Part shown: piece after piece, positions 1-64,000 of the stretch | How the letters are laid out: each line of letters starts with the position of its first letter | Position numbering within the stretch: the stretch's first letter is position 1 | Source: Halomonas meridiana | GTDB lineage: Bacteria; Pseudomonadota; Gammaproteobacteria; Pseudomonadales; Halomonadaceae | Direction: 5' to 3' | Assembly (NCBI RefSeq): GCF_009846525.1 | Contig: NZ_CP024621.1 | Coordinates: 186,001-250,000, forward strand | DNA: 64,000 nucleotides | Notes under the pieces: model-generated | Databases searched by the model: none | What the model was told of the DNA's origin: nothing | Seen by the model: only the letters and a program-made list of their open reading frames with translations | Made by a program: the position numbers and the translations under genes

Positions 1-1896
1 GTCATTGACTCCGTCGACGCGCGTCGTGTCGTGGTGCGGGTCAACGAAGATGAAATCATCGGCGGTGAAGCCGGTGTCGACATCTACAACCTGACCAAGT
101 ACACCCGTTCTAACCAGAACACCTGCATGAACCAACGTCCCATCGTGCGTCCTGGTGACAACGTGGCACGTGGCGATATCCTCGCCGACGGTCCGTCCGT
201 CGACATGGGGGATCTGGCGCTGGGTCAGAACATGCGTATCGCGTTCATGCCCTGGAACGGCTACAACTTCGAGGACTCCATTCTGCTCTCCGAGCGGGTC
301 GTTCAAGAAGACCGTTTCACCACGATCCACATTCAGGAACTGACCTGTGTGTCCCGCGACACAAAGTTGGGGCCGGAAGAGATCACCTCCGATATTCCCA
401 ACGTCGGTGAGTCCGCGCTGGGCAAATTGGATGAAGCAGGCGTCGTCTACATCGGTGCCGAAGTCGGCCCTGGTGACATTCTGGTCGGTAAGGTTACGCC
501 CAAAGGCGAAACCCAGCTGACGCCCGAAGAGAAGCTGCTGCGCGCCATCTTCGGTGAGAAAGCGTCCGACGTAAAAGATACCTCCTTGCGTGCCCCGACC
601 GGCATGAAAGGGACGGTCATCGACGTTCAGGTCTTCACCCGTGACGGCGTCGAAAAAGACTCCCGTGCGCTCTCCATCGAGCAGATGCAACTGGACGAAG
701 TGCGTAAGGATCTTCAAGAGACCTACCGCATCGCCGAAGATGCCACCTTCGAGCGTCTGAAGCGCACGCTGGCCGGTCAAGCCGTCAACGGTGGACCGCA
801 GCTGAAGAAAGGCGACGTGCTGGACGAAGCGTACCTGGACGAACTGCCCCGTCAGCAGTGGTTCAAGCTGCGCATGCAGGATGAGTCGTACAACGAGCTG
901 CTGGCCCAGGCCGACGAACAGCTCGAAAACCGTCGTAAAGAGATGGACGAGCGTTTCGAAGACAAGAAGCGCAAACTGACCCAGGGCGACGATCTCGCGC
1001 CGGGCGTGCTGAAAATCGTCAAGGTCTACATGGCGGTGAAGCGTCGTATCCAGCCCGGTGACAAGATGGCCGGTCGTCACGGTAACAAAGGTGTTATCTC
1101 CGCGATCATGCCCATCGAAGACATGCCGTTCGACGAGAAGGGCGAGCCGGTGGACGTGGTGCTGAACCCGCTGGGTGTACCGTCGCGTATGAACGTTGGT
1201 CAGATCCTGGAAACCCACCTGGGTATGGCGGCACGTGGTCTCGGGGTCAAGATTGACGCCATGCTGCGTGATGCTCGCGGCCAGCAGGTTGCTGAAATTC
1301 GCGACTTCCTGGGCCAGGTGTATAACACGCCGGGTACCCGCGTCGAGGACATCGACTCCCTGACCGATGACGAAGTCATCGCGCTGGCGAAGAACCTCAA
1401 AGGCGGTGTGCCGATGGCTACGCCGGTGTTTGACGGTGCCAAAGAGCACGAAATCAAGCACCTGCTGAAGCTGGCGGACATTCCGGAGTCGGGCCAAATG
1501 ACGCTGTATGACGGTCGTACCGGCGATGCGTTTGACCGTCCGGTGACCGTTGGCTACATGTACATGCTGAAGCTCAACCACCTGGTAGACGACAAGATGC
1601 ACGCGCGTTCTACCGGCTCTTACTCGCTTGTTACGCAGCAGCCGCTGGGTGGTAAGGCGCAGTTCGGTGGTCAGCGCTTTGGTGAGATGGAAGTGTGGGC
1701 GCTGGAAGCCTATGGCGCCGCGTACACGCTGCAAGAGATGCTCACCGTCAAGTCGGACGACGTCGAAGGCCGCACCAAGATGTACAAGAACATCGTGGAT
1801 GGCGACCACACCATGCAGGCAGGCATGCCGGAATCCTTCAACGTACTCGTGAAGGAAATCCGCTCGCTGGGCATCGATATCGAGTTAGAGAGCTAG
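1..1896 (+). CDS. rpoB: RNA polymerase subunit beta, 3' part
   Basis: This is the C-terminal 631 residues of the beta subunit, which forms one pincer and part of the active site of RNA polymerase. The reading frame is open from base 1, so the gene begins outside the window; by comparison with the 1342-residue E. coli protein roughly the first 710 residues are missing. Recognisable conserved stretches include [53 protein letters not shown] and [19 protein letters not shown] near the end, which contacts beta prime. The stop is TAG. The next gene, rpoC, starts 10 bases later, so the two are co-transcribed in the usual rpoBC order. Confidence 0.99.
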
Positions 1897-1906
1897 GAGC
1901 CGTCCA

Positions 1907-4900
1907 ATGAAAGATTTGGTGAAAGTACTCAAATCGCAATCTCAGTCCGAAGAGTTTGACGCGATCAAGATTACCCTGGCGTCGCCGGACATGATTCGCT
2001 CCTGGTCCTTCGGCGAGGTGAAGAAGCCTGAGACCATCAACTACCGTACCTTTAAGCCGGAACGGGATGGTTTGTTCTGCGCCAAGATTTTCGGCCCGGT
2101 CAAAGACTACGAGTGCTTGTGCGGCAAATATAAGCGCATGAAGCACCGCGGTATTATCTGTGAGAAGTGTGGCGTCGAAGTCACCAAAGCAGCCGTGCGC
2201 CGTGAGCGCATGGGCCACATCGAGCTGGCATCGCCGGTCGCTCACATTTGGTTCCTGAAGTCTCTGCCGTCGCGTATCGGCATGTTCCTCGATATGACCC
2301 TGCGTGATATCGAGCGCGTGCTCTATTTCGAAAGCTTCGTGGTCATCGACCCCGGCATGACCACGCTGGAGCGTGGTCAGCTGCTCAACGACGAGCAGTA
2401 CTTCGAAGCGCTGGAAGAGTTCGGCGATGACTTCGACGCCCGCATGGGTGCCGAAGCGGTCCAAGAGCTGCTGAAAGACATCGATCTGGAAGAAGAGATC
2501 AACCATCTGCGTGAAGAAATTCCGCAGACGAACTCTGAAACCAAGATCAAGAAGCTGTCTAAGCGCCTGAAGCTGCTGGAAGCGTTCTACCACTCCGGCA
2601 ATGCGCCGGCGTGGATGGTCATGGAAGTGCTGCCCGTGCTACCGCCGGATCTGCGTCCGCTGGTACCGCTGGACGGTGGCCGCTTCGCGACATCGGATCT
2701 CAACGACCTTTACCGTCGTGTGATTAACCGTAACAACCGCCTGAAGCGTCTGCTGGACCTCAACGCGCCGGACATCATCGTGCGCAACGAGAAGCGTATG
2801 CTCCAGGAAGCGGTCGACGCGCTGCTGGACAACGGCCGCCGTGGCCGTGCGATTACCGGTTCCAACAAGCGCCCGCTGAAATCCCTGGCCGACATGATCA
2901 AGGGTAAGCAGGGTCGCTTCCGTCAGAACTTGCTCGGTAAGCGCGTGGACTACTCTGGCCGTTCGGTCATCACCGTCGGTCCGACCCTGCGTCTGCACCA
3001 GTGTGGTCTGCCGAAGAAAATGGCGCTCGAGCTGTTCAAGCCGTTCATCTACTCCAAGCTGCAGTCGCTGGGCCATGCGTCCACGATCAAAGCGGCGAAG
3101 AAGATGGTCGAGCGCGAGCTGCCGGAAGTGTGGGACATCCTGGCCGACGTTATTCGCGAACACCCGGTACTGCTCAACCGTGCGCCAACGCTGCACCGTC
3201 TGGGTATCCAGGCGTTCGAACCGCTGCTGATCGAAGGTAAGGCTATCCAACTGCACCCGCTCGTCTGTGCGGCCTACAACGCCGACTTCGACGGTGACCA
3301 GATGGCGGTCCACGTACCGCTGACCCTGGAAGCACAGCTCGAAGCACGTGCGCTGATGATGGCGACCAACAACGTGCTGTCGCCTGCTAACGGCGAGCCG
3401 ATCATCGTCCCGTCGCAGGACGTTGTTCTGGGTCTGTACTACATGACCCGTGAGAAGATCAACGCCAAAGGCGAAGGCATGGTGTTCTCTGACCTCAACG
3501 AGGTGGAGCGTGCGTTCGGCACTCAGTCCGTGTCGCTGCATGCCCGCGTCAAGGTGCGTCTGGATGAAGTGGATGTCGACGAAGAGACCGGTGAGCGTTC
3601 CGAGCATCGTCGCCTTTACGACACCACCGTGGGTCGTGCGCTGCTATTCCGCATTCTGCCGGAAGGCGTGCCGTTCGCGCTGATCGATCAGCCGATGAAG
3701 AAGAAGGCGATCTCCAGCCTGATCAACGAGGTATACCGTCGTGCGGGCCTGAAGCCCACGGTCATCTTCGCAGACCAGCTGATGTACACCGGCTTCCGTC
3801 TGGCGACCTGGTCCGGTGCCTCGATCGGTGTGAACGACTTCGTTATCCCCGAAGCCAAAACCGAAATCGTCGACGCGGCAGAAGCAGAAGTTAAAGAGAT
3901 CGAAGATCAGTTCTCTTCCGGTCTGGTAACGGCAGGCGAGAAGTACAACAAGGTCATCGATATCTGGTCCAAGGCCAACGATAAAGTGGCCAAGGCGATG
4001 ATGGTTGGCATCTCGAAAGAGACGGTCGTCGATCGTGACGGTAATGAAGTCGAGCAAGACTCCTTCAACAGCGTCTTCATCATGGCCGACTCCGGTGCCC
4101 GTGGTAGTGCCGCCCAGATCCGCCAGCTGGCGGGTATGCGTGGCCTGATGGCCAAGCCGGATGGCTCGATCATCGAAACGCCGATCGTGGCCAACTTCCG
4201 TGAAGGTCTGAACGTACTGCAGTACTTCATCTCGACCCACGGTGCACGTAAAGGTCTGGCGGATACGGCTCTGAAAACGGCTAACTCCGGTTACCTGACC
4301 CGTCGTCTGGTCGACGTGGCGCAGGATCTGGTCATTACCGAGACTGACTGTGGCACCGAAAACGGCCTGACGCTGCACCCGATCATCGAGGGTGGCGACA
4401 TCATCGTACCGCTGTCTCAGCGCGTACTGGGCCGTGTCGTCGCGCAGGACGTGGTCGATCCGAGCACGGAAGAAGTGCTGATTCCGCGCAACACGCTGCT
4501 GGACGAGAAGTGGTGTGCGTCGCTGGACACCATGGGCGTGGACGAGATCGTCGTACGCTCCACGATTACCTGTGACACCGCGCACGGCGTGTGTTCGTCC
4601 TGTTACGGTCGTGACCTTGCCCGTGGCCACCAGGTCAACATCGGTGAGTCTGTCGGTGTTATCGCCGCCCAGTCGATCGGTGAGCCGGGTACCCAGCTGA
4701 CCATGCGTACGTTCCACATCGGTGGTGCGGCATCGCGTTCTTCTGCGGTGGATAGCGTTCAGGTCAAGCACGGCGGTAAAGTGCGCCTGCACAACATCAA
4801 GCACGTTGAGCGTGCCGACGGCAAACTGGTCGTGGTGTCTCGTTCGAGCGCCCTGGCGGTCGCCGACGATCACGGTCGTGAGCGTGAGTACTATAAGCTG

Positions 4901-6121
4901 CCCTACGGTGCTGAGCTCTCCGTACGCGACGGTGACGTGGTCGATGCCGGTGCGGTCGTGGCCAAGTGGGATCCGCACACGCACCCGATCATTGCCGAGG
5001 TAGAAGGTAAGGCGCAGTTCATCGATCTCGACGAGGGTGTCACCATGCACCGCAGCGTCGATGAGATGACCGGTCTATCGTCTATCGAAGTCATCGAATC
5101 GGCCGCACGCCCGATGGCAGGTCGTGACAAGCGTCCGATGGTGATGCTGAAAGACGCTGCTGGCGAGTACGTTTCTGTATCCGGCTCCAACACGCCGGTT
5201 CAGTACCTGCTGCCGGGCAACTCGATTATCTCCGTAGATGATGGCGCGACCATCGGCGTCGGTGAAGTCGTTGCTCGTATTCCGGTCGAGGCGTCTGGTA
5301 ACAAGGACATCACCGGTGGTCTGCCGCGCGTGGCCGACCTGTTCGAAGCGCGTAAACCGAAAGAGTCTGCCATTCTGGCGGAAATCAGCGGTGTGGTGAG
5401 CTTCGGCAAAGAGACCAAAGGTAAGCGTCGTCTGACGATTACCCCGGAATCTGGCGATCCGTTCGAAGCGCTGATCCCGAAATGGCGTCAAATCGCCGTG
5501 TTCGAAGGTGAAGCGGTCGAGAAGGGTGAAGTGATCTCCGATGGCCCCAGTAACCCGCACGATATCCTGCGTCTGCTGGGTGTTGCGGAACTGGCCAAGT
5601 ACATCACGGCTGAAGTCCAGGACGTTTATCGTCTGCAGGGTGTTGGCATCAACGACAAGCATATCGAAGTGATCGTGCGTCAGATGCTGCGTAAGGTAGA
5701 GATCACCGACTCCGGCGACTCTGACTTCATCACCGGCGACCAGGCCGAGCTCGTGCGCGTCCTCGAACAGAACGCACGACTCGAGAAAGAAGGTAAGTTC
5801 CCGGCCAAGTATCAACGCTTGCTGCTGGGTATCACTAAGGCCAGCTTGGCCACTGAATCGTTCATCTCCGCCGCGTCGTTCCAGGAAACGACCCGCGTAC
5901 TGACCGAAGCAGCGGTCACCGGCAAGCGCGACTACCTGCGCGGCCTGAAAGAGAACGTGGTGGTTGGACGTCTGATTCCGGCAGGTACCGGTCTGACCCA
6001 CCACGCAGAGCGTCGTCGCAAGCGCGAAGACGTAGAGCGTCTGTTCAACCCCTCGGCGACCGAGGTAGAGCAGGAGCTTGGTGCTCAGTTGACCGCCCTG
6101 GATTCAGACGACGATCTGTAA
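1907..6121 (+). CDS. rpoC: RNA polymerase subunit beta prime
   Basis: Largest RNA polymerase subunit, 1404 residues (1407 in E. coli). The catalytic Mg-binding motif NADFDGD is at residues 458-464. An N-terminal zinc site is formed by Cys70, Cys72, Cys85 and Cys88, and a second Cys cluster lies in [15 protein letters not shown] further on. The trigger-loop region [19 protein letters not shown] is intact. A GAGCC ribosome-binding site precedes the ATG. No clear terminator follows the TAA; the 190-base gap to rpsL carries a new promoter instead. Confidence 0.99.
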
Positions 6122-6194
6122 CCACCGGTACAACGAGCAACACGAGTGGCTGGCCCAAAGAGCACGGTCTTGGCGGCGAATCCGTCGGCAAGAC

Positions 6195-6224
6195 TTGACG
6201 CCACCTAGGGTCAGCCTTTAGAAT
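6195..6224 (+). promoter_or_regulatory. sigma-70 promoter for the str operon
   Basis: The -35 box TTGACG (6195-6200) and -10 box TAGAAT (6219-6224) are separated by 18 bases, in the gap between rpoC and rpsL. The start of transcription would fall about 85 bases before rpsL. The boxes are seen in the sequence; promoter activity is inferred from their match to consensus and position. Confidence 0.75.
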
Positions 6225-6314
6225 GCGCAGCCTTTAACAGTGGGGCGGGTGCGCCCGCATCCGCTGCTAGTACTTGTTAAAGGCTAAGGCAACCATTGGA
6301 GTCAGCTAAACACC

Positions 6315-6689
6315 ATGGCAACGATTAATCAGCTAGTGCGCAAGCCGCGCAAGCGCCCCGTCACCAAGAGTGACGTGCCTGCGCTTCAGGCATGCCCGCA
6401 AAAACGTGGCGTATGTACGCGCGTTTACACCACTACCCCTAAGAAGCCGAACTCGGCCCTGCGTAAGGTCTGCCGTGTGCGCCTGACCAACGGCTTTGAA
6501 GTGTCTTCTTACATCGGTGGTGAAGGTCACAACCTGCAAGAGCACTCTGTTGTTCTGATCCGCGGCGGTCGTGTAAAGGATTTGCCGGGTGTGCGTTATC
6601 ACACCGTTCGTGGCGCCCTGGACACCTCTGGCGTACAGAACCGTAAGCAGGGTCGTTCTAAGTACGGTACTAAGCGTCCGAAGTCCTAA
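6315..6689 (+). CDS. rpsL: 30S ribosomal protein S12
   Basis: Protein of the decoding centre, 124 residues as in E. coli. The streptomycin-relevant segments are present with wild-type residues: [13 protein letters not shown] (the lysine equivalent to Lys43) and [13 protein letters not shown] (Lys88 equivalent). So nothing here suggests streptomycin resistance. It is the first gene of the str operon. The 137-base gap to rpsG is longer than in most of this block and has hairpin structure. Confidence 0.99.
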
Positions 6690-6826
6690 GACGGCTTATC
6701 GCAGCGTGCAGCGCTGCGGCGTTACCTTTCACACGAATATGACGGTCTGATAAGAGTAAGGTCGGGCGGCGCAAAAGCGACGTGAGTCCCGGGTTTACCT
6801 GAAGGATCCTTAATTGAGGGCTTATC
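6690..6826 (+). promoter_or_regulatory. S12-S7 intercistronic region with hairpin
   Basis: A 7-bp perfect hairpin, CGCAGCG/CGCTGCG (6700-6718), stands just after rpsL, with no T tract, so it is not a typical terminator. In E. coli the S7 protein represses the str operon by binding the rpsL-rpsG intercistronic RNA. The position and length fit such a site, but S7 binding here is an inference. Confidence 0.4.
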
Positions 6827-7297
6827 ATGCCTAGAAGAAGAGTTGTAGCTAAACGCGAAATCCTGCCGGATCCCAAGTTCGGAAGTGAGCGTCTGGCGAA
6901 GTTCATGAACCACCTGATGGTCAGTGGCAAGAAGTCCGTAGCTGAGCGCATCGTATACGGTGCGTTGGACAAGGTTGCCGAGCGTAGTAAAGAAGAGCCG
7001 CTGGAAATCTTCGACAAGGCGCTGGAAACCATCCAGCCGATGGTCGAAGTGAAGTCTCGCCGCGTAGGTGGTGCGACCTATCAGGTGCCGGTTGAAGTTC
7101 GTCCGTCACGCCGTCAAGCGCTAGCCATGCGCTGGCTGGTAGACGCTGCGCGTCGTCGCGGTGAAAAAACGATGGTTCAGCGTCTGGCAGGTGAAATGCT
7201 GGATGCCGCTGAAGGTAAAGGTTCTGCCGTTAAGAAGCGTGAAGACGTTCACCGCATGGCAGAAGCCAACAAGGCCTTCTCTCACTATCGTTTCTAA
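6827..7297 (+). CDS. rpsG: 30S ribosomal protein S7
   Basis: 156-residue primary 16S-binding protein that nucleates the head of the small subunit. The start [16 protein letters not shown] and the segment [11 protein letters not shown] are typical of the family. The length equals that of the shorter S7 form of many bacteria (E. coli K-12 has a longer C-terminus). The gene lies between rpsL and fusA in the classical str operon order. Confidence 0.99.
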
Positions 7298-7374
7298 GCT
7301 CGGCGCTTCTAAGTTTGTGTCGCTTTTTGCCAGTTGTGGTGTGGTGGGAAAGATTTTCGTCATGTTGCAACACG

Positions 7375-7402
7375 CCGCCGCTATCGTTGTCGATGGCGGC
7401 GG
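7375..7402 (+). other. 12-bp hairpin between rpsG and fusA
   Basis: CCGCCGCTATCG and CGATGGCGGCGG pair over 12 positions (one G-U) around a TTGT loop. The following bases are TGGCATAAGC, so there is no T tract. It may stabilise the mRNA or allow partial attenuation before fusA; it does not look like a full terminator. Confidence 0.5.
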
Positions 7403-7464
7403 TGGCATAAGCAAAAAGTACACCGCTGGATTAACGAGCATCGCCAACTAACGGGAGTTTCACC

Positions 7465-9588
7465 GTGGCACGCAAGACTCCACTTAAGCGTTATCGCAAT
7501 ATCGGTATCGTGGCACACGTTGATGCGGGTAAAACCACAACAACCGAGCGCGTACTGTTTTACACCGGCCTTTCCCACAAAGTGGGTGAAGTGCACGATG
7601 GTGCGGCGACCATGGACTGGATGGAGCAGGAGCAGGAGCGTGGTATCACTATCACCTCAGCTGCGACGACCTGTTTCTGGCAGGGCATGAGTAAGCAGTT
7701 CGACGAGCACCGCATCAACATCATCGATACCCCCGGGCACGTTGACTTCACCATCGAAGTTGAGCGTTCTCTGCGTGTTCTCGATGGCGCGGTCGTCGTA
7801 CTGTGCGGTTCCTCCGGCGTTCAGCCGCAGACCGAGACCGTATGGCGTCAGGCCAACAAATACGAAGTTCCGCGTATGGTTTTCGTCAACAAGATGGACC
7901 GTACCGGCGCTGATTTCTTCATGGTGGTCAACCAGCTCAAAGAGCGTCTGGGTGCCAACGCCGTGCCGATCCAGATCAACTGGGGCACGGAAGAAGACTT
8001 CAAAGGCGTTATCGACCTGATCGAGATGAAAGCCATCTTGTGGGACGAAGAGAGCCTGGGCATGAACTTCGAGCTCGTGGACATTCCGGCGGAGCTGCAA
8101 GAGACCGCTGAAGAGTACCGTGAGCAGATGGTCGAAGCCGCTGCCGAAGCTTCCGAAGAGCTGATGGACAAGTACCTTGAAGAAGGCGAGCTGACCGTCG
8201 CTGAAATCAAGGCGGGTCTGCGTGCTCGTACGTTGGCTAACGAAATCGTCCTGGTTACCTGTGGTTCTGCCTTCAAGAACAAAGGTGTTCAGGCGGTGCT
8301 GGACGGCGTTATCGAGTACATGCCTTCGCCGACAGAAGTTAAGGCCATCGAGGGTGAGCTGGACGATAAAGACGGCACCGTCGCGACGCGTGAAGCAGAC
8401 GATAGCGCTCCGTTCGCCGCTCTGGCGTTCAAGATTGCCACCGACCCCTTCGTTGGTACGCTGACCTTCATCCGCGTCTACTCGGGTGTTCTGAAATCTG
8501 GTGATGGCGTCTACAACTCCGTCAAACAGAAGAAAGAGCGTGTTGGTCGTATCGTTCAGATGCACGCCAACTCTCGCGAAGAGATCAAAGAAGTACTCGC
8601 AGGCGACATCGCTGCTTGTATCGGTCTGAAGGACGTCACGACAGGTGACACCCTGTGCGACATCGATAACAAAATCGTTCTCGAGCGCATGGAGTTCCCG
8701 GATCCGGTAATCTCGGTTGCCGTTGAGCCGAAGTCCAAGGCCGACCAAGAGAAGATGGGCGTTGCACTGGGTAAACTGGCCCAGGAAGACCCCTCTTTCC
8801 AGGTCAAGACCGACGAAGAGACCGGCCAGACCATCATTTCTGGTATGGGCGAGCTGCACCTGGACATCATCGTTGACCGTATGCGTCGCGAGTTCAAGGT
8901 AGAAGCGAACATCGGTAAGCCGCAGGTTGCCTACCGTGAAACGATTCGTGGCAGCGTCGAGCAGGAAGGTAAGTTCGTACGTCAGTCCGGTGGTCGTGGT
9001 CAGTACGGTCACGTGTGGCTGCGTATCGAGCCGCTGACTGCAGAAGAGAAGGGTGAAGGCGAAGAAGAGATCTTCTTCAAGTTCAACTCCGAGATCGTAG
9101 GTGGTGTGGTTCCGAAGGAATACGTACCTGCGGTTGAGAAAGGTGCTTTCGAGCAGTTGCAAAACGGTGTCATCGCGGGCTACCCGATGATCGACGTTAA
9201 AGTATCGCTGTTCGATGGTTCCTACCATGACGTGGACTCCAACGAGACTGCGTTCAAGATTGCTTCTTCTATGGCAGTGAAAGAAGGTGCCAGGAAGGCC
9301 AAGGCCGTGCTGCTGGAGCCGGTGATGAAGGTCGAAGTCGTGACCCCCGAAGAGTTTATGGGTGACGTCATGGGCGACCTGAACCGTCGTCGCGGCCTGG
9401 TGCAGGGCATGGATGACTCCTCTTCTGGTAAAGTCATTCGTGCAACGGTGCCACTGGGTGAGATGTTCGGTTATGCAACCGATCTGCGCTCACAAACCCA
9501 GGGCCGTGCGAGCTACTCTATGGAGTTCGCGAAGTACGAGGAGGCGCCCTCCAGCGTCGTTGAAGCCGTCATCAACCAAAACGGTTAA
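7465..9588 (+). CDS. fusA: elongation factor G
   Basis: Translocation GTPase of 707 residues. G-domain motifs are in order: AHVDAGKTT (P loop), DTPGHVDFT and NKMDRTGAD. The later domains II-V are complete, with the conserved RGGGQYGH-like segment as [11 protein letters not shown]. The start codon is GTG, with ACGGGAG placed upstream. It is followed 29 bases later by tuf in the same operon. Confidence 0.99.
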
Positions 9589-9617
9589 CCGTTAGCTAAC
9601 GTAAAGAGGTTATAGCA

Positions 9618-10811
9618 GTGGCTAAGGAAAAATTTGAACGTTCCAAACCGCACGTCAACGTCGGCACCATCGGTCACGTCGACCACGGTAAAACGACTCT
9701 GACAGCGGCCCTGACCCGCGTGTCTGCTGAGGTTTTCGGCGGCGACTGGCGTGAATTCGATACCATCGATAACGCTCCGGAAGAGCGTGAGCGTGGTATC
9801 ACCATCGCGACATCTCACGTTGAATACCAGTCTGAAGTGCGTCACTACGCGCACGTTGACTGCCCGGGACACGCTGACTACGTCAAGAACATGATCACCG
9901 GTGCTGCCCAGATGGACGGCGCGATCCTGGTATGTTCTGCCGCTGACGGCCCCATGCCGCAGACTCGTGAGCACATCCTGCTGTCTCGTCAGGTTGGCGT
10001 TCCGTTCATCGTTGTGTTCCTGAACAAAGCGGACATGGTCGATGACGAAGAGCTGCTCGAGCTGGTCGAGATGGAAGTTCGTGAACTTCTGTCCGAGTAC
10101 GACTTCCCGGGTGACGACACGCCGATCATCACTGGTTCTGCCCTGATGGCACTGAACGGTGAAGACGAGAACGGCATGGGTACTACTGCGGTAGCTAACC
10201 TGATCAAAGCTCTCGATGACTACATCCCTGAGCCGGAGCGTGCTATCGACCAGCCGTTCCTGATGCCGATCGAAGACGTATTCTCTATCTCTGGCCGTGG
10301 TACCGTTGTTACCGGTCGTGTAGAGCGCGGTATCGTTAAAGCCGGTGAAGAAGTGGAAATCGTGGGTATCCGCGACACCACCAAAACCACTGTTACTGGC
10401 GTAGAAATGTTCCGTAAGCTGCTCGACGAAGGTCGTGCAGGTGAGAACGTTGGTGCGCTGCTGCGTGGTACTAAGCGTGATGACGTTGAGCGTGGTCAGG
10501 TACTGGCGAAGCCGGGCACCATCAACCCGCACACTGTCTTCGAAGCCGAAGTATACGTGCTGTCCAAAGAAGAAGGTGGTCGTCACACCCCGTTCTTCAA
10601 AGGCTACCGTCCGCAGTTCTACTTCCGTACCACTGACGTTACCGGTACTTGTGAACTGCCGGAAGGCGTTGAAATGGTCATGCCGGGCGACAACGTGAAA
10701 ATGGTTGTTACCCTGATCGCTCCGATCGCTATGGACGACGGTCTGCGCTTCGCGATCCGCGAAGGTGGTCGTACCGTTGGTGCTGGCGTTGTGGCCAAAA
10801 TCGTTAAGTAA
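9618..10811 (+). CDS. tuf: elongation factor Tu
   Basis: GTPase that delivers aminoacyl-tRNA to the ribosome; 397 residues. Motifs [27 protein letters not shown] and NKADMVDD define the G domain, and the EF-Tu C-terminal beta barrels are complete ([15 protein letters not shown]). The start codon is GTG. It is the last gene of the str operon, closed by a strong terminator. Many gammaproteobacteria carry a second tuf copy before secE/nusG; that region is not in this window. Confidence 0.99.
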
Positions 10812-10832
10812 TCTGATTACTTGATGATAAGA

Positions 10833-10858
10833 GGGGGCTCTTGTGAGCCCCCTTTTCT
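10833..10858 (+). terminator. rho-independent terminator after tuf
   Basis: Stem GGGGGCTC/GAGCCCCC with a TTGT loop, followed by TTTTCT. It ends the str operon and separates it from the S10 promoter 20 bases further on. Confidence 0.9.
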
Positions 10859-10877
10859 GCGCACCAATCGCAAATGT

Positions 10878-10906
10878 TTGACATGTGCTGTTGGCGTGCC
10901 TATAAT
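10878..10906 (+). promoter_or_regulatory. consensus sigma-70 promoter for the S10 operon
   Basis: Perfect -35 TTGACA (10878-10883) and perfect -10 TATAAT (10901-10906), separated by exactly 17 bases. This is an ideal match to the sigma-70 consensus, as expected for ribosomal protein genes. Transcription should begin near 10913, giving a leader of only about 58 bases before rpsJ. Confidence 0.92.
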
Positions 10907-10970
10907 GCGCATCCTTTGAATGCGTGGGTAGACGGCTCGCGCCGTCGACATCCATTGGAGTTTAGGGCAA

Positions 10971-11282
10971 ATGCAGAACCAAAAGATTCGCATTCGGTTG
11001 AAAGCGTTCGACCATCGCCTGATCGATCAGTCCACAGCGGAGATCGTTGAAACCGCTAAGCGTACTGGTGCTCAGGTTCGTGGTCCGATCCCGCTGCCGA
11101 CCAACCGCGAGCGCTATACCATCCTGATTTCACCGCACGTCAACAAAGATGCGCGTGATCAGTATGAGATTCGTACTCACAAGCGTGTGCTCGACATCGT
11201 TGAGCCGACCGAGAAAACCGTTGATGCGCTGATGAAGCTCGACCTCGCCGCTGGCGTAGACGTGCAAATCAAGCTCGACTAA
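10971..11282 (+). CDS. rpsJ: 30S ribosomal protein S10
   Basis: 103 residues, identical in length to E. coli S10 (NusE), which also acts in transcription antitermination with NusB. The start [19 protein letters not shown] and the middle segment [23 protein letters not shown] (read in two parts) are characteristic. It opens the S10 operon. An unusual 148-base gap separates it from rplC. Confidence 0.99.
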
Positions 11283-11430
11283 TACACTAGACACTTTGCG
11301 GCCCAGCGCTCATTGAACATGTTTGAGCAGCAGCCGCCGCGCCGTGAGGCGCCACACAATGTGCTAGTGGAATGCTCTGGAAAGGGCAGCCATAGCGGGT
11401 GATAGCCCCGTACACTATAGGAGACTGAGT
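11283..11430 (+). promoter_or_regulatory. structured gap between rpsJ and rplC
   Basis: 148 bases with no open frame of note. A GCGCC-GTGA-GGCGC hairpin lies at 11339-11352, and GCTCA...TGAGC flanks an AACATGTT palindrome near 11308-11328. E. coli has its L4-responsive S10 leader upstream of rpsJ, but here the leader upstream of rpsJ is very short. A regulatory structure here instead is a guess. Confidence 0.3.
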
Positions 11431-12069
11431 ATGACTATCGGTTTAGTCGGTAAAAAGGCCGGGATGACCCGTGTCTTTACCGAAGATGGCGCATCCGTGC
11501 CCGTGACCGTTATTGAAGTTGATCCTAACCGTGTAACACGCGTCAAGACCATCGAGTCTGACGGTTACGCAGCGGTTCAGGTGACTACAGGTTCTCGTAA
11601 AGCCAAGCACCTCACCAAAGCGCAAGCTGGACAGTTTGCCAAGGCGGGTGTTGAGGCTGGTCGTTCACTGATGGAATTCCGCCTTGCAGAAGGCGAAGAA
11701 GCTCCTGAAGTGGGTGGCGAACTCACCGTATCCCTCTTCGAAGCTGGTCAAATGATTGACGTGACCGGCACCTCTAAGGGTAAAGGCTTCCAGGGTGCTG
11801 TTAAGCGCTGGAACTTCCGTACCCAAGACAACAGCCATGGTAACTCCCTGTCGCACCGTGCGCCGGGTTCTATCGGCATGTGTCAGACACCGGGTCGCGT
11901 ATTTAAAGGCAAGAAAATGGCCGGTCAAATGGGTAACACCCGTTGCACCGTACAGAGCCTTGAGATCGTCCGTGTCGACGCCGAGCGTAACCTGCTGCTG
12001 ATCAAGGGCGCAGTACCGGGTGCTACCGGTAGCGACGTTATCGTTCGCAGCGCCGTGAAAGCTGGCTGA
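11431..12069 (+). CDS. rplC: 50S ribosomal protein L3
   Basis: 212-residue early-assembly protein that reaches the peptidyl transferase centre. The conserved core [30 protein letters not shown] and KKMAGQMG is present, including the glutamine of GQMGN that PrmB methylates in E. coli. AGGAG sits upstream of the ATG. Fifteen bases separate it from rplD. Confidence 0.99.
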
Positions 12070-12084
12070 AGGGGATAATTACCA

Positions 12085-12690
12085 ATGAATCTGAATCTTG
12101 CTGCAGGCACGGGTACCGTTGAAGTAGCCGACGCCACTTTTGGCAAAGAATTCAACGAAGCGCTGGTGCACCAGGTCGTTACTGCCTACTTGGCTGGTGG
12201 CCGTCAGGGTACGCGCGCTCAAAAGAACCGTTCCGACGTACGTGGTGGTGGTAAAAAGCCGTGGCGTCAGAAGGGTACCGGTCGTGCACGTGCCGGTACT
12301 ATCCGCTCTCCGCTGTGGCGCAGCGGCGGTGTGACTTTCGCGGCGCGTCCTCAGGACTACACCCAGAAAGTTAACCGCAAAATGTACCGCGCGGCGATGC
12401 GTTCCATCCTGTCTGAGCTGGTACGTCAAGAGCGCTTGGTCGCTGTTGAAGAGTTCAGCGTAGAAGCGCCGAAGACCAAGCAGGTCGCTGCCAAGCTGAA
12501 AGAGCTCAACCTTGAGAAAGTGTTGATCGTCACTGAAGAAGTCGACGAAACGCTCTATCTGGCCGCACGCAACCTTCCCCACGTTGACGTGGTGGATGTC
12601 GCTGCAGCTGATCCGGTGAGCCTGGTTGCCTTTGATAAGGTCCTGGTCACCGTCTCCGCCCTGCGTAAATTCGAGGAGAAGCTGGCATGA
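12085..12690 (+). CDS. rplD: 50S ribosomal protein L4
   Basis: 201 residues, the E. coli length. The tunnel-lining loop [19 protein letters not shown] is recognisable. In E. coli L4 represses its own operon through the S10 leader. Its stop overlaps the start of rplW (ATGA), so the two are translationally coupled. Confidence 0.99.
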
Positions 12691-12983
12691 ACCAGGAACG
12701 CGTATTCAAGGTTCTGCTTGGACCGCACGTGACCGAAAAGGCCGCGATGGCAGCCGAGCGCAACCAGTACGTTTTCAAGGTGGCAAGCGATGCTACCAAG
12801 CCCGAGATCAAGAAAGCCGTTGAAGCACTGTTCGGCAAGATGGTCGGCAGCGTTCAGGTGCTGAACGTCAAGGGTAAAACTAAGCGTACTGCTCACGGCG
12901 TTGGCCTGCGTAAGGGTTACCGCAAAGCGTATGTGACCCTGGCTGCGGGTGAAACGCTCGAAGACTTCTCTGGCGCCGAATAA
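12687..12983 (+). CDS. rplW: 50S ribosomal protein L23
   Basis: 98-residue protein at the exit of the nascent-chain tunnel, the docking site of trigger factor and SRP. The start [19 protein letters not shown] is typical, as is [12 protein letters not shown]. The ATG overlaps the rplD stop by four bases. Confidence 0.98.
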
Positions 12984-13000
12984 GGGCAGGAGTACGGATA

Positions 13001-13831
13001 ATGGCAATCGTCAAGACCAAACCCACATCCGCCGGTCGTCGCCACGTCGTCAAGATCGTTGGTGAGGAACTGTACAAAGGCCGTGCTTATGCGCCGCTTT
13101 TGGAAAAACAGTCCAAGTCCGGTGGCCGTAACAACTACGGTCGCATCACCACCCGCCACGTGGGCGGTGGTCACCGTCATCACTATCGGTTGATCGACTT
13201 CAAACGCACCAAAGATGGCATCCCGGCCACCGTTGAGCGTCTGGAGCACGACCCGAACCGCAGTGCGCACATTGCACTGCTGAAGTATGCCGATGGCGAG
13301 CGTCGTTACATCATTGCACCGAAAGGTGTCAGCGCGGGTGACGTGCTGGAATCTGGTGTTAACGCGCCCATCAAGAAAGGCAATGCCTTGCCGCTGCGCA
13401 ACATCCCGCTGGGTTCTACCGTTCACGGTATCGAGCTGAAGCCGGGTAAAGGCGCGCAGATTGCTCGCAGTGCCGGTACTAGCGCTCAGCTGGTTGCTCG
13501 TGAAGGTAACTACGCCACGCTGCGTCTTCGCTCTGGCGAAATGCGCAAAGTGTTGGCAGAGTGCCGCGCAACGTTGGGTGAAGTGAGCAACTCCGAGCAC
13601 AGCCTGCGTCAACTTGGCAAGGCCGGTGCGAAGCGCTGGAGAGGTGTGCGTCCGACTGTTCGTGGTGTCGCGATGAACCCGGTGGATCACCCGCACGGTG
13701 GTGGTGAAGGCCGCACCAGTGGTGGTCGTCACCCGGTATCCCCGTGGGGCGTACCGACTAAGGGTCACAAGACGCGTAAGAACAAGCGCACCGACAAGCT
13801 GATCGTTCGTCGTCGTAATAAGACACGTTGA
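13001..13831 (+). CDS. rplB: 50S ribosomal protein L2
   Basis: 276 residues (273 in E. coli); a subunit-joining protein near the peptidyl transferase centre. The C-terminal [18 protein letters not shown] segment, with the conserved histidine important for activity, is intact. Downstream rpsS begins 33 bases later after an AAGAGGT ribosome-binding site. Confidence 0.99.
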
Positions 13832-13864
13832 TCTAAATTGCCAAGACATTAAGAGGTAACGGCT

Positions 13865-14140
13865 GTGCCACGTTCACTAAAGAAAGGTCCCTTCATTGAC
13901 CTTCATCTTTTGAAGAAGGTAGAGGCTGCAGTGGAGAAGAACGACCGTAAACCGATCAAGACTTGGTCGCGTCGTTCGATGATCCTGCCAAACATGGTAG
14001 GCCTCACAATCGCTGTCCATAATGGTCGCCAACACGTCCCGGTGCATGTTTCCGAGGAAATGGTTGGCCACAAGCTGGGCGAATTCGCTGCCACTCGCAC
14101 GTATCGCGGGCATGCGGCGGACAAGAAAGCCAAACGGTAA
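13865..14140 (+). CDS. rpsS: 30S ribosomal protein S19
   Basis: 91 residues starting at GTG with [19 protein letters not shown], the standard family start. It binds 16S rRNA in the head, next to S13. The segment FPNM-like [21 protein letters not shown] is conserved. The gene is 18 bases before rplV. Confidence 0.98.
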
Positions 14141-14158
14141 GCCAGAGAGGATTAAGAG

Positions 14159-14491
14159 ATGGAAGTCACAGCTAAGCTGAGTGGCGCTGCTTTATCCGCA
14201 CAGAAGGCCCGTTTGGTGGCTGACCAGGTGCGCGGTAAACCGGTCGCCGAAGCGCTTGACCTGCTGACCTTCTCCCCGAAGAAGGCTGCCAAACTGGTCA
14301 AGAAAGTGCTTCAGTCCGCCATCGCGAATGCGGAAGAAAACAACGGCATGGACATCGACGAGCTGCGTGTCTCGACCATCTGCGTCGATGAGGGCATGAC
14401 GCTCAAGCGTATCAAGCCGCGCGCCAAAGGCCGTGCGGATCGTATCTTGAAGCGCACCTGCCACATCACCGTCAAGGTAGCCGAGAAGTAG
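14159..14491 (+). CDS. rplV: 50S ribosomal protein L22
   Basis: 110 residues, as in E. coli. Its beta hairpin ([18 protein letters not shown]) lines the exit tunnel and is the site where macrolide-resistance changes arise; it is full length here. Followed by rpsC after 11 bases. Confidence 0.99.
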
Positions 14492-14502
14492 GAGTCGACC
14501 AG

Positions 14503-15207
14503 ATGGGTCAGAAAGTCAATCCAACAGGCATTCGACTGGGCATCGTCAAAGACCATGCTTCTGTCTGGTATGCCGAGCGCGGCGCCTATGCCGATAAGCT
14601 CAACAACGATCTCGAAGTGCGCAGCTTCCTGGAAGAGCGTCTTAAAAACGCTTCCGTAAGCCGCATCCACATCGAGCGTCCGGCGAACAATGCCCGCATC
14701 ACCATCCACACTGCCCGTCCGGGTATCGTGATTGGTAAAAAAGGTGAAGATGTCGACCGTCTGCGTCGTGATCTGACCGAGATGATGGGTGTACCGGTTC
14801 ATGTGAACATCGAAGAAGTTCGCAAGCCGGAGCTGGATGCCAAGCTGGTCGCTGCCAACGTAGCCGGTCAGCTTGAGCGTCGCGTGATGTTCCGTCGTGC
14901 CATGAAGCGCGCGGTACAGAACGCAATGCGTCTTGGCGCTGGCGGCATCAAGATTCAGCTGTCAGGTCGTCTGGGTGGTGCCGAAATCGCACGTACCGAA
15001 TGGTACCGCGAAGGTCGCGTTCCGCTGCACACTCTGCGTGCGGACATCGACTACGCCACTTACGAAGCTCACACCACCTACGGCGTCATCGGCGTCAAAG
15101 TGTGGATCTTCAAGGGCGAAATCCTCGGCGGTATCGAGGAAGTACGTGCCAAGGCTAAGCAACAGCAGCCTGCCGGCAACGCGCCCAAGAAGAAAGGTTC
15201 CAGGTAA
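14503..15207 (+). CDS. rpsC: 30S ribosomal protein S3
   Basis: 234 residues. The start [14 protein letters not shown], the KH-domain motif [15 protein letters not shown] and the C-terminal segment [20 protein letters not shown] identify S3, part of the mRNA entry helicase. The basic tail ends in NAPKKKGSR. Fifteen bases to rplP. Confidence 0.99.
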
Positions 15208-15222
15208 GGGGAGAGCGAGTCG

Positions 15223-15636
15223 ATGTTACAGCCCAAGCGTATGAAATTCCGCAAGATGATGAAAGGCCGCAACCGTGGCCTGGCGCATCGCGGAAGCAAG
15301 ATCAGCTTCGGGGAGTACGGTCTCAAAGCAACCGGTCGTGGCCGCATCACTGCGCGTCAGATCGAAGCCGGCCGTCGTGCGATCACACGTCACGTCAAAC
15401 GTGGCGGTAAGATTTGGATCCGCGTATTCCCTGACAAGCCGATCTCCAAGAAGCCGCTCGAAGTTCGTATGGGTAAGGGTAAAGGTTCAGTTGAGTACTG
15501 GGTAGCCCAGATCCAGCCGGGTCGGGTCCTGTACGAAATTGAAGGTGTATCCGAAGAGCTGGCCCGTGAAGCATTTGAACTGGCCGCCCAGAAGATGCCC
15601 CTGTCCACCACCTTTGCGAAACGGACGGTGATGTGA
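15223..15636 (+). CDS. rplP: 50S ribosomal protein L16
   Basis: 137 residues. [19 protein letters not shown] is the family start, and [20 protein letters not shown] sequence ([16 protein letters not shown]) follows. It sits near the A site. The arginine in the [13 protein letters not shown] segment is the position hydroxylated in E. coli. The stop TGA overlaps the rpmC start. Confidence 0.99.
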
Positions 15637-15827
15637 TGAAAGCCCAGGAAATTCGTGAAAAGTCCGCAGGAGAGCTCAAAGAGCAGCTCCTCGAGCTCCT
15701 CCGCGAGCAGTTTAACCTGCGCATGCAGAAGGCCACTGGCCAACTGAGCCAGACTCATCTGCTCAAGCAGGTCCGTCGGGATATCGCCCGCGTTAAGACT
15801 GTGCTCAACGAGAAGGCAGGTGATTGA
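15636..15827 (+). CDS. rpmC: 50S ribosomal protein L29
   Basis: 63 residues, the E. coli length, beginning [18 protein letters not shown] and ending [18 protein letters not shown]. The ATG at 15636 is chosen over an in-frame GTG one codon earlier because it aligns with the family start; it shares one base with the rplP TGA. Located by the tunnel exit next to L23. Confidence 0.97.
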
Positions 15828-15828
15828 G

Positions 15829-16089
15829 ATGGCCGAAGAGAAGAAAACACGTACGCTGACCGGCAAGGTGGTCAGCGACAAGATGGATAAGTCCATCGTC
15901 GTTATGATCGAGCGTCGTGAGCGTCACCCGATCTACGGAAAATACGTTAAGCGCTCCACCAAGCTGCACGCCCATGATGAGGCGAACCAGGCAAAGGCAG
16001 GCGATACGGTTTCCATTCAGGAGTGCCGTCCGCTTTCCAAGAAGAAAGCCTGGACGCTGGTCGAGGTGGTCGAGCAGGCCAAAGGTTAA
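15829..16089 (+). CDS. rpsQ: 30S ribosomal protein S17
   Basis: 86 residues from the ATG at 15829. [20 protein letters not shown] and [17 protein letters not shown] are typical. An earlier in-frame start three codons upstream would overlap rpmC and is not needed. One base separates the rpmC stop from this ATG. Confidence 0.97.
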
Positions 16090-16139
16090 CCCCTGCGTCT
16101 GTCCAACCAGTGCAGTCAGATTAGGTTTGGAGAAAACCG

Positions 16140-16511
16140 ATGATTCAGACTCAGACAATGCTGGATGTCGCCGACAACAGCGGAGCGCGCCGGGTGCAAT
16201 GCATCAAGGTGCTAGGCGGTTCACACCGTCGTTACGCCCGCGTTGGTGACGTCATTAAAGTAACGGTGAAAGAAGCGATTCCGCGCGGTAAGGTCAAAAA
16301 AGGCCAAGTGCTGAAAGCGGTAGTCGTTCGTACCCGTAGTGGCGTCCGTCGTAGTGACGGTTCGCTGATCCGTTTCGATGGAAATGCGGCAGTTTTGTTG
16401 AACAACACCAACGAACAGCCGATCGGCACGCGTATCTTCGGGCCGGTAACTCGTGAACTTCGTACTGAGAAGTTCATGAAGATCATTTCCCTAGCGCCTG
16501 AAGTGCTGTAA
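16140..16511 (+). CDS. rplN: 50S ribosomal protein L14
   Basis: 123 residues. [27 protein letters not shown] and [25 protein letters not shown] (each read in part) identify it. In E. coli the spc operon starts here with its own promoter; the 50-base gap upstream shows GGAG but no convincing -35/-10 pair, so the S10 and spc genes may be one transcript. Confidence 0.98.
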
Positions 16512-16525
16512 GGAGCGAGGCGGAT

Positions 16526-16840
16526 ATGCAAAAGATCAAACGTGACGATGAAGTCATCGTCATCGCCGGGAAGGATAAGGGCAAGCGCGGCACCGTTAAG
16601 CGGGTGTTAGACAACCGCTTCGTGGTGTCCGGTGTGAACATGATTAAACGTCACACCAAGCCCAATCCCATGGCGGGAAATCAGGGCGGTATCGTCGAGC
16701 GTGAGGCTCCGATTCACGCGTCCAACGTAGCCATCTTCAATTCGGAGACCGGTAAGGCGGATCGCGTCGGCTTCCAAGTTAAGGAAGACGGTACCAAGGT
16801 ACGTATCTACAAGTCGACGCAGACGCAGATCGACGCCTAA
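16526..16840 (+). CDS. rplX: 50S ribosomal protein L24
   Basis: 104 residues with the KOW motif [20 protein letters not shown] at the N-terminus. An assembly initiator protein. It has AGGAGCGAGG upstream and is 18 bases before rplE. Confidence 0.98.
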
Positions 16841-16858
16841 CGCGAGTCGGGTAGCAAA

Positions 16859-17398
16859 ATGGCGAACTTGAAAGAACGTTATCAAAACGAGGTGGTGGCT
16901 CAACTCAAAGAGCAGTTCAGCTACGCCAACGTAATGCAGGTACCCCGGATCACGAAAGTGACTCTGAACATGGGTATCGGCGAAGCGGTCAGCGATAAAA
17001 AGCTGATCGACAACGCCATCGGCGACCTGGAGAAGCTCTCTGGTCAAAAGCCGCTGGTGACCAAGGCACGCAAGTCCATCGCGGGCTTCAAGGTGCGCGA
17101 AGGTTGGCCGATCGGTATCAAAGTGACACTGCGCTCTGAGCGTATGTGGGACTTCCTGGACCGCCTGGTAAACATTGCGATTCCCCGCGTGCGTGACTTC
17201 CGTGGTCTTAACCCGAAGTCTTTTGACGGTCGCGGCAATTACTCTATGGGTGTGCGTGAGCAGATCATCTTCCCGGAGATCGAGTATGATAAAATCGATC
17301 GCGTTCGGGGGCTGGACGTCACTATCACTACTACCGCCAACACCGACGAGGAAGGTCGTGCGCTGCTAGCTGCACTGAACTTCCCGTTCAAGAAATAA
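16859..17398 (+). CDS. rplE: 50S ribosomal protein L5
   Basis: 179 residues as in E. coli. Binds 5S rRNA and contacts S13 across the subunit interface. [17 protein letters not shown] and [20 protein letters not shown] are the family hallmarks. Followed 10 bases later by rpsN. Confidence 0.99.
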
Positions 17399-17408
17399 GG
17401 GTTGGATC

Positions 17409-17714
17409 ATGGCTAAGAAAAGTATGGTAGAGCGTGAGCTCAAGCGTACTCAGCTAGTCGAGAAGTATGCGGCTAAGCGCGCAGAGCTCAAGAAAATCAT
17501 CTCGGACGTGAACGCTTCTGAAGAAGATCGTTTCGAGGCGACGCTGAAGCTGCAGCAACTGCCGCGCGACTCAAGCCCGGTGCGTCAGCGTAACCGCTGC
17601 CGCGTGACTGGCCGTCCGCACGGTTTTTACAACAAGTTCGGTCTCGGCCGTAACAAGCTGCGTGAAGCCGCCATGCGTGGCGACGTCCCTGGTCTGAAGA
17701 AGTCCAGCTGGTAA
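17409..17714 (+). CDS. rpsN: 30S ribosomal protein S14
   Basis: 101 residues, the long form that lacks the four-cysteine zinc ribbon: only one Cys is present, in [14 protein letters not shown]. So this copy does not need zinc. [19 protein letters not shown] closes the family signature. Confidence 0.98.
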
Positions 17715-17746
17715 CGCCACGTAGAATCATCAGGAGCGCACATTAA

Positions 17747-18139
17747 ATGAGCATGCAAGACACTCTGGCGGATATGTTCACCCGTATCCGCAATGCGCAG
17801 ATGGCCACCAAGGAGACGGCTACCATGCCGTCCTCCAAGCTGAAAGTCGAAGTGGCCCGCGTGCTAAAGGAAGAAGGCTACATTACCGACTTTACGGTGG
17901 CTGAAGGCGTTAAACCCGAGCTGACCGTTACTCTCAAGTACTTTGAGGGTAAGCCGGTTATTGAGCACATTCAGCGGGTTTCCAAGCCGTCTCTGCGCCA
18001 GTACAAGGGCAAGGACAACCTGCCTAAGGTCGCCGATGGTCTGGGTATCGCGATTGTCACCACCTCTAATGGTGTCATGACCGATCGTGCCGCGCGCCAA
18101 GCAGGCGTCGGTGGCGAAGTCATCTGCACCGTATTCTAG
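17747..18139 (+). CDS. rpsH: 30S ribosomal protein S8
   Basis: 130 residues, start [18 protein letters not shown]. In E. coli S8 is the repressor of the spc operon, acting at the rplE start. The C-terminal [15 protein letters not shown] is conserved. AGGAG precedes the ATG. Confidence 0.98.
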
Positions 18140-18148
18140 GAGGCTGGA

Positions 18149-18679
18149 ATGTCCCGCATAGCGAAATATCCGGTTAAAGTGCCTGCTGGTGTCGATATCA
18201 AAATCGACGCTGGCCAGCTGACCGCCAAAGGCGGCCAGGGCACGCTGTCTATGACCATTCACCAGGACGTGGTGATCGGTCAAGAAGATGGCCAGCTGAC
18301 CTTCGCCCCGAGTGAGTCTGCCAAGAGCTGGGCAATGGCCGGTACTACCCGCGCCTTGGTTCAGAACCTGGTAACGGGCGTATCTGAGGGTTTCACAAAA
18401 ACTCTCGAAATTGTTGGCGTCGGTTATCGTGCCCAAGCTAAGGGCCAGACGCTCAATCTTTCACTGGGCTTCTCGCACCCGGTCGACTACGAACTGCCTA
18501 AGGGTGTTACAGCGGAAACGCCGAAAAACACCGTGATCGTGCTGAAAAGCGCGGACAAGCAGATGCTCGGTCAGTGCGCCGCGGAAATCCGCGCCTTCCG
18601 TCCGCCTGAGCCGTACAAAGGCAAGGGTGTTCGGTACGCCGACGAGCAGGTGCGTCGCAAAGAAGCCAAGAAGAAGTAA
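18149..18679 (+). CDS. rplF: 50S ribosomal protein L6
   Basis: 176 residues in two similar domains. [17 protein letters not shown] starts it and [20 protein letters not shown] ends it, near the sarcin-ricin loop. Nine bases separate it from both neighbours. Confidence 0.98.
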
Positions 18680-18688
18680 GGCAGGGTT

Positions 18689-19039
18689 ATGAACGCGAAG
18701 AAAGAATCTCGTCTCCGTCGTGCCCGCCGCGCTCGCGCCAAGATCCGCGAGCTGGGCGTGTATCGCCTGTGCGTCAACCGTACCCCGCGTCACATCTACG
18801 CGCAGATTATCTCGCCGGATGGTGGCAAAGTGCTAGCCAGTGCTTCTACGCTGGACAAAGCACTGCGCGAGGGTGCGACCGGCAACACAGACGCGGCCTC
18901 TAAGGTCGGTGCTCTGATTGCCGAGCGCGCTAAAGAAGCAGGCATCACCCAGGTGGCCTTCGACCGTGCTGGCTTTAAGTATCACGGTCGCGTCAAGGCT
19001 CTGGCCGACGCCGCTCGTGAAGGCGGCCTGGAATTCTAA
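18689..19039 (+). CDS. rplR: 50S ribosomal protein L18
   Basis: 116 residues with a basic N-terminus ([14 protein letters not shown]) that binds 5S rRNA and the C-terminal signature [20 protein letters not shown]. Order rplF-rplR-rpsE is standard. Confidence 0.98.
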
Positions 19040-19050
19040 AGGGTTTTACG

Positions 19051-19551
19051 ATGGCGAAGAACGAACAGCAAAGCGGCGATCTGCAAGAGAAGTTAGTGCA
19101 GGTCAACCGCGTCGCCAAGGTGGTCAAAGGTGGTCGTATTTTCGGCTTCACCGCACTGACCGTCGTTGGTGATGGTAAAGGTCGTGTCGGTTTCGGTCGT
19201 GGCAAGGCGCGTGAAGTGCCGGTCGCAATCCAGAAAGCGATGGACCAAGCTCGTCGCAACATGGTCAAGGTCAACCTTGCAGGCAACACGCTGCAGTATC
19301 CGGTAAAAGCCCGTCACGGTGCTTCCAAGGTGTACATGCAGCCGGCCTCTGAAGGTACCGGTATCATCGCCGGTGGCGCCATGCGCTCTGTACTAGAGCT
19401 GGCCGGTGTCCACGATGTATTGGCCAAGTGCTACGGTTCCACCAACCCGGTTAACGTGGTACGGGCGACTGTCAAAGGTCTCTCCTCCATGCAAGCACCG
19501 GAAGACGTGGCCGCCAAGCGCGGTCTGTCTGTCGAAGCGATCACGGGGTAA
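19051..19551 (+). CDS. rpsE: 30S ribosomal protein S5
   Basis: 166 residues. The S5 double-stranded RNA-binding domain ([18 protein letters not shown]) is followed by [15 protein letters not shown] and the C-terminal [16 protein letters not shown]. Helps decoding fidelity and mRNA unwinding with S3 and S4. Confidence 0.98.
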
Positions 19552-19557
19552 GGCACC

Positions 19558-19740
19558 ATGGCAGCAACGATCAAGGTTACCCAGATCCGCAGCACCATCG
19601 GCGTTTTGCCCAAGCACAAGGCTACTATGAAAGGCCTGGGCCTGCGTCGCATCGGTCATACGGTTGAGCTGGAAGACACCCCTGCCGTACGCGGCATGAT
19701 CCACAAGGTTAACTACCTTGTGCGCGTTGAGGGAGAGTAA
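19558..19740 (+). CDS. rpmD: 50S ribosomal protein L30
   Basis: 60 residues: [26 protein letters not shown] is read as the L30 family signature (quoted here in part: [20 protein letters not shown]). Only three bases separate its TAA from the rplO ATG. Confidence 0.97.
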
Positions 19741-19743
19741 TCC

Positions 19744-20178
19744 ATGAAACTCAATACCCTGAGCCCGGCACCGGGCTCCAAACACGCTGAAAAGCGCGTT
19801 GGTCGTGGTATCGGTTCCGGTCTTGGTAAGACCGGTGGCCGTGGCCACAAAGGTCAGAAATCTCGCAGTGGCGGTAGCGTCAAGCCTGGTTTCGAAGGCG
19901 GTCAGATGCCGCTGCAGCGTCGTCTGCCGAAGTTCGGCTTCACGTCTGCCAAGTCGCTAGTATCTGAAGAAGTCCGTCTGGCCGAGCTTGCCAAGGTAGC
20001 CGGTGACGAAGTCACCATGGAAACCCTTAAGCAAGCCAACGTGCTGAAGGATGCAACGCAACACGCGAAGATCATCCTTTCTGGCGAACTGAACAAGGCG
20101 GTTACCGTTCGTGGTATCAAGGTCACCAAAGGTGCCCGTGAAGCGATCGAAGCCGCTGGCGGCAAGGTAGAGGACTAA
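19744..20178 (+). CDS. rplO: 50S ribosomal protein L15
   Basis: 144 residues. The glycine/arginine-rich N-terminus ([20 protein letters not shown]) and [15 protein letters not shown] are typical. The TAA is followed directly by the ATG of secY with no gap, indicating coupled translation. Confidence 0.98.
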
Positions 20179-21510
20179 ATGGCCAAGTCAGGAAATATGC
20201 CGGCGATGGGCAGCGGTCTGAGTGAACTGTGGGCGCGTTTGCGCTTCGTGCTCCTCGCCATCGTGGTGTACCGTATCGGTGCCCACATTCCCGTTCCCGG
20301 TATCAATCCTGACCAGCTTGCTGCCTTGTTTAGGGAGCAACAGGGCACCATCCTAGGCATGTTCAACATGTTCTCGGGTGGCGCCCTGGAGCGCATGAGC
20401 GTCCTCGCCCTGGGCATTATGCCCTATATCTCGGCGTCGATTATCATGCAGCTTATGACTGCGGTCTCCCCTCATCTTGAGCAGCTCAAGAAAGAGGGCG
20501 AGGCTGGCCGCCGCAAGATCAGCCAGTACACCCGCTACGGCACGGTGATACTGGCACTTGTCCAGGCTACCGGCATGTCCGTGGGTCTGGCTAGCCAAGG
20601 CATCGCTTACAGCGCTGACTTCAGCTTCTATTTCACTGCGATCATCACGTTTGTGTCGGGCGCGGTGTTTATGATGTGGCTAGGTGAGCAGATCACCGAG
20701 AAGGGCATTGGCAACGGTATTTCGCTGCTGATCTTCGCGGGGATCGTCGCTGGGCTGCCCAGTGCCGTGGGGCAAGCGTTCGAGCTTGCTCGCAATGAAG
20801 GGGCCTGGAATGTTCTTCCGCTGTTAGCGCTGTCAGTGCTAGGTATTGCCACCGTTGCGTTCGTGGTGTTCATCGAGCGCGGCCAACGCCGCCTCAAAGT
20901 GAACTATCCGCGACGCCAGGTCGGCAATAAGATGTATGCAGGCCAAAGCAGCTACTTGCCTTTGAAGGTGAACATGGCCGGTGTTATTCCAGCCATCTTT
21001 GCTTCCAGCATCCTCCTCTTTCCGGCTTCGATCGGTCAGTGGGTAGGAGCTGGCGAAGGAATGGAGTGGTTGCAGCGTGCATCGCAAGCGTTAGGCCCTG
21101 GCCAACCGCTTTACATCTTGCTTTTCGCGGCGGCAGTGGTATTCTTCTGCTTCTTTTACACAGCGCTGGTCTTCAACCCCAAGGATGTGGCTGACAATTT
21201 GAAAAAGTCAGGCGCCTTCCTGCCGGGCATTCGCCCCGGCGAGCAGACCGCTCGCTATATCGACAAAGTGATGACTCGTCTCACTCTGTTCGGTGCCTTG
21301 TATATCACTGCGGTTTCCCTGATGCCCCAGTTCTTGATCGTAGCGTGGAACGTTCCGTTCTTCTTTGGCGGTACGTCGCTTCTGATCGTGGTGGTGGTCA
21401 TCATGGACTTCATGGCCCAGGTGCAGTCGCATCTCATGTCGCATCAATATGACTCAGTGATGAAGAAGTCCAACCTGAAAGGCTACGGTAGCGGCGGCAT
21501 CACGCGCTGA
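20179..21510 (+). CDS. secY: protein translocase channel subunit SecY
   Basis: Inner-membrane channel of the Sec translocon, 443 residues (the E. coli length), with ten predicted membrane segments. Conserved parts include [11 protein letters not shown] in the first periplasmic region, [20 protein letters not shown] (plug and TM2), the cytoplasmic loop with [14 protein letters not shown], and the C-terminal NLKGYGSGG. Starts immediately after rplO. rpmJ follows after 28 bases. Confidence 0.99.
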
Positions 21511-21538
21511 GGCGCGCCGTTGCGAATTGGAGAGAACG

Positions 21539-21652
21539 ATGAAAGTTCGAGCTTCCGTAAAGAAGATGTGCCGTAACTGCAAGATCATTCGTCGCAATGG
21601 CGCTGTTCGCGTCATTTGCATCGAACCGCGGCACAAACAGCGCCAGGGCTAA
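21539..21652 (+). CDS. rpmJ: 50S ribosomal protein L36
   Basis: 37 residues, [20 protein letters not shown] at the start. The zinc ribbon is the metal-binding type: Cys11, Cys14, Cys27 and His32-Arg-His region are all present. GGAGAG lies before the ATG. A zinc-free paralogue may exist elsewhere, which would matter because a Zur-controlled operon is in this window, but none is seen here. Confidence 0.97.
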
Positions 21653-21678
21653 ACCTGGGCTGTATTAAGCGGGTGCCG

Positions 21679-21715
21679 GCATACCCCTTGCCTTAGGGCT
21701 TATAAAGGGGTATGC
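21679..21715 (+). other. 11-bp hairpin before rpsM
   Basis: GCATACCCCTT (21679-21689) pairs perfectly with AAGGGGTATGC (21705-21715) around a 15-base loop, in the gap between rpmJ and rpsM. The following TGTTGCGCCTTTTGT is only loosely T-rich. It could be a partial terminator for the spc operon or part of the S4-responsive leader that E. coli has before rpsM. Confidence 0.5.
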
Positions 21716-21773
21716 TGTTGCGCCTTTTGTAGATGAATAAACGAGCAAGCCGCTCAAATTTCGGAGTAAGCTG

Positions 21774-22130
21774 ATGGCCCGTATTGCAGGCGTCAATATC
21801 CCGGACAACAAGCATGCGGCGATCTCGCTGACCTATATCTTCGGGATTGGCCGTACTCGCGCTCAGCACATCTGTGCTGCTGCCGGTATCGCGCCGACTG
21901 CCAAGATCCAGGACCTGTCTAGCGACGAGCTGGACACCCTGCGTTCTGAAGTTGGTAAGTTCACCGTAGAAGGCGACCTTCGTCGTGATGTCACGCTTAA
22001 CATCAAGCGTCTCATGGACTTAGGCTGCTACCGTGGTCTGCGTCATCGTCGTAGTCTTCCGCTGCGTGGTCAGCGGACCAAGACTAACGCGCGTACCCGT
22101 AAGGGCCCGCGTAAGCCGATCCGCAAATAA
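21774..22130 (+). CDS. rpsM: 30S ribosomal protein S13
   Basis: 118 residues, start [19 protein letters not shown]; the C-terminal [18 protein letters not shown] tail reaches the tRNA sites. First gene of the alpha operon. AAGCTG and GGAG lie just upstream. Confidence 0.99.
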
Positions 22131-22169
22131 CACGCACGTTCTGGCGTAAAGACAGGAATAGACATCAAC

Positions 22170-22556
22170 ATGGCTAACCCGCGTAGTAACCGTAAAAAGG
22201 TTAAAAAGCAGGTAGTGGACGCCGTTGCGCATATCCACGCCTCTTTTAACAACACGATCGTGACGATCACAGACCGCCAGGGCAATGCTCTCTCTTGGGC
22301 AACTGCCGGTGGTTCGGGTTTTCGTGGTTCTCGTAAGAGCACCCCGTTCGCTGCGCAAGTTGCAAGCGAACGTGCAGCGACTGCTGCAGCCGAGTATGGT
22401 GTGAAAAACGTAGACGTGCTGGTCAAAGGCCCCGGTCCCGGCCGTGAATCCGCCGTGCGCGCACTGAATGCCGCCGGCTTCCGCGTGCAAAGCATCGTAG
22501 ACGCGACGCCCATTCCCCATAATGGCTGCCGTCCGCCTAAGAAACGCCGCGTTTAA
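22170..22556 (+). CDS. rpsK: 30S ribosomal protein S11
   Basis: 128 residues; the platform protein beside the mRNA exit. Signature [20 protein letters not shown] and the C-terminal [16 protein letters not shown] are intact. The PHNG motif is where an isoaspartate forms in E. coli. Confidence 0.99.
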
Positions 22557-22568
22557 GGAGACAGATTC

Positions 22569-23189
22569 ATGGCTCGTTATATTGGACCTAAGTGCAAATT
22601 GTCTCGTCGTGAAGGCACCGACCTCTTCCTGAAGAGTGGCGTGACTCCCTTCGAGAAAAAGTGTAAATCCGAGCAAATCCCGGGTGTACACGGCCAGCGT
22701 CGTCAGCGTCTTTCCGACTACGGCTTGCAGCTTCGTGAGAAGCAGAAAGTACGCCGTATGTATGGCGTACTCGAAAAGCAGTTCCGCAACTACTACAAAG
22801 AAGCCGCTCGCCTGAAAGGTGCGACCGGTGAAGTGTTGTTGCAGCTGCTCGAATCCCGACTGGACAACGTCGTCTACCGCATGGGCTTCGGCTCGACTCG
22901 CTCTGAAGCGCGTCAGCTGGTCAGCCACAAGGCGATTTCCGTGAATGGCCGTACCGTTAACGTTGCTTCCTACCAAGTGAAGCCCGGTGACGTAGTGGCT
23001 ATCCGTGAAAAGGCGAAGAACCAAGCCCGTATTCAAAACGCGTTGACCATTGCGGCCAACCGTGGCGACATCGCTTGGATCGAAATCGACGCCAAGAAGA
23101 TGGAAGGCACTTTCAAGGCTCTGCCTGAACGCGGTGACCTGACTGCCGACATCAACGAAAACCTGATCGTCGAGCTGTACTCCAAGTAA
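22569..23189 (+). CDS. rpsD: 30S ribosomal protein S4
   Basis: 206 residues, E. coli length. Primary 16S-binding protein with an S4 RNA-binding domain ([19 protein letters not shown]...[10 protein letters not shown]). In E. coli S4 represses the alpha operon at the rpsM leader. A 125-base gap follows before rpoA. Confidence 0.99.
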
Positions 23190-23221
23190 GCAGTTTGATT
23201 TACGTTTCTGCTTCTTGAGGC

Positions 23222-23251
23222 CTGGGCGGGATAGCAAAGCTAACCGCCCAG
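23222..23251 (+). other. 8-bp hairpin between rpsD and rpoA
   Basis: CTGGGCGG (23222-23229) pairs with CCGCCCAG (23244-23251). No T tract follows, so termination is unlikely. It may tune rpoA expression or mRNA stability. Nothing else is seen in this 125-base gap. Confidence 0.5.
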
Positions 23252-23314
23252 ATGCTCTTGAGTATTGTGCTTTAGAGTACTCAGTATCCGTTTGGCAGCC
23301 TGAAAGGTGTTCAT

Positions 23315-24310
23315 ATGCAGCGTTCAGTGACAGAGTTTCTTCGTCCTCGCGACATCAAGGTCGAAGAAATCAGCGCACATCATGCCAAAATCGTCCTCGA
23401 ACCGTTCGAGCGCGGATTTGGTCACACCCTGGGGAATGCACTTCGTCGCATTCTGCTTTCATCCATGCCCGGCGCAGCCGTGGTAGAGGCTGAAATTGCC
23501 GGTGTAGAGCACGAATACAGTGCGCTCGAAGGGGTGCAGGAAGATGTCATCGAAATCCTCCTGAACTTGAAAGATGTTGCGATCAAGATGCACAGCCGCG
23601 ATGAGGCGGTGCTCTCGCTGAACAAGCAGGGCCCAGCCGTCGTCACCGCTGGCGACATTGCGCTTGATCATAGCGTCGAAATCGTCAACCCGGACCACGT
23701 CATTGCACACGTCAATGAAGGTGCCGAGCTGAAAATTCAGCTTAAGGTCGCGCTGGGTCGTGGTTACGAACCGGCTGACGCTCGTGGCTCTGATGAAGAG
23801 ACCCGTGCTATTGGCCGCCTGCAGCTGGATGCCACCTTCAGCCCTGTTCGCCGCGTTTCCTACTCGGTCGAAGCCGCTCGTGTCGAGCAGCGTACCGACC
23901 TCGATAAGCTGATTATCGATCTGGAAACTGACGGTACCCTGGATCCGGAAGAGGCTATCCGTCGCAGTGCGACCATTCTGCAAGAGCAGCTGGCCGCCTT
24001 CGTCGACCTGGAAGCTGACAAAGAGCAGGAAGTCGAAGAGGAAGAGGATCACGTCGATCCGATCCTATTGCGCCCCGTAGACGATCTTGAGTTGACCGTA
24101 CGCAGCGCGAACTGCCTAAAAGCCGAGAATATTTACTACATCGGTGATCTGATTCAGCGCACAGAAGTGGAGCTGTTGAAGACCCCGAACCTCGGTAAGA
24201 AGTCTTTGAATGAAATCAAAGACGTATTGGCAGCGCGTGGCTTGTCTCTCGGTATGCGGTTGGAAAATTGGCCACCCGCTAGCCTGAAGGACGACAAGGC
24301 CTCCGCGTGA
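23315..24310 (+). CDS. rpoA: RNA polymerase subunit alpha
   Basis: 331 residues. The N-terminal dimerisation domain includes [20 protein letters not shown]; an acidic linker ([13 protein letters not shown]) leads to the C-terminal DNA- and activator-binding domain with [17 protein letters not shown] and [20 protein letters not shown]. The ATG follows a GAAAGG ribosome-binding site. Confidence 0.99.
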
Positions 24311-24349
24311 GTGTCGACTCGAGTCCCAGTTTGGTAAGGAATCACAACC

Positions 24350-24736
24350 ATGCGTCATCGTAAGAGTGGTCGTCATCTGAATCGTACCAGCTCGCACCGT
24401 CAGGCCATGTTCAAGAACATGTCTGTCTCGCTGGTCGAACATGAAGTCATCAAGACAACCCTGCCTAAGGCCAAGGAACTGCGTCGCGTCATCGAGCCGC
24501 TGATCACCCTGGCCAAGCAGGACAGCGTTGCAAACCGCCGTTTGGCGTTTGCCCGCACGCGCTCCAAAGAAGCCGTCGGCAAACTGTTCAACGAGCTGGG
24601 TCCGCGTTACGCAGAGCGTCCGGGTGGTTACATCCGTATTCTCAAGTGCGGTTACCGCACAGGCGACAACGCGCCCATGGCATACGTTGAGCTCGTAGAC
24701 CGTCCGGTTGCCGAAGAAGAAGCCGTCGCTGAGTAA
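24350..24736 (+). CDS. rplQ: 50S ribosomal protein L17
   Basis: 128 residues, start [20 protein letters not shown]. The last gene of the alpha operon and of the whole ribosomal block; it is closed by a strong terminator 27 bases after the stop. Confidence 0.99.
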
Positions 24737-24763
24737 GCGCTGCTCCTTCTGATAGGCACAATG

Positions 24764-24792
24764 AAAACCGACCCCAAGGGGTCGGTTTTTTT
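24764..24792 (+). terminator. rho-independent terminator after rplQ
   Basis: AAAACCGACCCC and GGGGTCGGTTTT form a 12-bp stem with a two-base loop as drawn (a four-base loop in practice), followed by a T run. Ends the alpha operon. Confidence 0.95.
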
Positions 24793-24931
24793 ATGCGCGT
24801 ATAGTGCTGCGCTGGATTATCCTATGAATACACCGAGGGAAGATCAATTTATCGACAAGGCATGCTAGGCTAATGCAGCGGTCGTGAGAGCGACCGAGCG
24901 TCGGTGCGTGATCAATCAGCGAGAGGTCGGT

Positions 24932-26320
24932 ATGGCAACAACTCGGGGAGTGGGCTCTGCGGTGTGGGTGGCGAATTGGCTGTGGGTGGCGCTGCTCTTG
25001 ATGCTGCTCGGCAGTGCCGCTGCCCAGGCGAACCCTCGCTATGCAGGCATCGTGGTGGACCTGGAAAACGGTGAAGTACTGTATGCCGAGAATGCCGATG
25101 AACCTCGCTATCCAGCCTCGCTGACCAAGATGATGACGCTCTATCTCACATTCGAAGCGCTGGAAAACGGCACGTTGAGCCTCGATCAGCCGCTGCCCGT
25201 GTCTGCGCAGGCAGCGGCCATGCCGGCGACCAAGCTGTGGCTCTCGGCAGGAAGTTCTATTCCGGTAGATACGGCGATTCGCGCCCTGGCCGTCCGCTCG
25301 GCCAACGATGTTGCCGTCGTCGTCGCCGAAGTCTTGGGAGGGAGCGAGCAGCGCTTTGCCAATCTAATGACCGTGAAAGCCCGCGAGCTGGGCATGAACG
25401 CCACCACCTTTCGTAACGCTTCTGGTTTGCCCGATGACCAGCAGATGACGACCGCGCGCGACATGCTGACACTTTCGGTACGGGTGATGCAGGATTTTCC
25501 GCAGTACTACCACTATTTTGGACTGCAGGAGTTTACCTATCGCGGCACACGGCACACCAGCCATAATCGTCTCGTGCGCGACTACCCCGGTGCCGATGGG
25601 TTGAAAACCGGGTTTATCCGAGCCTCGGGATTCAACGTGGCGACGACCGCCGTGCACGATGGTCGACGCATGGTCGCCGTCGTCATGGGGGGATTTAGCT
25701 CCTCCTCCCGCGATACGCACATGGCCGATCTGTTGGATCGCAGCTTCATGCGGGCATCACTCAGGGATCAACGCACGTGGTTGGCCAGTACTCGTTTTTC
25801 CAGTGAGTTCATGGGTTTCACCGGATCCGCTCAGCCGTTGAGACAGCCAGCGCCGACGCGTCCCATGACGCAGCCGATGGTGGCCAGCGTCTCGGCGACG
25901 TCACTATCCCCCACGCCGCCCGCTGCGCGCAGCACGCTTGCACAAACGGTCGAGGACCAGCTCGTCGAAGCAGAGGCGGCCCGTGGGGATGCTCCTGCCT
26001 CTCCAGATCCGCTACAGGCATTCATCGAGCGAGAGCGGGTCTTGGCTGACGCCTCGCCGGGCGCGCAAGCAGCCTCGGCGGGATGGGGCATTCAGGTGGG
26101 CGCGTTCAGCCAAGCCGCGCAGGCAGAGCAGCTGGCCCGCCAGGCCGTGCAGCGCCTGCCGAACAGCGTGGGGGGGCGTGTCGCCATTGACCCGCTTCAG
26201 GGGGCAACCACGGTATTTCGAGCACGTGTCGTTTCGTTGAACGAGTCCCAGGCACGACAAGCGTGTCAAACGCTCCAGGCGCAGGGGATGGACTGCATGG
26301 TGGTCAACGCGAGTCTTTGA
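24932..26320 (+). CDS. D-alanyl-D-alanine carboxypeptidase with SPOR domain
   Basis: Secreted penicillin-binding protein of the PBP5/6 type that trims the terminal D-Ala from peptidoglycan. The 462-residue frame starts at the ATG with GAGAGGTC upstream. An N-terminal hydrophobic segment ending in AAAQA is the export signal. Active-site motifs are in order: SLTK (about residue 53), SAN (about 119) and KTG (about 222). Where classical PBP5 has a C-terminal beta domain and an amphipathic anchor, this protein has a Pro/Ala/Ser-rich linker and then a SPOR-like domain (WGIQVGAFSQAAQAEQLARQ...), which in other proteins binds denuded septal glycan. It lies alone between two terminators. Confidence 0.93.
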   Translation: MATTRGVGSAVWVANWLWVALLLMLLGSAAAQANPRYAGIVVDLENGEVLYAENADEPRYPASLTKMMTLYLTFEALENGTLSLDQPLPVSAQAAAMPATKLWLSAGSSIPVDTAIRALAVRSANDVAVVVAEVLGGSEQRFANLMTVKARELGMNATTFRNASGLPDDQQMTTARDMLTLSVRVMQDFPQYYHYFGLQEFTYRGTRHTSHNRLVRDYPGADGLKTGFIRASGFNVATTAVHDGRRMVAVVMGGFSSSSRDTHMADLLDRSFMRASLRDQRTWLASTRFSSEFMGFTGSAQPLRQPAPTRPMTQPMVASVSATSLSPTPPAARSTLAQTVEDQLVEAEAARGDAPASPDPLQAFIERERVLADASPGAQAASAGWGIQVGAFSQAAQAEQLARQAVQRLPNSVGGRVAIDPLQGATTVFRARVVSLNESQARQACQTLQAQGMDCMVVNASL

Positions 26321-26335
26321 AAGCATGACATCGCT

Positions 26336-26368
26336 GCCCCGCCAATCGCAGGTTGGCGGGGCTTTTTT
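26336..26368 (+). terminator. rho-independent terminator
   Basis: GCCCCGCCAA/TTGGCGGGGC stem with a seven-base loop, then TTTTTT. Follows the carboxypeptidase gene. Confidence 0.95.
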
Positions 26369-26422
26369 ATGCAGTGCTACCGGTGCTGTGAAGACAATAA
26401 TAATCGTCGTAGGAGGTGACGG

Positions 26423-27298
26423 ATGACACCCTCGCTAAAAGGCATTTTATGCATGTGTTTAGGCGTGCTGTTTTTGGCCCTGGGTGATGCAGTGTCCAAA
26501 TGGTTGGGCGCCGTGCACTCCCCGCTACAGATCATCTTTTTCCGCACCTTGGTATCGCTGCCGTTGATTGCTCTACTGGCTCATTTTAGTGGCGGATTGC
26601 GCAAGCTGCGTACCCGGCGTCCAGGCGTGCATCTGCTGCGGGGGGTGATTTACACCGCCACGATGGTCTGTTTCGTATGGGGCCTGACCCTGCTGCCGTT
26701 GGCCGAGGCCACGGCGATTGCCTTCGTAGCGCCGCTGTTCGTGACGCTACTCTCCTTACCGCTGCTGGGTGAGCGTATCGACCCGCCGGTGCTGGTGGCG
26801 TCGCTTTTAGGCTTTGTGGGGGTGCTGATCGTCGTGCGTCCCGGCGGCGATGCGTTTCAACTGGGCGCGATGATCGTTCTCGCAGCGGCGGTGTTCTATG
26901 CTCTGATGATGGTGACGGCGCGACGTTATGGTGCCAACGAGCATCTGTGGGCGATGGTGTTCTATATGACCATGGTGCCGCTGGCAGTCACCGCGGTGAG
27001 CCTGCCGTGGGTATGGCAAACGCCACAGCCATGGCATTGGCTCGGATTTTTGGTATCGGGCGTGTTGGGAGTGGGGGCGACGGCGTTTATTACCTTGGCT
27101 TTTCGCTATGCGCCTGCCGCCATTGCCGCGCCCTTTGATTACACCGCCATGCTGTGGGCGGTGCTGTTGGGCTGGTGGTTCTGGGGAGAATTGCCGGACC
27201 TTTGGGTCTGGGTAGGCAGTGCGCTGATTATGCTAAGTGGTTTGGCCATTGCTTATCATGACCGACGCACCACCTTGAAACGCCGCCCCACGGCGTAG
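26423..27298 (+). CDS. EamA/DMT-family transporter
   Basis: 291-residue integral membrane protein with about ten hydrophobic segments arranged as two EamA repeats (first repeat LFLALGDAVSKWLGA..., second MIVLAAAVFYALMMVTARRYG...). The family exports metabolites or drugs; the substrate cannot be told from sequence. AGGAGGTGACGG is a strong ribosome-binding site. It converges on the dioxygenase gene, with only three bases between stops. Confidence 0.9.
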   Translation: MTPSLKGILCMCLGVLFLALGDAVSKWLGAVHSPLQIIFFRTLVSLPLIALLAHFSGGLRKLRTRRPGVHLLRGVIYTATMVCFVWGLTLLPLAEATAIAFVAPLFVTLLSLPLLGERIDPPVLVASLLGFVGVLIVVRPGGDAFQLGAMIVLAAAVFYALMMVTARRYGANEHLWAMVFYMTMVPLAVTAVSLPWVWQTPQPWHWLGFLVSGVLGVGATAFITLAFRYAPAAIAAPFDYTAMLWAVLLGWWFWGELPDLWVWVGSALIMLSGLAIAYHDRRTTLKRRPTA

Positions 27299-27301
27299 AC
27301 G

Positions 27302-28039
27302 TTAGGCAAACTGATAGGCATCCATCGCTAGCACGCCGTGCTCGACGCTATGGTGTCGTTGTGTTGCGCGGCCGCCCGCCCCCATCGCCACCAACAGCGG
27401 CTGAAAGTGCTCCGGTGTGGGGTGATTGCGCTGGGCATCGGGCGCGTTTTGCCAGTGGACGAGCGCGTCGCGATCATCCTCTCGCAGCCGTGCATGCACC
27501 CACTCGGCGAAACGGTCGACCCAGGTCGGCACCTGGCTACCTTGAGGCTGTAGCTCGTAGAGGTTATGGGTCAAGCTGCCCGAACCGATCACCAGTATCC
27601 CTTCTTGGCGCAGCGGCGCTAGCTGTTCACCTAACGTTAGCAACGCCTCAGCTCCCCAGCGGCTGGGTAGTGAGAGCGATACCACTGGTACGTCGGCGTC
27701 AGGATACATCAGTGACAGCGGCACCCAGGCCCCATGATCCAGACCGCGCTCCACCTCTGTGGCCCCTAGTTGCTCGGCCAGTCGGCTTGCCAAGGCGGGG
27801 TCACCGGGCGCTGGGTACTGCACGGCAAACAGCGCGTCGGGAAAACCGCCAAAATCATGGAGGGTCGCAGGCGCGGCGCTGCGGCTGACCTGTAGGTGGT
27901 CCGTCTCCCAATGTGCAGAGACCACCAAAACGGCTTTGGGGCGAAGGTGGCGGCCCAGTGCCCGTAAGAAGTGATGGGCAGGGGTGGGGATGAGGGCCAG
28001 CATGGGAGAGCCGTGGGAGATGAAGAGACTCGGTAACAT
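27302..28039 (-). CDS. DODA-type extradiol ring-cleavage dioxygenase
   Basis: 245-residue protein of the class III extradiol dioxygenase family (LigB fold; YgiD-like). Metal-binding histidines sit in the expected places: ISHGSPM at the start, SAHWETDH, LDHGAWVPL and SGSLTHN. The start at 28039 has GGAGTG upstream. The family cleaves catechol-type rings; YgiD has DOPA dioxygenase activity, but the natural substrate here is unknown. It is the last gene of a minus-strand run with doxX and a LysR regulator, a combination often tied to quinone or aromatic stress. Confidence 0.88.
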   Translation of the reverse strand: MLPSLFISHGSPMLALIPTPAHHFLRALGRHLRPKAVLVVSAHWETDHLQVSRSAAPATLHDFGGFPDALFAVQYPAPGDPALASRLAEQLGATEVERGLDHGAWVPLSLMYPDADVPVVSLSLPSRWGAEALLTLGEQLAPLRQEGILVIGSGSLTHNLYELQPQGSQVPTWVDRFAEWVHARLREDDRDALVHWQNAPDAQRNHPTPEHFQPLLVAMGAGGRATQRHHSVEHGVLAMDAYQFA

Positions 28040-28095
28040 GGAACGCACTCCAGTCGATTGGCCTGCCGAGACGAGGGGCTCGGCAGGCCATTGGA

Positions 28096-28503
28096 TCATG
28101 CCAGTCGGCGGCTGATGACGAGGCTACCGCTGCCTAGGCCTGCCTGTACCAGGAGAGCCACGGCCCAGAACACTGGGAACTCCCAGCCGCCGCCGGGGTT
28201 GGAGAATACCCAGCCGTTACCCAGGTGTACCCAGGCGGCGCCGAGCAGCACCGGCACTAGCGCAAGGCTCACCCAGCGGGTGTATAAGCCCAGTACCAAA
28301 GCCAGGCCGCCGCCGACTTCGGCCGCAATGGTCAAGTAAGCCATGAAACCGGGCAGGCCGAGCGATTCGAAGTAGCCCACCGTGCCAGGAAGCGTAAACA
28401 CGAACACTTTCATTAAGCCGTGGGCCAGGGCCATCACGCCCAGGCTAATGCGCAGTAAGGCGGTGGCATGGAGGGTTGCAGCAGGGGTCGTTAAGGTTGT
28501 CAT
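28096..28503 (-). CDS. DoxX family membrane protein
   Basis: 135 residues with four hydrophobic segments; LLRISLGVMALAHGLMKVF and LGLPGFMAYLTIAAEVGGG are typical of DoxX/YphA-like proteins. Function of this subgroup is poorly known; some members take part in thiol or quinone redox stress. Situated 56 bases before the dioxygenase and 94 bases after the LysR gene, all on the same strand. Confidence 0.88.
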   Translation of the reverse strand: MTTLTTPAATLHATALLRISLGVMALAHGLMKVFVFTLPGTVGYFESLGLPGFMAYLTIAAEVGGGLALVLGLYTRWVSLALVPVLLGAAWVHLGNGWVFSNPGGGWEFPVFWAVALLVQAGLGSGSLVISRRLA

Positions 28504-28597
28504 AGCTCTCTCTCTCGCTGTGTGTGTGCATCACCGTGGATGCGATGAGACAACTGTACGTCAGCAGAGCGAGATGATAATCCCGCCGATTGGCACT

Positions 28598-29518
28598 TCA
28601 CTGTTGCGAAATGCGCGACAATCCTAGTCCCTGTTCCCATACCGGTGGGTCTCCCCAGGCATCGGCCAACTGGTCGATGAAGCGCGTCACCTTGGCGGGC
28701 AGAAAGCGCCGCGCGGGGTAGATGGCGTGTATGTCTAGGTAGGTCGGCGGAAGGTCTAACAGAAGCGGCACCAAGTGCCCCCGTTGGATGCTCTCATGAA
28801 TCAGAAAGCTGGGCTGCTGGGCAATGCCTAACCCCGCTTCGGCGGCATACGTCAGCATGTCGCCATTATTGCTCTCTAGTGGCCCCGTGACGCTGACGTG
28901 CTGCTGATTGAAGCGCCAGTCGCCGCTGTTCTGCCCGCTGCGATAGCGCAGGCAGTGGTGCTGGGTCAGATCCTCGATGCGCTGAGGGGTGCCATGCTGT
29001 GCCAAGTAGCCGGGGGACGCGCACAGCACCAGCTGGCAGCGGGTCAGACGCTTGGCGATCAGGCTGGAATCCGGCAGGCTGCCGATGCGAATCGCGACAT
29101 CGTAGCCCTCTTCCAGCAAATCCACGCGACGGTCGTTCAGGTCCAAGCGTACGTCTAACGCCGGGTGTGCCTGCATGAAGTGCGCTACCTGTGGGGCAAG
29201 GTAGCGGGTACCAAAACTCATCGGACCATTGATGCGCAGGCGTCCACTGACGGTGCTGGTGCCGCTACCGACATCGGCAGCGGCCTCGTCCAAGGCCAGC
29301 AGAATGGCTTGAGCGCGAGCCAGATAGCGCTCTCCGGCATCGGTGAGATGCAGCCGCCGAGTCGTTCGCTGAATCAAGCGAGCGCCCAGCGTCTCCTCCA
29401 GCGCCATGACCTGCCGCGAGACGCGTGTGCGTGAGAGGTCCAAGGCCTCGGCGGCACGGGTGTAGCTGCCGAGCTCGGCCACTTTGACGAAGGCGGTGAG
29501 CTGATCGAGCTGGCTCAT
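28598..29518 (-). CDS. LysR-family transcriptional regulator
   Basis: 306 residues with an N-terminal winged helix-turn-helix (FVKVAELGSYTRAAEALDLS RTRVSRQV in two parts) and a C-terminal periplasmic-binding-like effector domain. It belongs to the CrgA/AaeR-like branch. Its ATG overlaps the thiE stop (ATGA), so it is translated from the thi transcript at least in part. It likely controls the doxX-dioxygenase pair just downstream; that is inferred from position only. Confidence 0.92.
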   Translation of the reverse strand: MSQLDQLTAFVKVAELGSYTRAAEALDLSRTRVSRQVMALEETLGARLIQRTTRRLHLTDAGERYLARAQAILLALDEAAADVGSGTSTVSGRLRINGPMSFGTRYLAPQVAHFMQAHPALDVRLDLNDRRVDLLEEGYDVAIRIGSLPDSSLIAKRLTRCQLVLCASPGYLAQHGTPQRIEDLTQHHCLRYRSGQNSGDWRFNQQHVSVTGPLESNNGDMLTYAAEAGLGIAQQPSFLIHESIQRGHLVPLLLDLPPTYLDIHAIYPARRFLPAKVTRFIDQLADAWGDPPVWEQGLGLSRISQQ

Positions 29519-30129
29519 GGGGCGCGAAACGCCAGCGCCGCCTGATAAGGGTCAGGCTGGCCGCAGATGGCGGAAATCACCGCTAAACCGTTGGCACCGG
29601 CGGCCCTGACTTGGGCGGCGTGCTGCGCCTTCAAGCCGCCGATCGCCACGTTGGGCAGCGGGCAGGCGCAGACGAGTTCGGCCAAACCATCGAAGCCTAT
29701 CGGCTGAGCGTGATCCTGCTTGCTGGCGGTGGCGAAAATGGGGCCTAGCCCGACATAGTCCAACAGCGCGATGGGCGCGTTACGAAGCTGCGCGACGGTG
29801 TTGATCGACAGCCCCAAAATGGCATGCGGTCCCAGCACCTCACGCGCCTCTTGTACGGCGGTATCGCTTTGCCCGACGTGCAGGCCATCGGCGCCGCTGG
29901 CGATGGCCACGGCTAGCCGGTCGTTGATGATCAGCGGCACGCTGGTGCCCGCCAGCAGCGCTTTGAGCCGCTTGGCTTGGGCGACCATCGCCGCATCACT
30001 GGCGTGTTTGTCGCGCAGCTGTACCACGGTGACACCGCCTTTGACGGCGGCCTCCACCGTCGCCTCAAGGCCAGTGTCCGCGCACAGGGTGGCATCGGTG
30101 ACTAGATAGAGCGAGAGATCACACTGCAT
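29515..30129 (-). CDS. thiE: thiamine phosphate synthase
   Basis: 204 residues from MQCDLSLYLVTD; joins the hydroxymethylpyrimidine diphosphate and thiazole phosphate moieties into thiamine phosphate. Conserved motifs are QLRDKHAS, GLHVGQSD, GLGPIFATASK and NVAIGGL. The chosen start overlaps the thiM end by 11 bases; a longer frame upstream has no family similarity. Controlled with thiM by the TPP riboswitch. Confidence 0.95.
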   Translation of the reverse strand: MQCDLSLYLVTDATLCADTGLEATVEAAVKGGVTVVQLRDKHASDAAMVAQAKRLKALLAGTSVPLIINDRLAVAIASGADGLHVGQSDTAVQEAREVLGPHAILGLSINTVAQLRNAPIALLDYVGLGPIFATASKQDHAQPIGFDGLAELVCACPLPNVAIGGLKAQHAAQVRAAGANGLAVISAICGQPDPYQAALAFRAP

Positions 30130-30928
30130 GGAGCGCCTCCACCTGGCTGAGCGACGAGAGATCATCCGGGGTGAGCTGGTACAGAGCATCCAAGAGGGCA
30201 ACCTGAAAGCTGCCCGGCCCATCGGCCCGTTGGCCAGCACGATGCCCGGCGATGCTAAAGCACGCCAGGGCGGCCAGCGTTGCCGTCAGCGGGTGCTCGC
30301 GGTTAGCGGCGACGAACCCGGCCACCAGCGCACTCAATCCACAGCCCAGCGTCGTGACGCGGGGCATCATCGGGTGGCCCCCGGTCAGCCGGAAATGGTG
30401 GGTACCGTCGGTCAAAAAGTCGGTCTCGCCGGTCATGGCGACGATGCAGTGCTGCCGTTGCGCGAGCGATATGGCTGCTTGAGCGGCGTCATCGGTGGAT
30501 GCCGTTGCATCGACTCCGCGTCCTTGGCTTGCCAAGCCGGTGAGCGCCATCACTTCAGAGGCATTGGCGCGAATGACGCTGGGCCGGTGGGGCAGCAGCG
30601 CCTGGCACACCTGCTGGCGAAAGGCGGTTGCCCCGACCGCCACCGGGTCTAGCACCCACGGCGTTTGGCTTGCGTTGGCCGTGCGAGCCGCCAGCTGCAT
30701 CGATTCGGCCCAGGGCGTAGAGAGCGTGCCGATATTGATAGAAAGCGCACCTGCCAGCGCGGTAAATTCGGCGACCTCTTCGGGGGCGTGCAGCATCGCG
30801 GGCGATGCCCCCGTGGCCAGCAGCAGGTTGGCCGTGCTGTTCATGGCCACGTAATTGGTCATGCAGTGGACGAGCGGCGTGGTTTCGCGCAGAGCGGCGA
30901 GCATATCGCCAAGCGGGGGGTAGGTCAT
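30119..30928 (-). CDS. thiM: hydroxyethylthiazole kinase
   Basis: 269 residues; phosphorylates hydroxyethylthiazole for thiamine salvage. HCMTNYVAMNSTANLLLATGASPAM (in part), VLDPVAVGAT, RANASEVMAL and LGCGLSALVAGF are family motifs, the last with the catalytic Cys of GCG. GGGAGG is 5 bases before the ATG and can be masked by the hairpin at 30934-30950. With thiE it makes a salvage rather than a full synthesis route; no thiD is in the window. Confidence 0.96.
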   Translation of the reverse strand: MTYPPLGDMLAALRETTPLVHCMTNYVAMNSTANLLLATGASPAMLHAPEEVAEFTALAGALSINIGTLSTPWAESMQLAARTANASQTPWVLDPVAVGATAFRQQVCQALLPHRPSVIRANASEVMALTGLASQGRGVDATASTDDAAQAAISLAQRQHCIVAMTGETDFLTDGTHHFRLTGGHPMMPRVTTLGCGLSALVAGFVAANREHPLTATLAALACFSIAGHRAGQRADGPGSFQVALLDALYQLTPDDLSSLSQVEALHAV

Positions 30929-30933
30929 AGTAT

Positions 30934-30950
30934 CCTCCCGGCCAGGGAGG
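30934..30950 (-). promoter_or_regulatory. hairpin that can mask the thiM ribosome-binding site
   Basis: On the minus strand CCTCCC-TGGCC-GGGAGG folds so that the GGGAGG ribosome-binding site of thiM is paired. A competing GTGGTG/CACCAC stem lies directly upstream (30950-30966) beside riboswitch helix P1. This suggests control of translation start. The pairing is seen; the switching is inferred. Confidence 0.65.
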
Positions 30951-30963
30951 TGGTGAGAGGCAC

Positions 30964-31042
30964 CACGACTCCCTACGCCGGCGTTATCCGGTTCAGGTTC
31001 GAAGGGTGCTTCTCAGCCGCTGGGCGGCGCCCCTGTCGTTGG
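30964..31042 (-). promoter_or_regulatory. TPP riboswitch (THI element)
   Basis: The minus strand carries the conserved core: AGGGGCGCC, GGCTGAGA, ACCCTT, GAACCTGAACCGGATAA and GCGTAGGGA in the right order and spacing. A short P1 helix, CGAC/GTCG, closes it. Binding of thiamine pyrophosphate should lower thiM-thiE expression. Only this upstream copy is seen. Confidence 0.95.
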
Positions 31043-31093
31043 TGGCTACTATCCTAGCCTTGGACGGAGCTGTAAAGCCCCGCCGGAAGAGAC

Positions 31094-31438
31094 TTAACGA
31101 AACGCGATGCGCGTGCCGTAGGTAAGCATTTCATCAGGGGTGATGGCACGGCCCGACACGCCAATCATCTCATCGCCGCACTGGTCGGCGAAAGTCAGCA
31201 CGCCGTGGGTCAGACCGAGCTGGCCCAGGGTGTCACGGATTTCACCGGTTCCCAAAAAGGTACTGACGCGGCCTTCGGCGTCGCTCAGGTCCGATACACC
31301 GTTGGCATGGTGAAAGCGCACCTTGTAGATACCGTCCATGGACTCGACTTCGACAATGGGGGAAAAGCCGTTTTGAATCGCATGGCTCAGCTGCTTCAGA
31401 GTCAGGCGATCGCCAAGGGTCATATCGATGGCTGTCAT
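31094..31438 (-). CDS. DUF6482-like protein
   Basis: 114 residues, soluble, with no signal peptide. Start MTAIDMTLGDRLTLKQLSHA is preceded by GGAGAG. The segment SPIVEVESMDGIYKVRFHHANG resembles DUF6482 proteins of Halomonas and Pseudomonas, whose function is unknown. The assignment is from memory of the family and not firm. Confidence 0.7.
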   Translation of the reverse strand: MTAIDMTLGDRLTLKQLSHAIQNGFSPIVEVESMDGIYKVRFHHANGVSDLSDAEGRVSTFLGTGEIRDTLGQLGLTHGVLTFADQCGDEMIGVSGRAITPDEMLTYGTRIAFR

Positions 31439-31563
31439 GACGCTCTCCTATCTGACGCCATTCGCAGGGCATCACGGTTGAATTTGTAAAACTGTCGAGA
31501 TAGAAGTGTAGAAGGTCTGCATCGTTTTTCCAGGCGCATTCGATCAGAGCGCGTGCCGAGAGG

Positions 31564-31938
31564 TCAGTGCACGGCATCCAGCGCGTGTTGCTGAAGTTTG
31601 GTCAGAGGGATGATCTCCAGCGTGCGCTCGTTCGTGCCCGAGAGAATCACCGGTGGTGCAAGCCCCACTTGGGCTGCTTCGGCCCAGCGGTGGGCGCACA
31701 GGCACCAGCGGTCGCCGGGCTTCAAGCCGGGAAAGCCGAAGGCCGGGCGCGGGGTTACCAGATCGTTACCTTGAGCCTTGGAGAAAGCCAGAAACTCCTC
31801 GGTCACCATGGCGCACACCGAATGGATGCCGACATCGTCAGGCCCGACGCGACAAAAGCCGTCGCGGTAGAAGCCGGTTTTTGGGGCATGGCAGCAGGGC
31901 GTGAGTGGCTCACCCAGTACGTTTCGATCACGGGACAT
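31564..31938 (-). CDS. DUF2237 family protein
   Basis: 124 residues; NVLGEPLTPCCHAPKTGFYRDGFC, GIHSVCAMVTEEFL and FPGLKPGDRWCLCAHRW are the DUF2237 hallmarks (parts quoted), with several conserved Cys and His residues that could bind metal. GGAGT precedes the ATG at 31938. The biochemical role is unknown. Confidence 0.9.
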   Translation of the reverse strand: MSRDRNVLGEPLTPCCHAPKTGFYRDGFCRVGPDDVGIHSVCAMVTEEFLAFSKAQGNDLVTPRPAFGFPGLKPGDRWCLCAHRWAEAAQVGLAPPVILSGTNERTLEIIPLTKLQQHALDAVH

Positions 31939-32143
31939 AGAGACTCCTTCGGGCCGGGCTGGAATTCCAAGCGCCTTGCCCTCATAACTAGACATTAAAC
32001 GCGCCATCGCACGTTATGACCGATGCGCTGGAGCGATGGTCAAATGGCGGGCGCTTAGCAGCCTAAGCCTTGTACAAAGTACTACGTTCGTCAAAGAATT
32101 TGCACCGTATCCACGAAAGCGTCACCCCCATAAGGAGAGTCTC

Positions 32144-32677
32144 ATGTCGTATCAAGGTGAACAGCATCCAGGTGTTGCCCCAGTCGCCCCGCAAACACAG
32201 GGTTTTCGCTTAAACCACACCATGCTGCGGGTCAAAGACCCCGAGCGCGCGCTGGCGTTCTACTCCAAGGTGTTTGGAATGCAGGTACTGCGGCGCTTGG
32301 ACTTCGAGGAGATGCAGTTCTCGCTCTACTTCCTGGCTAACGTAGAGGCCGGTGATAGCGTGCCGGAAGAGACCCAAGCGCGCACCGCGTGGACCTTTAG
32401 CCAGAAAGGTCTATTGGAGCTGACCCACAACTGGGGTACCGAAAACGAGCAGGACTTTGCCTACCATGACGGCAATGCAGAGCCGCAGGGCTTCGGGCAT
32501 ATCTGTTTTAGCGTACCGGATTTGGAAGCCGCGCAGGCGTGGTTCGATGAGCATGACGTGACCTTCGTCAAGCGCGCCGACCAGGGCAAGATGAAGGACG
32601 TGATCTTCGTCAAGGACGCCGACGGCTACTGGATCGAAGTGATTCAAGCAGACCGTATGGCCGCCATGGGCGATTGA
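32144..32677 (+). CDS. gloA: lactoylglutathione lyase (glyoxalase I)
   Basis: 177 residues; converts the methylglyoxal-glutathione adduct to lactoylglutathione. LNHTMLRVKDPERALAFYS holds the first metal His, and later QKGLLELTHNWGTE and GFGHICFSVPDL hold the next metal ligands, with YWIEVIQ the last glutamate. The longer enzyme resembles the zinc-type, eukaryote-like glyoxalase I. The start is chosen for AAGGAGAG. It overlaps in operon with the DUF6164 gene one base later. Confidence 0.95.
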   Translation: MSYQGEQHPGVAPVAPQTQGFRLNHTMLRVKDPERALAFYSKVFGMQVLRRLDFEEMQFSLYFLANVEAGDSVPEETQARTAWTFSQKGLLELTHNWGTENEQDFAYHDGNAEPQGFGHICFSVPDLEAAQAWFDEHDVTFVKRADQGKMKDVIFVKDADGYWIEVIQADRMAAMGD

Positions 32678-32678
32678 T

Positions 32679-33044
32679 ATGGCGCATCTGCTGTTTCGGT
32701 TGCGTCACGTGACCGACGAAGAGGCCATGGAGGTTCGCCAGCTGCTGGAGGCGCATGGTTTCGATGTGTACGAAACCCAGGCGGGCTTTTTTCGCCTGGG
32801 AGTCGATGCCATTTGGCTGCGCAACCCTGCCCAGCGAGACGATGCCGAAACGGTGCTGGCGCACTATCAGGCCGAGCGGCAAGCAAAGGCGCGCAAAGCG
32901 CATGAAAACGCGTTGGCCCGCGATGAGGCGCCGACGTTGTGGCGACGTTTCGTGGCGCACCCGCTGCAGGTCACGCTAGTGATCGTTGCGGTGCTCATGA
33001 TCGCTCTGCTCACCCTGCTGCCGTTTATTGGGCTAGCTCGCTAG
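32679..33044 (+). CDS. DUF6164 family membrane-anchored protein
   Basis: 121 residues: a soluble N-terminal domain (MAHLLFRLRHVTDEEAMEVR, with FFRLGVDAIWL) and one C-terminal membrane helix (VTLVIVAVLMIALLTLLPFI). DUF6164 has no known role. It begins one base after gloA ends, so is co-translated with it, and its end overlaps the convergent cupin gene by four bases. Confidence 0.85.
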   Translation: MAHLLFRLRHVTDEEAMEVRQLLEAHGFDVYETQAGFFRLGVDAIWLRNPAQRDDAETVLAHYQAERQAKARKAHENALARDEAPTLWRRFVAHPLQVTLVIVAVLMIALLTLLPFIGLAR

Positions 33045-33715
33045 TCGTCAGAAGCGTCAGACAGATGCCCGCGCTTGACGTACATCATTACCCCGGCCTG
33101 GCCTGCGCGAAGCCGTGGCGCAGCCCCCGGCGGGTAGCGGCACCAGCTCCCTTCCGGGTACTCGGTGTCCGCATCGCACAGCGACCCTTCCAGCACGAAC
33201 AGCTCCAATCCGCCCGGTAGGGCAGGATAGTCGGTGACGATGTCACGCTCCCAGCGCTCCAGGCTGATACGCTCGCTTTGATAGGTATGCAGCATTTTGT
33301 ACGTGATGCCGGGCCGACGATCAGGCTGCCAGGGCAAACGGTGGGCGGGAATGGCGAGTTGGAGCAGATCGTTCTCATCGAACTGGTGGAGCTTCACGAG
33401 AATCAGCGCGCCCTCATCGCCAATGTGGGGCGTATGGCCCGTGCCGATGGGGTTGCGCAGGTAGCTGCCCGCCGGGTAGCGGCCATGTTCGTCGGCAAAC
33501 ACGCCCTCGAGCACGAGAATCTCTTCACCGCCGCCGTGGGTGTGGCGGCTGAACTGACTATTTGGCGCATAGCGTACCAGGCTCGTGGCGCGGGCCACCT
33601 CATCGCCAATGCGGTCCAGCATCATTCGTTCTACGCCTGCGCTGGGCGAGGCGACCCAGCGATACTGCTCCGGCGTGACAAAGGCAAAGTGGCTAAAGTC
33701 GGCGTTTAGGCGCAT
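33041..33715 (-). CDS. cupin protein of the ChrR type
   Basis: 224 residues with two cupin-like halves. The first has the metal motif RHTHGGGEEILVLEGVF with the histidines and glutamate of a Zn cupin; the second (GLELFVLEGSLCD) lacks the HxH. It resembles the C-terminal domain of the ChrR anti-sigma factor, but the zinc anti-sigma N-domain is absent and no sigma factor gene is adjacent. So a role in oxidative-stress sensing is not established. Confidence 0.8.
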   Translation of the reverse strand: MRLNADFSHFAFVTPEQYRWVASPSAGVERMMLDRIGDEVARATSLVRYAPNSQFSRHTHGGGEEILVLEGVFADEHGRYPAGSYLRNPIGTGHTPHIGDEGALILVKLHQFDENDLLQLAIPAHRLPWQPDRRPGITYKMLHTYQSERISLERWERDIVTDYPALPGGLELFVLEGSLCDADTEYPEGSWCRYPPGAAPRLRAGQAGVMMYVKRGHLSDASDD

Positions 33716-33800
33716 GGTAGTGGCTCTTTGCAGGGGTTTAAACAACGTTAGCGGCGCATGGTGGAGCCAGTCTCCCCATCCTCACGACAAAATGCAACGC

Positions 33801-33830
33801 AAAAAAATACCGCCTGGCGCAGGCGGTATT
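33801..33830 (-). terminator. rho-independent terminator of the znu operon
   Basis: AATACCGCCT/AGGCGGTATT stem with a GCGCC loop, followed on the minus strand by a run of T (33807 down to 33801). It lies 33 bases past znuA. Confidence 0.9.
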
Positions 33831-33862
33831 CGATTCTTTACGGCACGTCTTTACGACATGGC

Positions 33863-35044
<1,182 letters not shown>

Positions 35045-35086
35045 AACATGCTCCTGATGATGAAATAAACGTGAGACGATCATCCG

Positions 35087-35977
35087 CTAATGCGACTGCT
35101 CCATCGCCAGCGGCGTGGTTTTACGCCGTAACTTCGCGGCCAAGCTGTGGTAGCGGCCAAACAGCGCCGAGAACAAGTACGCTCCCCCGGCCAGTAAGAT
35201 AATGCTCGGGCCAGATGGCGTGTCCAAATGGAACGACAGCAGCAGCCCGCCGGTACTGGCCAGCATCGCTAACACCACGGCGATGCCCATCAAGCCTTCT
35301 AACCGCTTGCTCCAAAACCGCGCTGCCGTGGCGGGCAACATCATTAAGCCAACGGCCATCAGCGTGCCCAGGGTTTGGAAGCCCGCCGTTAAGTTCAGTA
35401 CCAGCAGCCCTAAAAAGACGCTATGTACCCAACCGCTGCGGCGGTTTTGGCCGCGTAGAAACAGCGGGTCTAAACACTCCACCACCAAGGCGCGGAAAAT
35501 AACCGCCAGGGTGATGACGATCAGCGTGCTGATCGAGGCGATCAGCAGCAGCGCCGTGGAGTTAATCGCCAAAATGGAGCCGAACAGCACGTGGGTAAGA
35601 TCCACACTGCTGCCACCCATGGAGATCAGCATGACCCCGGCGGCCAACGAAATGATAAAAAAGCTCGCCATGGCCGCATCTTCACGCTGGCCGCCCATCT
35701 TCGAGACCGCCCCCGCCAGCAACGCCACCATGACCCCAAACAGCACGCCACCGACACTCATCACCGGCAGCGAAAAGCCCGCTAGCAAAAAGCCCAGCGC
35801 CACGCCGGGTAAGATCGCGTGGGCCATGGCATCGCCAATCAGGCTCATGCCGCGCAGCACCAAAAATACCCCAAGGGGCGGAGCGGCTAGTGAAAGCGCT
35901 AGCCCGCCGACCACGGCACGGCGCATAAAGCCGTAATCGAACGGCGCGATCAGCCACGCATCAAGCAGTGCCAGCAT
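35087..35977 (-). CDS. znuB: zinc ABC transporter permease ZnuB
   Basis: 296-residue membrane protein with about eight or nine hydrophobic segments, of the ABC-3 permease family. GDAMAHAILPGVALGFLL is the conserved coupling region that faces ZnuC, and TLGTLMAVGLMMLPATAARFW is also typical. The start overlaps znuC by 17 bases; znuA follows 42 bases after its stop. Confidence 0.96.
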   Translation of the reverse strand: MLALLDAWLIAPFDYGFMRRAVVGGLALSLAAPPLGVFLVLRGMSLIGDAMAHAILPGVALGFLLAGFSLPVMSVGGVLFGVMVALLAGAVSKMGGQREDAAMASFFIISLAAGVMLISMGGSSVDLTHVLFGSILAINSTALLLIASISTLIVITLAVIFRALVVECLDPLFLRGQNRRSGWVHSVFLGLLVLNLTAGFQTLGTLMAVGLMMLPATAARFWSKRLEGLMGIAVVLAMLASTGGLLLSFHLDTPSGPSIILLAGGAYLFSALFGRYHSLAAKLRRKTTPLAMEQSH

Positions 35978-36695
35978 GGCGGCCTCCTAAGGTAAACGGC
36001 ACCACTTGAGCAGGCGCGTGCTGCTGGTTCAGCGCGCTGGGCGCGACCCAACGGCCATGACCACCGCTTAGCATCAGCACTTCGTCGGCCAAGCGGCGCA
36101 GGTGATCCATGTCATGCAGCACGATGATGATCGTCACGCCCTCATCGGCCATTTGGCGAAAAATACGAATCAAGATATCGACGGTGTCGCTGTCCACGTT
36201 GGCAAACGGCTCATCCAGTAGCAGCAGCTCGGCCTCTTGCATCAACGTTCGGCCAATTAGCGCCCGCTGGCGCTGGCCCCCAGACAGCTCGCCCAGCGGG
36301 CGGTGAGCCAAGTGAGAAATGCCCAGGCGTGCCATGATGTCACGGCCTTTGCGGTAGTGGGCCGCACAGTAACCTTTCATGGCCCCGTGGCTAGGCCAGC
36401 TGCCGGTCATCACCAGCTCTTCCACGCTCATTGGGAAGGTCAGGTCGAGCGCCAGCTGCTGAGGCAGCCAAGCGCGGCGGGCGTTATCTACCGTGCATAT
36501 CACCTTGCCACTAATGGGCCTGAGTTCGCCCATGATGGCCTGAATCAGCGTGCTCTTACCGGCGCCATTCGCGCCAATGAGTGCGGTAATCGCACCGGAT
36601 TTGATATCGCCATCCACATGTTCGAGCACCGTGCGGCGACCCTGCGCTAGGTGCAGATCGTGGAGCTGCAAGCGCGAAGAGGAACGTTCGCTCAT
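35961..36695 (-). CDS. znuC: zinc ABC transporter ATP-binding protein ZnuC
   Basis: 244 residues from the ATG at 36695, the point where it overlaps the upstream small gene (ATGA). Walker A GANGAGKSTL, signature [11 protein letters not shown], Walker B LLLLDEP and the switch His of VLHDMDH are all present. The transporter ZnuABC brings zinc into the cytoplasm. It is controlled by the Zur box at 36875. Confidence 0.96.
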   Translation of the reverse strand: MSERSSSRLQLHDLHLAQGRRTVLEHVDGDIKSGAITALIGANGAGKSTLIQAIMGELRPISGKVICTVDNARRAWLPQQLALDLTFPMSVEELVMTGSWPSHGAMKGYCAAHYRKGRDIMARLGISHLAHRPLGELSGGQRQRALIGRTLMQEAELLLLDEPFANVDSDTVDILIRIFRQMADEGVTIIIVLHDMDHLRRLADEVLMLSGGHGRWVAPSALNQQHAPAQVVPFTLGGRHAGTA

Positions 36696-36847
36696 AGCGG
36701 CCACCCGCCAGCGCCAGCCCACACCACAAGGCCCCATAGCGCAAACAGCGGCAGTGCCACCAATCCCAGCCGCTTACGGGCCGACAGCGACATCAGCGAA
36801 AAATGACAAGGACCTTCCTTGTTATGGCGATGCATGTGCTCACTCAT
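36692..36847 (-). CDS. small His-rich single-pass membrane protein
   Basis: 51 residues that I do not recognise. The N-terminus has His4, His6, His8 and His15 with Cys14 (SEHMHRHNKEGPCHF), and one hydrophobic helix follows (LGLVALPLFALWGLVVWAG). The Cys and His residues look able to bind a metal. Its TGA overlaps the znuC ATG, so it is the first gene of the Zur-controlled znu operon. The start ATG has GAGCG-type weak ribosome-binding sequence upstream. A role in zinc sensing or uptake is inferred from place and composition. Confidence 0.6.
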   Translation of the reverse strand: MSEHMHRHNKEGPCHFSLMSLSARKRLGLVALPLFALWGLVVWAGAGGWPL

Positions 36848-36874
36848 CGAGCGACCTCGCTAACGGATAAATAA

Positions 36875-36887
36875 GTTATAACATAAC
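36875..36887. promoter_or_regulatory. Zur operator
   Basis: GTTATAACATAAC has 5-base palindromic arms and differs at one position from the enterobacterial Zur core GTTATANTATAAC; the flank CATT also fits. It lies 28 bases before the small gene that leads znuCBA and should repress the operon when zinc is plentiful. Confidence 0.85.
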
Positions 36888-37279
36888 ATTCGGTAAAACC
36901 AAAAAAGTGGCGGATATTTTACGCGCTCACAGCGCGCTGACAACGGTGAGCGCGCTAATCTTTGAGCTGCGTAATAAGCGCTCTTCCCAACGCTATCACT
37001 AGCGAGTGAGGAGAAGGGCGGGCAAACGAAGAGGCGAGGGCTGGTGGGTGCCATCAGTCGCGTTGGGACGTTTCCCTTCGAGAGACCCCTTGCGCGCCTC
37101 ATCTCCGGCGCTTTCACTCGGCTTGGGTCTGCCACCCATTCGACTGGTTCAGCAGCAACATTGCTGCTGCCGCTGATATTGCTTAAAGGGAACGATGTAG
37201 TGGCGTGGAGAGATGCGAACACTCACTGGAGAAGGCATCGTCATCTGCGATTTTTAAAAAGTAGTTCGCCGCACGGTGA
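36888..37279. other. non-coding, palindrome-rich region
   Basis: About 390 bases without a convincing gene. Hairpins: ACGCGCTCAC...GTGAGCGCGC (about 36,921-36,955), CAGCAGCAA-CA-TTGCTGCTG (about 37,151-37,170), GCGCC/GGCGC near 37,100, and GGGA/TCCC near 37,065-37,076. A 120-codon open frame on the minus strand overlaps them but has no recognised relatives and unusual composition. It may encode a structured RNA or be the remains of one. Confidence 0.4.
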
Positions 37280-37591
37280 TTACTCCTTCTCCTCATCCTC
37301 TTCCCAGCGTTCCATGGCGCGTTTGTCGTCAGGTAGGCGGACCATGTCGCCGACAGTGAGCTTGTGATGCGATTTAAAGCGGTGGCCGTGCTGGTCGAGA
37401 ATGGCGGCGACGCTGCCGATGCTCACGGCGTCTTCTTCCCGGTAGGCTTCGACCTTGACCCGTACGATACGGCCTTGATAACGGGCAGAGAGAATAGCGC
37501 CGGGGTAAGGGGGCGTGTGGTCGGGGTCGTTTTTGAAGAAGGCGGCGACGCTGGCGCTGCCGGGGTCATCCCATTCGACGTGTTGATGCAT
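37280..37591 (-). CDS. hypothetical protein
   Basis: 103 residues starting at MHQHVEWDDPGSASVAAF, with AAGGA upstream. I do not recognise a family. The middle (ARYQGRIVRVKVEAYREED) looks like a small beta-barrel domain, and the C-terminus is acidic (ERWEEDEEKE). No signal or membrane segment is seen. It is divergent from the GGDEF gene at 37,737. Confidence 0.6.
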   Translation of the reverse strand: MHQHVEWDDPGSASVAAFFKNDPDHTPPYPGAILSARYQGRIVRVKVEAYREEDAVSIGSVAAILDQHGHRFKSHHKLTVGDMVRLPDDKRAMERWEEDEEKE

Positions 37592-37736
37592 GGTCAGTGT
37601 CCTTACATAAGTCGTTAGAAAACAAGCAGACGCTTTCAGTGTAGTGTGCGTTGGCGGCACTCGGCCAATGTGCATAGACAGCTGTGGCCTATGCGCTTAA
37701 CTTACGAGTTTAAGGGAACCTGGGGGAGAGGCCGCG

Positions 37737-39380
37737 ATGCATCCGTACCGAGCGCTATTCGAGCAGTCGGGCACACCGCTTTTCGTCGTCGAGCGTTCAG
37801 CCCCTGATGCAATGAACGTGTACGCGAACGCAGCCTTTCGGCGCGTGGTGGGATGGGCCGATAACAGCGAGATGGCGCTGGCCAACTGCTTTCCCCTCGA
37901 CGTAACTAACGTGCTGGCCGCCGTACAGGCTTGTGACCAGCAGCAGGCCGTTCAGGAACTGATGGTGACCTGGGCAGACGCCTCACGGCGCTGGCAACTG
38001 CAGCTCTCGCCCGTGGTGGACGGCGAGTATCGCGCCGTCTATGGGGCGTTGCATCAGCCCGCGCTGCCGTTTGGCGAGTCGTTGGATGCGTTGCTCTCGC
38101 AGCTACCGGGCTTCATTTACCAGTTGCACTACTCGCGCACGGGCAGCTGGCGTTACACCTATGTGGGGCAGCGGGTCGAGGAGATGTTTGGGGTGAGCGT
38201 GGAAGAAGCGCTGGCCGATGCGCAGACGCTGCTAGCCAACATTCACCCTGGGGATCGCGATGCGGTCATCGAAAGTTCGCTGGAGAGCGCACGCACGATG
38301 ACGCCGTGGAAACAGGAATTTCGAATGTTCCACCGTCGTGGCGAAATGCTGTGGGTGGAAGCCAGTGACCAACCCCGACGCGAGCCGGATGGCAGCGTGC
38401 TGTGGACGGGGTACGCCAACGATATTACCCAGCGCAAAGCGCTGGAATCGGCACTGAAATCCAGCGAGCAGCGTTTTCGCCAGTTGGTGGAGCAGGCGAA
38501 CGACATCATCTACACGCTCAGCGCGGACGGCACGATGACCTATATCTCTCCTAACTGGCAGCGCATTTTAGGCCACGAAGTGAGCGATGTGCTCGGCCGT
38601 AATATGAGTGCCGTGCTGCACCCGGAGGATTTGGAAGCGTGCCGCCGCTATATCGAGAAAGTGTTCGTGACGGCCGAGCCGCAGGGGCTGATCGAGTACC
38701 GCGTACAGCATGCCAATGGCGAGTGGCGTTGGCACTTCACCAACGGTGCGCCACTGTTGGATGACCAGGGCAATGTGACCAGCTTTCTCGGTATTTCCCA
38801 CGATATTACCCCGCGGCGCGAGATGGAGCAGCGAGTACTGCATCTCGCCCAGCACGACACCCTGACCGACCTGCCCAATCGGGCGATGTTCTTTGATGAG
38901 CTGGGGCAGGCGCTGGCCAAGGCGCTGCGCTCGGGTGGTCAGTTGGCGTTCTTGTTCATCGATTTGGATAACTTCAAGCCGGTGAATGACCGCTGGGGAC
39001 ACGGTGTGGGGGATCAATTGCTGAAAGATGTTGCCCAGCGTATGCGATGTCGGCTGCGCGGCACGGATATGGTGGGGCGGATTGGCGGTGATGAGTTTGT
39101 GGCGCTGTTGGGCGGCCCGGTCATGGAAGAGGAGGCGCTGGCCGTCGCCAACCAGCTCTGCCGTGCGCTGGCCGAGCCGTTTGCTCTGACGGTGGGCGAC
39201 GTGCGCGTCTCCGCCAGTATCGGCGTGGCGCTCTTTCCGCAGCATGCCCGGGATGAAGCCTCCTTGGTTCACTGTGCGGATCAGGCGATGTACCACGCCA
39301 AAGCCCAAGGTCGCAATCGCGCGGTTCTCTACTCCGCTGGCGCCTCGGATAGGGCCGTTTGCGGCGAGCCGACGTACTGA
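37737..39380 (+). CDS. PAS-PAS-PAS diguanylate cyclase
   Basis: 547 residues, no membrane segments, so cytoplasmic. Three PAS/PAC units cover about residues 1-115, 115-240 and 240-372 (motifs HPGDRDAVIE, YANDITQRKALE, ILGHEVSDVLGRN, GISHDITPRRE). The catalytic domain begins HDTLTDLPNRAMFF; the active-site motif GGDEF is intact at residues 450-454 and the inhibitory I-site RGTD lies five residues before it. It should make cyclic-di-GMP, with product inhibition. GGGGGAGAGG precedes the ATG. Its 3' end overlaps the convergent esterase gene by 52 bases. The PAS ligands are unknown. Confidence 0.93.
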   Translation: MHPYRALFEQSGTPLFVVERSAPDAMNVYANAAFRRVVGWADNSEMALANCFPLDVTNVLAAVQACDQQQAVQELMVTWADASRRWQLQLSPVVDGEYRAVYGALHQPALPFGESLDALLSQLPGFIYQLHYSRTGSWRYTYVGQRVEEMFGVSVEEALADAQTLLANIHPGDRDAVIESSLESARTMTPWKQEFRMFHRRGEMLWVEASDQPRREPDGSVLWTGYANDITQRKALESALKSSEQRFRQLVEQANDIIYTLSADGTMTYISPNWQRILGHEVSDVLGRNMSAVLHPEDLEACRRYIEKVFVTAEPQGLIEYRVQHANGEWRWHFTNGAPLLDDQGNVTSFLGISHDITPRREMEQRVLHLAQHDTLTDLPNRAMFFDELGQALAKALRSGGQLAFLFIDLDNFKPVNDRWGHGVGDQLLKDVAQRMRCRLRGTDMVGRIGGDEFVALLGGPVMEEEALAVANQLCRALAEPFALTVGDVRVSASIGVALFPQHARDEASLVHCADQAMYHAKAQGRNRAVLYSAGASDRAVCGEPTY

Positions 39381-40279
39381 AACATGAACGTCAGTGCTGC
39401 GGGCAGGCTGGCTCGCCAAACACGCCAGGTATGGCCACCGGGATACAGGTCGAGCCGCACCGCGCCGGGCTGTATACGCTCCATGGCCTGACGAAGCTGG
39501 CGGGCATGGAACTCGGCATCGTACACATCGCTGCGACCAGCGCTGATATAGAGCGGCACCGGGGGTGTGTCGCTTCGTTCGGCTTCCGGGCGCGGCGTCA
39601 CGCGCAGTCGGTAGCTTTCCAAATGGGCAGTGTAATTGAGCCGCTCCCAGAGCGTCTGATCGAACGCCCCTTGCGCGTTCAAAAACGCCGGATGCCGGTG
39701 GGCTGACGAATTCTCAGGCGGGGCGGGAACGTAGCTGGCAGGGCTGAGGGCGGCCGCAGCGGCGAACAGCTCCGGCCGTTCGAGGGCGAAGTTGACGGCT
39801 CCATACCCTCCGGCCGAGAGTCCGGCGACGCCGCGCTGCTGGCGTGTCGTGCCGACATGATAGGTTGCCTCGATATGCGGCATCAGGTCGTTGAAAAAGG
39901 CGCTGCGGGCGGCTTCGTTATATCCGTCGACCCACCAGCTGCGGCTGCCGGGCATCACGAATACGGCCGGGGGCACATGTCCCGCGTCGATCAACCGGTC
40001 GGCGGTTTTGGGAAGGTTCCCCTTGGTGGCCCAGTCGAGCTCGTTACCAAACGAGCCATGCAGTAGATACACCACCGGATAGGGCATCGAGGCGTGTGGA
40101 TCATAATCGTCCGGTAAATAGACCGTGTACGGATAGTCGTACCCTAGGGTGGGCGAGAAGAACTGTTCACGGTACACGTCGCCAGCCAGGGTCGCGCCGC
40201 TGAGCATCAGCCCGCTCATCACGCCGATCGTCGTGCTCATCCAGCGGATAAAGCGAGCGAGGGAAAAGTGTCTGCGCAC
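39329..40279 (-). CDS. secreted esterase-family alpha/beta hydrolase
   Basis: 316 residues, likely starting at GTG with TGGAGG upstream, and an N-terminal signal segment (TTIGVMSGLMLSGATLAGD). It belongs to the putative esterase family (Esterase D / feruloyl esterase-like). The nucleophile is in GLSAGGYGA, the acid in SAGRSDVYD and the base in YPGGHTW. The substrate is unknown; family members act on carbohydrate acetates, feruloyl esters or siderophores. Confidence 0.88.
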   Translation of the reverse strand: MRRHFSLARFIRWMSTTIGVMSGLMLSGATLAGDVYREQFFSPTLGYDYPYTVYLPDDYDPHASMPYPVVYLLHGSFGNELDWATKGNLPKTADRLIDAGHVPPAVFVMPGSRSWWVDGYNEAARSAFFNDLMPHIEATYHVGTTRQQRGVAGLSAGGYGAVNFALERPELFAAAAALSPASYVPAPPENSSAHRHPAFLNAQGAFDQTLWERLNYTAHLESYRLRVTPRPEAERSDTPPVPLYISAGRSDVYDAEFHARQLRQAMERIQPGAVRLDLYPGGHTWRVWRASLPAALTFMFQYVGSPQTALSEAPAE

Positions 40280-40392
40280 GAAGCCTCCAGGAATTTACCG
40301 TCGGTTAAAGGGTCGGACAGCGGTGTAACCCGGCCTGTTCATTGCCGTAAGCCCATACATCAGCTTAGCAGCGGTGGTTTGGTGGAGGTTCG

Positions 40393-41418
40393 ATGCAAAA
40401 AATCGAGGAGATCTATTGGCTGCGCGCTTACGGCTGTGTCGCCGTCTTTCTATTCCATTGGCTTGATCATATCAACCAGCGTGTGGATAACGTCGCCACG
40501 GACCTGATGCGCATACCGCTGGTGCTGGGCACACCGGTCTTCCTGTTCATTTCGGTCTTCGTCTTTGCCGTTCGATACGATCAACAGGTGCCGCCAGGCT
40601 TTCTGCTGCAGCGGGTGAAGTACGTCATGTTGCCCTATGTGGTGTACGGAAGTATCTACTCCACGGCCCTGTGGTGGCAGCTGGCGGGAAGCGAGAACGC
40701 CGTGGGGTTTTGGGAAAATGCCAAAGTCTATTTTCTTTACGCCGAGTGGCATGGCTACTTTTTGATTATCGCCATGCAGTTCTATGCGGCGTACTGGGCG
40801 TACACGCGCTGGCGGCTATGGCGCTATCACCCGGTACCGTGGCTGGTGGCTGCCTGCTGGGTGAGCATGGCGTATTGGGGCTTGGCCTATGCCTTCGAGA
40901 TCGAGCCGCCGGGCTACTTGCTCTGGGTGGCACCGCTGGGCTGGGTGTATCTGTTTTTTTTGGCCCTGGTTCTGGTGCGTTACTACCCGTTAACGCCCTC
41001 GGCTACGCTGGTCGAGCGGCCCGTATGGCTGCAACTCCTTTCCCAACCGCGTTGGCTTTTCCTGTTCGTCGGCGTAATCGTGCTGGCCACGTTCGAGCAT
41101 TGGCTGGCGTTCTCGTCGAAGGAAGTCTGGGTCATTCCCTTCTTCGTGCTGTTCACCCTGGCGCTGATGCGTGGCTTGAAAGGACGCAGAGCGCCTGGCT
41201 GGGTGCGCTATATCAATGCTTACTCGTTTGGTATTTATCTGGCGCATCCGATGTTTTTCACGCTCACCGATACGTTCGTGGGCGTGACGACACTGCCGCT
41301 GGTGGTTTACGCGGTGCTGCTCATCGTCGTAGGCAGCGTTGGCTCTATTTTGCTCAACAAAGCGGCCAATACCACGACGATGGGGGCCATGCTGTTGGGT
41401 AAGCGGTTGAAGGTATGA
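40393..41418 (+). CDS. acyltransferase 3 family membrane protein
   Basis: 341 residues with about ten hydrophobic segments. EEIYWLRAYGCVAVFLFHW carries the family's arginine and histidine near the N-terminus, and SFGIYLAHPMFF is the typical late motif. These enzymes O-acylate surface sugars or lipids. GGAGGT lies before the ATG. It neighbours a glycosyltransferase-like gene, which suggests envelope polysaccharide work, though both are isolated from any larger cluster. Confidence 0.88.
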   Translation: MQKIEEIYWLRAYGCVAVFLFHWLDHINQRVDNVATDLMRIPLVLGTPVFLFISVFVFAVRYDQQVPPGFLLQRVKYVMLPYVVYGSIYSTALWWQLAGSENAVGFWENAKVYFLYAEWHGYFLIIAMQFYAAYWAYTRWRLWRYHPVPWLVAACWVSMAYWGLAYAFEIEPPGYLLWVAPLGWVYLFFLALVLVRYYPLTPSATLVERPVWLQLLSQPRWLFLFVGVIVLATFEHWLAFSSKEVWVIPFFVLFTLALMRGLKGRRAPGWVRYINAYSFGIYLAHPMFFTLTDTFVGVTTLPLVVYAVLLIVVGSVGSILLNKAANTTTMGAMLLGKRLKV

Positions 41419-41472
41419 GTGCAGGGTAGGGTAGGTGACAGGGCGGGCATCGATGCGCGGAACCAGAAAAGG

Positions 41473-42066
41473 CTAGGGCGAGGTGGATGACTGGCTGTTT
41501 GGTGAGCCACGGGCCAACCCCAACGATTCGCCGCTCAAGGTTTTAAGCCGGGTCGGGCAAGCGTAAAGGCGCTGTAAAAAATCGAGCAGGGCTGGCTCAT
41601 CCAGCTCGGGATCGAAGCCACCAATGCGCTCCAACCAGGCGCGCCGAATGGCAATGTAGGGCGGTACGGACACGGCCGTACTGAGAAAGTGCAGCAGCAA
41701 TCGCTCCGAAAACCGGGGCGTAGCCGCGTTGATGAGCAGTGCATCCATCGCCGTGTTGAGCTGCGGATAGAGCAGGTACCAAAGCTGTGCCGCCATGGGT
41801 TCTTTATGCAGCGCAATCAGCAGCCACTCTGCTTGACTGATATAAGCCGCTTGATTGAGGCGCGCGCCGAGCATTTGCGAGGGGGTTACCAGACAGTGGG
41901 CATGATAACGCTGTTCGAGGGCGGTGAGCCGCTCGTCCGCCTGCGCGCAGGTGACGATGATCGGCATCACATGGTCGGCCAGGCCGGACTGGCGAATGGA
42001 GCGCAAGTGGCGCGGTAGCAAAGCTCCTGTCACTGAAGCGTCTACGATAAAGCAAACCGTACCCAT
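41473..42066 (-). CDS. degenerate glycosyltransferase family 2-like protein
   Basis: 197 residues. The C-terminal AIRRAWLERIGGFDPEL segment is like the acceptor-side motif of GT2 enzymes, and the N-terminus resembles a GT-A fold. But the catalytic DxD that binds the nucleotide sugar is missing: the corresponding place reads EWLLIALHKEP. The protein is also short for GT2. It may be inactive, or bind a sugar without transfer. The tail ends in a Ser-rich stretch. Confidence 0.6.
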   Translation of the reverse strand: MGTVCFIVDASVTGALLPRHLRSIRQSGLADHVMPIIVTCAQADERLTALEQRYHAHCLVTPSQMLGARLNQAAYISQAEWLLIALHKEPMAAQLWYLLYPQLNTAMDALLINAATPRFSERLLLHFLSTAVSVPPYIAIRRAWLERIGGFDPELDEPALLDFLQRLYACPTRLKTLSGESLGLARGSPNSQSSTSP

Positions 42067-42182
42067 GCACGCGGCTTCCTTTTGTTATGAAGCGTCTCCG
42101 ATTGTAATTTATTGTAGATGTGGGTTTCTTTGCGTAGCAAGAGAAACTTTTTTAACAACAGGGAGGTGCAAGTGCCTCTCCT

Positions 42183-42199
42183 CTAACCAATTTGGTGCG
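42183..42199 (+). promoter_or_regulatory. probable NtrC-binding site
   Basis: CTAACCAATTTGGTGCG keeps the right half (TTGGTGC) and the central ACCAA of the TGCACCAAAATGGTGCA consensus. The left end is weak. Confidence 0.6.
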
Positions 42200-42213
42200 T
42201 TCTGTGGCTTGAA

Positions 42214-42230
42214 TGCACTATTTTTGTGCA
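42214..42230 (+). promoter_or_regulatory. NtrC-binding site
   Basis: TGCACTATTTTTGTGCA has perfect TGCAC/GTGCA arms with 7 bases between, as in enhancer sites of enterobacterial glnA. It lies about 135 bases upstream of the sigma-54 promoter, a usual enhancer distance. Confidence 0.88.
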
Positions 42231-42340
42231 TATGAGACACGAGATGCCCTTTCCGTACGAAGCGTGACGATGTGTTGCCACATTAAGACGCAGACGTTTA
42301 GTGATTTTTCGTATTTAAAAACAATGGCTTGTTATTTTTT

Positions 42341-42357
42341 ATGGCCATTATGGTGCA
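42341..42357 (+). promoter_or_regulatory. weak NtrC-like site next to the promoter
   Basis: ATGGCCATTATGGTGCA matches the consensus at 12 of 17 positions, mostly on the right half. Situated just upstream of the -24 box, like the governor sites of E. coli glnAp2. Confidence 0.4.
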
Positions 42358-42362
42358 GGGTT

Positions 42363-42376
42363 GGCATGCTCTGTGC
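42363..42376 (+). promoter_or_regulatory. sigma-54 promoter of glnA
   Basis: TTGGCATG-CTCT-GTGCTT has the GG at 42363-42364 and GC at 42375-42376, exactly 10 bases between, as in -24/-12 promoters. Transcription would start near 42388. Confidence 0.85.
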
Positions 42377-42622
42377 TTATGAATCATAGATAGTTTCATC
42401 AGCGGCTATTGAAGCGTAGGCAGACGCCTCCAGGCGTGCTACAACGATAGCCGGTCTGAAATGATCGCTGGGCGGTTTGTTATCCATCGTCAGACAAACG
42501 TTAAGCGAACAAAAAAGACAAACGCGCCACATGCAATTGCGTGTTGAACGATTTGTTGAATAACACTTTTATCGATAGCTTACAGTTACACGCTTTAAGC
42601 CACGCTCATACCGGAGGACACT

Positions 42623-44029
42623 ATGTCAGCCAAGACTCTCGCGCTAATCGAAGAACATGATGTTAAGTGGGTAGATCTGCGTTTCACCGACACGCGCGGT
42701 AAAGAGCAGCACGTCACCGTACCGGCACGTGACGTGAACGAAGAGTTTTTTGAAAATGGCCAGATGTTCGATGGCTCTTCCATCAACGGTTGGAAGGGCA
42801 TCAACGAGTCTGACATGATCCTGCGTCCGGAAGACGGCACCGGTTTCTTGGACCCCTTCACCGAAGACGCTACCCTGATTCTGCGTTGCGACATCATCGA
42901 GCCGGCGACCATGCAGGGCTACGATCGCGACCCGCGCTCCATCGCTAAGCGTGCCGAAGCGTACCTGCAGTCTACCGGTCTGGGCGACACGGCCTTCTTC
43001 GGTCCGGAGCCGGAATTCTTCATCTTCGACGAAGTACACTGGAAAGCCGACATCCAAGGTGCCATGTACAAAATCACCTCTGATGAAGGTGCATGGGCGA
43101 CCAGTAACCAAGTCGAAGGTGGCAATCTGGGCCACCGTCCCCGCGTGAAAGGCGGCTACTTCCCGGTTCCCCCGGTCGATAGCTTCCACGATATCCGTGG
43201 CGCGATGTGTAATACCCTGGAAGCGATCGGTCAGACCGTCGAAGTTCACCACCACGAAGTAGCTAACGCGGGTCAGAACGAAATCGGCGTTAAATTCAAC
43301 ACGCTGGTGAAGAAAGCTGACGAAGTTCAGGAAATGAAGTACGTGATCCACAACGTGGCACACGCTTACGGCAAAACCGCTACCTTCATGCCGAAGCCGC
43401 TGGTAGGCGACAACGGTTCAGGTATGCACGTACACCAGTCGTTCTGGAAAGATGGCCAAAACCAGTTCGCGGGTGACGAGTACGCGGGCCTGTCTGAAAT
43501 GGCGCTGTACTACATCGGTGGTATCATCAAGCACGCTCGTGCCCTGAACGCCTTCACCAACGCTTCTACCAACTCGTACAAGCGTCTGGTGCCGGGCTTC
43601 GAAGCACCGGTCATGCTGGCCTACAGTGCCCGTAACCGTTCTGCTTCTATCCGTATTCCGTACACCGCTAGCCCGAAAGGCAAGCGTGTAGAGACTCGCT
43701 TCCCTGATCCGACTGCCAACCCCTACTTGGCGTTTGCAGCGATGCTGATGGCGGGTATCGACGGTATCAAGAACAAGATCCATCCTGGCGATGCCATGGA
43801 TAAGAACCTGTACGACCTGCCGCCGGAAGAAGGCAAGTCCGTACCGACCGTTGCTAACAGCCTGGATCAAGCGCTGGAAGCACTCGATGCTGACCGTGCG
43901 TTCCTGACCGAAGGTGGCGTGTTCACCGACGACATGATCGATGCCTATATCGAACTGAAGATGGAAGACGTCGAGCGTATCCGCATGACGACTCACCCGA
44001 TCGAGTTCGACATGTACTACTCTTGTTAA
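42623..44029 (+). CDS. glnA: glutamine synthetase, type I
   Basis: 468 residues; condenses glutamate and ammonia to glutamine with ATP. Conserved metal and substrate motifs [34 protein letters not shown] and NRSASIRIP are present. The adenylylation tyrosine is in [10 protein letters not shown], so control by GlnE is expected. The strong codon bias resembles that of the ribosomal genes. A terminator follows. Transcription is from the sigma-54/NtrC region upstream. Confidence 0.99.
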
Positions 44030-44081
44030 GAACGGTCTTTAATGACGGTGCTAAAATCACCCTTGCGGTGTGATTAGCCAG

Positions 44082-44108
44082 AAAACCCCGCCTCGGCGGG
44101 GTTTTTTT
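44082..44108 (+). terminator. rho-independent terminator after glnA
   Basis: AACCCCGCC/GGCGGGGTT stem with a tight loop, followed by seven T. It separates glnA from the downstream DUF4124 gene. Confidence 0.95.
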
Positions 44109-44135
44109 ATGGAAGCGAATACGCAGGGGCTAGTA

Positions 44136-44669
44136 ATGATGAGCAGACGACGTTTGCAACACAAAATAGGCTTATCCACAGCGGCAGTGCTTCTACTGTG
44201 CCTATGGGTAAGCGTGGCCCAGTCGCAAACGGTGTATCGCGTGGTGGATGAGCAGGGCAACGTGACGTTTACCGATAACCCTGAGCGGGGTGGGGATGCC
44301 ATTACGCTGGCACCGCTGCCCAGCATGCCATCGGCGTCGCGCCCTTCTACAGCGGCACCGCGAAGCCTGGGTAGGCCGGGTCAGCCGTTTATGCCTTATG
44401 ACCGTTTTACGATTGCTAATCCCGCTAGCGGTGCTTCCGTGCGAGGCGGTATGACGCCAGTGGAAGTGCAGGTGGTGCCACCGCTGCGAGACGACCATCA
44501 GATTCAACTGCTGGTGAATGGCGAACTCAGCCAGTCGGCCCTGCATAGTGACGCTTTCTGGTTGGCAGGCTTGCCTGCAGGGGCGCACCAAGTGTACGCC
44601 GAGCTGCTGGATAGCCAGGGCCGTGTGCAGCACCGCACCGATCCGGTGACTATTTTTATCGCTGAATAG
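44136..44669 (+). CDS. DUF4124 domain periplasmic protein
   Basis: 177 residues from the first ATG of an ATGATG pair behind AGGGG. Signal segment STAAVLLLCLWVSVAQSQ, then the DUF4124 motif VYRVVDEQGNVTFTDNPE, a Pro-rich linker and a C-terminal immunoglobulin-like half (DRFTIANPASGASVRG). Such a gene is regularly found between glnA and glnL in Pseudomonas and Halomonas. Function unknown. Confidence 0.9.
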   Translation: MMSRRRLQHKIGLSTAAVLLLCLWVSVAQSQTVYRVVDEQGNVTFTDNPERGGDAITLAPLPSMPSASRPSTAAPRSLGRPGQPFMPYDRFTIANPASGASVRGGMTPVEVQVVPPLRDDHQIQLLVNGELSQSALHSDAFWLAGLPAGAHQVYAELLDSQGRVQHRTDPVTIFIAE

Positions 44670-44674
44670 TCTTG

Positions 44675-44691
44675 TGCACTATAATGGTGCA
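44675..44691 (+). promoter_or_regulatory. NtrC site overlapping the glnL promoter
   Basis: TGCACTATAATGGTGCA is a near-perfect NtrC palindrome, and a -10-like TATAAT (44680-44685) is inside it. NtrC bound here should block RNA polymerase, as known at E. coli glnLp. The -35 region is poor, so basal expression may be low. Confidence 0.85.
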
Positions 44692-44842
44692 TTAGGGCGG
44701 CGAGGGCGACAGCGCATTGCGCTATAAAGGCTCGCCATGCGCCCGTCATCTGCCCACAAGCCGTGCAAGCCGCGGTTTGCGCTGAATTGGCGCGCTTTTT
44801 GCAGCTCCTCCCCTAACACCCCTCTTTAATGGATCAGTGCCC

Positions 44843-45937
44843 ATGAGTATTGGTCGGAGCGACGCTTCAGGACACGCCATGTATCAGCGTTTACTCGAAC
44901 ACCTCACCACCGCAGTTCTGCTGCTCGACGGTGAACTCCGCGTGCGCTGGATGAACCCGGCCGCGGAAGCGCTGCTGGCGGTGAGCTTCAGCCGCGTGCA
45001 GGGCATCAGTTTGGATACGTTGCTCGGCGGTGATGAAAGCATCGATGAAGTGCTGGCCAAAGCGCGCGATGCGTTCCATCCCTACACACAGCGCGAGGCG
45101 CGTATTACGCCGCTCAATAGCGACCCGCTGACCGTCGATTATACGGTCACGCCGCTCTCTGCCGATGAACTGCTGTTGGAGGTCGAGCCGCGGGATCGCT
45201 TGATGCAGATCTCCCGGGAAGAGGCGCTCACCACTCGCCAAGAGACCATCAAGGTGCTGGCGCGGGGCTTGGCTCACGAGGTGAAGAACCCATTAGGCGG
45301 CATTCGCGGTGCGGCGCAACTGCTGGAGCGTGATTTAGACGACCCGGCGCTGCGGGAATTTACCCATATCATCGTCGAAGAAGTAGACCGCTTACGAGAT
45401 TTGGTTGATTCCATGCTGGGCCCGAACCGCATCATTAAACATGAGCCGGTCAATATCCATAAAGTGCTGGAGCGAGTGCGAGCGCTGCTGATTGCCGAGC
45501 ATCCCCATGTCACCGTCAACCGCGATTACGACCCCAGCCTGCCGGATCTTTCCGGTGACGAATCGCAAATGATCCAAGCGGTGCTCAACGTAGCGCGCAA
45601 CGCCGTTCAGGCCATGAGCGATGCGGGCACGTCCGCTCCCGAACTGACGCTTCGGACCCGTGCGCGCCGTCAGTTTACCCTGGGGGCCGAACGGCACCGC
45701 TTGGTGAGTGAAGTGGGCGTGATCGATAACGGCCCTGGTATTCCCGAGGCGCTGCGCGACACGCTTTTTTACCCGATGGTCTCTGGCCGCGCGGAAGGCA
45801 GCGGCCTAGGGCTATCGATTGCCCAGTCAATATTGCACCAACATCAAGGATTGATCGAATGCGACTCACGACCCGGACATACCGAATTTCGTTTACTGAT
45901 TCCATTGGTTATTAATTGCACCGGAGAAGCGTCATGA
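44843..45937 (+). CDS. glnL: nitrogen regulation sensor kinase NtrB
   Basis: 364 residues. An N-terminal PAS domain (LLDGELRVRWMNPAAEALL) is followed by the H-box LAHEVKNPLGGIRGAAQLL with the phospho-His, and an ATPase domain with N (NVARNAVQAM), D (VIDNGPGIPE) and G (GRAEGSGLGLSIAQ) boxes. It senses nitrogen status through PII and phosphorylates NtrC. ATG at 44843 is preferred to a GTG two codons earlier. Its TGA overlaps the ntrC ATG. Confidence 0.95.
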   Translation: MSIGRSDASGHAMYQRLLEHLTTAVLLLDGELRVRWMNPAAEALLAVSFSRVQGISLDTLLGGDESIDEVLAKARDAFHPYTQREARITPLNSDPLTVDYTVTPLSADELLLEVEPRDRLMQISREEALTTRQETIKVLARGLAHEVKNPLGGIRGAAQLLERDLDDPALREFTHIIVEEVDRLRDLVDSMLGPNRIIKHEPVNIHKVLERVRALLIAEHPHVTVNRDYDPSLPDLSGDESQMIQAVLNVARNAVQAMSDAGTSAPELTLRTRARRQFTLGAERHRLVSEVGVIDNGPGIPEALRDTLFYPMVSGRAEGSGLGLSIAQSILHQHQGLIECDSRPGHTEFRLLIPLVINCTGEAS

Positions 45938-47364
45938 CTGAGGCGACACGTACCGATGTTGCACGAGTGGTTATTGTCGATGATGACCGCGCTATCCGCT
46001 GGGTGTTGGAGCGCGCGCTGGCGCAACCCGACTTGGAGGTCGAGTGTATCGAGCGAGCGGATACGGCGCTTGCGCGACTGTTGGACAATCCGCCGGATGT
46101 GCTGGTCACCGATATCCGTATGCCGGGCATCGACGGGCTGGATTTGATGTCGCGGGTGCGTGACGCCCATCCGGACCTGCCGGTCATCGTCATGACCGCA
46201 CACTCCGACCTGGACAGCGCCGTGGCCTCTTATCAGGGTGGGGCGTTCGAGTACTTGCCCAAGCCGTTCGATGTGGACGAAGCGCTCGCGCTGGTGCGCC
46301 GTGCGGTCGCCCACGCCCGTGAACGCCAGCGGCCGGTGAGCGTGCCAGAGGGGTTGAGCGCCGAGATCATCGGTGAAGCGCCCGCCATGCAGGAAGTCTT
46401 TCGCGCCATTGGTCGGCTCTCCCATTCGCATATTACGGTACTGATCAACGGCGAGTCGGGCACGGGTAAAGAGCGAGTGGCTCAGGCGCTGCACCAGCAC
46501 AGCCCCCGGTCTGGCAAGCCGTTTATTGCACTGAATATGGCGGCGATTCCGCGCGACTTGATCGAATCCGAGCTGTTTGGGCACGAAAAAGGGGCCTTTA
46601 CCGGTGCGGCCCAGCAGCGCCAAGGCCGCTTCGAGCAGGCCAACGGCGGCACGCTGTTTCTGGATGAGATTGGCGATATGCCGGCTGAAACGCAAACGCG
46701 TCTGCTGCGCGTGCTGGCCGACGGCGAGTTTTACCGGGTGGGCGGTCATACGCCGGTGAAAGTCGATGTGCGGATCATCGCGGCAACGCATCAAAATCTC
46801 GAATCGCTCGTCGACGATGGGCGCTTCCGGGAGGATCTGTTCCACCGCCTGAACGTGATTCGCGTTCATCTTCCGCGTTTAGCCGAACGGCGCGAAGACA
46901 TTCCTCGGCTCACCCGCCACTTCCTGGCCGAAGCCGCCAAAGAGTTGTCTACCGACATCAAAGTGTTGACCCCCGAAGCAGAAGCGCATTTAACGCGTCT
47001 GCCCTGGCCAGGGAACGTCCGTCAATTGGAAAATATCTGCCGCTGGCTGACGGTGATGGCTTCCGGTCGGGAAATCCTGGTCGAAGACCTGCCGCCCGAA
47101 CTACGGACGGTAGGAGCCTCCGAGAGCAGCGTACACGGCGATTGGCGTACGGCATTTCGAGACTGGGCCGATCATGCGTTGGCCGAAGGGCATACGCATC
47201 TGCTGGAAGAAGCGGTGCCCGATTTCGAGCGTATTCTGATCGAAACGGCGCTCAAGCATACCGGTGGACGTAAGGGCGAAGCCGCCGAGCTGCTGGGCTG
47301 GGGGCGCAACACCTTGACCCGTAAGCTTAAAACGCTGCTGCCTGCGCTGGCGGATGACGCCTAA
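45934..47364 (+). CDS. glnG: nitrogen regulator NtrC
   Basis: 476 residues. Receiver domain with the phospho-acceptor Asp in VTDIRMPGIDG; sigma-54 activator AAA+ domain with Walker A GESGTGKERVA, GAFTGA loop (HEKGAFTGAAQ) and ELFGHEKGAF; C-terminal Fis-type helix-turn-helix (GGRKGEAAELLGWGRNTLTRKL in part). GGAGAAG precedes the ATG, which overlaps the glnL stop. It activates glnA and represses its own promoter. The end overlaps the convergent ChaN-like gene by four bases. Confidence 0.97.
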   Translation: MTEATRTDVARVVIVDDDRAIRWVLERALAQPDLEVECIERADTALARLLDNPPDVLVTDIRMPGIDGLDLMSRVRDAHPDLPVIVMTAHSDLDSAVASYQGGAFEYLPKPFDVDEALALVRRAVAHARERQRPVSVPEGLSAEIIGEAPAMQEVFRAIGRLSHSHITVLINGESGTGKERVAQALHQHSPRSGKPFIALNMAAIPRDLIESELFGHEKGAFTGAAQQRQGRFEQANGGTLFLDEIGDMPAETQTRLLRVLADGEFYRVGGHTPVKVDVRIIAATHQNLESLVDDGRFREDLFHRLNVIRVHLPRLAERREDIPRLTRHFLAEAAKELSTDIKVLTPEAEAHLTRLPWPGNVRQLENICRWLTVMASGREILVEDLPPELRTVGASESSVHGDWRTAFRDWADHALAEGHTHLLEEAVPDFERILIETALKHTGGRKGEAAELLGWGRNTLTRKLKTLLPALADDA

Positions 47365-48230
47365 TTCGTGGGCCCGCGGGTAAGGGATGGGGGGAGAACA
47401 AAGACGGCATCGGCAAGCGCTGGGTCTGTGACACGGCACTCCGCCTGTTCCCAGGGCAGCAGGCTGAGGGTGTGCTGGATCCCCATCCCTTCGAGCTGAT
47501 GCTCTACGCCGTGGCCGTAGATGACGTGGCCAAGGCCCATTAAGCCAACGGCTAACGCGCCCTCTTTGACGGCTTCTGCCAGGCCGTGCGCCATGGCGGT
47601 GTCCCAGGCGAGCTGCGCTTGGGTGAAGCGGGACAACATCGCAGGGTTCTCTTGCCCCATGCCATGCTGCTCGAATACCTGGGTCAAACGCTGCTGATAG
47701 GCTGCATGGGCGGGTAGCGGGGCAGGAATTCCGTAGCGCTGGTCAGCGGGTACCTGATCAAAGCCCTCTTGGACGAGCCGTTGGCGCAGTTCTGGCGTGA
47801 TGTTGAGGGCGACGAGCGGAATCGCTTGTAGTCGCGCGAAGTGAAAAATGGGCATGTAAAGCGCAGCATCGAACCCCCACGCCTCTTCCCAGCGGGTTTC
47901 GGCCAGCAGCGCTGTCTCGGTCAGCTCGCCCGCTACCCAGCGGTCCAACACTGGCTGAGCGCTTCTAGGCAGCATCTCCAAGCCAATCACCATGTCGGCA
48001 CGGTGCGCGTAGAGTCCCGCTAAGGTGTGTAGCTGCCAGCGGTGGTGGTCTTCGGCGTCGTGCTGTTCACCCAGCAGTACGACTTGCTGCTTAGCGGCCT
48101 GGGCAAGCAGCGTTGGTGCGTCCACGGCACCGCCTGCCTGCCACCACTGTCCGGTTGACGGGCAGTCGCCATAGGCGTGACCCGTGGCAAGCGCTAGCGT
48201 CAGCAGAATCCACGGCCACCTTGGGCGCAT
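47361..48230 (-). CDS. ChaN family haem-binding-type protein
   Basis: 289 residues, exported (N-terminal ILLTLALATGHAYG). The family signature VVLLGEQHDAEDHHRWQ with conserved His residues and GLEMLPRSAQPVLDRW are clear. Campylobacter ChaN binds haem and aids iron uptake. A lipobox is not convincing here, because the Cys follows Asp. No iron-uptake genes are adjacent. Confidence 0.88.
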   Translation of the reverse strand: MRPRWPWILLTLALATGHAYGDCPSTGQWWQAGGAVDAPTLLAQAAKQQVVLLGEQHDAEDHHRWQLHTLAGLYAHRADMVIGLEMLPRSAQPVLDRWVAGELTETALLAETRWEEAWGFDAALYMPIFHFARLQAIPLVALNITPELRQRLVQEGFDQVPADQRYGIPAPLPAHAAYQQRLTQVFEQHGMGQENPAMLSRFTQAQLAWDTAMAHGLAEAVKEGALAVGLMGLGHVIYGHGVEHQLEGMGIQHTLSLLPWEQAECRVTDPALADAVFVLPPSLTRGPTN

Positions 48231-48234
48231 CGTG

Positions 48235-48411
48235 TTAGCCCTTCTGCGCTTTGAGCCGGTTGATCTCGGCCAGAAGCTCTTCTGCTTCTTCGGTCAGCGT
48301 GGCATTGGCCCGCATATCGCCGTTACGGGAAGCCTCCATCGCTGCCTGGAGTTTGCGTTCATAGGCCTGCTGGAGCTTCTTTTGGGGATCGCGATTGAAT
48401 AGTCCAAACAT
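48235..48411 (-). CDS. DUF6435 family small protein
   Basis: 58 residues from the ATG at 48411, with AGGAGA upstream. MFGLFNRDPQKKLQQAYERK and a long amphipathic helix typify DUF6435. Function unknown. It ends five bases before the ChaN-like gene start on the same strand and could be co-transcribed. Confidence 0.85.
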   Translation of the reverse strand: MFGLFNRDPQKKLQQAYERKLQAAMEASRNGDMRANATLTEEAEELLAEINRLKAQKG

Positions 48412-48484
48412 GAGCACTCTCCTTTTTCGTGTATATCCTTTGTATAGATATGAGGTGGCAATGTCGACTATTTGTCGTATTTTT

Positions 48485-49018
48485 TTATGTCGCCCCTCGC
48501 TGACCGTCAGAGCACTGCGCTAGAAAGCGTCTGAAATCCGCTAGAATCGTGTCCAGGCTGCTGTGCAAACGGTGGTCGTCATCGATCATTCGTAGCGAGA
48601 GTCGCTGTACACGGGCGCGTTCGATCACGGGCCCTGGGGGAACGACATTGTCCTGCCAGCCATGAATGATATGCGTGTACTGCGCTTGGATCGTGGGGGA
48701 CGTTTCAGGATACTCGGGCAACCCCAGCGCAGGGGCGAGTAGAAAACAGCCCAATACGGGCGTTTGGGCACTGACCGCCGCACTCAACCAGCCTCCCAGG
48801 CTAGAGCCTGCCAAAACGCAGCGGGCGGGATCGTCGCCGCGCGACTGTAGCGTTCTGGTGAGGTGTGCCAGCCGGTCGGTTGGCTCGTCCATGCCGCGGT
48901 AATCCATGATGACCGGCTCACAGTCATCCAACTGTTCGGCGACCCCTTTGAGTGCCTGCATTTTCAGGGCGCCGGGGCCGCTTTCCAGCCCGTGTGAAAG
49001 GTAGACGGTCATCATCAT
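48485..49018 (-). CDS. YqiA/RBBP9-like alpha/beta hydrolase
   Basis: 177 residues. LSHGLESGPGALKMQALKG opens it; the nucleophile Ser is in AGSSLGGWLSA, with Asp in IHGWQDNVVPP and His in DDDHRLHSS. Similar small esterases include E. coli YqiA. Its first ATG follows the entericidin stop by two bases, so the two may be co-translated. Substrate unknown. Confidence 0.85.
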   Translation of the reverse strand: MMMTVYLSHGLESGPGALKMQALKGVAEQLDDCEPVIMDYRGMDEPTDRLAHLTRTLQSRGDDPARCVLAGSSLGGWLSAAVSAQTPVLGCFLLAPALGLPEYPETSPTIQAQYTHIIHGWQDNVVPPGPVIERARVQRLSLRMIDDDHRLHSSLDTILADFRRFLAQCSDGQRGAT

Positions 49019-49020
49019 GG

Positions 49021-49152
49021 TCAGTCCGCCGAGCGCTGAATGGCTTCGCCGCCCTGTTCGATATCTTGCCCCATACCGCGAACGGTATTGCAGCCACTCA
49101 TTACCAATAGCGTTGCCAACAGTAGGATGCCTAGTGCGATGGTACGTTTCAT
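49021..49152 (-). CDS. entericidin-type lipoprotein
   Basis: 43 residues: MKRTIALGILLLATLLVMSG then Cys of a lipobox (VMSGC) and NTVRGMGQDIEQGGEAI. This matches the entericidin A/B family of small lipoprotein toxins/antidotes linked to stress. Start chosen for AAAGACC and length. Only one copy is present, not the usual ecnA-ecnB pair. Confidence 0.9.
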   Translation of the reverse strand: MKRTIALGILLLATLLVMSGCNTVRGMGQDIEQGGEAIQRSAD

Positions 49153-49425
49153 CGGTCTTTCCTCATGCCTCAGTATGCCCATGCGAGCGTCTTGGTGTGA
49201 TGAGTAACATAAGCGTTGTGGCATTCGGCCGCCACTCGGAAACGCGGGTTTTGGTCACGTTGTGCCAACGACGGGGGCAAGGAGGCGACGTGCCGTGCGG
49301 TTTTGTCGCATGTGCCAGTTTGCTACATGAAAATTAGCCATCGGTGGCATGGCGCGACCGCCTCGTGAGCTTGAGTTATTTTTTAAGTTTATGTTTTTAA
49401 TAAATTTATTTTTTATTTTTCACGA
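49153..49425. other. gap with T-rich tract
   Basis: About 270 bases with no credible gene. From 49,371 to 49,420 the DNA is strongly AT-rich (repeated T and A runs), unlike its GC-rich neighbours. Such a tract just before the small-RNA promoter could act as an UP element or bind nucleoid proteins. Confidence 0.5.
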
Positions 49426-49454
49426 TTGGCCCAAAGCCTGCAGTACTCTAGATA
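49426..49454 (+). promoter_or_regulatory. possible promoter of the small RNA
   Basis: TTGGCC (49426-49431) and TAGATA (49449-49454) with a 17-base spacer, directly after the AT-rich tract. The start would be about 49,461. A moderate match; no GacA palindrome (TGTAAG-N6-CTTACA) was found upstream. Confidence 0.45.
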
Positions 49455-49460
49455 GATATG

Positions 49461-49677
49461 AAGACCTGCAGTCGCCACGACGTCAGTATGACAGGAACGT
49501 TTAACAGCGTGAGCAGGCTGACAAGCAACTCAGGAAGGCAGGATGCCTAGTATGTAACAGGGAGGTGAAGGACGCTCAGCCTGCTCACTCTCATCGACAT
49601 AGGACGTGTTGATCATCGATGCCAAGGAGTGGCCGCGATGCAAAACAGCCATCTCGCTTTTGTGAGGTGGTTTTTTT
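49461..49677 (+). ncRNA. probable CsrB/RsmZ-type regulatory RNA
   Basis: About 217 bases that look like an RNA which sequesters the translational regulator CsrA/RsmA. Seven GGA motifs lie at 49494, 49533, 49541, 49561, 49570, 49602 and 49626, several in the CsrB-like contexts CAGGAAG, CAGGATG and CAGGGAG. One GGA is in the loop of an AGGC-AGGAT-GCCT hairpin. A perfect 13-bp helix, GTGAGCAGGCTGA (49509-49521) with TCAGCCTGCTCAC (49576-49588), encloses four of them. A T-tract terminator ends it. The 5' end is uncertain and the family call is inferred from these patterns. Confidence 0.75.
49649..49677 (+). terminator. terminator of the CsrB-like RNA
   Basis: CCATCTC/GAGGTGG stem (one G-U pair) with loop GCTTTTGT and seven T after it. 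Confidence 0.85.
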
Positions 49678-49853
49678 GCGTCGATATGTATACGTAAGTC
49701 CCTGATACAGATGGTTGTCATGTGCTCATGGCGTGACTTGCACAGCATTTGTACAGATGAAGGTTCGGTTTTGGTCTATCCTTTCGTTTACACCAAAATT
49801 GAGCGGTTAGAAGACGTCAACGTCGCAGCCGTGTACTTTCAGGGACAAACGCT

Positions 49854-49985
49854 ATGGCGATGGTATTGATGTTGGGCATGTTCGTCCTGTTTTTGGGGTT
49901 TTCAGGGATCGGTGTGTACATGATGTTCAAGACATCATTGATGACTTTCGCCGATGATCGAGACGATAGGCCGCCCGATATGTAG
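49854..49985 (+). CDS. small single-pass membrane protein
   Basis: 43 residues, unrecognised. A hydrophobic Met-rich helix (MVLMLGMFVLFLGFSGIGVY) is followed by a short polar, acidic tail ending in DDRDDRPPDM. AGGGA is nine bases before the ATG, and a strong terminator follows 23 bases after the stop. So it is a likely real small gene, standing alone after the CsrB-like RNA. Function unknown. Confidence 0.6.
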   Translation: MAMVLMLGMFVLFLGFSGIGVYMMFKTSLMTFADDRDDRPPDM

Positions 49986-50008
49986 TGCTGGCACGTGTCT
50001 GTCCGTGA

Positions 50009-50052
50009 AAAAAGCTACGCGCTTCATCGACAAATGGAGCGCGTAGCTTTTT
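50009..50052. terminator. bidirectional terminator
   Basis: AAAAAGCTACGCGC pairs with GCGCGTAGCTTTTT. The A run on one side and T run on the other let it serve the small + strand gene and the PAP2 gene from the minus strand. Confidence 0.92.
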
Positions 50053-50106
50053 ACGTTCAAGAGCGCTGTGGTAGGAGAACAGCGGTTTAGAGGATGTGGG
50101 GCTTAG

Positions 50107-50646
50107 CTACCCCATCCAGTACAGGCTCAGTAACGCGAAGCCGTAACCCATCACACCGCCGACCAGTACATCGCTGACATAGTGCAGCCCAAGCCCCACA
50201 CGAGAGATGGCAATCAGCAGGCTCAGTGGCAGAACGATGGGTAGCAGCCAGGGGGTATGTGCGGCTACCAGGACGCTAAACATGACGGCGTGCATGGTGT
50301 GTCCGCTGGGGAAGCTGTAACGGTCTCGTGCAGGTTCGCCACAGTGCACGCCGCCCAGATAGGTAATGAAGGGGCGCTCGCGACATAGCTTGGTTTTGAC
50401 CAGTTTGTAAACCGTGACGGCCACGAGGGCAATCAGCGAGTATTGCAGCATGCGCCATACGCCGTCCGGTTGTAGCCAGGGCTGCGCCGCAATCAACAGC
50501 ACCCACACCGGCCAATCACCCAGTTTGCTGGCGGTTTGTAAGGCCAAGCGCCAGGGGCGATAAAGCGAGAGATGCGTCACTCGCTGGCAAAACCGCCACT
50601 CCCAGAGATCAAGACGATCGAATACGACAAGCGGACGAGCTCGCAT
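50107..50646 (-). CDS. PAP2 superfamily phosphatase
   Basis: 179-residue integral membrane protein with five or six hydrophobic segments. The three phosphatase motifs are complete: KTKLCRERP, PSGHTMH and SRVGLGLHYVSD. Likely acts on phosphatidic acid, phosphatidylglycerol phosphate or undecaprenyl diphosphate. GGAGG before the ATG at 50646 fixes the start, which overlaps the glycosyltransferase end by 38 bases. The pairing hints at glycolipid synthesis, as an inference. Confidence 0.93.
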   Translation of the reverse strand: MRARPLVVFDRLDLWEWRFCQRVTHLSLYRPWRLALQTASKLGDWPVWVLLIAAQPWLQPDGVWRMLQYSLIALVAVTVYKLVKTKLCRERPFITYLGGVHCGEPARDRYSFPSGHTMHAVMFSVLVAAHTPWLLPIVLPLSLLIAISRVGLGLHYVSDVLVGGVMGYGFALLSLYWMG

Positions 50647-51772
50647 GATTAGCCTCCTGGGCGTAGTTGAGGTAGCGCAGAAATTGCTCCGCGATGCCCG
50701 ACCAGCTCTGTTCCAGGGCGCGTAAACGGGCAATTCTTCCTATTCGTGCGTATTCGGCGGGATGTTGGCAAAGCGCAACGGCGGCTTGCTGAAACGCCAT
50801 GGCGTCGTTGGGTTCGACCGTAATCCCGTTATGACCGCTCTGGATCAGTTCGGCGCTAGCAGCGTGGCGATACGCCACCACCGCGAGTCCGCTCGCCATG
50901 GCCTCGGTGACCACATTACCCCAGGTTTCCGACAGCGAGGGAAACACAAACATATCGGCGCTGGCGTAGTGTCGAGCCAGCGCCTGTTTATCGACGAATC
51001 CCGTAAAATGTGCGTCAGGGAGCGCTTTCTCTAATTGTGCTCGCCCGGGGCCGTCGCCGACGACCACGAGGGCCATGTCGGGACGTACGTCACGCATGGC
51101 CTGGAGGGTTTCTTGCAGCAACGCGAGATTCTTCTCTGGCGCTAGCCGACCCACGTAAAGCGCGACTGGCTGATGTTCGCTGACGCCCCACGCTTTTCTC
51201 AGCGCATCATCGCGGTGGGCGGGCGAAAATTTATCGCCGTCGATCCCCCGCGACAAAACTTGTACGTCGTGGATACCCTGCTGGCGCAGCAGCGCGGCCT
51301 GTTGCTGGGTAGGCACCAGAGTGAGCGCGCAACCGTTGTGGAAGTAGCGCAAGTAGCGGCGTGTGGCAGATGATAGCCAGGAGACACCGTAATCATGGCA
51401 ATAGTGATCGAAATTGGTATGCCAACCCGCTACCAGTGGAAGTTCGAGCTGTGTGGCCGCCTGCCGAGCCGCCCAACCAAGCGGCCCTTGGGTCGCTAGA
51501 TAAACCACGTCGGGCCGATGCTGCTGCCAAAAACGACGCAGCGTGGCGGGGCGAGCAAAGCCCACCTGTACATCACGGTAGCCTGGGATCGAGCAGCGAT
51601 TGACCTGTAGTTCTTGCTCGACACCCTGGGCGGTGCCAGCCACTCTTGGCGTTGGACGAATCACATCCACTGTGACTCCCAGACGCTGTAACTCACGGCA
51701 CACCCGGTTAAGCGTGTGGGCGACGCCGTTGATTTCTGGTGACCATGTTTCGCTAACGATACAAAGTCGCAT
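50609..51772 (-). CDS. family 4 glycosyltransferase
   Basis: 387 residues with a GT-B fold. The N-terminal SETWSPEINGVAHTLNRV and GWHTNFDHYC resemble lipid-linked transferases such as those adding sugar to diacylglycerol; YVGRLAPEKNLALLQ and the C-terminal ETWGNVVTEAMASGLAVVAY are the donor-site motifs with the EX7E arrangement. Two-gene unit with the PAP2 phosphatase. Sugar and acceptor cannot be told. Confidence 0.9.
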   Translation of the reverse strand: MRLCIVSETWSPEINGVAHTLNRVCRELQRLGVTVDVIRPTPRVAGTAQGVEQELQVNRCSIPGYRDVQVGFARPATLRRFWQQHRPDVVYLATQGPLGWAARQAATQLELPLVAGWHTNFDHYCHDYGVSWLSSATRRYLRYFHNGCALTLVPTQQQAALLRQQGIHDVQVLSRGIDGDKFSPAHRDDALRKAWGVSEHQPVALYVGRLAPEKNLALLQETLQAMRDVRPDMALVVVGDGPGRAQLEKALPDAHFTGFVDKQALARHYASADMFVFPSLSETWGNVVTEAMASGLAVVAYRHAASAELIQSGHNGITVEPNDAMAFQQAAVALCQHPAEYARIGRIARLRALEQSWSGIAEQFLRYLNYAQEANHASSSACRIRSS

Positions 51773-51926
51773 GAGCGATGCATCCCTTTATCACGTTTTC
51801 GAACATGATGCGCAGTCACAATGACACTGCCGAGTCAGGTAAGTGAACAAGCGATGACAGCAGAGGTGCGCGCATGCGATCAGGACAGATCCTTCAATTC
51901 TTGGCTTTAATAGTTGCCCAATCGCA

Positions 51927-52127
51927 ATGAGTACAATGACATATTGTTCTCAATTAAGTATTGATGAAACGCAAAATGCAGCGTTAACAAAAATGAAATG
52001 TGATACGTCTATAGTGAATGACGAAGAGGTTTGTAGTGCCTCTATCGTGCCTTCGCAACGCTCAATTGTAGTGGCTTACAGCTTTATTCTAGCGTTAGAA
52101 GTGCTGCTCCAGGCAACGGCTGATTAA
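51927..52127 (+). CDS. doubtful small protein
   Basis: 66 codons with no recognised family. The C-terminal half is hydrophobic (VVAYSFILALEVLLQ). Base composition is lower in GC than the neighbours and no good ribosome-binding site is seen. A terminator follows at 52,180, so the region is probably transcribed whether or not the frame is translated. Confidence 0.3.
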   Translation: MSTMTYCSQLSIDETQNAALTKMKCDTSIVNDEEVCSASIVPSQRSIVVAYSFILALEVLLQATAD

Positions 52128-52179
52128 AGACGCCGACTATGTTTAAAGATTGACTTTTAAGACTCGAAAGTCATTTATC

Positions 52180-52210
52180 GCCGATGTGTCAATGACACAT
52201 CGGCTTTTTT
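52180..52210 (+). terminator. rho-independent terminator
   Basis: GCCGATGTGTC/GACACATCGGC perfect 11-bp stem with an AAT loop, then TTTTTT. It ends a transcript from the 51,9xx region, just before the SDR gene. Confidence 0.93.
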
Positions 52211-52254
52211 CGTTATGCTGTTTTATTATTTAATCGCGTGTTTAAGGAGAGAGG

Positions 52255-52920
52255 ATGTCGTCCACCGTTGTAATTACAGGCGCAAATCGTGGCGTAGGAT
52301 TAGCCCTTGCTGAGCATTATCAACAGGAGGGATGGAAAGTCATCGGCGTGTGTCGCCAAACGTCTGATGAATTAGCACGTGTCGCCGACAACGTGATAGA
52401 AGGCATTGATGTGACCCAGGACGACGATATCGCGCGCCTTTCTGCGGCGCTAGCCGGGCACACCATTGACCTGTTGATCAACAATGCGGGCCTGCTGCGC
52501 GATGATGTGTTGGGAGATATCGAGATCGACAGCCTACGCCAGCAGATGGAAATCAATGCCTATGCGCCGCTGCGAGTCTCCGAAGCGCTGCTGCCGCTGA
52601 TGGAAAAGGGCAGTAAAATCGCCAATATTACCAGCCGGATGGGCTCCATTGCCGATAACGATTCGGGCGGTCGCTACGGCTATCGTGCGTCAAAAGCGGC
52701 GCTGAACGCCTTTGGTAAATCGTTAGCCATCGATCTCAAGCCTCGCGGCATCGCCGTGGCGCAGCTGCATCCGGGCTATGTGAAAACCCGCATGGTTAAC
52801 TTTGGTGGCCACATCAGCCCGCAGGAATCCGCGACGGGCATTGCCGCCTGCATCAAAGCGCTCAACTTAGAGAATAGCGGCGGCTTCTGGCACTCCAATG
52901 GCGAACAGTTGCCTTGGTAG
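52255..52920 (+). CDS. short-chain dehydrogenase/reductase
   Basis: 221 residues. Nucleotide-binding motif TGANRGVGLALA, structural NNAG (LLINNAGLLRDD), catalytic Ser in NITSRMGSI and YRASK (Tyr-x3-Lys). Closest in feel to the CsgA/YciK-like single-domain SDRs. Substrate unknown. AAGGAGAGAGG before the ATG. Confidence 0.92.
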   Translation: MSSTVVITGANRGVGLALAEHYQQEGWKVIGVCRQTSDELARVADNVIEGIDVTQDDDIARLSAALAGHTIDLLINNAGLLRDDVLGDIEIDSLRQQMEINAYAPLRVSEALLPLMEKGSKIANITSRMGSIADNDSGGRYGYRASKAALNAFGKSLAIDLKPRGIAVAQLHPGYVKTRMVNFGGHISPQESATGIAACIKALNLENSGGFWHSNGEQLPW

Positions 52921-52940
52921 TAATCGGCCAGCTTGGCTGC

Positions 52941-53999
52941 CTACACCTCTCCAGTACGTTTACCAGTGGTGCTATTAAACGGGTGAAGTGCATCGCTGGT
53001 GACGTACACCTGCAGCGTTTCACCTTCGCTGACCGGCGGCTGGCCTGCGGTACGCACCACCGTGGGTTGGTCGCTGCCTGCCAAGTTCAGGTAGAGATGG
53101 CTCTCTGCCCCGGCGGCTTCAAACAACATCAAGGTAGCGTTCAGCGTTATATAAGACGCGGCTGGCGGGGCGAGCTGCATATCGTCCGGGCGGATGCCGA
53201 CGGTATCAGTCTCTTTCGGCAACTGACTCAGCACGCCCTGGGTATCCTGCTGCGCAAGGTAATCCAGCGGCAGCATGTTCATGGCCGGGGAGCCAATAAA
53301 CTCTGCTACAAACATGGTGGCTGGGCGGGCGTAGATCTCCATCGGGGTGCCCACCTGCTCAATCTGACCGGCGTTTAGTACTACCAAGCGATCGCCAAGT
53401 GTCATGGCTTCCAACTGGTCGTGGGTCACGTAGAGGCTGGTGGTTTTTAACCGCCGCTGAAGCTGCTTGATCTCGACGCGCATCTGCACGCGCAGCTTGG
53501 CATCTAGGTTAGAGAGCGGTTCGTCAAACAGAAACGCGGCGGGCTCGCGCACTAACGCACGGCCCATCGCCACCCGCTGGCGCTGGCCGCCGGAGAGCTT
53601 GCGCGGTTTGCGCTCCAAAAAGTCCTCAATCTCCAGCATCTTGGCCGCTGTGCGCACCCGCTGGTCGATGTCGTCTTTTTTGAAGCCGCGATTCTTCAGG
53701 CCATACGCCAGGTTGTTGTACACCGTCATATGCGGGTAGAGGGCGTAGTTTTGGAACACCATGGCGATATCCCGCTCGGCGGGCTCTAGCTGGTTCACTA
53801 CACGCTCGCCGATTTTCAGGGTGCCCTCGGTGATGGTCTCCAGACCTGCCACCATGCGCAGCAGGGTGGATTTACCGCAGCCGGAAGGCCCGACTAGCAC
53901 CACAAACTCGCCGTCCTGAATGTGTAAATCGACCCCTTTGACCGCCGCCACGTTGCCCGCGTAGGTTTTTTTCAGCCCTTCCAAGGTAATGCTGGCCAT
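52941..53999 (-). CDS. ugpC: glycerol-3-phosphate ABC transporter, ATP-binding protein
   Basis: 352 residues from [19 protein letters not shown]. Walker [13 protein letters not shown], signature [13 protein letters not shown] and Walker [10 protein letters not shown] are present, and a C-terminal regulatory domain follows, as in UgpC/MalK. Last gene of ugpBAEC on the minus strand, two bases after ugpE. Some members energise more than one sugar importer. Confidence 0.94.
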
Positions 54000-54001
54000 G
54001 G

Positions 54002-54844
54002 TTATTTCTCCGTCTCGGTCAGGCCTTTCACAAACAGGCGTTGCATAAACAGAATCACTAATACCGGTGGCAGAGCCGCCATCACCACGGCGGCCATAAT
54101 GAGGTGCCACTGGGGGTTCTCTTCAGAGGTCATGCGCTGAATGCCCATCACAATGGTGTAGTAGTCCGGGTCGGTGGTGATCAACAGCGGCCACAGATAC
54201 TGGTTCCAGCCGTAAATAAACATGATCACGAACAGCGCGGCGATATTGGTGATTGAGAGCGGCATCAAAATGTCTTTGAAGAATTTCAGCGGGCCTGCGC
54301 CATCCACCCGGGCCGCTTCCAGCATCTCTTCGGGGATGGTCATAAAAAACTGCCTAAACAGAAACGTCGCGGTGGCGGAAGCAATGAGCGGTATCGATAG
54401 CCCGGCAAAGCTATTGAGCATATTGAGATCCGCGACCACCTGGAAGGTAGGAATAATGCGTACCTCCACCGGCAGCATCAGGGTAAGAAAGATGAGCCAG
54501 AAGAAGAACATCCGAAAGCGGAAGCGGAAGTACACAATCGCAAAGGCGGAGAGCAGCGAGATCGACAGCTTACCCACGGTAATCGCCATGGCCATGATAA
54601 AGCTGTTCCATAGCATGGTGCCGGCAGGCGGTGCGCCTGCGTTAGACACGCCGGATTGCCACATGCGGGTAAAGTTTTCGATGCCGTGGGCACCGGGCAG
54701 CATCGGCAGCGTGCCGCGCAGCAGGTCGCCCGGCGCTTGGGTCGAGGCCACCAGCGCCACGTAGACGGGAAACACCACCACCGCGACGCCTACCATCAGC
54801 GTTAAGTGGGCAAAAAAGTTCGCCCAGGGACGATTTTCAACCAT
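54002..54844 (-). CDS. ugpE: glycerol-3-phosphate ABC transporter, permease
   Basis: 280 residues with six hydrophobic segments and the coupling EAA loop [22 protein letters not shown] (in part). [17 protein letters not shown] is the UgpE-like start. Forms the channel with UgpA. A 27-base gap separates it from ugpA. Confidence 0.94.
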
Positions 54845-54871
54845 GTCAAGACTCCAACAGTCAGCCTGCGG

Positions 54872-55756
54872 CTAGTAGTTCACCCGGCGCTCGATAAAGC
54901 GGAATTGCACCACCGTGAGTGCGACCACAATCACCATCAAAATCACCGACTGCGCGGCGGATGACCCCAGGTTCAGGCCGACAAAGCCATCGGCGTACAC
55001 TTTGTACACTAGCGTGTTGGTGGCCTGGGCAGGGCCGCCCTGGGTAGTGGCGTGAATAATGCCGAAGGTATCGAACATCGCGTACACCACGTTCACCACC
55101 ATCAGGAAGAAGGTGGTGGGAGACAGTAGGGGGAACACAATGGTCCAGAAGCGCTTCATGGGGCTGGCGCCATCAATGGCGGCGGCCTCGATGAGCGATT
55201 GGGGAATCGACTGCAGCCCGGCCAGGAAGAACAGAAAGTTATAGGAGATCTGTTTCCAGGCGGCGGCAAAAATCACCAGCAGCATGGCGTCCGCCCCTGA
55301 GGTGCGGTGGTTCCACTGATAGCCCACCATATCCAGCATGTAAGGCACGATGCCGATGGAGGGGTTGAAGATAAACCACCACAGCACCCCGGCGATGGCG
55401 GGGGCAATGGCATAGGGCCACACCAGCAGTGTGGTGTAGGTGCTGCGCGAGCGAATCATGCGATTCACCGTGCAGGCCAGCAGCAGCGCCACTGCCATGG
55501 AGAGCAGCGTCGTGCCAATGGCGAAAACTGCCGTCACCGAGAGCGAGTTGAGATAGTTGCCGTCACGGAACAGGCGGGCAAAGTTATCCAACCCGACAAA
55601 GGTGGTGCGTAGGCCAAACGCGTCTTCACGGAGCAGCGATTGGTAGAGCGCTTGACCGGCAGGCCAGATAAAGAAAATCAGCGTGATAATGACCTGAGGG
55701 GCGATTAGCGCATAGGGCAGAAAGCGCCCTGGAAAGGTCATGCGTTTGGTTTGCAT
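54872..55756 (-). CDS. ugpA: glycerol-3-phosphate ABC transporter, permease
   Basis: 294 residues, six hydrophobic segments; EAA loop [39 protein letters not shown] is typical of UgpA. Separated from ugpB by an 85-base gap with a strong hairpin. Confidence 0.94.
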
Positions 55757-55797
55757 AAGCGACGAAACCTGCGATTAACAGACGGCACTAATAACGA

Positions 55798-55830
55798 CAT
55801 CGCCGCCTGCCTAAAAGGCAGACGGCGATG
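55798..55830 (-). other. hairpin between ugpB and ugpA
   Basis: CATCGCCG-C-CTGCC and GGCAG-A-CGGCGATG pair around a TAAAA loop. No T tract follows in the minus-strand direction. Such hairpins protect the abundant binding-protein mRNA, as with malE in E. coli; that role is inferred. Confidence 0.65.
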
Positions 55831-55841
55831 CCGGTGCTTAC

Positions 55842-57167
55842 TTACTGGTTCGCGGATTCAAAATCGCGCAGTAGTTGGTTGCCGCGCTCTACCGCCGCAT
55901 CGGCCGCTTCCTGGCCTGATTTGCCTCCGGTCATCACTGCTTCCATCTCCTCAGAGATGATGTCGCGGATTTGTACGAAGTTACCAAAGCGCAGGCCTTT
56001 GGAGTTCTCGGTGGGCTCGTTCAGCGTCATCTGCTTCAGCGAGGTATCCGCACCGGGGTTCTCATCGTAGTAGCCCTGCTCTTGGCTCAAGTCCCAAGCG
56101 GCTTGAGTAATCGGCAGGTAGCCGGTTTGCTGGTGCCATTCGGCCTGTACTTCCGGCTGAGAGAGGTACTCGAAAAACGCTGCGACGGCGGCGTATTCGT
56201 CATCAGTGTGGCCCTGCAAGGCCCAAAGTGTTGCCCCCCCAATGATGGAGTTCTGCGGCGCGCCTTCTACGTCAGCGTAGTAGGGCTGCATGCCAAAACC
56301 CACTTCAAAGTCGGCGTTGGCAGCCACATCGGCACGGGAGGCGGACGAACCGAAGAAGATCGCGCACTCTTGGGAGTAGAACAGCGGTTCTGCATCTGGG
56401 CCAGGGCCGGGGCCGCCCCATTTGAAGGCGCCGGCATCTTGCCAGGTTTTCAGGTTATCCCAGTGGCGGGCGACCAGCTCGTTGTTGAAGTTCAGCTCGG
56501 TCTCCAACCCACCAAAGCCGTTTTCCAGCGTGCCCAGCGGGGAGTTATGCATAGCGGAGAAGTTCTCCAGCATCACCCAGCTCGGCCACGAGGTGGTAAA
56601 GCCGCAGTTAGCAGCACCCGATTCGGTAATTTGGGTAGCGTATTCAGCCACCTCTTCCCAGGTTTGCGGCGGCTGTTCTGGGTCTAGGCCGGCTTCCTCA
56701 AACGCATCACGGTTGTAGTACATGATGGGGGTGGAGGAGTTAAACGGGAACGACAGCATGTTGCCGTTGGTATCGGTGTAGTAGCCGACCACCGCGGGCA
56801 GGAAGGCTTCGCGATCAAACGCGCGGCCATGGGCTTCCATCAGCTCATACACCGGATAAATCGCCCCTTCGGCGTTCATCATGGTGCCGGTGCCGACTTC
56901 AAACACCTGCAAGATGTGCGGCTGCTCGCCTGCGCGGAACGCTGCAATGGCGCCGGTCATGGTTTCGGTATAGTTGCCGCGGTAGCTGGGAGTAACGCGG
57001 TACTCATCTTGAGAAGCGTTGAACTCCTCGGTCATGCCTTCCAGGATTTCGCCCAGTTGGCCGCCCATCGCGTGCCACCAGGTGACTTCGGTAGCAGCAG
57101 TGGCGGAGACACTGAACGAGGCGGTGGCAACACCGAGGGCAAGCGCGTGCAACGTGAAACGAGACAT
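55842..57167 (-). CDS. ugpB: glycerol-3-phosphate ABC transporter, periplasmic binding protein
   Basis: 441 residues. A signal peptide (LHALALGVATASFSVSATAA) precedes TEVTWWHAMGGQLGEIL, and SYRGNYTETMTGAIAAFRAG with ILQVFEVGTGTMM match E. coli UgpB closely, so glycerol-3-phosphate or a glycerophosphodiester is the likely ligand. AAGGAGCC precedes the ATG at 57167. First gene of the operon. No PHO box or ugpQ was noticed. Confidence 0.93.
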   Translation of the reverse strand: MSRFTLHALALGVATASFSVSATAATEVTWWHAMGGQLGEILEGMTEEFNASQDEYRVTPSYRGNYTETMTGAIAAFRAGEQPHILQVFEVGTGTMMNAEGAIYPVYELMEAHGRAFDREAFLPAVVGYYTDTNGNMLSFPFNSSTPIMYYNRDAFEEAGLDPEQPPQTWEEVAEYATQITESGAANCGFTTSWPSWVMLENFSAMHNSPLGTLENGFGGLETELNFNNELVARHWDNLKTWQDAGAFKWGGPGPGPDAEPLFYSQECAIFFGSSASRADVAANADFEVGFGMQPYYADVEGAPQNSIIGGATLWALQGHTDDEYAAVAAFFEYLSQPEVQAEWHQQTGYLPITQAAWDLSQEQGYYDENPGADTSLKQMTLNEPTENSKGLRFGNFVQIRDIISEEMEAVMTGGKSGQEAADAAVERGNQLLRDFESANQ

Positions 57168-57368
57168 AACGGCTCCTTGTAGGTCTTGCGCAGTACGTTT
57201 ATTGAGTTGTTGGGTGCACTGAACAGTAGGAAGTGTAGATGACGCTTTCGTGAATGCACGGTGAACTTGCCGTGACGGCCAACGTTTAGTGAGACGCTTG
57301 CAGTGCCCAGTAGGCAAAGGACAGGCGGGGTGCTAGGGTGGCTGAAAAGCCTAACGAACGAGATCAAC

Positions 57369-58538
57369 ATGACCGATGCAACTGCGCTGCTGGCCCAATT
57401 GGTGGCGTTCGACACGACCTCCAGCGAATCGAATTTGGCACTTATCGAATTCGTCGAGGGCTATCTAGCCGATTACGGTGTGACCGCCGAACGGGTGATG
57501 AGCCCCTGCGGCACCAAAGCCAACCTGATTGCCCGCATTGGCCCGGATGCCCCCGGCGGCGTGATGCTGTCAGGCCATACCGATGTAGTGCCCGTGGCTG
57601 GCCAGCCCTGGAGCAGCGACCCGTTCACCCTGCGCGATGGCGGCGATGGCCGTTTATATGGGCGCGGCACTTGCGATATGAAAGGCTTTATTGCCTGTGC
57701 GCTCGCCATGGTGCCCACCTGGGCGAGCGCACCGCTGAAGCAGCCGATTTACTTCGGCTTCTCTTATGACGAAGAGATCGGCTGCGTGGGCGCCCCCAGC
57801 TTGATAAAGCGCTTTTGTGAGCACTACTCCACCACGGCTCATGTGATTGTCGGCGAGCCCACCAGCATGCAGCCGGTGGTGGCGCAAAAGGGCGCGACCA
57901 ACCTGCGCACCACCGTGATTGGCCGTGAAGCGCACAGTAGCCAAGTGAATCAAGGCACCTCCGCGATCCACGTGGCCGCAAGGCTGGTGACGTTCATCGA
58001 GGACACCATGGCCGCACTGGTGGAAGAGGGACGCGTGGATGAGGCTTTTAACGTGCCGCATACCAGTTTGCATGTGGGTAAAATCAAAGGCGGCACGGCC
58101 ATCAATATCATGGCGCGGGAGTGCCAGTTCGAGTGGGAGATTCGCCACCTACCCACAGAAACCTTTGAAGAGGTGTACGGGCGCTTTAGCGACTACTGCG
58201 CAACGCTCAGTGAGGCGTTAAGTGCTCAGGGCAAAACCGTGGAAATCATCACTGAGCCGTTGAATGTCACGGTGCCAGGGCTGGCCGACCGTGACAATCA
58301 GCAAGTATTGCGGCTGGCGCAAGATCACCTTCCTAACGGCTGCTGCCAGCATGCGGTTGCCTATGCGACCGAAGCGGGGCAGTTTCAGGGGCAAGGTCTC
58401 CAGGCGATTATTTTAGGGCCGGGCAGTATTGCCCAGGCGCATCAGCCGGATGAGTATATTGAAACGGCGCAGCTCGATGAGTGCAGTGCGTTTATGCAGC
58501 GCTTAGGCAGCGCTCTGGAAACGCCATATTCAGGCTAA
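57369..58538 (+). CDS. argE: acetylornithine deacetylase
   Basis: 389 residues of the M20 metallopeptidase family; removes acetyl from N-acetylornithine in arginine synthesis. Metal ligands are in LSGHTDVVPVAG, GRGTCDMKG and DEEIGCVGA, and HQPDEYIE near the end. Start at 57369 by family alignment; the ribosome-binding site is weak. It diverges from ugpB. Close relatives in the family also cleave other acyl-amino acids, so the substrate is likely but not certain. Confidence 0.9.
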   Translation: MTDATALLAQLVAFDTTSSESNLALIEFVEGYLADYGVTAERVMSPCGTKANLIARIGPDAPGGVMLSGHTDVVPVAGQPWSSDPFTLRDGGDGRLYGRGTCDMKGFIACALAMVPTWASAPLKQPIYFGFSYDEEIGCVGAPSLIKRFCEHYSTTAHVIVGEPTSMQPVVAQKGATNLRTTVIGREAHSSQVNQGTSAIHVAARLVTFIEDTMAALVEEGRVDEAFNVPHTSLHVGKIKGGTAINIMARECQFEWEIRHLPTETFEEVYGRFSDYCATLSEALSAQGKTVEIITEPLNVTVPGLADRDNQQVLRLAQDHLPNGCCQHAVAYATEAGQFQGQGLQAIILGPGSIAQAHQPDEYIETAQLDECSAFMQRLGSALETPYSG

Positions 58539-58558
58539 CGCGTTTATTTGCACCCAAT

Positions 58559-58595
58559 AAAAAACACCCGCCAGTGTGATCGGGCGGGTGTTTTC
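58559..58595. terminator. bidirectional terminator
   Basis: AAAACACCCGCC pairs with GGCGGGTGTTTT around a ten-base loop. Serves argE on the + strand and the small hypothetical gene on the minus strand. Confidence 0.92.
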
Positions 58596-58618
58596 TTGAG
58601 ACGCTTACGGTCTGGCTG

Positions 58619-58930
58619 TTAGTGCTGATGCTGCTCTTCGTAAAGCTCGGCTTTCGCATGGCGCATCACATCTTCGCACGCCTGCTGCTGGGCCAGCTGG
58701 GTGAGAAGCCGTTGTGTGACCTCAAACCCTTTCCCCAAGCAGGTATCCACTTCGTCACGGCTCACCTGGGGCGAGACGCTGCAGTCGATTTTGATCGTGC
58801 GGCCGCCGCCTTCCAGCCGGTCGGCGAGTTCTCTAAGCCGCCACGCGATTCGCTCTTTCCAGTTTGCTGATTCTTCCGCGCCTTCGTTTACGCTAAACGT
58901 GCACTGCCATTCCGGTTTGTAAACCTTCAT
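58619..58930 (-). CDS. hypothetical protein
   Basis: 103 residues, start MKVYKPEWQCTFSVNEGAEE with GGAGG upstream. No family recognised. A basic middle (KERIAWRLRELADRLEGG) may be an amphipathic helix, and the C-terminus is His/Gln-rich (EEQHQH). Divergent from the YchJ-like gene. Confidence 0.65.
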   Translation of the reverse strand: MKVYKPEWQCTFSVNEGAEESANWKERIAWRLRELADRLEGGGRTIKIDCSVSPQVSRDEVDTCLGKGFEVTQRLLTQLAQQQACEDVMRHAKAELYEEQHQH

Positions 58931-59085
58931 AGGAGAACCTCCACTGCGTTTGGAAAGAATGATCGATCGTGTTGTCGTACTCCGTCTGTCTAAGGATCTT
59001 GCTCTGTTACTATACCCAACTCGGGGCCAATACCGAAACAAAACATCTACAGCGCCCGCAAAATGCATAAGCCAGAGCCACAGCT

Positions 59086-59547
59086 ATGACTCACTCACAG
59101 CCTGAAAGTTGCCCCTGCGGTAGCGGTCTTCCGTTTAATGGCTGCTGCCAGCCCTACCACCAAGGGGCACTGCCACCCACGCCAGAAGCGCTGATGCGTT
59201 CACGTTACGCGGCGTTCGCGTTGAATCAGCGTGACTATCTGCTGGCAACGTGGCACGCCACGACGCGTCCTCATCAGCTACCGCCCGACCCCGATACACA
59301 GTGGCTGTCGCTGGTGATTGTCGAGGCGCCTAGCGCACAAGATGACCAGGGAACGGTGCACTTTCGCGCCACGTTTCGCGAGCCCAGTGGCTGGCATGTG
59401 TTAGAGGAGGTCTCGCGGTTCGTGAAGGAAGCGGGGCGCTGGTGGTACGTCGACGGTACGCCCAGCGTGGCGCGTTTAAAGCCGGGTCGCAATGCGCCTT
59501 GCCCCTGTGGTAGCGGGCGTAAATTAAAGGTATGTTGCAAAGCATAA
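59086..59547 (+). CDS. YchJ family protein
   Basis: 153 residues with SEC-C zinc motifs at both ends: CPCGSGLPFNGCC near the start and CPCGSGRKLKVCC near the end. The central YchJ domain has EALMRSRYAAFALNQRDYLL and WHVLEEVSRFVKE. The SEC-C motif binds zinc and SecB in SecA; what YchJ does is unclear. Confidence 0.93.
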   Translation: MTHSQPESCPCGSGLPFNGCCQPYHQGALPPTPEALMRSRYAAFALNQRDYLLATWHATTRPHQLPPDPDTQWLSLVIVEAPSAQDDQGTVHFRATFREPSGWHVLEEVSRFVKEAGRWWYVDGTPSVARLKPGRNAPCPCGSGRKLKVCCKA

Positions 59548-59584
59548 GCACATCACTGCTAAGTCGTGTGAGGCATGAAACGCC

Positions 59585-60634
59585 ATGATCGTTGGGTCGA
59601 CTAACGCACTGAAAACCGTACGGCGGCACATGGGCGTTCATCGCCACACGGTCACGTCGCTATTCCTCATGGGGACACTGCTGCTGGCCGCCCTTGTTGG
59701 AGTGCCTCAAGCCACCGCCGAGGAGGCGCCCCGCACGAACGCTTTCTCAACATCGGACATCAACTTGGTGGTGCCCTTTGGGCAGGGCGGCGCGACCGAT
59801 ATTCTATTTCGGGTCATTGCCGAGCAAGCGCAGACCTATTTGGGGACGTCGATCATCACGATGAATATGCCGGGCAACGGTGCCACGCTCGGCTCGCAGT
59901 TCGTGAAGCAAGCCGCCCCGAATGGCCTCACGCTGTTGGGCAGCCATCAAACCATCGACTTGGCCTATATCGCCGGACTGTCCGACTACTCCCACGATGC
60001 GTTTGCCCCCATTGCCCTGCTGACTCGCACCGTGAACATTCCCGCCACCGTGTCCGGCCATACGCTCACCACGGCCAGCGAGATCGCAGCGTTCGTCGAG
60101 CAGCATCCCGGTGAGCTGTTGGTGGGCATCATTCCCAACTCGACCGATCACTTCTTTTGGTTGCACTTTTTCGAGCAGACGGACATCTCGCCGGGCGACA
60201 TCCAGTTCGTGCGCTACCCCGATACGGGGGCTCAGGTCGTGGCGCTACTGGGCGGCGAATTGGACGTGGCCATGCTGAACCTGCCCTCCGCCGGGGGGCT
60301 GTTCGCGAGTGGTGCGCTGGTGCCGCTGGGCGTGGCCAGTGACACGCGGCTCGCGGCGCTGCCGGAGGTGCCGACATTGATCGAGCAGGGTATCGCGCTG
60401 GTCAATACGACGGATCGCGGCCTTTTTGCGCCGCTGAATACGCCGCCGGAGCGTCTGGAGCGTTTGGCCCAGGCCTTCGAGGAAGCCCTTCAACAGCCTG
60501 CGCTGGTGGAATCGCTGCAGCATACCCACGGCTCCCACGTCGATTTCATGCCCCGCGACGCGTATGGCCGCTATCTCGATGCCCAGTACGACCAGCTGCA
60601 GCGATTGGCCGATACCATGGCGTTTGAGCGCTAG
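59585..60634 (+). CDS. TctC/Bug-type tripartite transporter binding protein
   Basis: 349 residues: export signal (LFLMGTLLLAALVGVPQATA), then INLVVPFGQGGATDILFRVIA, ATLGSQFVKQAAPNGLTLL and DVAMLNLPSAGG of the tripartite tricarboxylate transporter receptor family. No tctA or tctB permease is adjacent, so it is an orphan. It may work with permeases elsewhere or act as a sensor partner. The start at 59585 is uncertain; an ATG 15 codons later is possible. Confidence 0.88.
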   Translation: MIVGSTNALKTVRRHMGVHRHTVTSLFLMGTLLLAALVGVPQATAEEAPRTNAFSTSDINLVVPFGQGGATDILFRVIAEQAQTYLGTSIITMNMPGNGATLGSQFVKQAAPNGLTLLGSHQTIDLAYIAGLSDYSHDAFAPIALLTRTVNIPATVSGHTLTTASEIAAFVEQHPGELLVGIIPNSTDHFFWLHFFEQTDISPGDIQFVRYPDTGAQVVALLGGELDVAMLNLPSAGGLFASGALVPLGVASDTRLAALPEVPTLIEQGIALVNTTDRGLFAPLNTPPERLERLAQAFEEALQQPALVESLQHTHGSHVDFMPRDAYGRYLDAQYDQLQRLADTMAFER

Positions 60635-60667
60635 CCTTGAGGCCATAGAACGCAGAGGAGAGGCCGC

Positions 60668-63600
60668 GTGCCGCTAAATACTCGTGATCTTGCAGCCGAA
60701 ACGCTGCTCTTAATCGTCTCGGCCACGCTGCTGCTGATGGGAAGTGCTGGCCTGCTAGTCGGGCTGGTGCTGCCTGAAACACTGCTCGGCCCCCTGCTGG
60801 TCCCCGATGCGTCGCTGGCCACGTTTCTGATAGGGGTGAGTTTGCTGGCAACGCTCTGTCAGTTGGCTTGGCTGCGACAACTGAGCGCCGCCGTGCTGGC
60901 TGTGCTGCTGCTCTATACGCTGCTACATAACGTGGTGGATGGTGGCGTCGCAACGTCACTGGTGAGTCAGGACGAGCGCATGACCACCCTAGCGGTGCTG
61001 ATGCTCGGCTGGATGACTGCGTGTCTGTGGGTCGGCGTGGGCAGCCACTGGCGCCGAGTCTGCTGGCGAGCGTCTGGGGTCGGGCTACTGCTGTTCGGCG
61101 TTTGGGTGGTGGCGCGGCTATGGATGAGCGATGCAGAAGATCGGCCGCTGTTCAGCTCATCGCCCATTGCGGTGCTGGTCTTCATCGTGCTGCTGGGAGC
61201 CGCGCTGCTGGTCGCGGGCTGGCGACATCGCGCCGAGCGGCTGAGCCCTGGTAAGCTCACGGTCATGGTGGGGTTGGCGGGCGTGTTGGTGAGTAGTCTC
61301 GCGTGGTTACTGCTGAGCATGAACCAGCGTTCGACCATCGAGTTGCAAGCCAGTTATCTGCTGGATAACGTGCAGCTCAACGCGGAGCAGGCCATGTCAG
61401 AGCGTCTGCAGCTCATGCACCGTATGGCAGAGCGCCTGGGGAGTTTGCCTGACGAGCAGCGCACGACACTGCTCCAACAAGATGCCCAGAGCTATTTCCG
61501 CGATACCCTGAGTTTGAATGCCATCGCCCTGATCGATGCTCAAGGGGGGCTGATTTGGCGCCAGGGGCGTCAGCAGGGGCGCGATGGTTGGTTGGTAGGA
61601 CAATTAGCCAAACCCAGCGTACAGGCGTGGCTGGCGGTGCCCTTTGATCGTCCGCGGCTGCTGATGCCCGATAGCGAGCAGCGCAGCATGATGCTGATGG
61701 CGCTTCCTGTGCCCAACCGAGCGCAGCAGCTGCTGGCGGCCATCGATTTGAGCGCGCTGCTCAACCATGAGTTAAGCCTGGCGCTGGGGCCGTTTCAGGT
61801 AGGCGTGAGCCGAGGCGAACAGCTGCTGATGATGTTGCACCCCTCGGGCTTCGCCGTGGAAGGCGTAGAATCCCCCGTGAACGCCTTGGCCAACCGGCTC
61901 ACTGGCTTGCCTGGCGGCGTGAACTTAATGCTGACCGCGTATCCTGGGCAGCATCATAATTGGTACCTCTTGGGGGTGATGCCCATCAGTGTGGCCATGG
62001 GCGGCTTGGTGATGAGCTGGCTGCTGGCCTTTAGCGTGGGCGTCGTAGGGGCTACCATTGCCCGTACTCGGGAGCTGGCGGCGGCGCGTCACTCGTTGGA
62101 AGAGAACGAGCAGCGCTACCGCTCGCTGTTTGTGCACCACCCCGACGCCGTCTTTTCGCTGGATCAGCGCGGCTATTTCCAAACCGCCAATACCACCTGT
62201 GCCGATGTGACCGGCTACCCGTTGGACGAGGTCGTGGGGCGGCACTTCACCGATTTCATTGCTCCCCACGAGCGAGAGCGCATCAAAGCGCACTTCACGT
62301 ATGTGCTTCAGGGAGGCATTAGCCGCTACGAAGTCACCATGACCGACCGGGAGGCCCAGCAACGCATTCTGGATCTGATCAGCCTGCCCGTCACGGTCAA
62401 CGGGCACATCGAGGGGGTCTACTGTATCGCCCAGGACGTGACCGACAAGCGGCGTCAGCAGACGCGGCTTCGCACCCTGGAGCGCAGCGTGGAAGCGAGC
62501 GTCAACGGCGTACTGATCGCGGATGCCCGACAGCCTGACCTGCCCATCATCTACGCTAACCAAGCGTTTAGCACCATGACGGGGTACGCCCAGAGTGACG
62601 TGATTGGCCAAAACTGCCGTTTCTTGCAAGGGCCAGAGAGCGATCCCGCCATGGTCACCAAGCTACGGCGCGGGATTCAAGCGCAGCGCGAAACCCATGT
62701 CACGCTGTGCAATTACCGTAAGGATGGCACGCCATTCTGGAACGATCTTTATATTGCGCCCGTGCGAGACAGCGAAGGTCAGGTCACGCATTTCGTGGGC
62801 GTTCAGCACGATATTTCGCAGCACAAAGCCTATGAAGCGCGGCTGGCTTACCATGCCACCCATGACGACCTGACCCGTCTGCCCAACCGCATGATGTTCG
62901 AAGAGACCCTGCATAAGCAGTTTGCCGCCGCCCAAGGCAGCGGTGAGCGGATCAGCGTGCTGTTCGTCGATCTGGACGACTTCAAGCCCATCAATGATAC
63001 CTTAGGGCATGCGGTAGGCGACCAAGTACTGATCGAAGTAGCCAAGCGGCTGCGGGCCGGGCTACGCCAGGAAGACACGGTCGCCCGCCTGGGGGGCGAT
63101 GAATTCGTGCTGCTGATTACCAATACGGGCGACGAGCAGCAGGTCATCGAGGTGGTCGAGCGCTTGCTGCCCGCGCTCGCCAAACCCTACTGCCTGGAGG
63201 GCCATGAACTGTACCTGACCGCCAGCGTGGGGATTGCCATGAGCCAGCCCGACACGCCGCAGCCGCAAACGCTGATCCAGCAGGCGGACATGGCGATGTA
63301 CAAGGCCAAGCAGCAGGGACGCAACGCGTACGCCTGGTTCAGTCACGACATCAATGCGCTGGCCAGCGAGCGAGTGAGCCTGCGCAATGACCTGCAAGAA
63401 GCGATCGACCACCAAGGCTTCGAGCTTCACTATCAGCCGCTGATGGATCGGCAAGGCAATATTGCCAGCGTGGAGGCGCTGCTGCGCTGGCCGCATCCCA
63501 GCAAAGGCTATGTCTCGCCGGCACGCTTCATTCCACTAGCGGAAGCCACCGGGCAGATCATGCCGATCAGCGAGTGGGTGCTGCAACGCGCTTGTCACGA

Positions 63601-64000
63601 CATGCTGGCACTACAGCGCAGCGGCTTGGGCGCACTGCGCGTTGCGGTCAACCTGTCACCGCTACAGTTCCATCGTGACAGCTTCCTGGCCACGCTACGC
63701 CAAACCCTGGCCGATACCGGGCTGCCTGCCGAACAGCTCTCCCTGGAACTGACCGAAGGTATTTTGATGGATAACACCGCCTCCGCCATCGAGATTCTAC
63801 ATGCCCTTCGCGGTATGCAGGTCAGCGTCTCCATCGATGACTTTGGCACCGGCTACTCGAGCCTGAGTTATCTGAAGCATCTGCCCATCAGTACGGTGAA
63901 AATCGACCGCAGTTTCATTCACGAGCTGACCAACAGCAGCGATGATGCCGCCATCGTTCAAGGCATCATCTCCATGGCTCACCATTTGGGGCTGAGCGTT
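60668..64000 (+). CDS. membrane PAS-LOV-GGDEF-EAL protein, 3' end outside window
   Basis: At least 1111 residues, starting at GTG behind AGAGGAGAGG. About seven membrane helices and a large extracytoplasmic domain come first, an eighth helix at about 431-465, PAS at about 480-600, LOV at about 606-718, GGDEF at about 729-890 and EAL from about 905. The LOV core GQNCRFLQG has the photoactive Cys at residue 650, with NYRKDGTPFWN and FVGVQHDIS. GGDEF is intact at 809-813, with an RQED I-site. EALLRW and DDFGTGYSSL mark the EAL domain. It may make or break cyclic-di-GMP in response to blue light. It is 33 bases after the TctC-type gene. Confidence 0.93.
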   Translation, partial: MPLNTRDLAAETLLLIVSATLLLMGSAGLLVGLVLPETLLGPLLVPDASLATFLIGVSLLATLCQLAWLRQLSAAVLAVLLLYTLLHNVVDGGVATSLVSQDERMTTLAVLMLGWMTACLWVGVGSHWRRVCWRASGVGLLLFGVWVVARLWMSDAEDRPLFSSSPIAVLVFIVLLGAALLVAGWRHRAERLSPGKLTVMVGLAGVLVSSLAWLLLSMNQRSTIELQASYLLDNVQLNAEQAMSERLQLMHRMAERLGSLPDEQRTTLLQQDAQSYFRDTLSLNAIALIDAQGGLIWRQGRQQGRDGWLVGQLAKPSVQAWLAVPFDRPRLLMPDSEQRSMMLMALPVPNRAQQLLAAIDLSALLNHELSLALGPFQVGVSRGEQLLMMLHPSGFAVEGVESPVNALANRLTGLPGGVNLMLTAYPGQHHNWYLLGVMPISVAMGGLVMSWLLAFSVGVVGATIARTRELAAARHSLEENEQRYRSLFVHHPDAVFSLDQRGYFQTANTTCADVTGYPLDEVVGRHFTDFIAPHERERIKAHFTYVLQGGISRYEVTMTDREAQQRILDLISLPVTVNGHIEGVYCIAQDVTDKRRQQTRLRTLERSVEASVNGVLIADARQPDLPIIYANQAFSTMTGYAQSDVIGQNCRFLQGPESDPAMVTKLRRGIQAQRETHVTLCNYRKDGTPFWNDLYIAPVRDSEGQVTHFVGVQHDISQHKAYEARLAYHATHDDLTRLPNRMMFEETLHKQFAAAQGSGERISVLFVDLDDFKPINDTLGHAVGDQVLIEVAKRLRAGLRQEDTVARLGGDEFVLLITNTGDEQQVIEVVERLLPALAKPYCLEGHELYLTASVGIAMSQPDTPQPQTLIQQADMAMYKAKQQGRNAYAWFSHDINALASERVSLRNDLQEAIDHQGFELHYQPLMDRQGNIASVEALLRWPHPSKGYVSPARFIPLAEATGQIMPISEWVLQRACHDMLALQRSGLGALRVAVNLSPLQFHRDSFLATLRQTLADTGLPAEQLSLELTEGILMDNTASAIEILHALRGMQVSVSIDDFGTGYSSLSYLKHLPISTVKIDRSFIHELTNSSDDAAIVQGIISMAHHLGLSV

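Follow-up and report, generated by a model that had tools for sequence, protein, structure and literature searches.

The closest described counterparts of the RNA considered here are CsrB and CsrC and the RsmX, RsmY and RsmZ RNAs, which have no long reading frame, carry many GGA motifs in hairpin loops or single strands, end in an intrinsic terminator and occur in hosts that make CsrA. The consensus of the GacA box is TGTAAG-N6-CTTACA. Two further systems are worth considering, namely CrcZ and CrcY of Pseudomonas, with their repeated CA-rich Hfq motifs (AANAANAA), and GlmY of the enterobacteria, a decoy for RapZ that is driven by GlrR/QseF, IHF and sigma-54. Members of the Halomonas group are used in the production of bioplastics and ectoine. 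In a table published in 2020, the molecular-mimic RNA of the Gac/Csr system of Halomonas anticariensis is entered as unknown (PMC7366521), and in the open-licence literature, judged mostly by titles, we recognised no report of a CsrA sponge in Halomonas or Vreelandella or of one driven by sigma-54.

Here, we describe a predicted small RNA in a 64,000-nucleotide stretch of Halomonas meridiana DNA (the window), together with homologous loci in related genomes (Table 1). The RNA has the features of a CsrA-sequestering RNA and lies behind an arrangement of elements that suggests a different input.

Results

Table 1. Coordinates of the RNA, its predicted control elements and related features (window positions unless a locus or contig is named)
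Feature	Position	Strand	Basis or remark
Entericidin-like lipoprotein, upstream neighbour	49021..49224	-	PF08085, 37.7 bits
Upstream activating site (TGTCGCATGTGCCAGTTTGCTACAT), predicted enhancer for an NtrC-type activator	49304..49328	+	Conserved in homologs
IHF-like site, degenerate (TAAGTTTATGTTT)	49384..49396	+	One mismatch to YAAN4TTGNTW
Sigma-54-type promoter TTGGCCCAAAGCCTGCA	49426..49442	+	GG 49428-49429, N10, GC 49440-49441
Predicted small RNA, about 226 nt	49453..49678	+	Start inferred from -12 element
Closing helix, 5' arm	49509..49521	+	10 of 13 pairs changed on both sides
Hairpin displaying GGA 49541-49543	49536..49548	+	Predicted fold and sequence
Closing helix, 3' arm	49576..49588	+	Perfect 13-bp pairing with 49509-49521
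Hairpin with AGGAC loop (GGA 49602-49604)	49594..49612	+	6 of 7 pairs changed on both sides
Hairpin GCCA-AGGAG-TGGC (GGA 49626-49628)	49621..49633	+	GGA in 25 of 29 rows
Intrinsic terminator and T-run	49641..49678	+	Terminator stem 49647-49672; fold, covariation
43-aa small ORF (MAMVLMLGMFVLFLGFSGIG...), downstream neighbour	49854..49985	+	Homolog search
Candidate NtrC-type response regulator, 472 aa	G000:C1:2928162-2929577		Adjoins histidine kinase (HAMP, CusS-like sensor domains)
Two paralogous short secreted proteins	L172:5626-5925 and 4740-5054, near G000:C1:3769150-3770155	-	Same promoter layout
Secreted-protein gene of G002, then CsrB-like 15-GGA array, apparently under one promoter	L187, between 2456 and 3850		

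A conserved, structured RNA with unpaired GGA motifs

The gap holds a real conserved structured RNA. When 97 relatives were searched at the DNA level, 49 had a match, and the single match outside the genus consists of 34 bases of the AT-rich stretch. The 30 best-scoring loci from these 49 genomes, less L005, a near-copy of L004, were aligned (alignment A1, 29 loci); in the resulting consensus fold 98.2% of cells are paired, and at 21 of the 40 base pairs both partners have changed with the pairing kept, a count that none of 500 shuffles equalled (mean 11.9) and that structures slid along the alignment did not approach (at most 11). Likewise, among 17 loci outside model building (15 distinct rows), 23 of the 40 pairs are changed on both sides and every locus has 6-8 GGA, although these loci were aligned to the covariance model R1, which favours its own structure. 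R1 matches the window at 49502-49678 (170.6 bits) and finds the RNA in 68 of the 82 genomes of the genus; in 201 genomes of the family, scanned under strict filters, the only matches in other genera were two to the terminator alone.

The features that the original prediction had read from the sequence are largely present as described. Seven GGA motifs begin at 49494, 49533, 49541, 49561, 49570, 49602 and 49626 and thus span 135 bases (49494-49628), the 13-bp helix is perfect, and the terminator has its T-run. A GGA displayed in the loop of a small hairpin was also seen, at three places (49541, 49602 and 49626) and not at one as had been proposed. The predicted RNA covers the proposed interval, 49461-49677, but its start fits 49453 better, as judged from the -12 element; the elements of control are found further upstream, at 49304-49442. 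Wholly within the predicted transcript no same-strand frame exceeds 30 aa, and a 72-aa frame on the opposite strand overlaps it.

Taken alone, the GGA count is only moderately unusual. At least seven GGA occur in one of 5110 windows of 138 bases (25-base steps, both strands of the 64 kb), located elsewhere; for the predicted 226-nt transcript, as high a count is reached by 64 of 5083 windows and, when the transcript itself is shuffled by dinucleotides, in 164 of 2000 shuffles. Conservation is therefore decisive. Two GGA places are occupied in all 29 rows of A1 and three more in 24, 25 and 26 rows, the AGGAC-loop GGA (49602-49604) being present in 24; a sixth is found in 15 of the 29, where the alignment has two registers. 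Each row has 5-9 GGA in the core, and GGA are unpaired with a mean probability of 0.81, compared with 0.38 for all triplets. In the window the region 49461-49680 folds more stably than its dinucleotide shuffles (MFE z-score -2.9), and the predicted fold leaves six of the seven GGA free of pairing, that at 49494 being mostly paired. The stem at 49621-49633 is part of this fold and absent from the consensus fold.

As tested, the RNA is not a member of an Rfam family. The whole Rfam library, run on the window and on 20 of the 30 homologous loci, gave no match to the RNA at the curated score; the models that had been suggested as a check, CsrB, RsmX, RsmY and RsmZ, and that of CsrC as well, found nothing in 49200-49900 even at E 10, nor did the CsrB model over the whole genome up to E 10. 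The sole Rfam match in the window at the gathering score is a TPP riboswitch at 30953-31044 on the minus strand (73.9 bits). Nonetheless, several features by which CsrA-sequestering RNAs are known are found, namely conserved GGA that are unpaired or in loops, no long frame, an intrinsic terminator and a host that encodes one CsrA. With its strong covariation and with the GGA kept in relatives, where their loss would have spoken against a CsrB/RsmZ-like reading, that reading is supported: the RNA very likely works like CsrB or RsmZ, and it likely sequesters CsrA.

A predicted sigma-54 promoter with a distant activator site

The elements upstream of the RNA point to an input of another type. In an unselected count of all patterns of two 4-mers separated by 0-17 bases, TGGC-N8-TGCA was the commonest and occurred in all 27 upstream regions (the 30 loci without L005, L026 and L028); it contains GG-N10-GC, the spacing typical of sigma-54 promoters. 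The window has six copies of the bare sigma-54 motif, where chance would give 4.07, so the weight of the motif derives from its conservation and place. The distance from CATGTG of the upstream site to the T of TGG (-24) is 107-110 bp in 16 of the 27 sequences and 118-120 bp in the other 11, two classes that are one helical turn apart; in the window, the right arm of this site deviates from the consensus TTTTGTCGCATGTGTCAGTTTTATACAT. Between CATGTG and the promoter, 21 of the 27 homologs have an IHF-like YAAN4TTGNTW (letter shuffles: mean 0.9, largest 5), in each case with a copy 43-44 bp before -24; the window, with its degenerate site, is not among them. The genome has an RpoN gene, and the promoter class is very likely sigma-54. 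Promoter and core are separated by about 60 to 280 nt, depending on the locus (L017, L026 and others), and in L017 the intervening segment contains short repeats.

It could be argued that this is a standard GacA-controlled RNA of the CsrB/RsmZ kind, in which GacA would bind the upstream site, transcription would start from a sigma-70 promoter and the resemblance to sigma-54 would be coincidental. The genome does encode a UvrY/SirA/GacA protein (294.7 bits, cut-off 280), and GacS/GacA are listed in H. anticariensis, in the entry that gives the RNA partner as unknown (PMC7366521). However, no GacA box with up to three mismatches lies near the RNA (10 occur elsewhere in the window, against 12.5 expected), no sigma-70-type site was found there, though only 0.8 would be expected in shuffles, the TGGC-N8-TGCA pattern is invariant, and genes for secreted proteins share this layout down to its phase. 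We regard control by GacA as unlikely and return to the sigma-54 promoter.

The same layout precedes secreted-protein genes and a second GGA-rich RNA

When the pattern TGTCNCATGTGYCANTTNTANACA was scanned over the genome contigs of 84,980 species, it returned 22 records, every one of which bears the name Halomonas, Vreelandella or Halovibrio. The sequence GGANGGCA of the RNA core lies downstream in 20 of them and a sigma-54 motif stands at the expected place in 20, each of the 22 having at least one of the two. The upstream site with promoter matched in 55 of 275 genomes of the family, one of which, G268, belongs to another genus; there (L104, G268:C43:241713), the matching site and sigma-54 promoter stand before a small lipoprotein-like ORF.

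A TGGCA variant of the promoter, again with the site, is matched in 68 of the 82 genomes of the genus, the matches in G029 and G060 looking like chance. Among 48 distinct such promoters that were collected, 39 stand before the signature of a short secreted protein (such as MMSKELLKKAGILGVSFGLMASPLAFA), at a distance of 117-121 in 38 and of 109 in one, where the pattern allowed 103-125. The rest comprise five with variants of the signature recognised by eye, three that stand before a GGA-rich stretch with no such ORF, and that of G268. In the host genome (G000), two paralogous genes of this kind, whose products have no Pfam or NCBIfam match, lie behind this layout between phoR-like and pst/phoU-like genes (names given by inspection). 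The leaders of the secreted-protein mRNAs carry a mean of 2.9 GGA (range 0-5; n=36, mean length 89 nt), often at the ribosome-binding site.

The three GGA-rich cases, with six more, make up a second GGA-rich RNA behind the same promoter layout, found in nine genomes (L201-L209), 211-283 nt long and with 6-7 GGA. Several of these GGA are paired in the predicted fold, so a sponge role is less certain for this RNA. The main model matches only its terminator. Assignment to RsmY or rsmX was rejected, as the matches fall on both strands and are all below gathering (the best 36.8 against 57 bits), the best lies on the strand opposite the predicted transcript, and several cover the terminator only.

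A candidate activator that occurs with the RNA

In the host genome there are ten matches to the domain of sigma-54 activators; seven are strong. The driver is likely one of these seven, the NtrC-type activator listed in Table 1, with its neighbouring histidine kinase, as judged by distribution: full-length orthologs with 85-100% identity are present in all 10 RNA-bearing genomes tested, and one with 77% in G002, whereas the best matches in nine genomes with no RNA match and in G268 are 39-43% identical, so that G268 combines a match to site and promoter with no close relative of the candidate. Over 82 genomes, RNA and activator are both present in 66 and both absent in 11; two incomplete genomes (G046 and G053) have the RNA only, and three (G002, G029 and G060) the activator only, with partial activator matches in G029 and G060 (Fisher p 1.9e-9, without correction for kinship). 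G002 proved to hold a divergent copy of the RNA. The secreted-protein promoter pattern gives the same counts against the activator (66, 2, 3 and 11), two of its 66 being doubtful matches. On a poorly resolved NtrC tree, which does not separate gain from loss, the RNA-less genomes need two to three changes, and absence of the RNA may stem from a single change; these genomes are confined to few lineages, and the co-occurrence thus rests on few independent events. The candidate does not reach the cut-off for any of the 25 best NCBIfam models listed (for GlrR, 369.3 bits against 763), and so it carries no name.

NtrC itself, encoded in the window, was set aside as the driver because the RNA-less genomes have it too. 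CbrB was considered because of CrcZ, and with it the broader idea that a CbrA/CbrB-like pair drives, through sigma-54, an RNA whose target is a protein other than CsrA, in the way that CrcZ titrates Hfq/Crc. At L136:2082-6387 on the minus strand lies a pair that is similar to CbrA/CbrB in size and neighbourhood (by inspection; a 981-aa kinase, in which no transporter domain was matched, and a 465-aa activator); CbrAB is described in the abstract of one review as unique to the Pseudomonas family. CrcZ is reported to be driven by CbrB, a sigma-54-type activator (PMC8871633). However, the upstream site is unlike the CbrB consensus published there, TGTTAC-N12-14-GTAACA, when compared by eye, which led us to set CbrB aside as the driver; furthermore, AANAANAA is found in none of 29 homologs and the conserved triplet is GGA. 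Titration of a protein other than CsrA under such a pair is, in our estimation, very improbable, and CsrA remains the expected target.

The locus in relatives

The RNA travels with its neighbours. Of 18 neighbourhoods taken, L188 and L199 are without the locus and were left out of the counts. An entericidin-like homolog stands at all 10 RNA-bearing loci examined and a homolog of the 43-aa ORF at nine, compared with none of six RNA-less loci for either; in all six RNA-less genomes in which the locus was found, entericidin gene, RNA and small ORF are absent together and the flanking genes adjoin. The small ORF at nine of ten loci invites the thought that the RNA is the leader of that ORF, or else a base-pairing RNA with incidental GGA, but this is barely credible, as the GGA are constant and mostly unpaired whereas the stems vary by compensation, the terminator stands before the ORF, and the locus of G036 has the RNA with no match to the ORF.

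The arrangement in G002 is different. At the same locus, a weak R1 copy (40.5 bits) was found, where a gene for a 170-aa member of the secreted family follows CATGTG and TGGCCTGGTTGATGC, which lie 121 bp from each other; past the stop codon of this gene there are 15 GGA in about 225 bases, followed by a GC-rich hairpin. Neither a terminator nor a sigma-70 site was seen in a scan of the stretch from gene to array, and the end of the array gave no terminator either; the Rfam CsrB model scores the array at 13.6 bits (cut-off 71). From this we infer that gene and array would form one transcript, with the sponge as the 3' part of a secreted-protein mRNA.

Discussion

Taken together, these comparisons make it probable that the gap encodes a conserved RNA likely to sequester CsrA, with predicted transcription by sigma-54 polymerase from a distant activator site, probably with the help of an IHF bend. 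In such a scheme, an activator bound at the distant site would, probably through that bend, lead the sigma-54 polymerase to transcribe the RNA, and each copy of the RNA would titrate CsrA through its 5-9 GGA. The sponge would then relieve CsrA repression of the secreted-protein genes that the same activator switches on; this is suggested by the leaders of their mRNAs, which lie behind the same promoter and each hold about three GGA, frequently at the ribosome-binding site, and repression of these mRNAs by CsrA is itself deduced from those leaders. A coherent feed-forward loop made of the RNA and the secreted-protein genes is plausible.

A more far-reaching proposal can be made, to which we give somewhat less than even weight: that in this genus CsrA titration has been wired to a histidine kinase and NtrC-type activator instead of, or besides, GacA; that a single sigma-54 regulon would comprise the secreted proteins and one or two sponges that free their mRNAs; and that the sponge may be related to, or derived from, the 3' part of an mRNA for such a protein, an arrangement perhaps still present in G002. 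What appears new, against the open-licence literature surveyed, is a sigma-54 promoter with an NtrC-type activator site as the input layer of a predicted CsrA sponge, and it becomes possible to test directly whether bacteria can connect the Csr switch to another sensory system. The Halomonas RNA is, moreover, a strong candidate for the kind of RNA that is missing from the Gac/Csr system of H. anticariensis.

It is informative to set this locus beside the known systems. GlmY is likewise a small RNA with an NtrC-type activator and sigma-54, both predicted here, and differs in that it is a decoy for RapZ and in that the Halomonas candidate falls below the GlrR cut-off. The likeness to CrcZ and CrcY is that the RNA would titrate a protein and stands behind a promoter of sigma-54 type with an activator site upstream, and IHF has been discussed for CbrB targets (PMC8871633); in contrast to those RNAs, the motif here is GGA and not CA-rich, the site is not the CbrB consensus and the candidate activator is another response regulator. 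From CsrB, CsrC and RsmX, RsmY and RsmZ, the Halomonas RNA is set apart by the want of an Rfam match, by its sigma-54-type promoter, by an upstream site that is not a GacA box, and by its distribution, R1 having found it in one genus only; with them it shares the absence of a long frame, the numerous GGA that are single-stranded or displayed in hairpin loops, the intrinsic terminator and a host that has CsrA.
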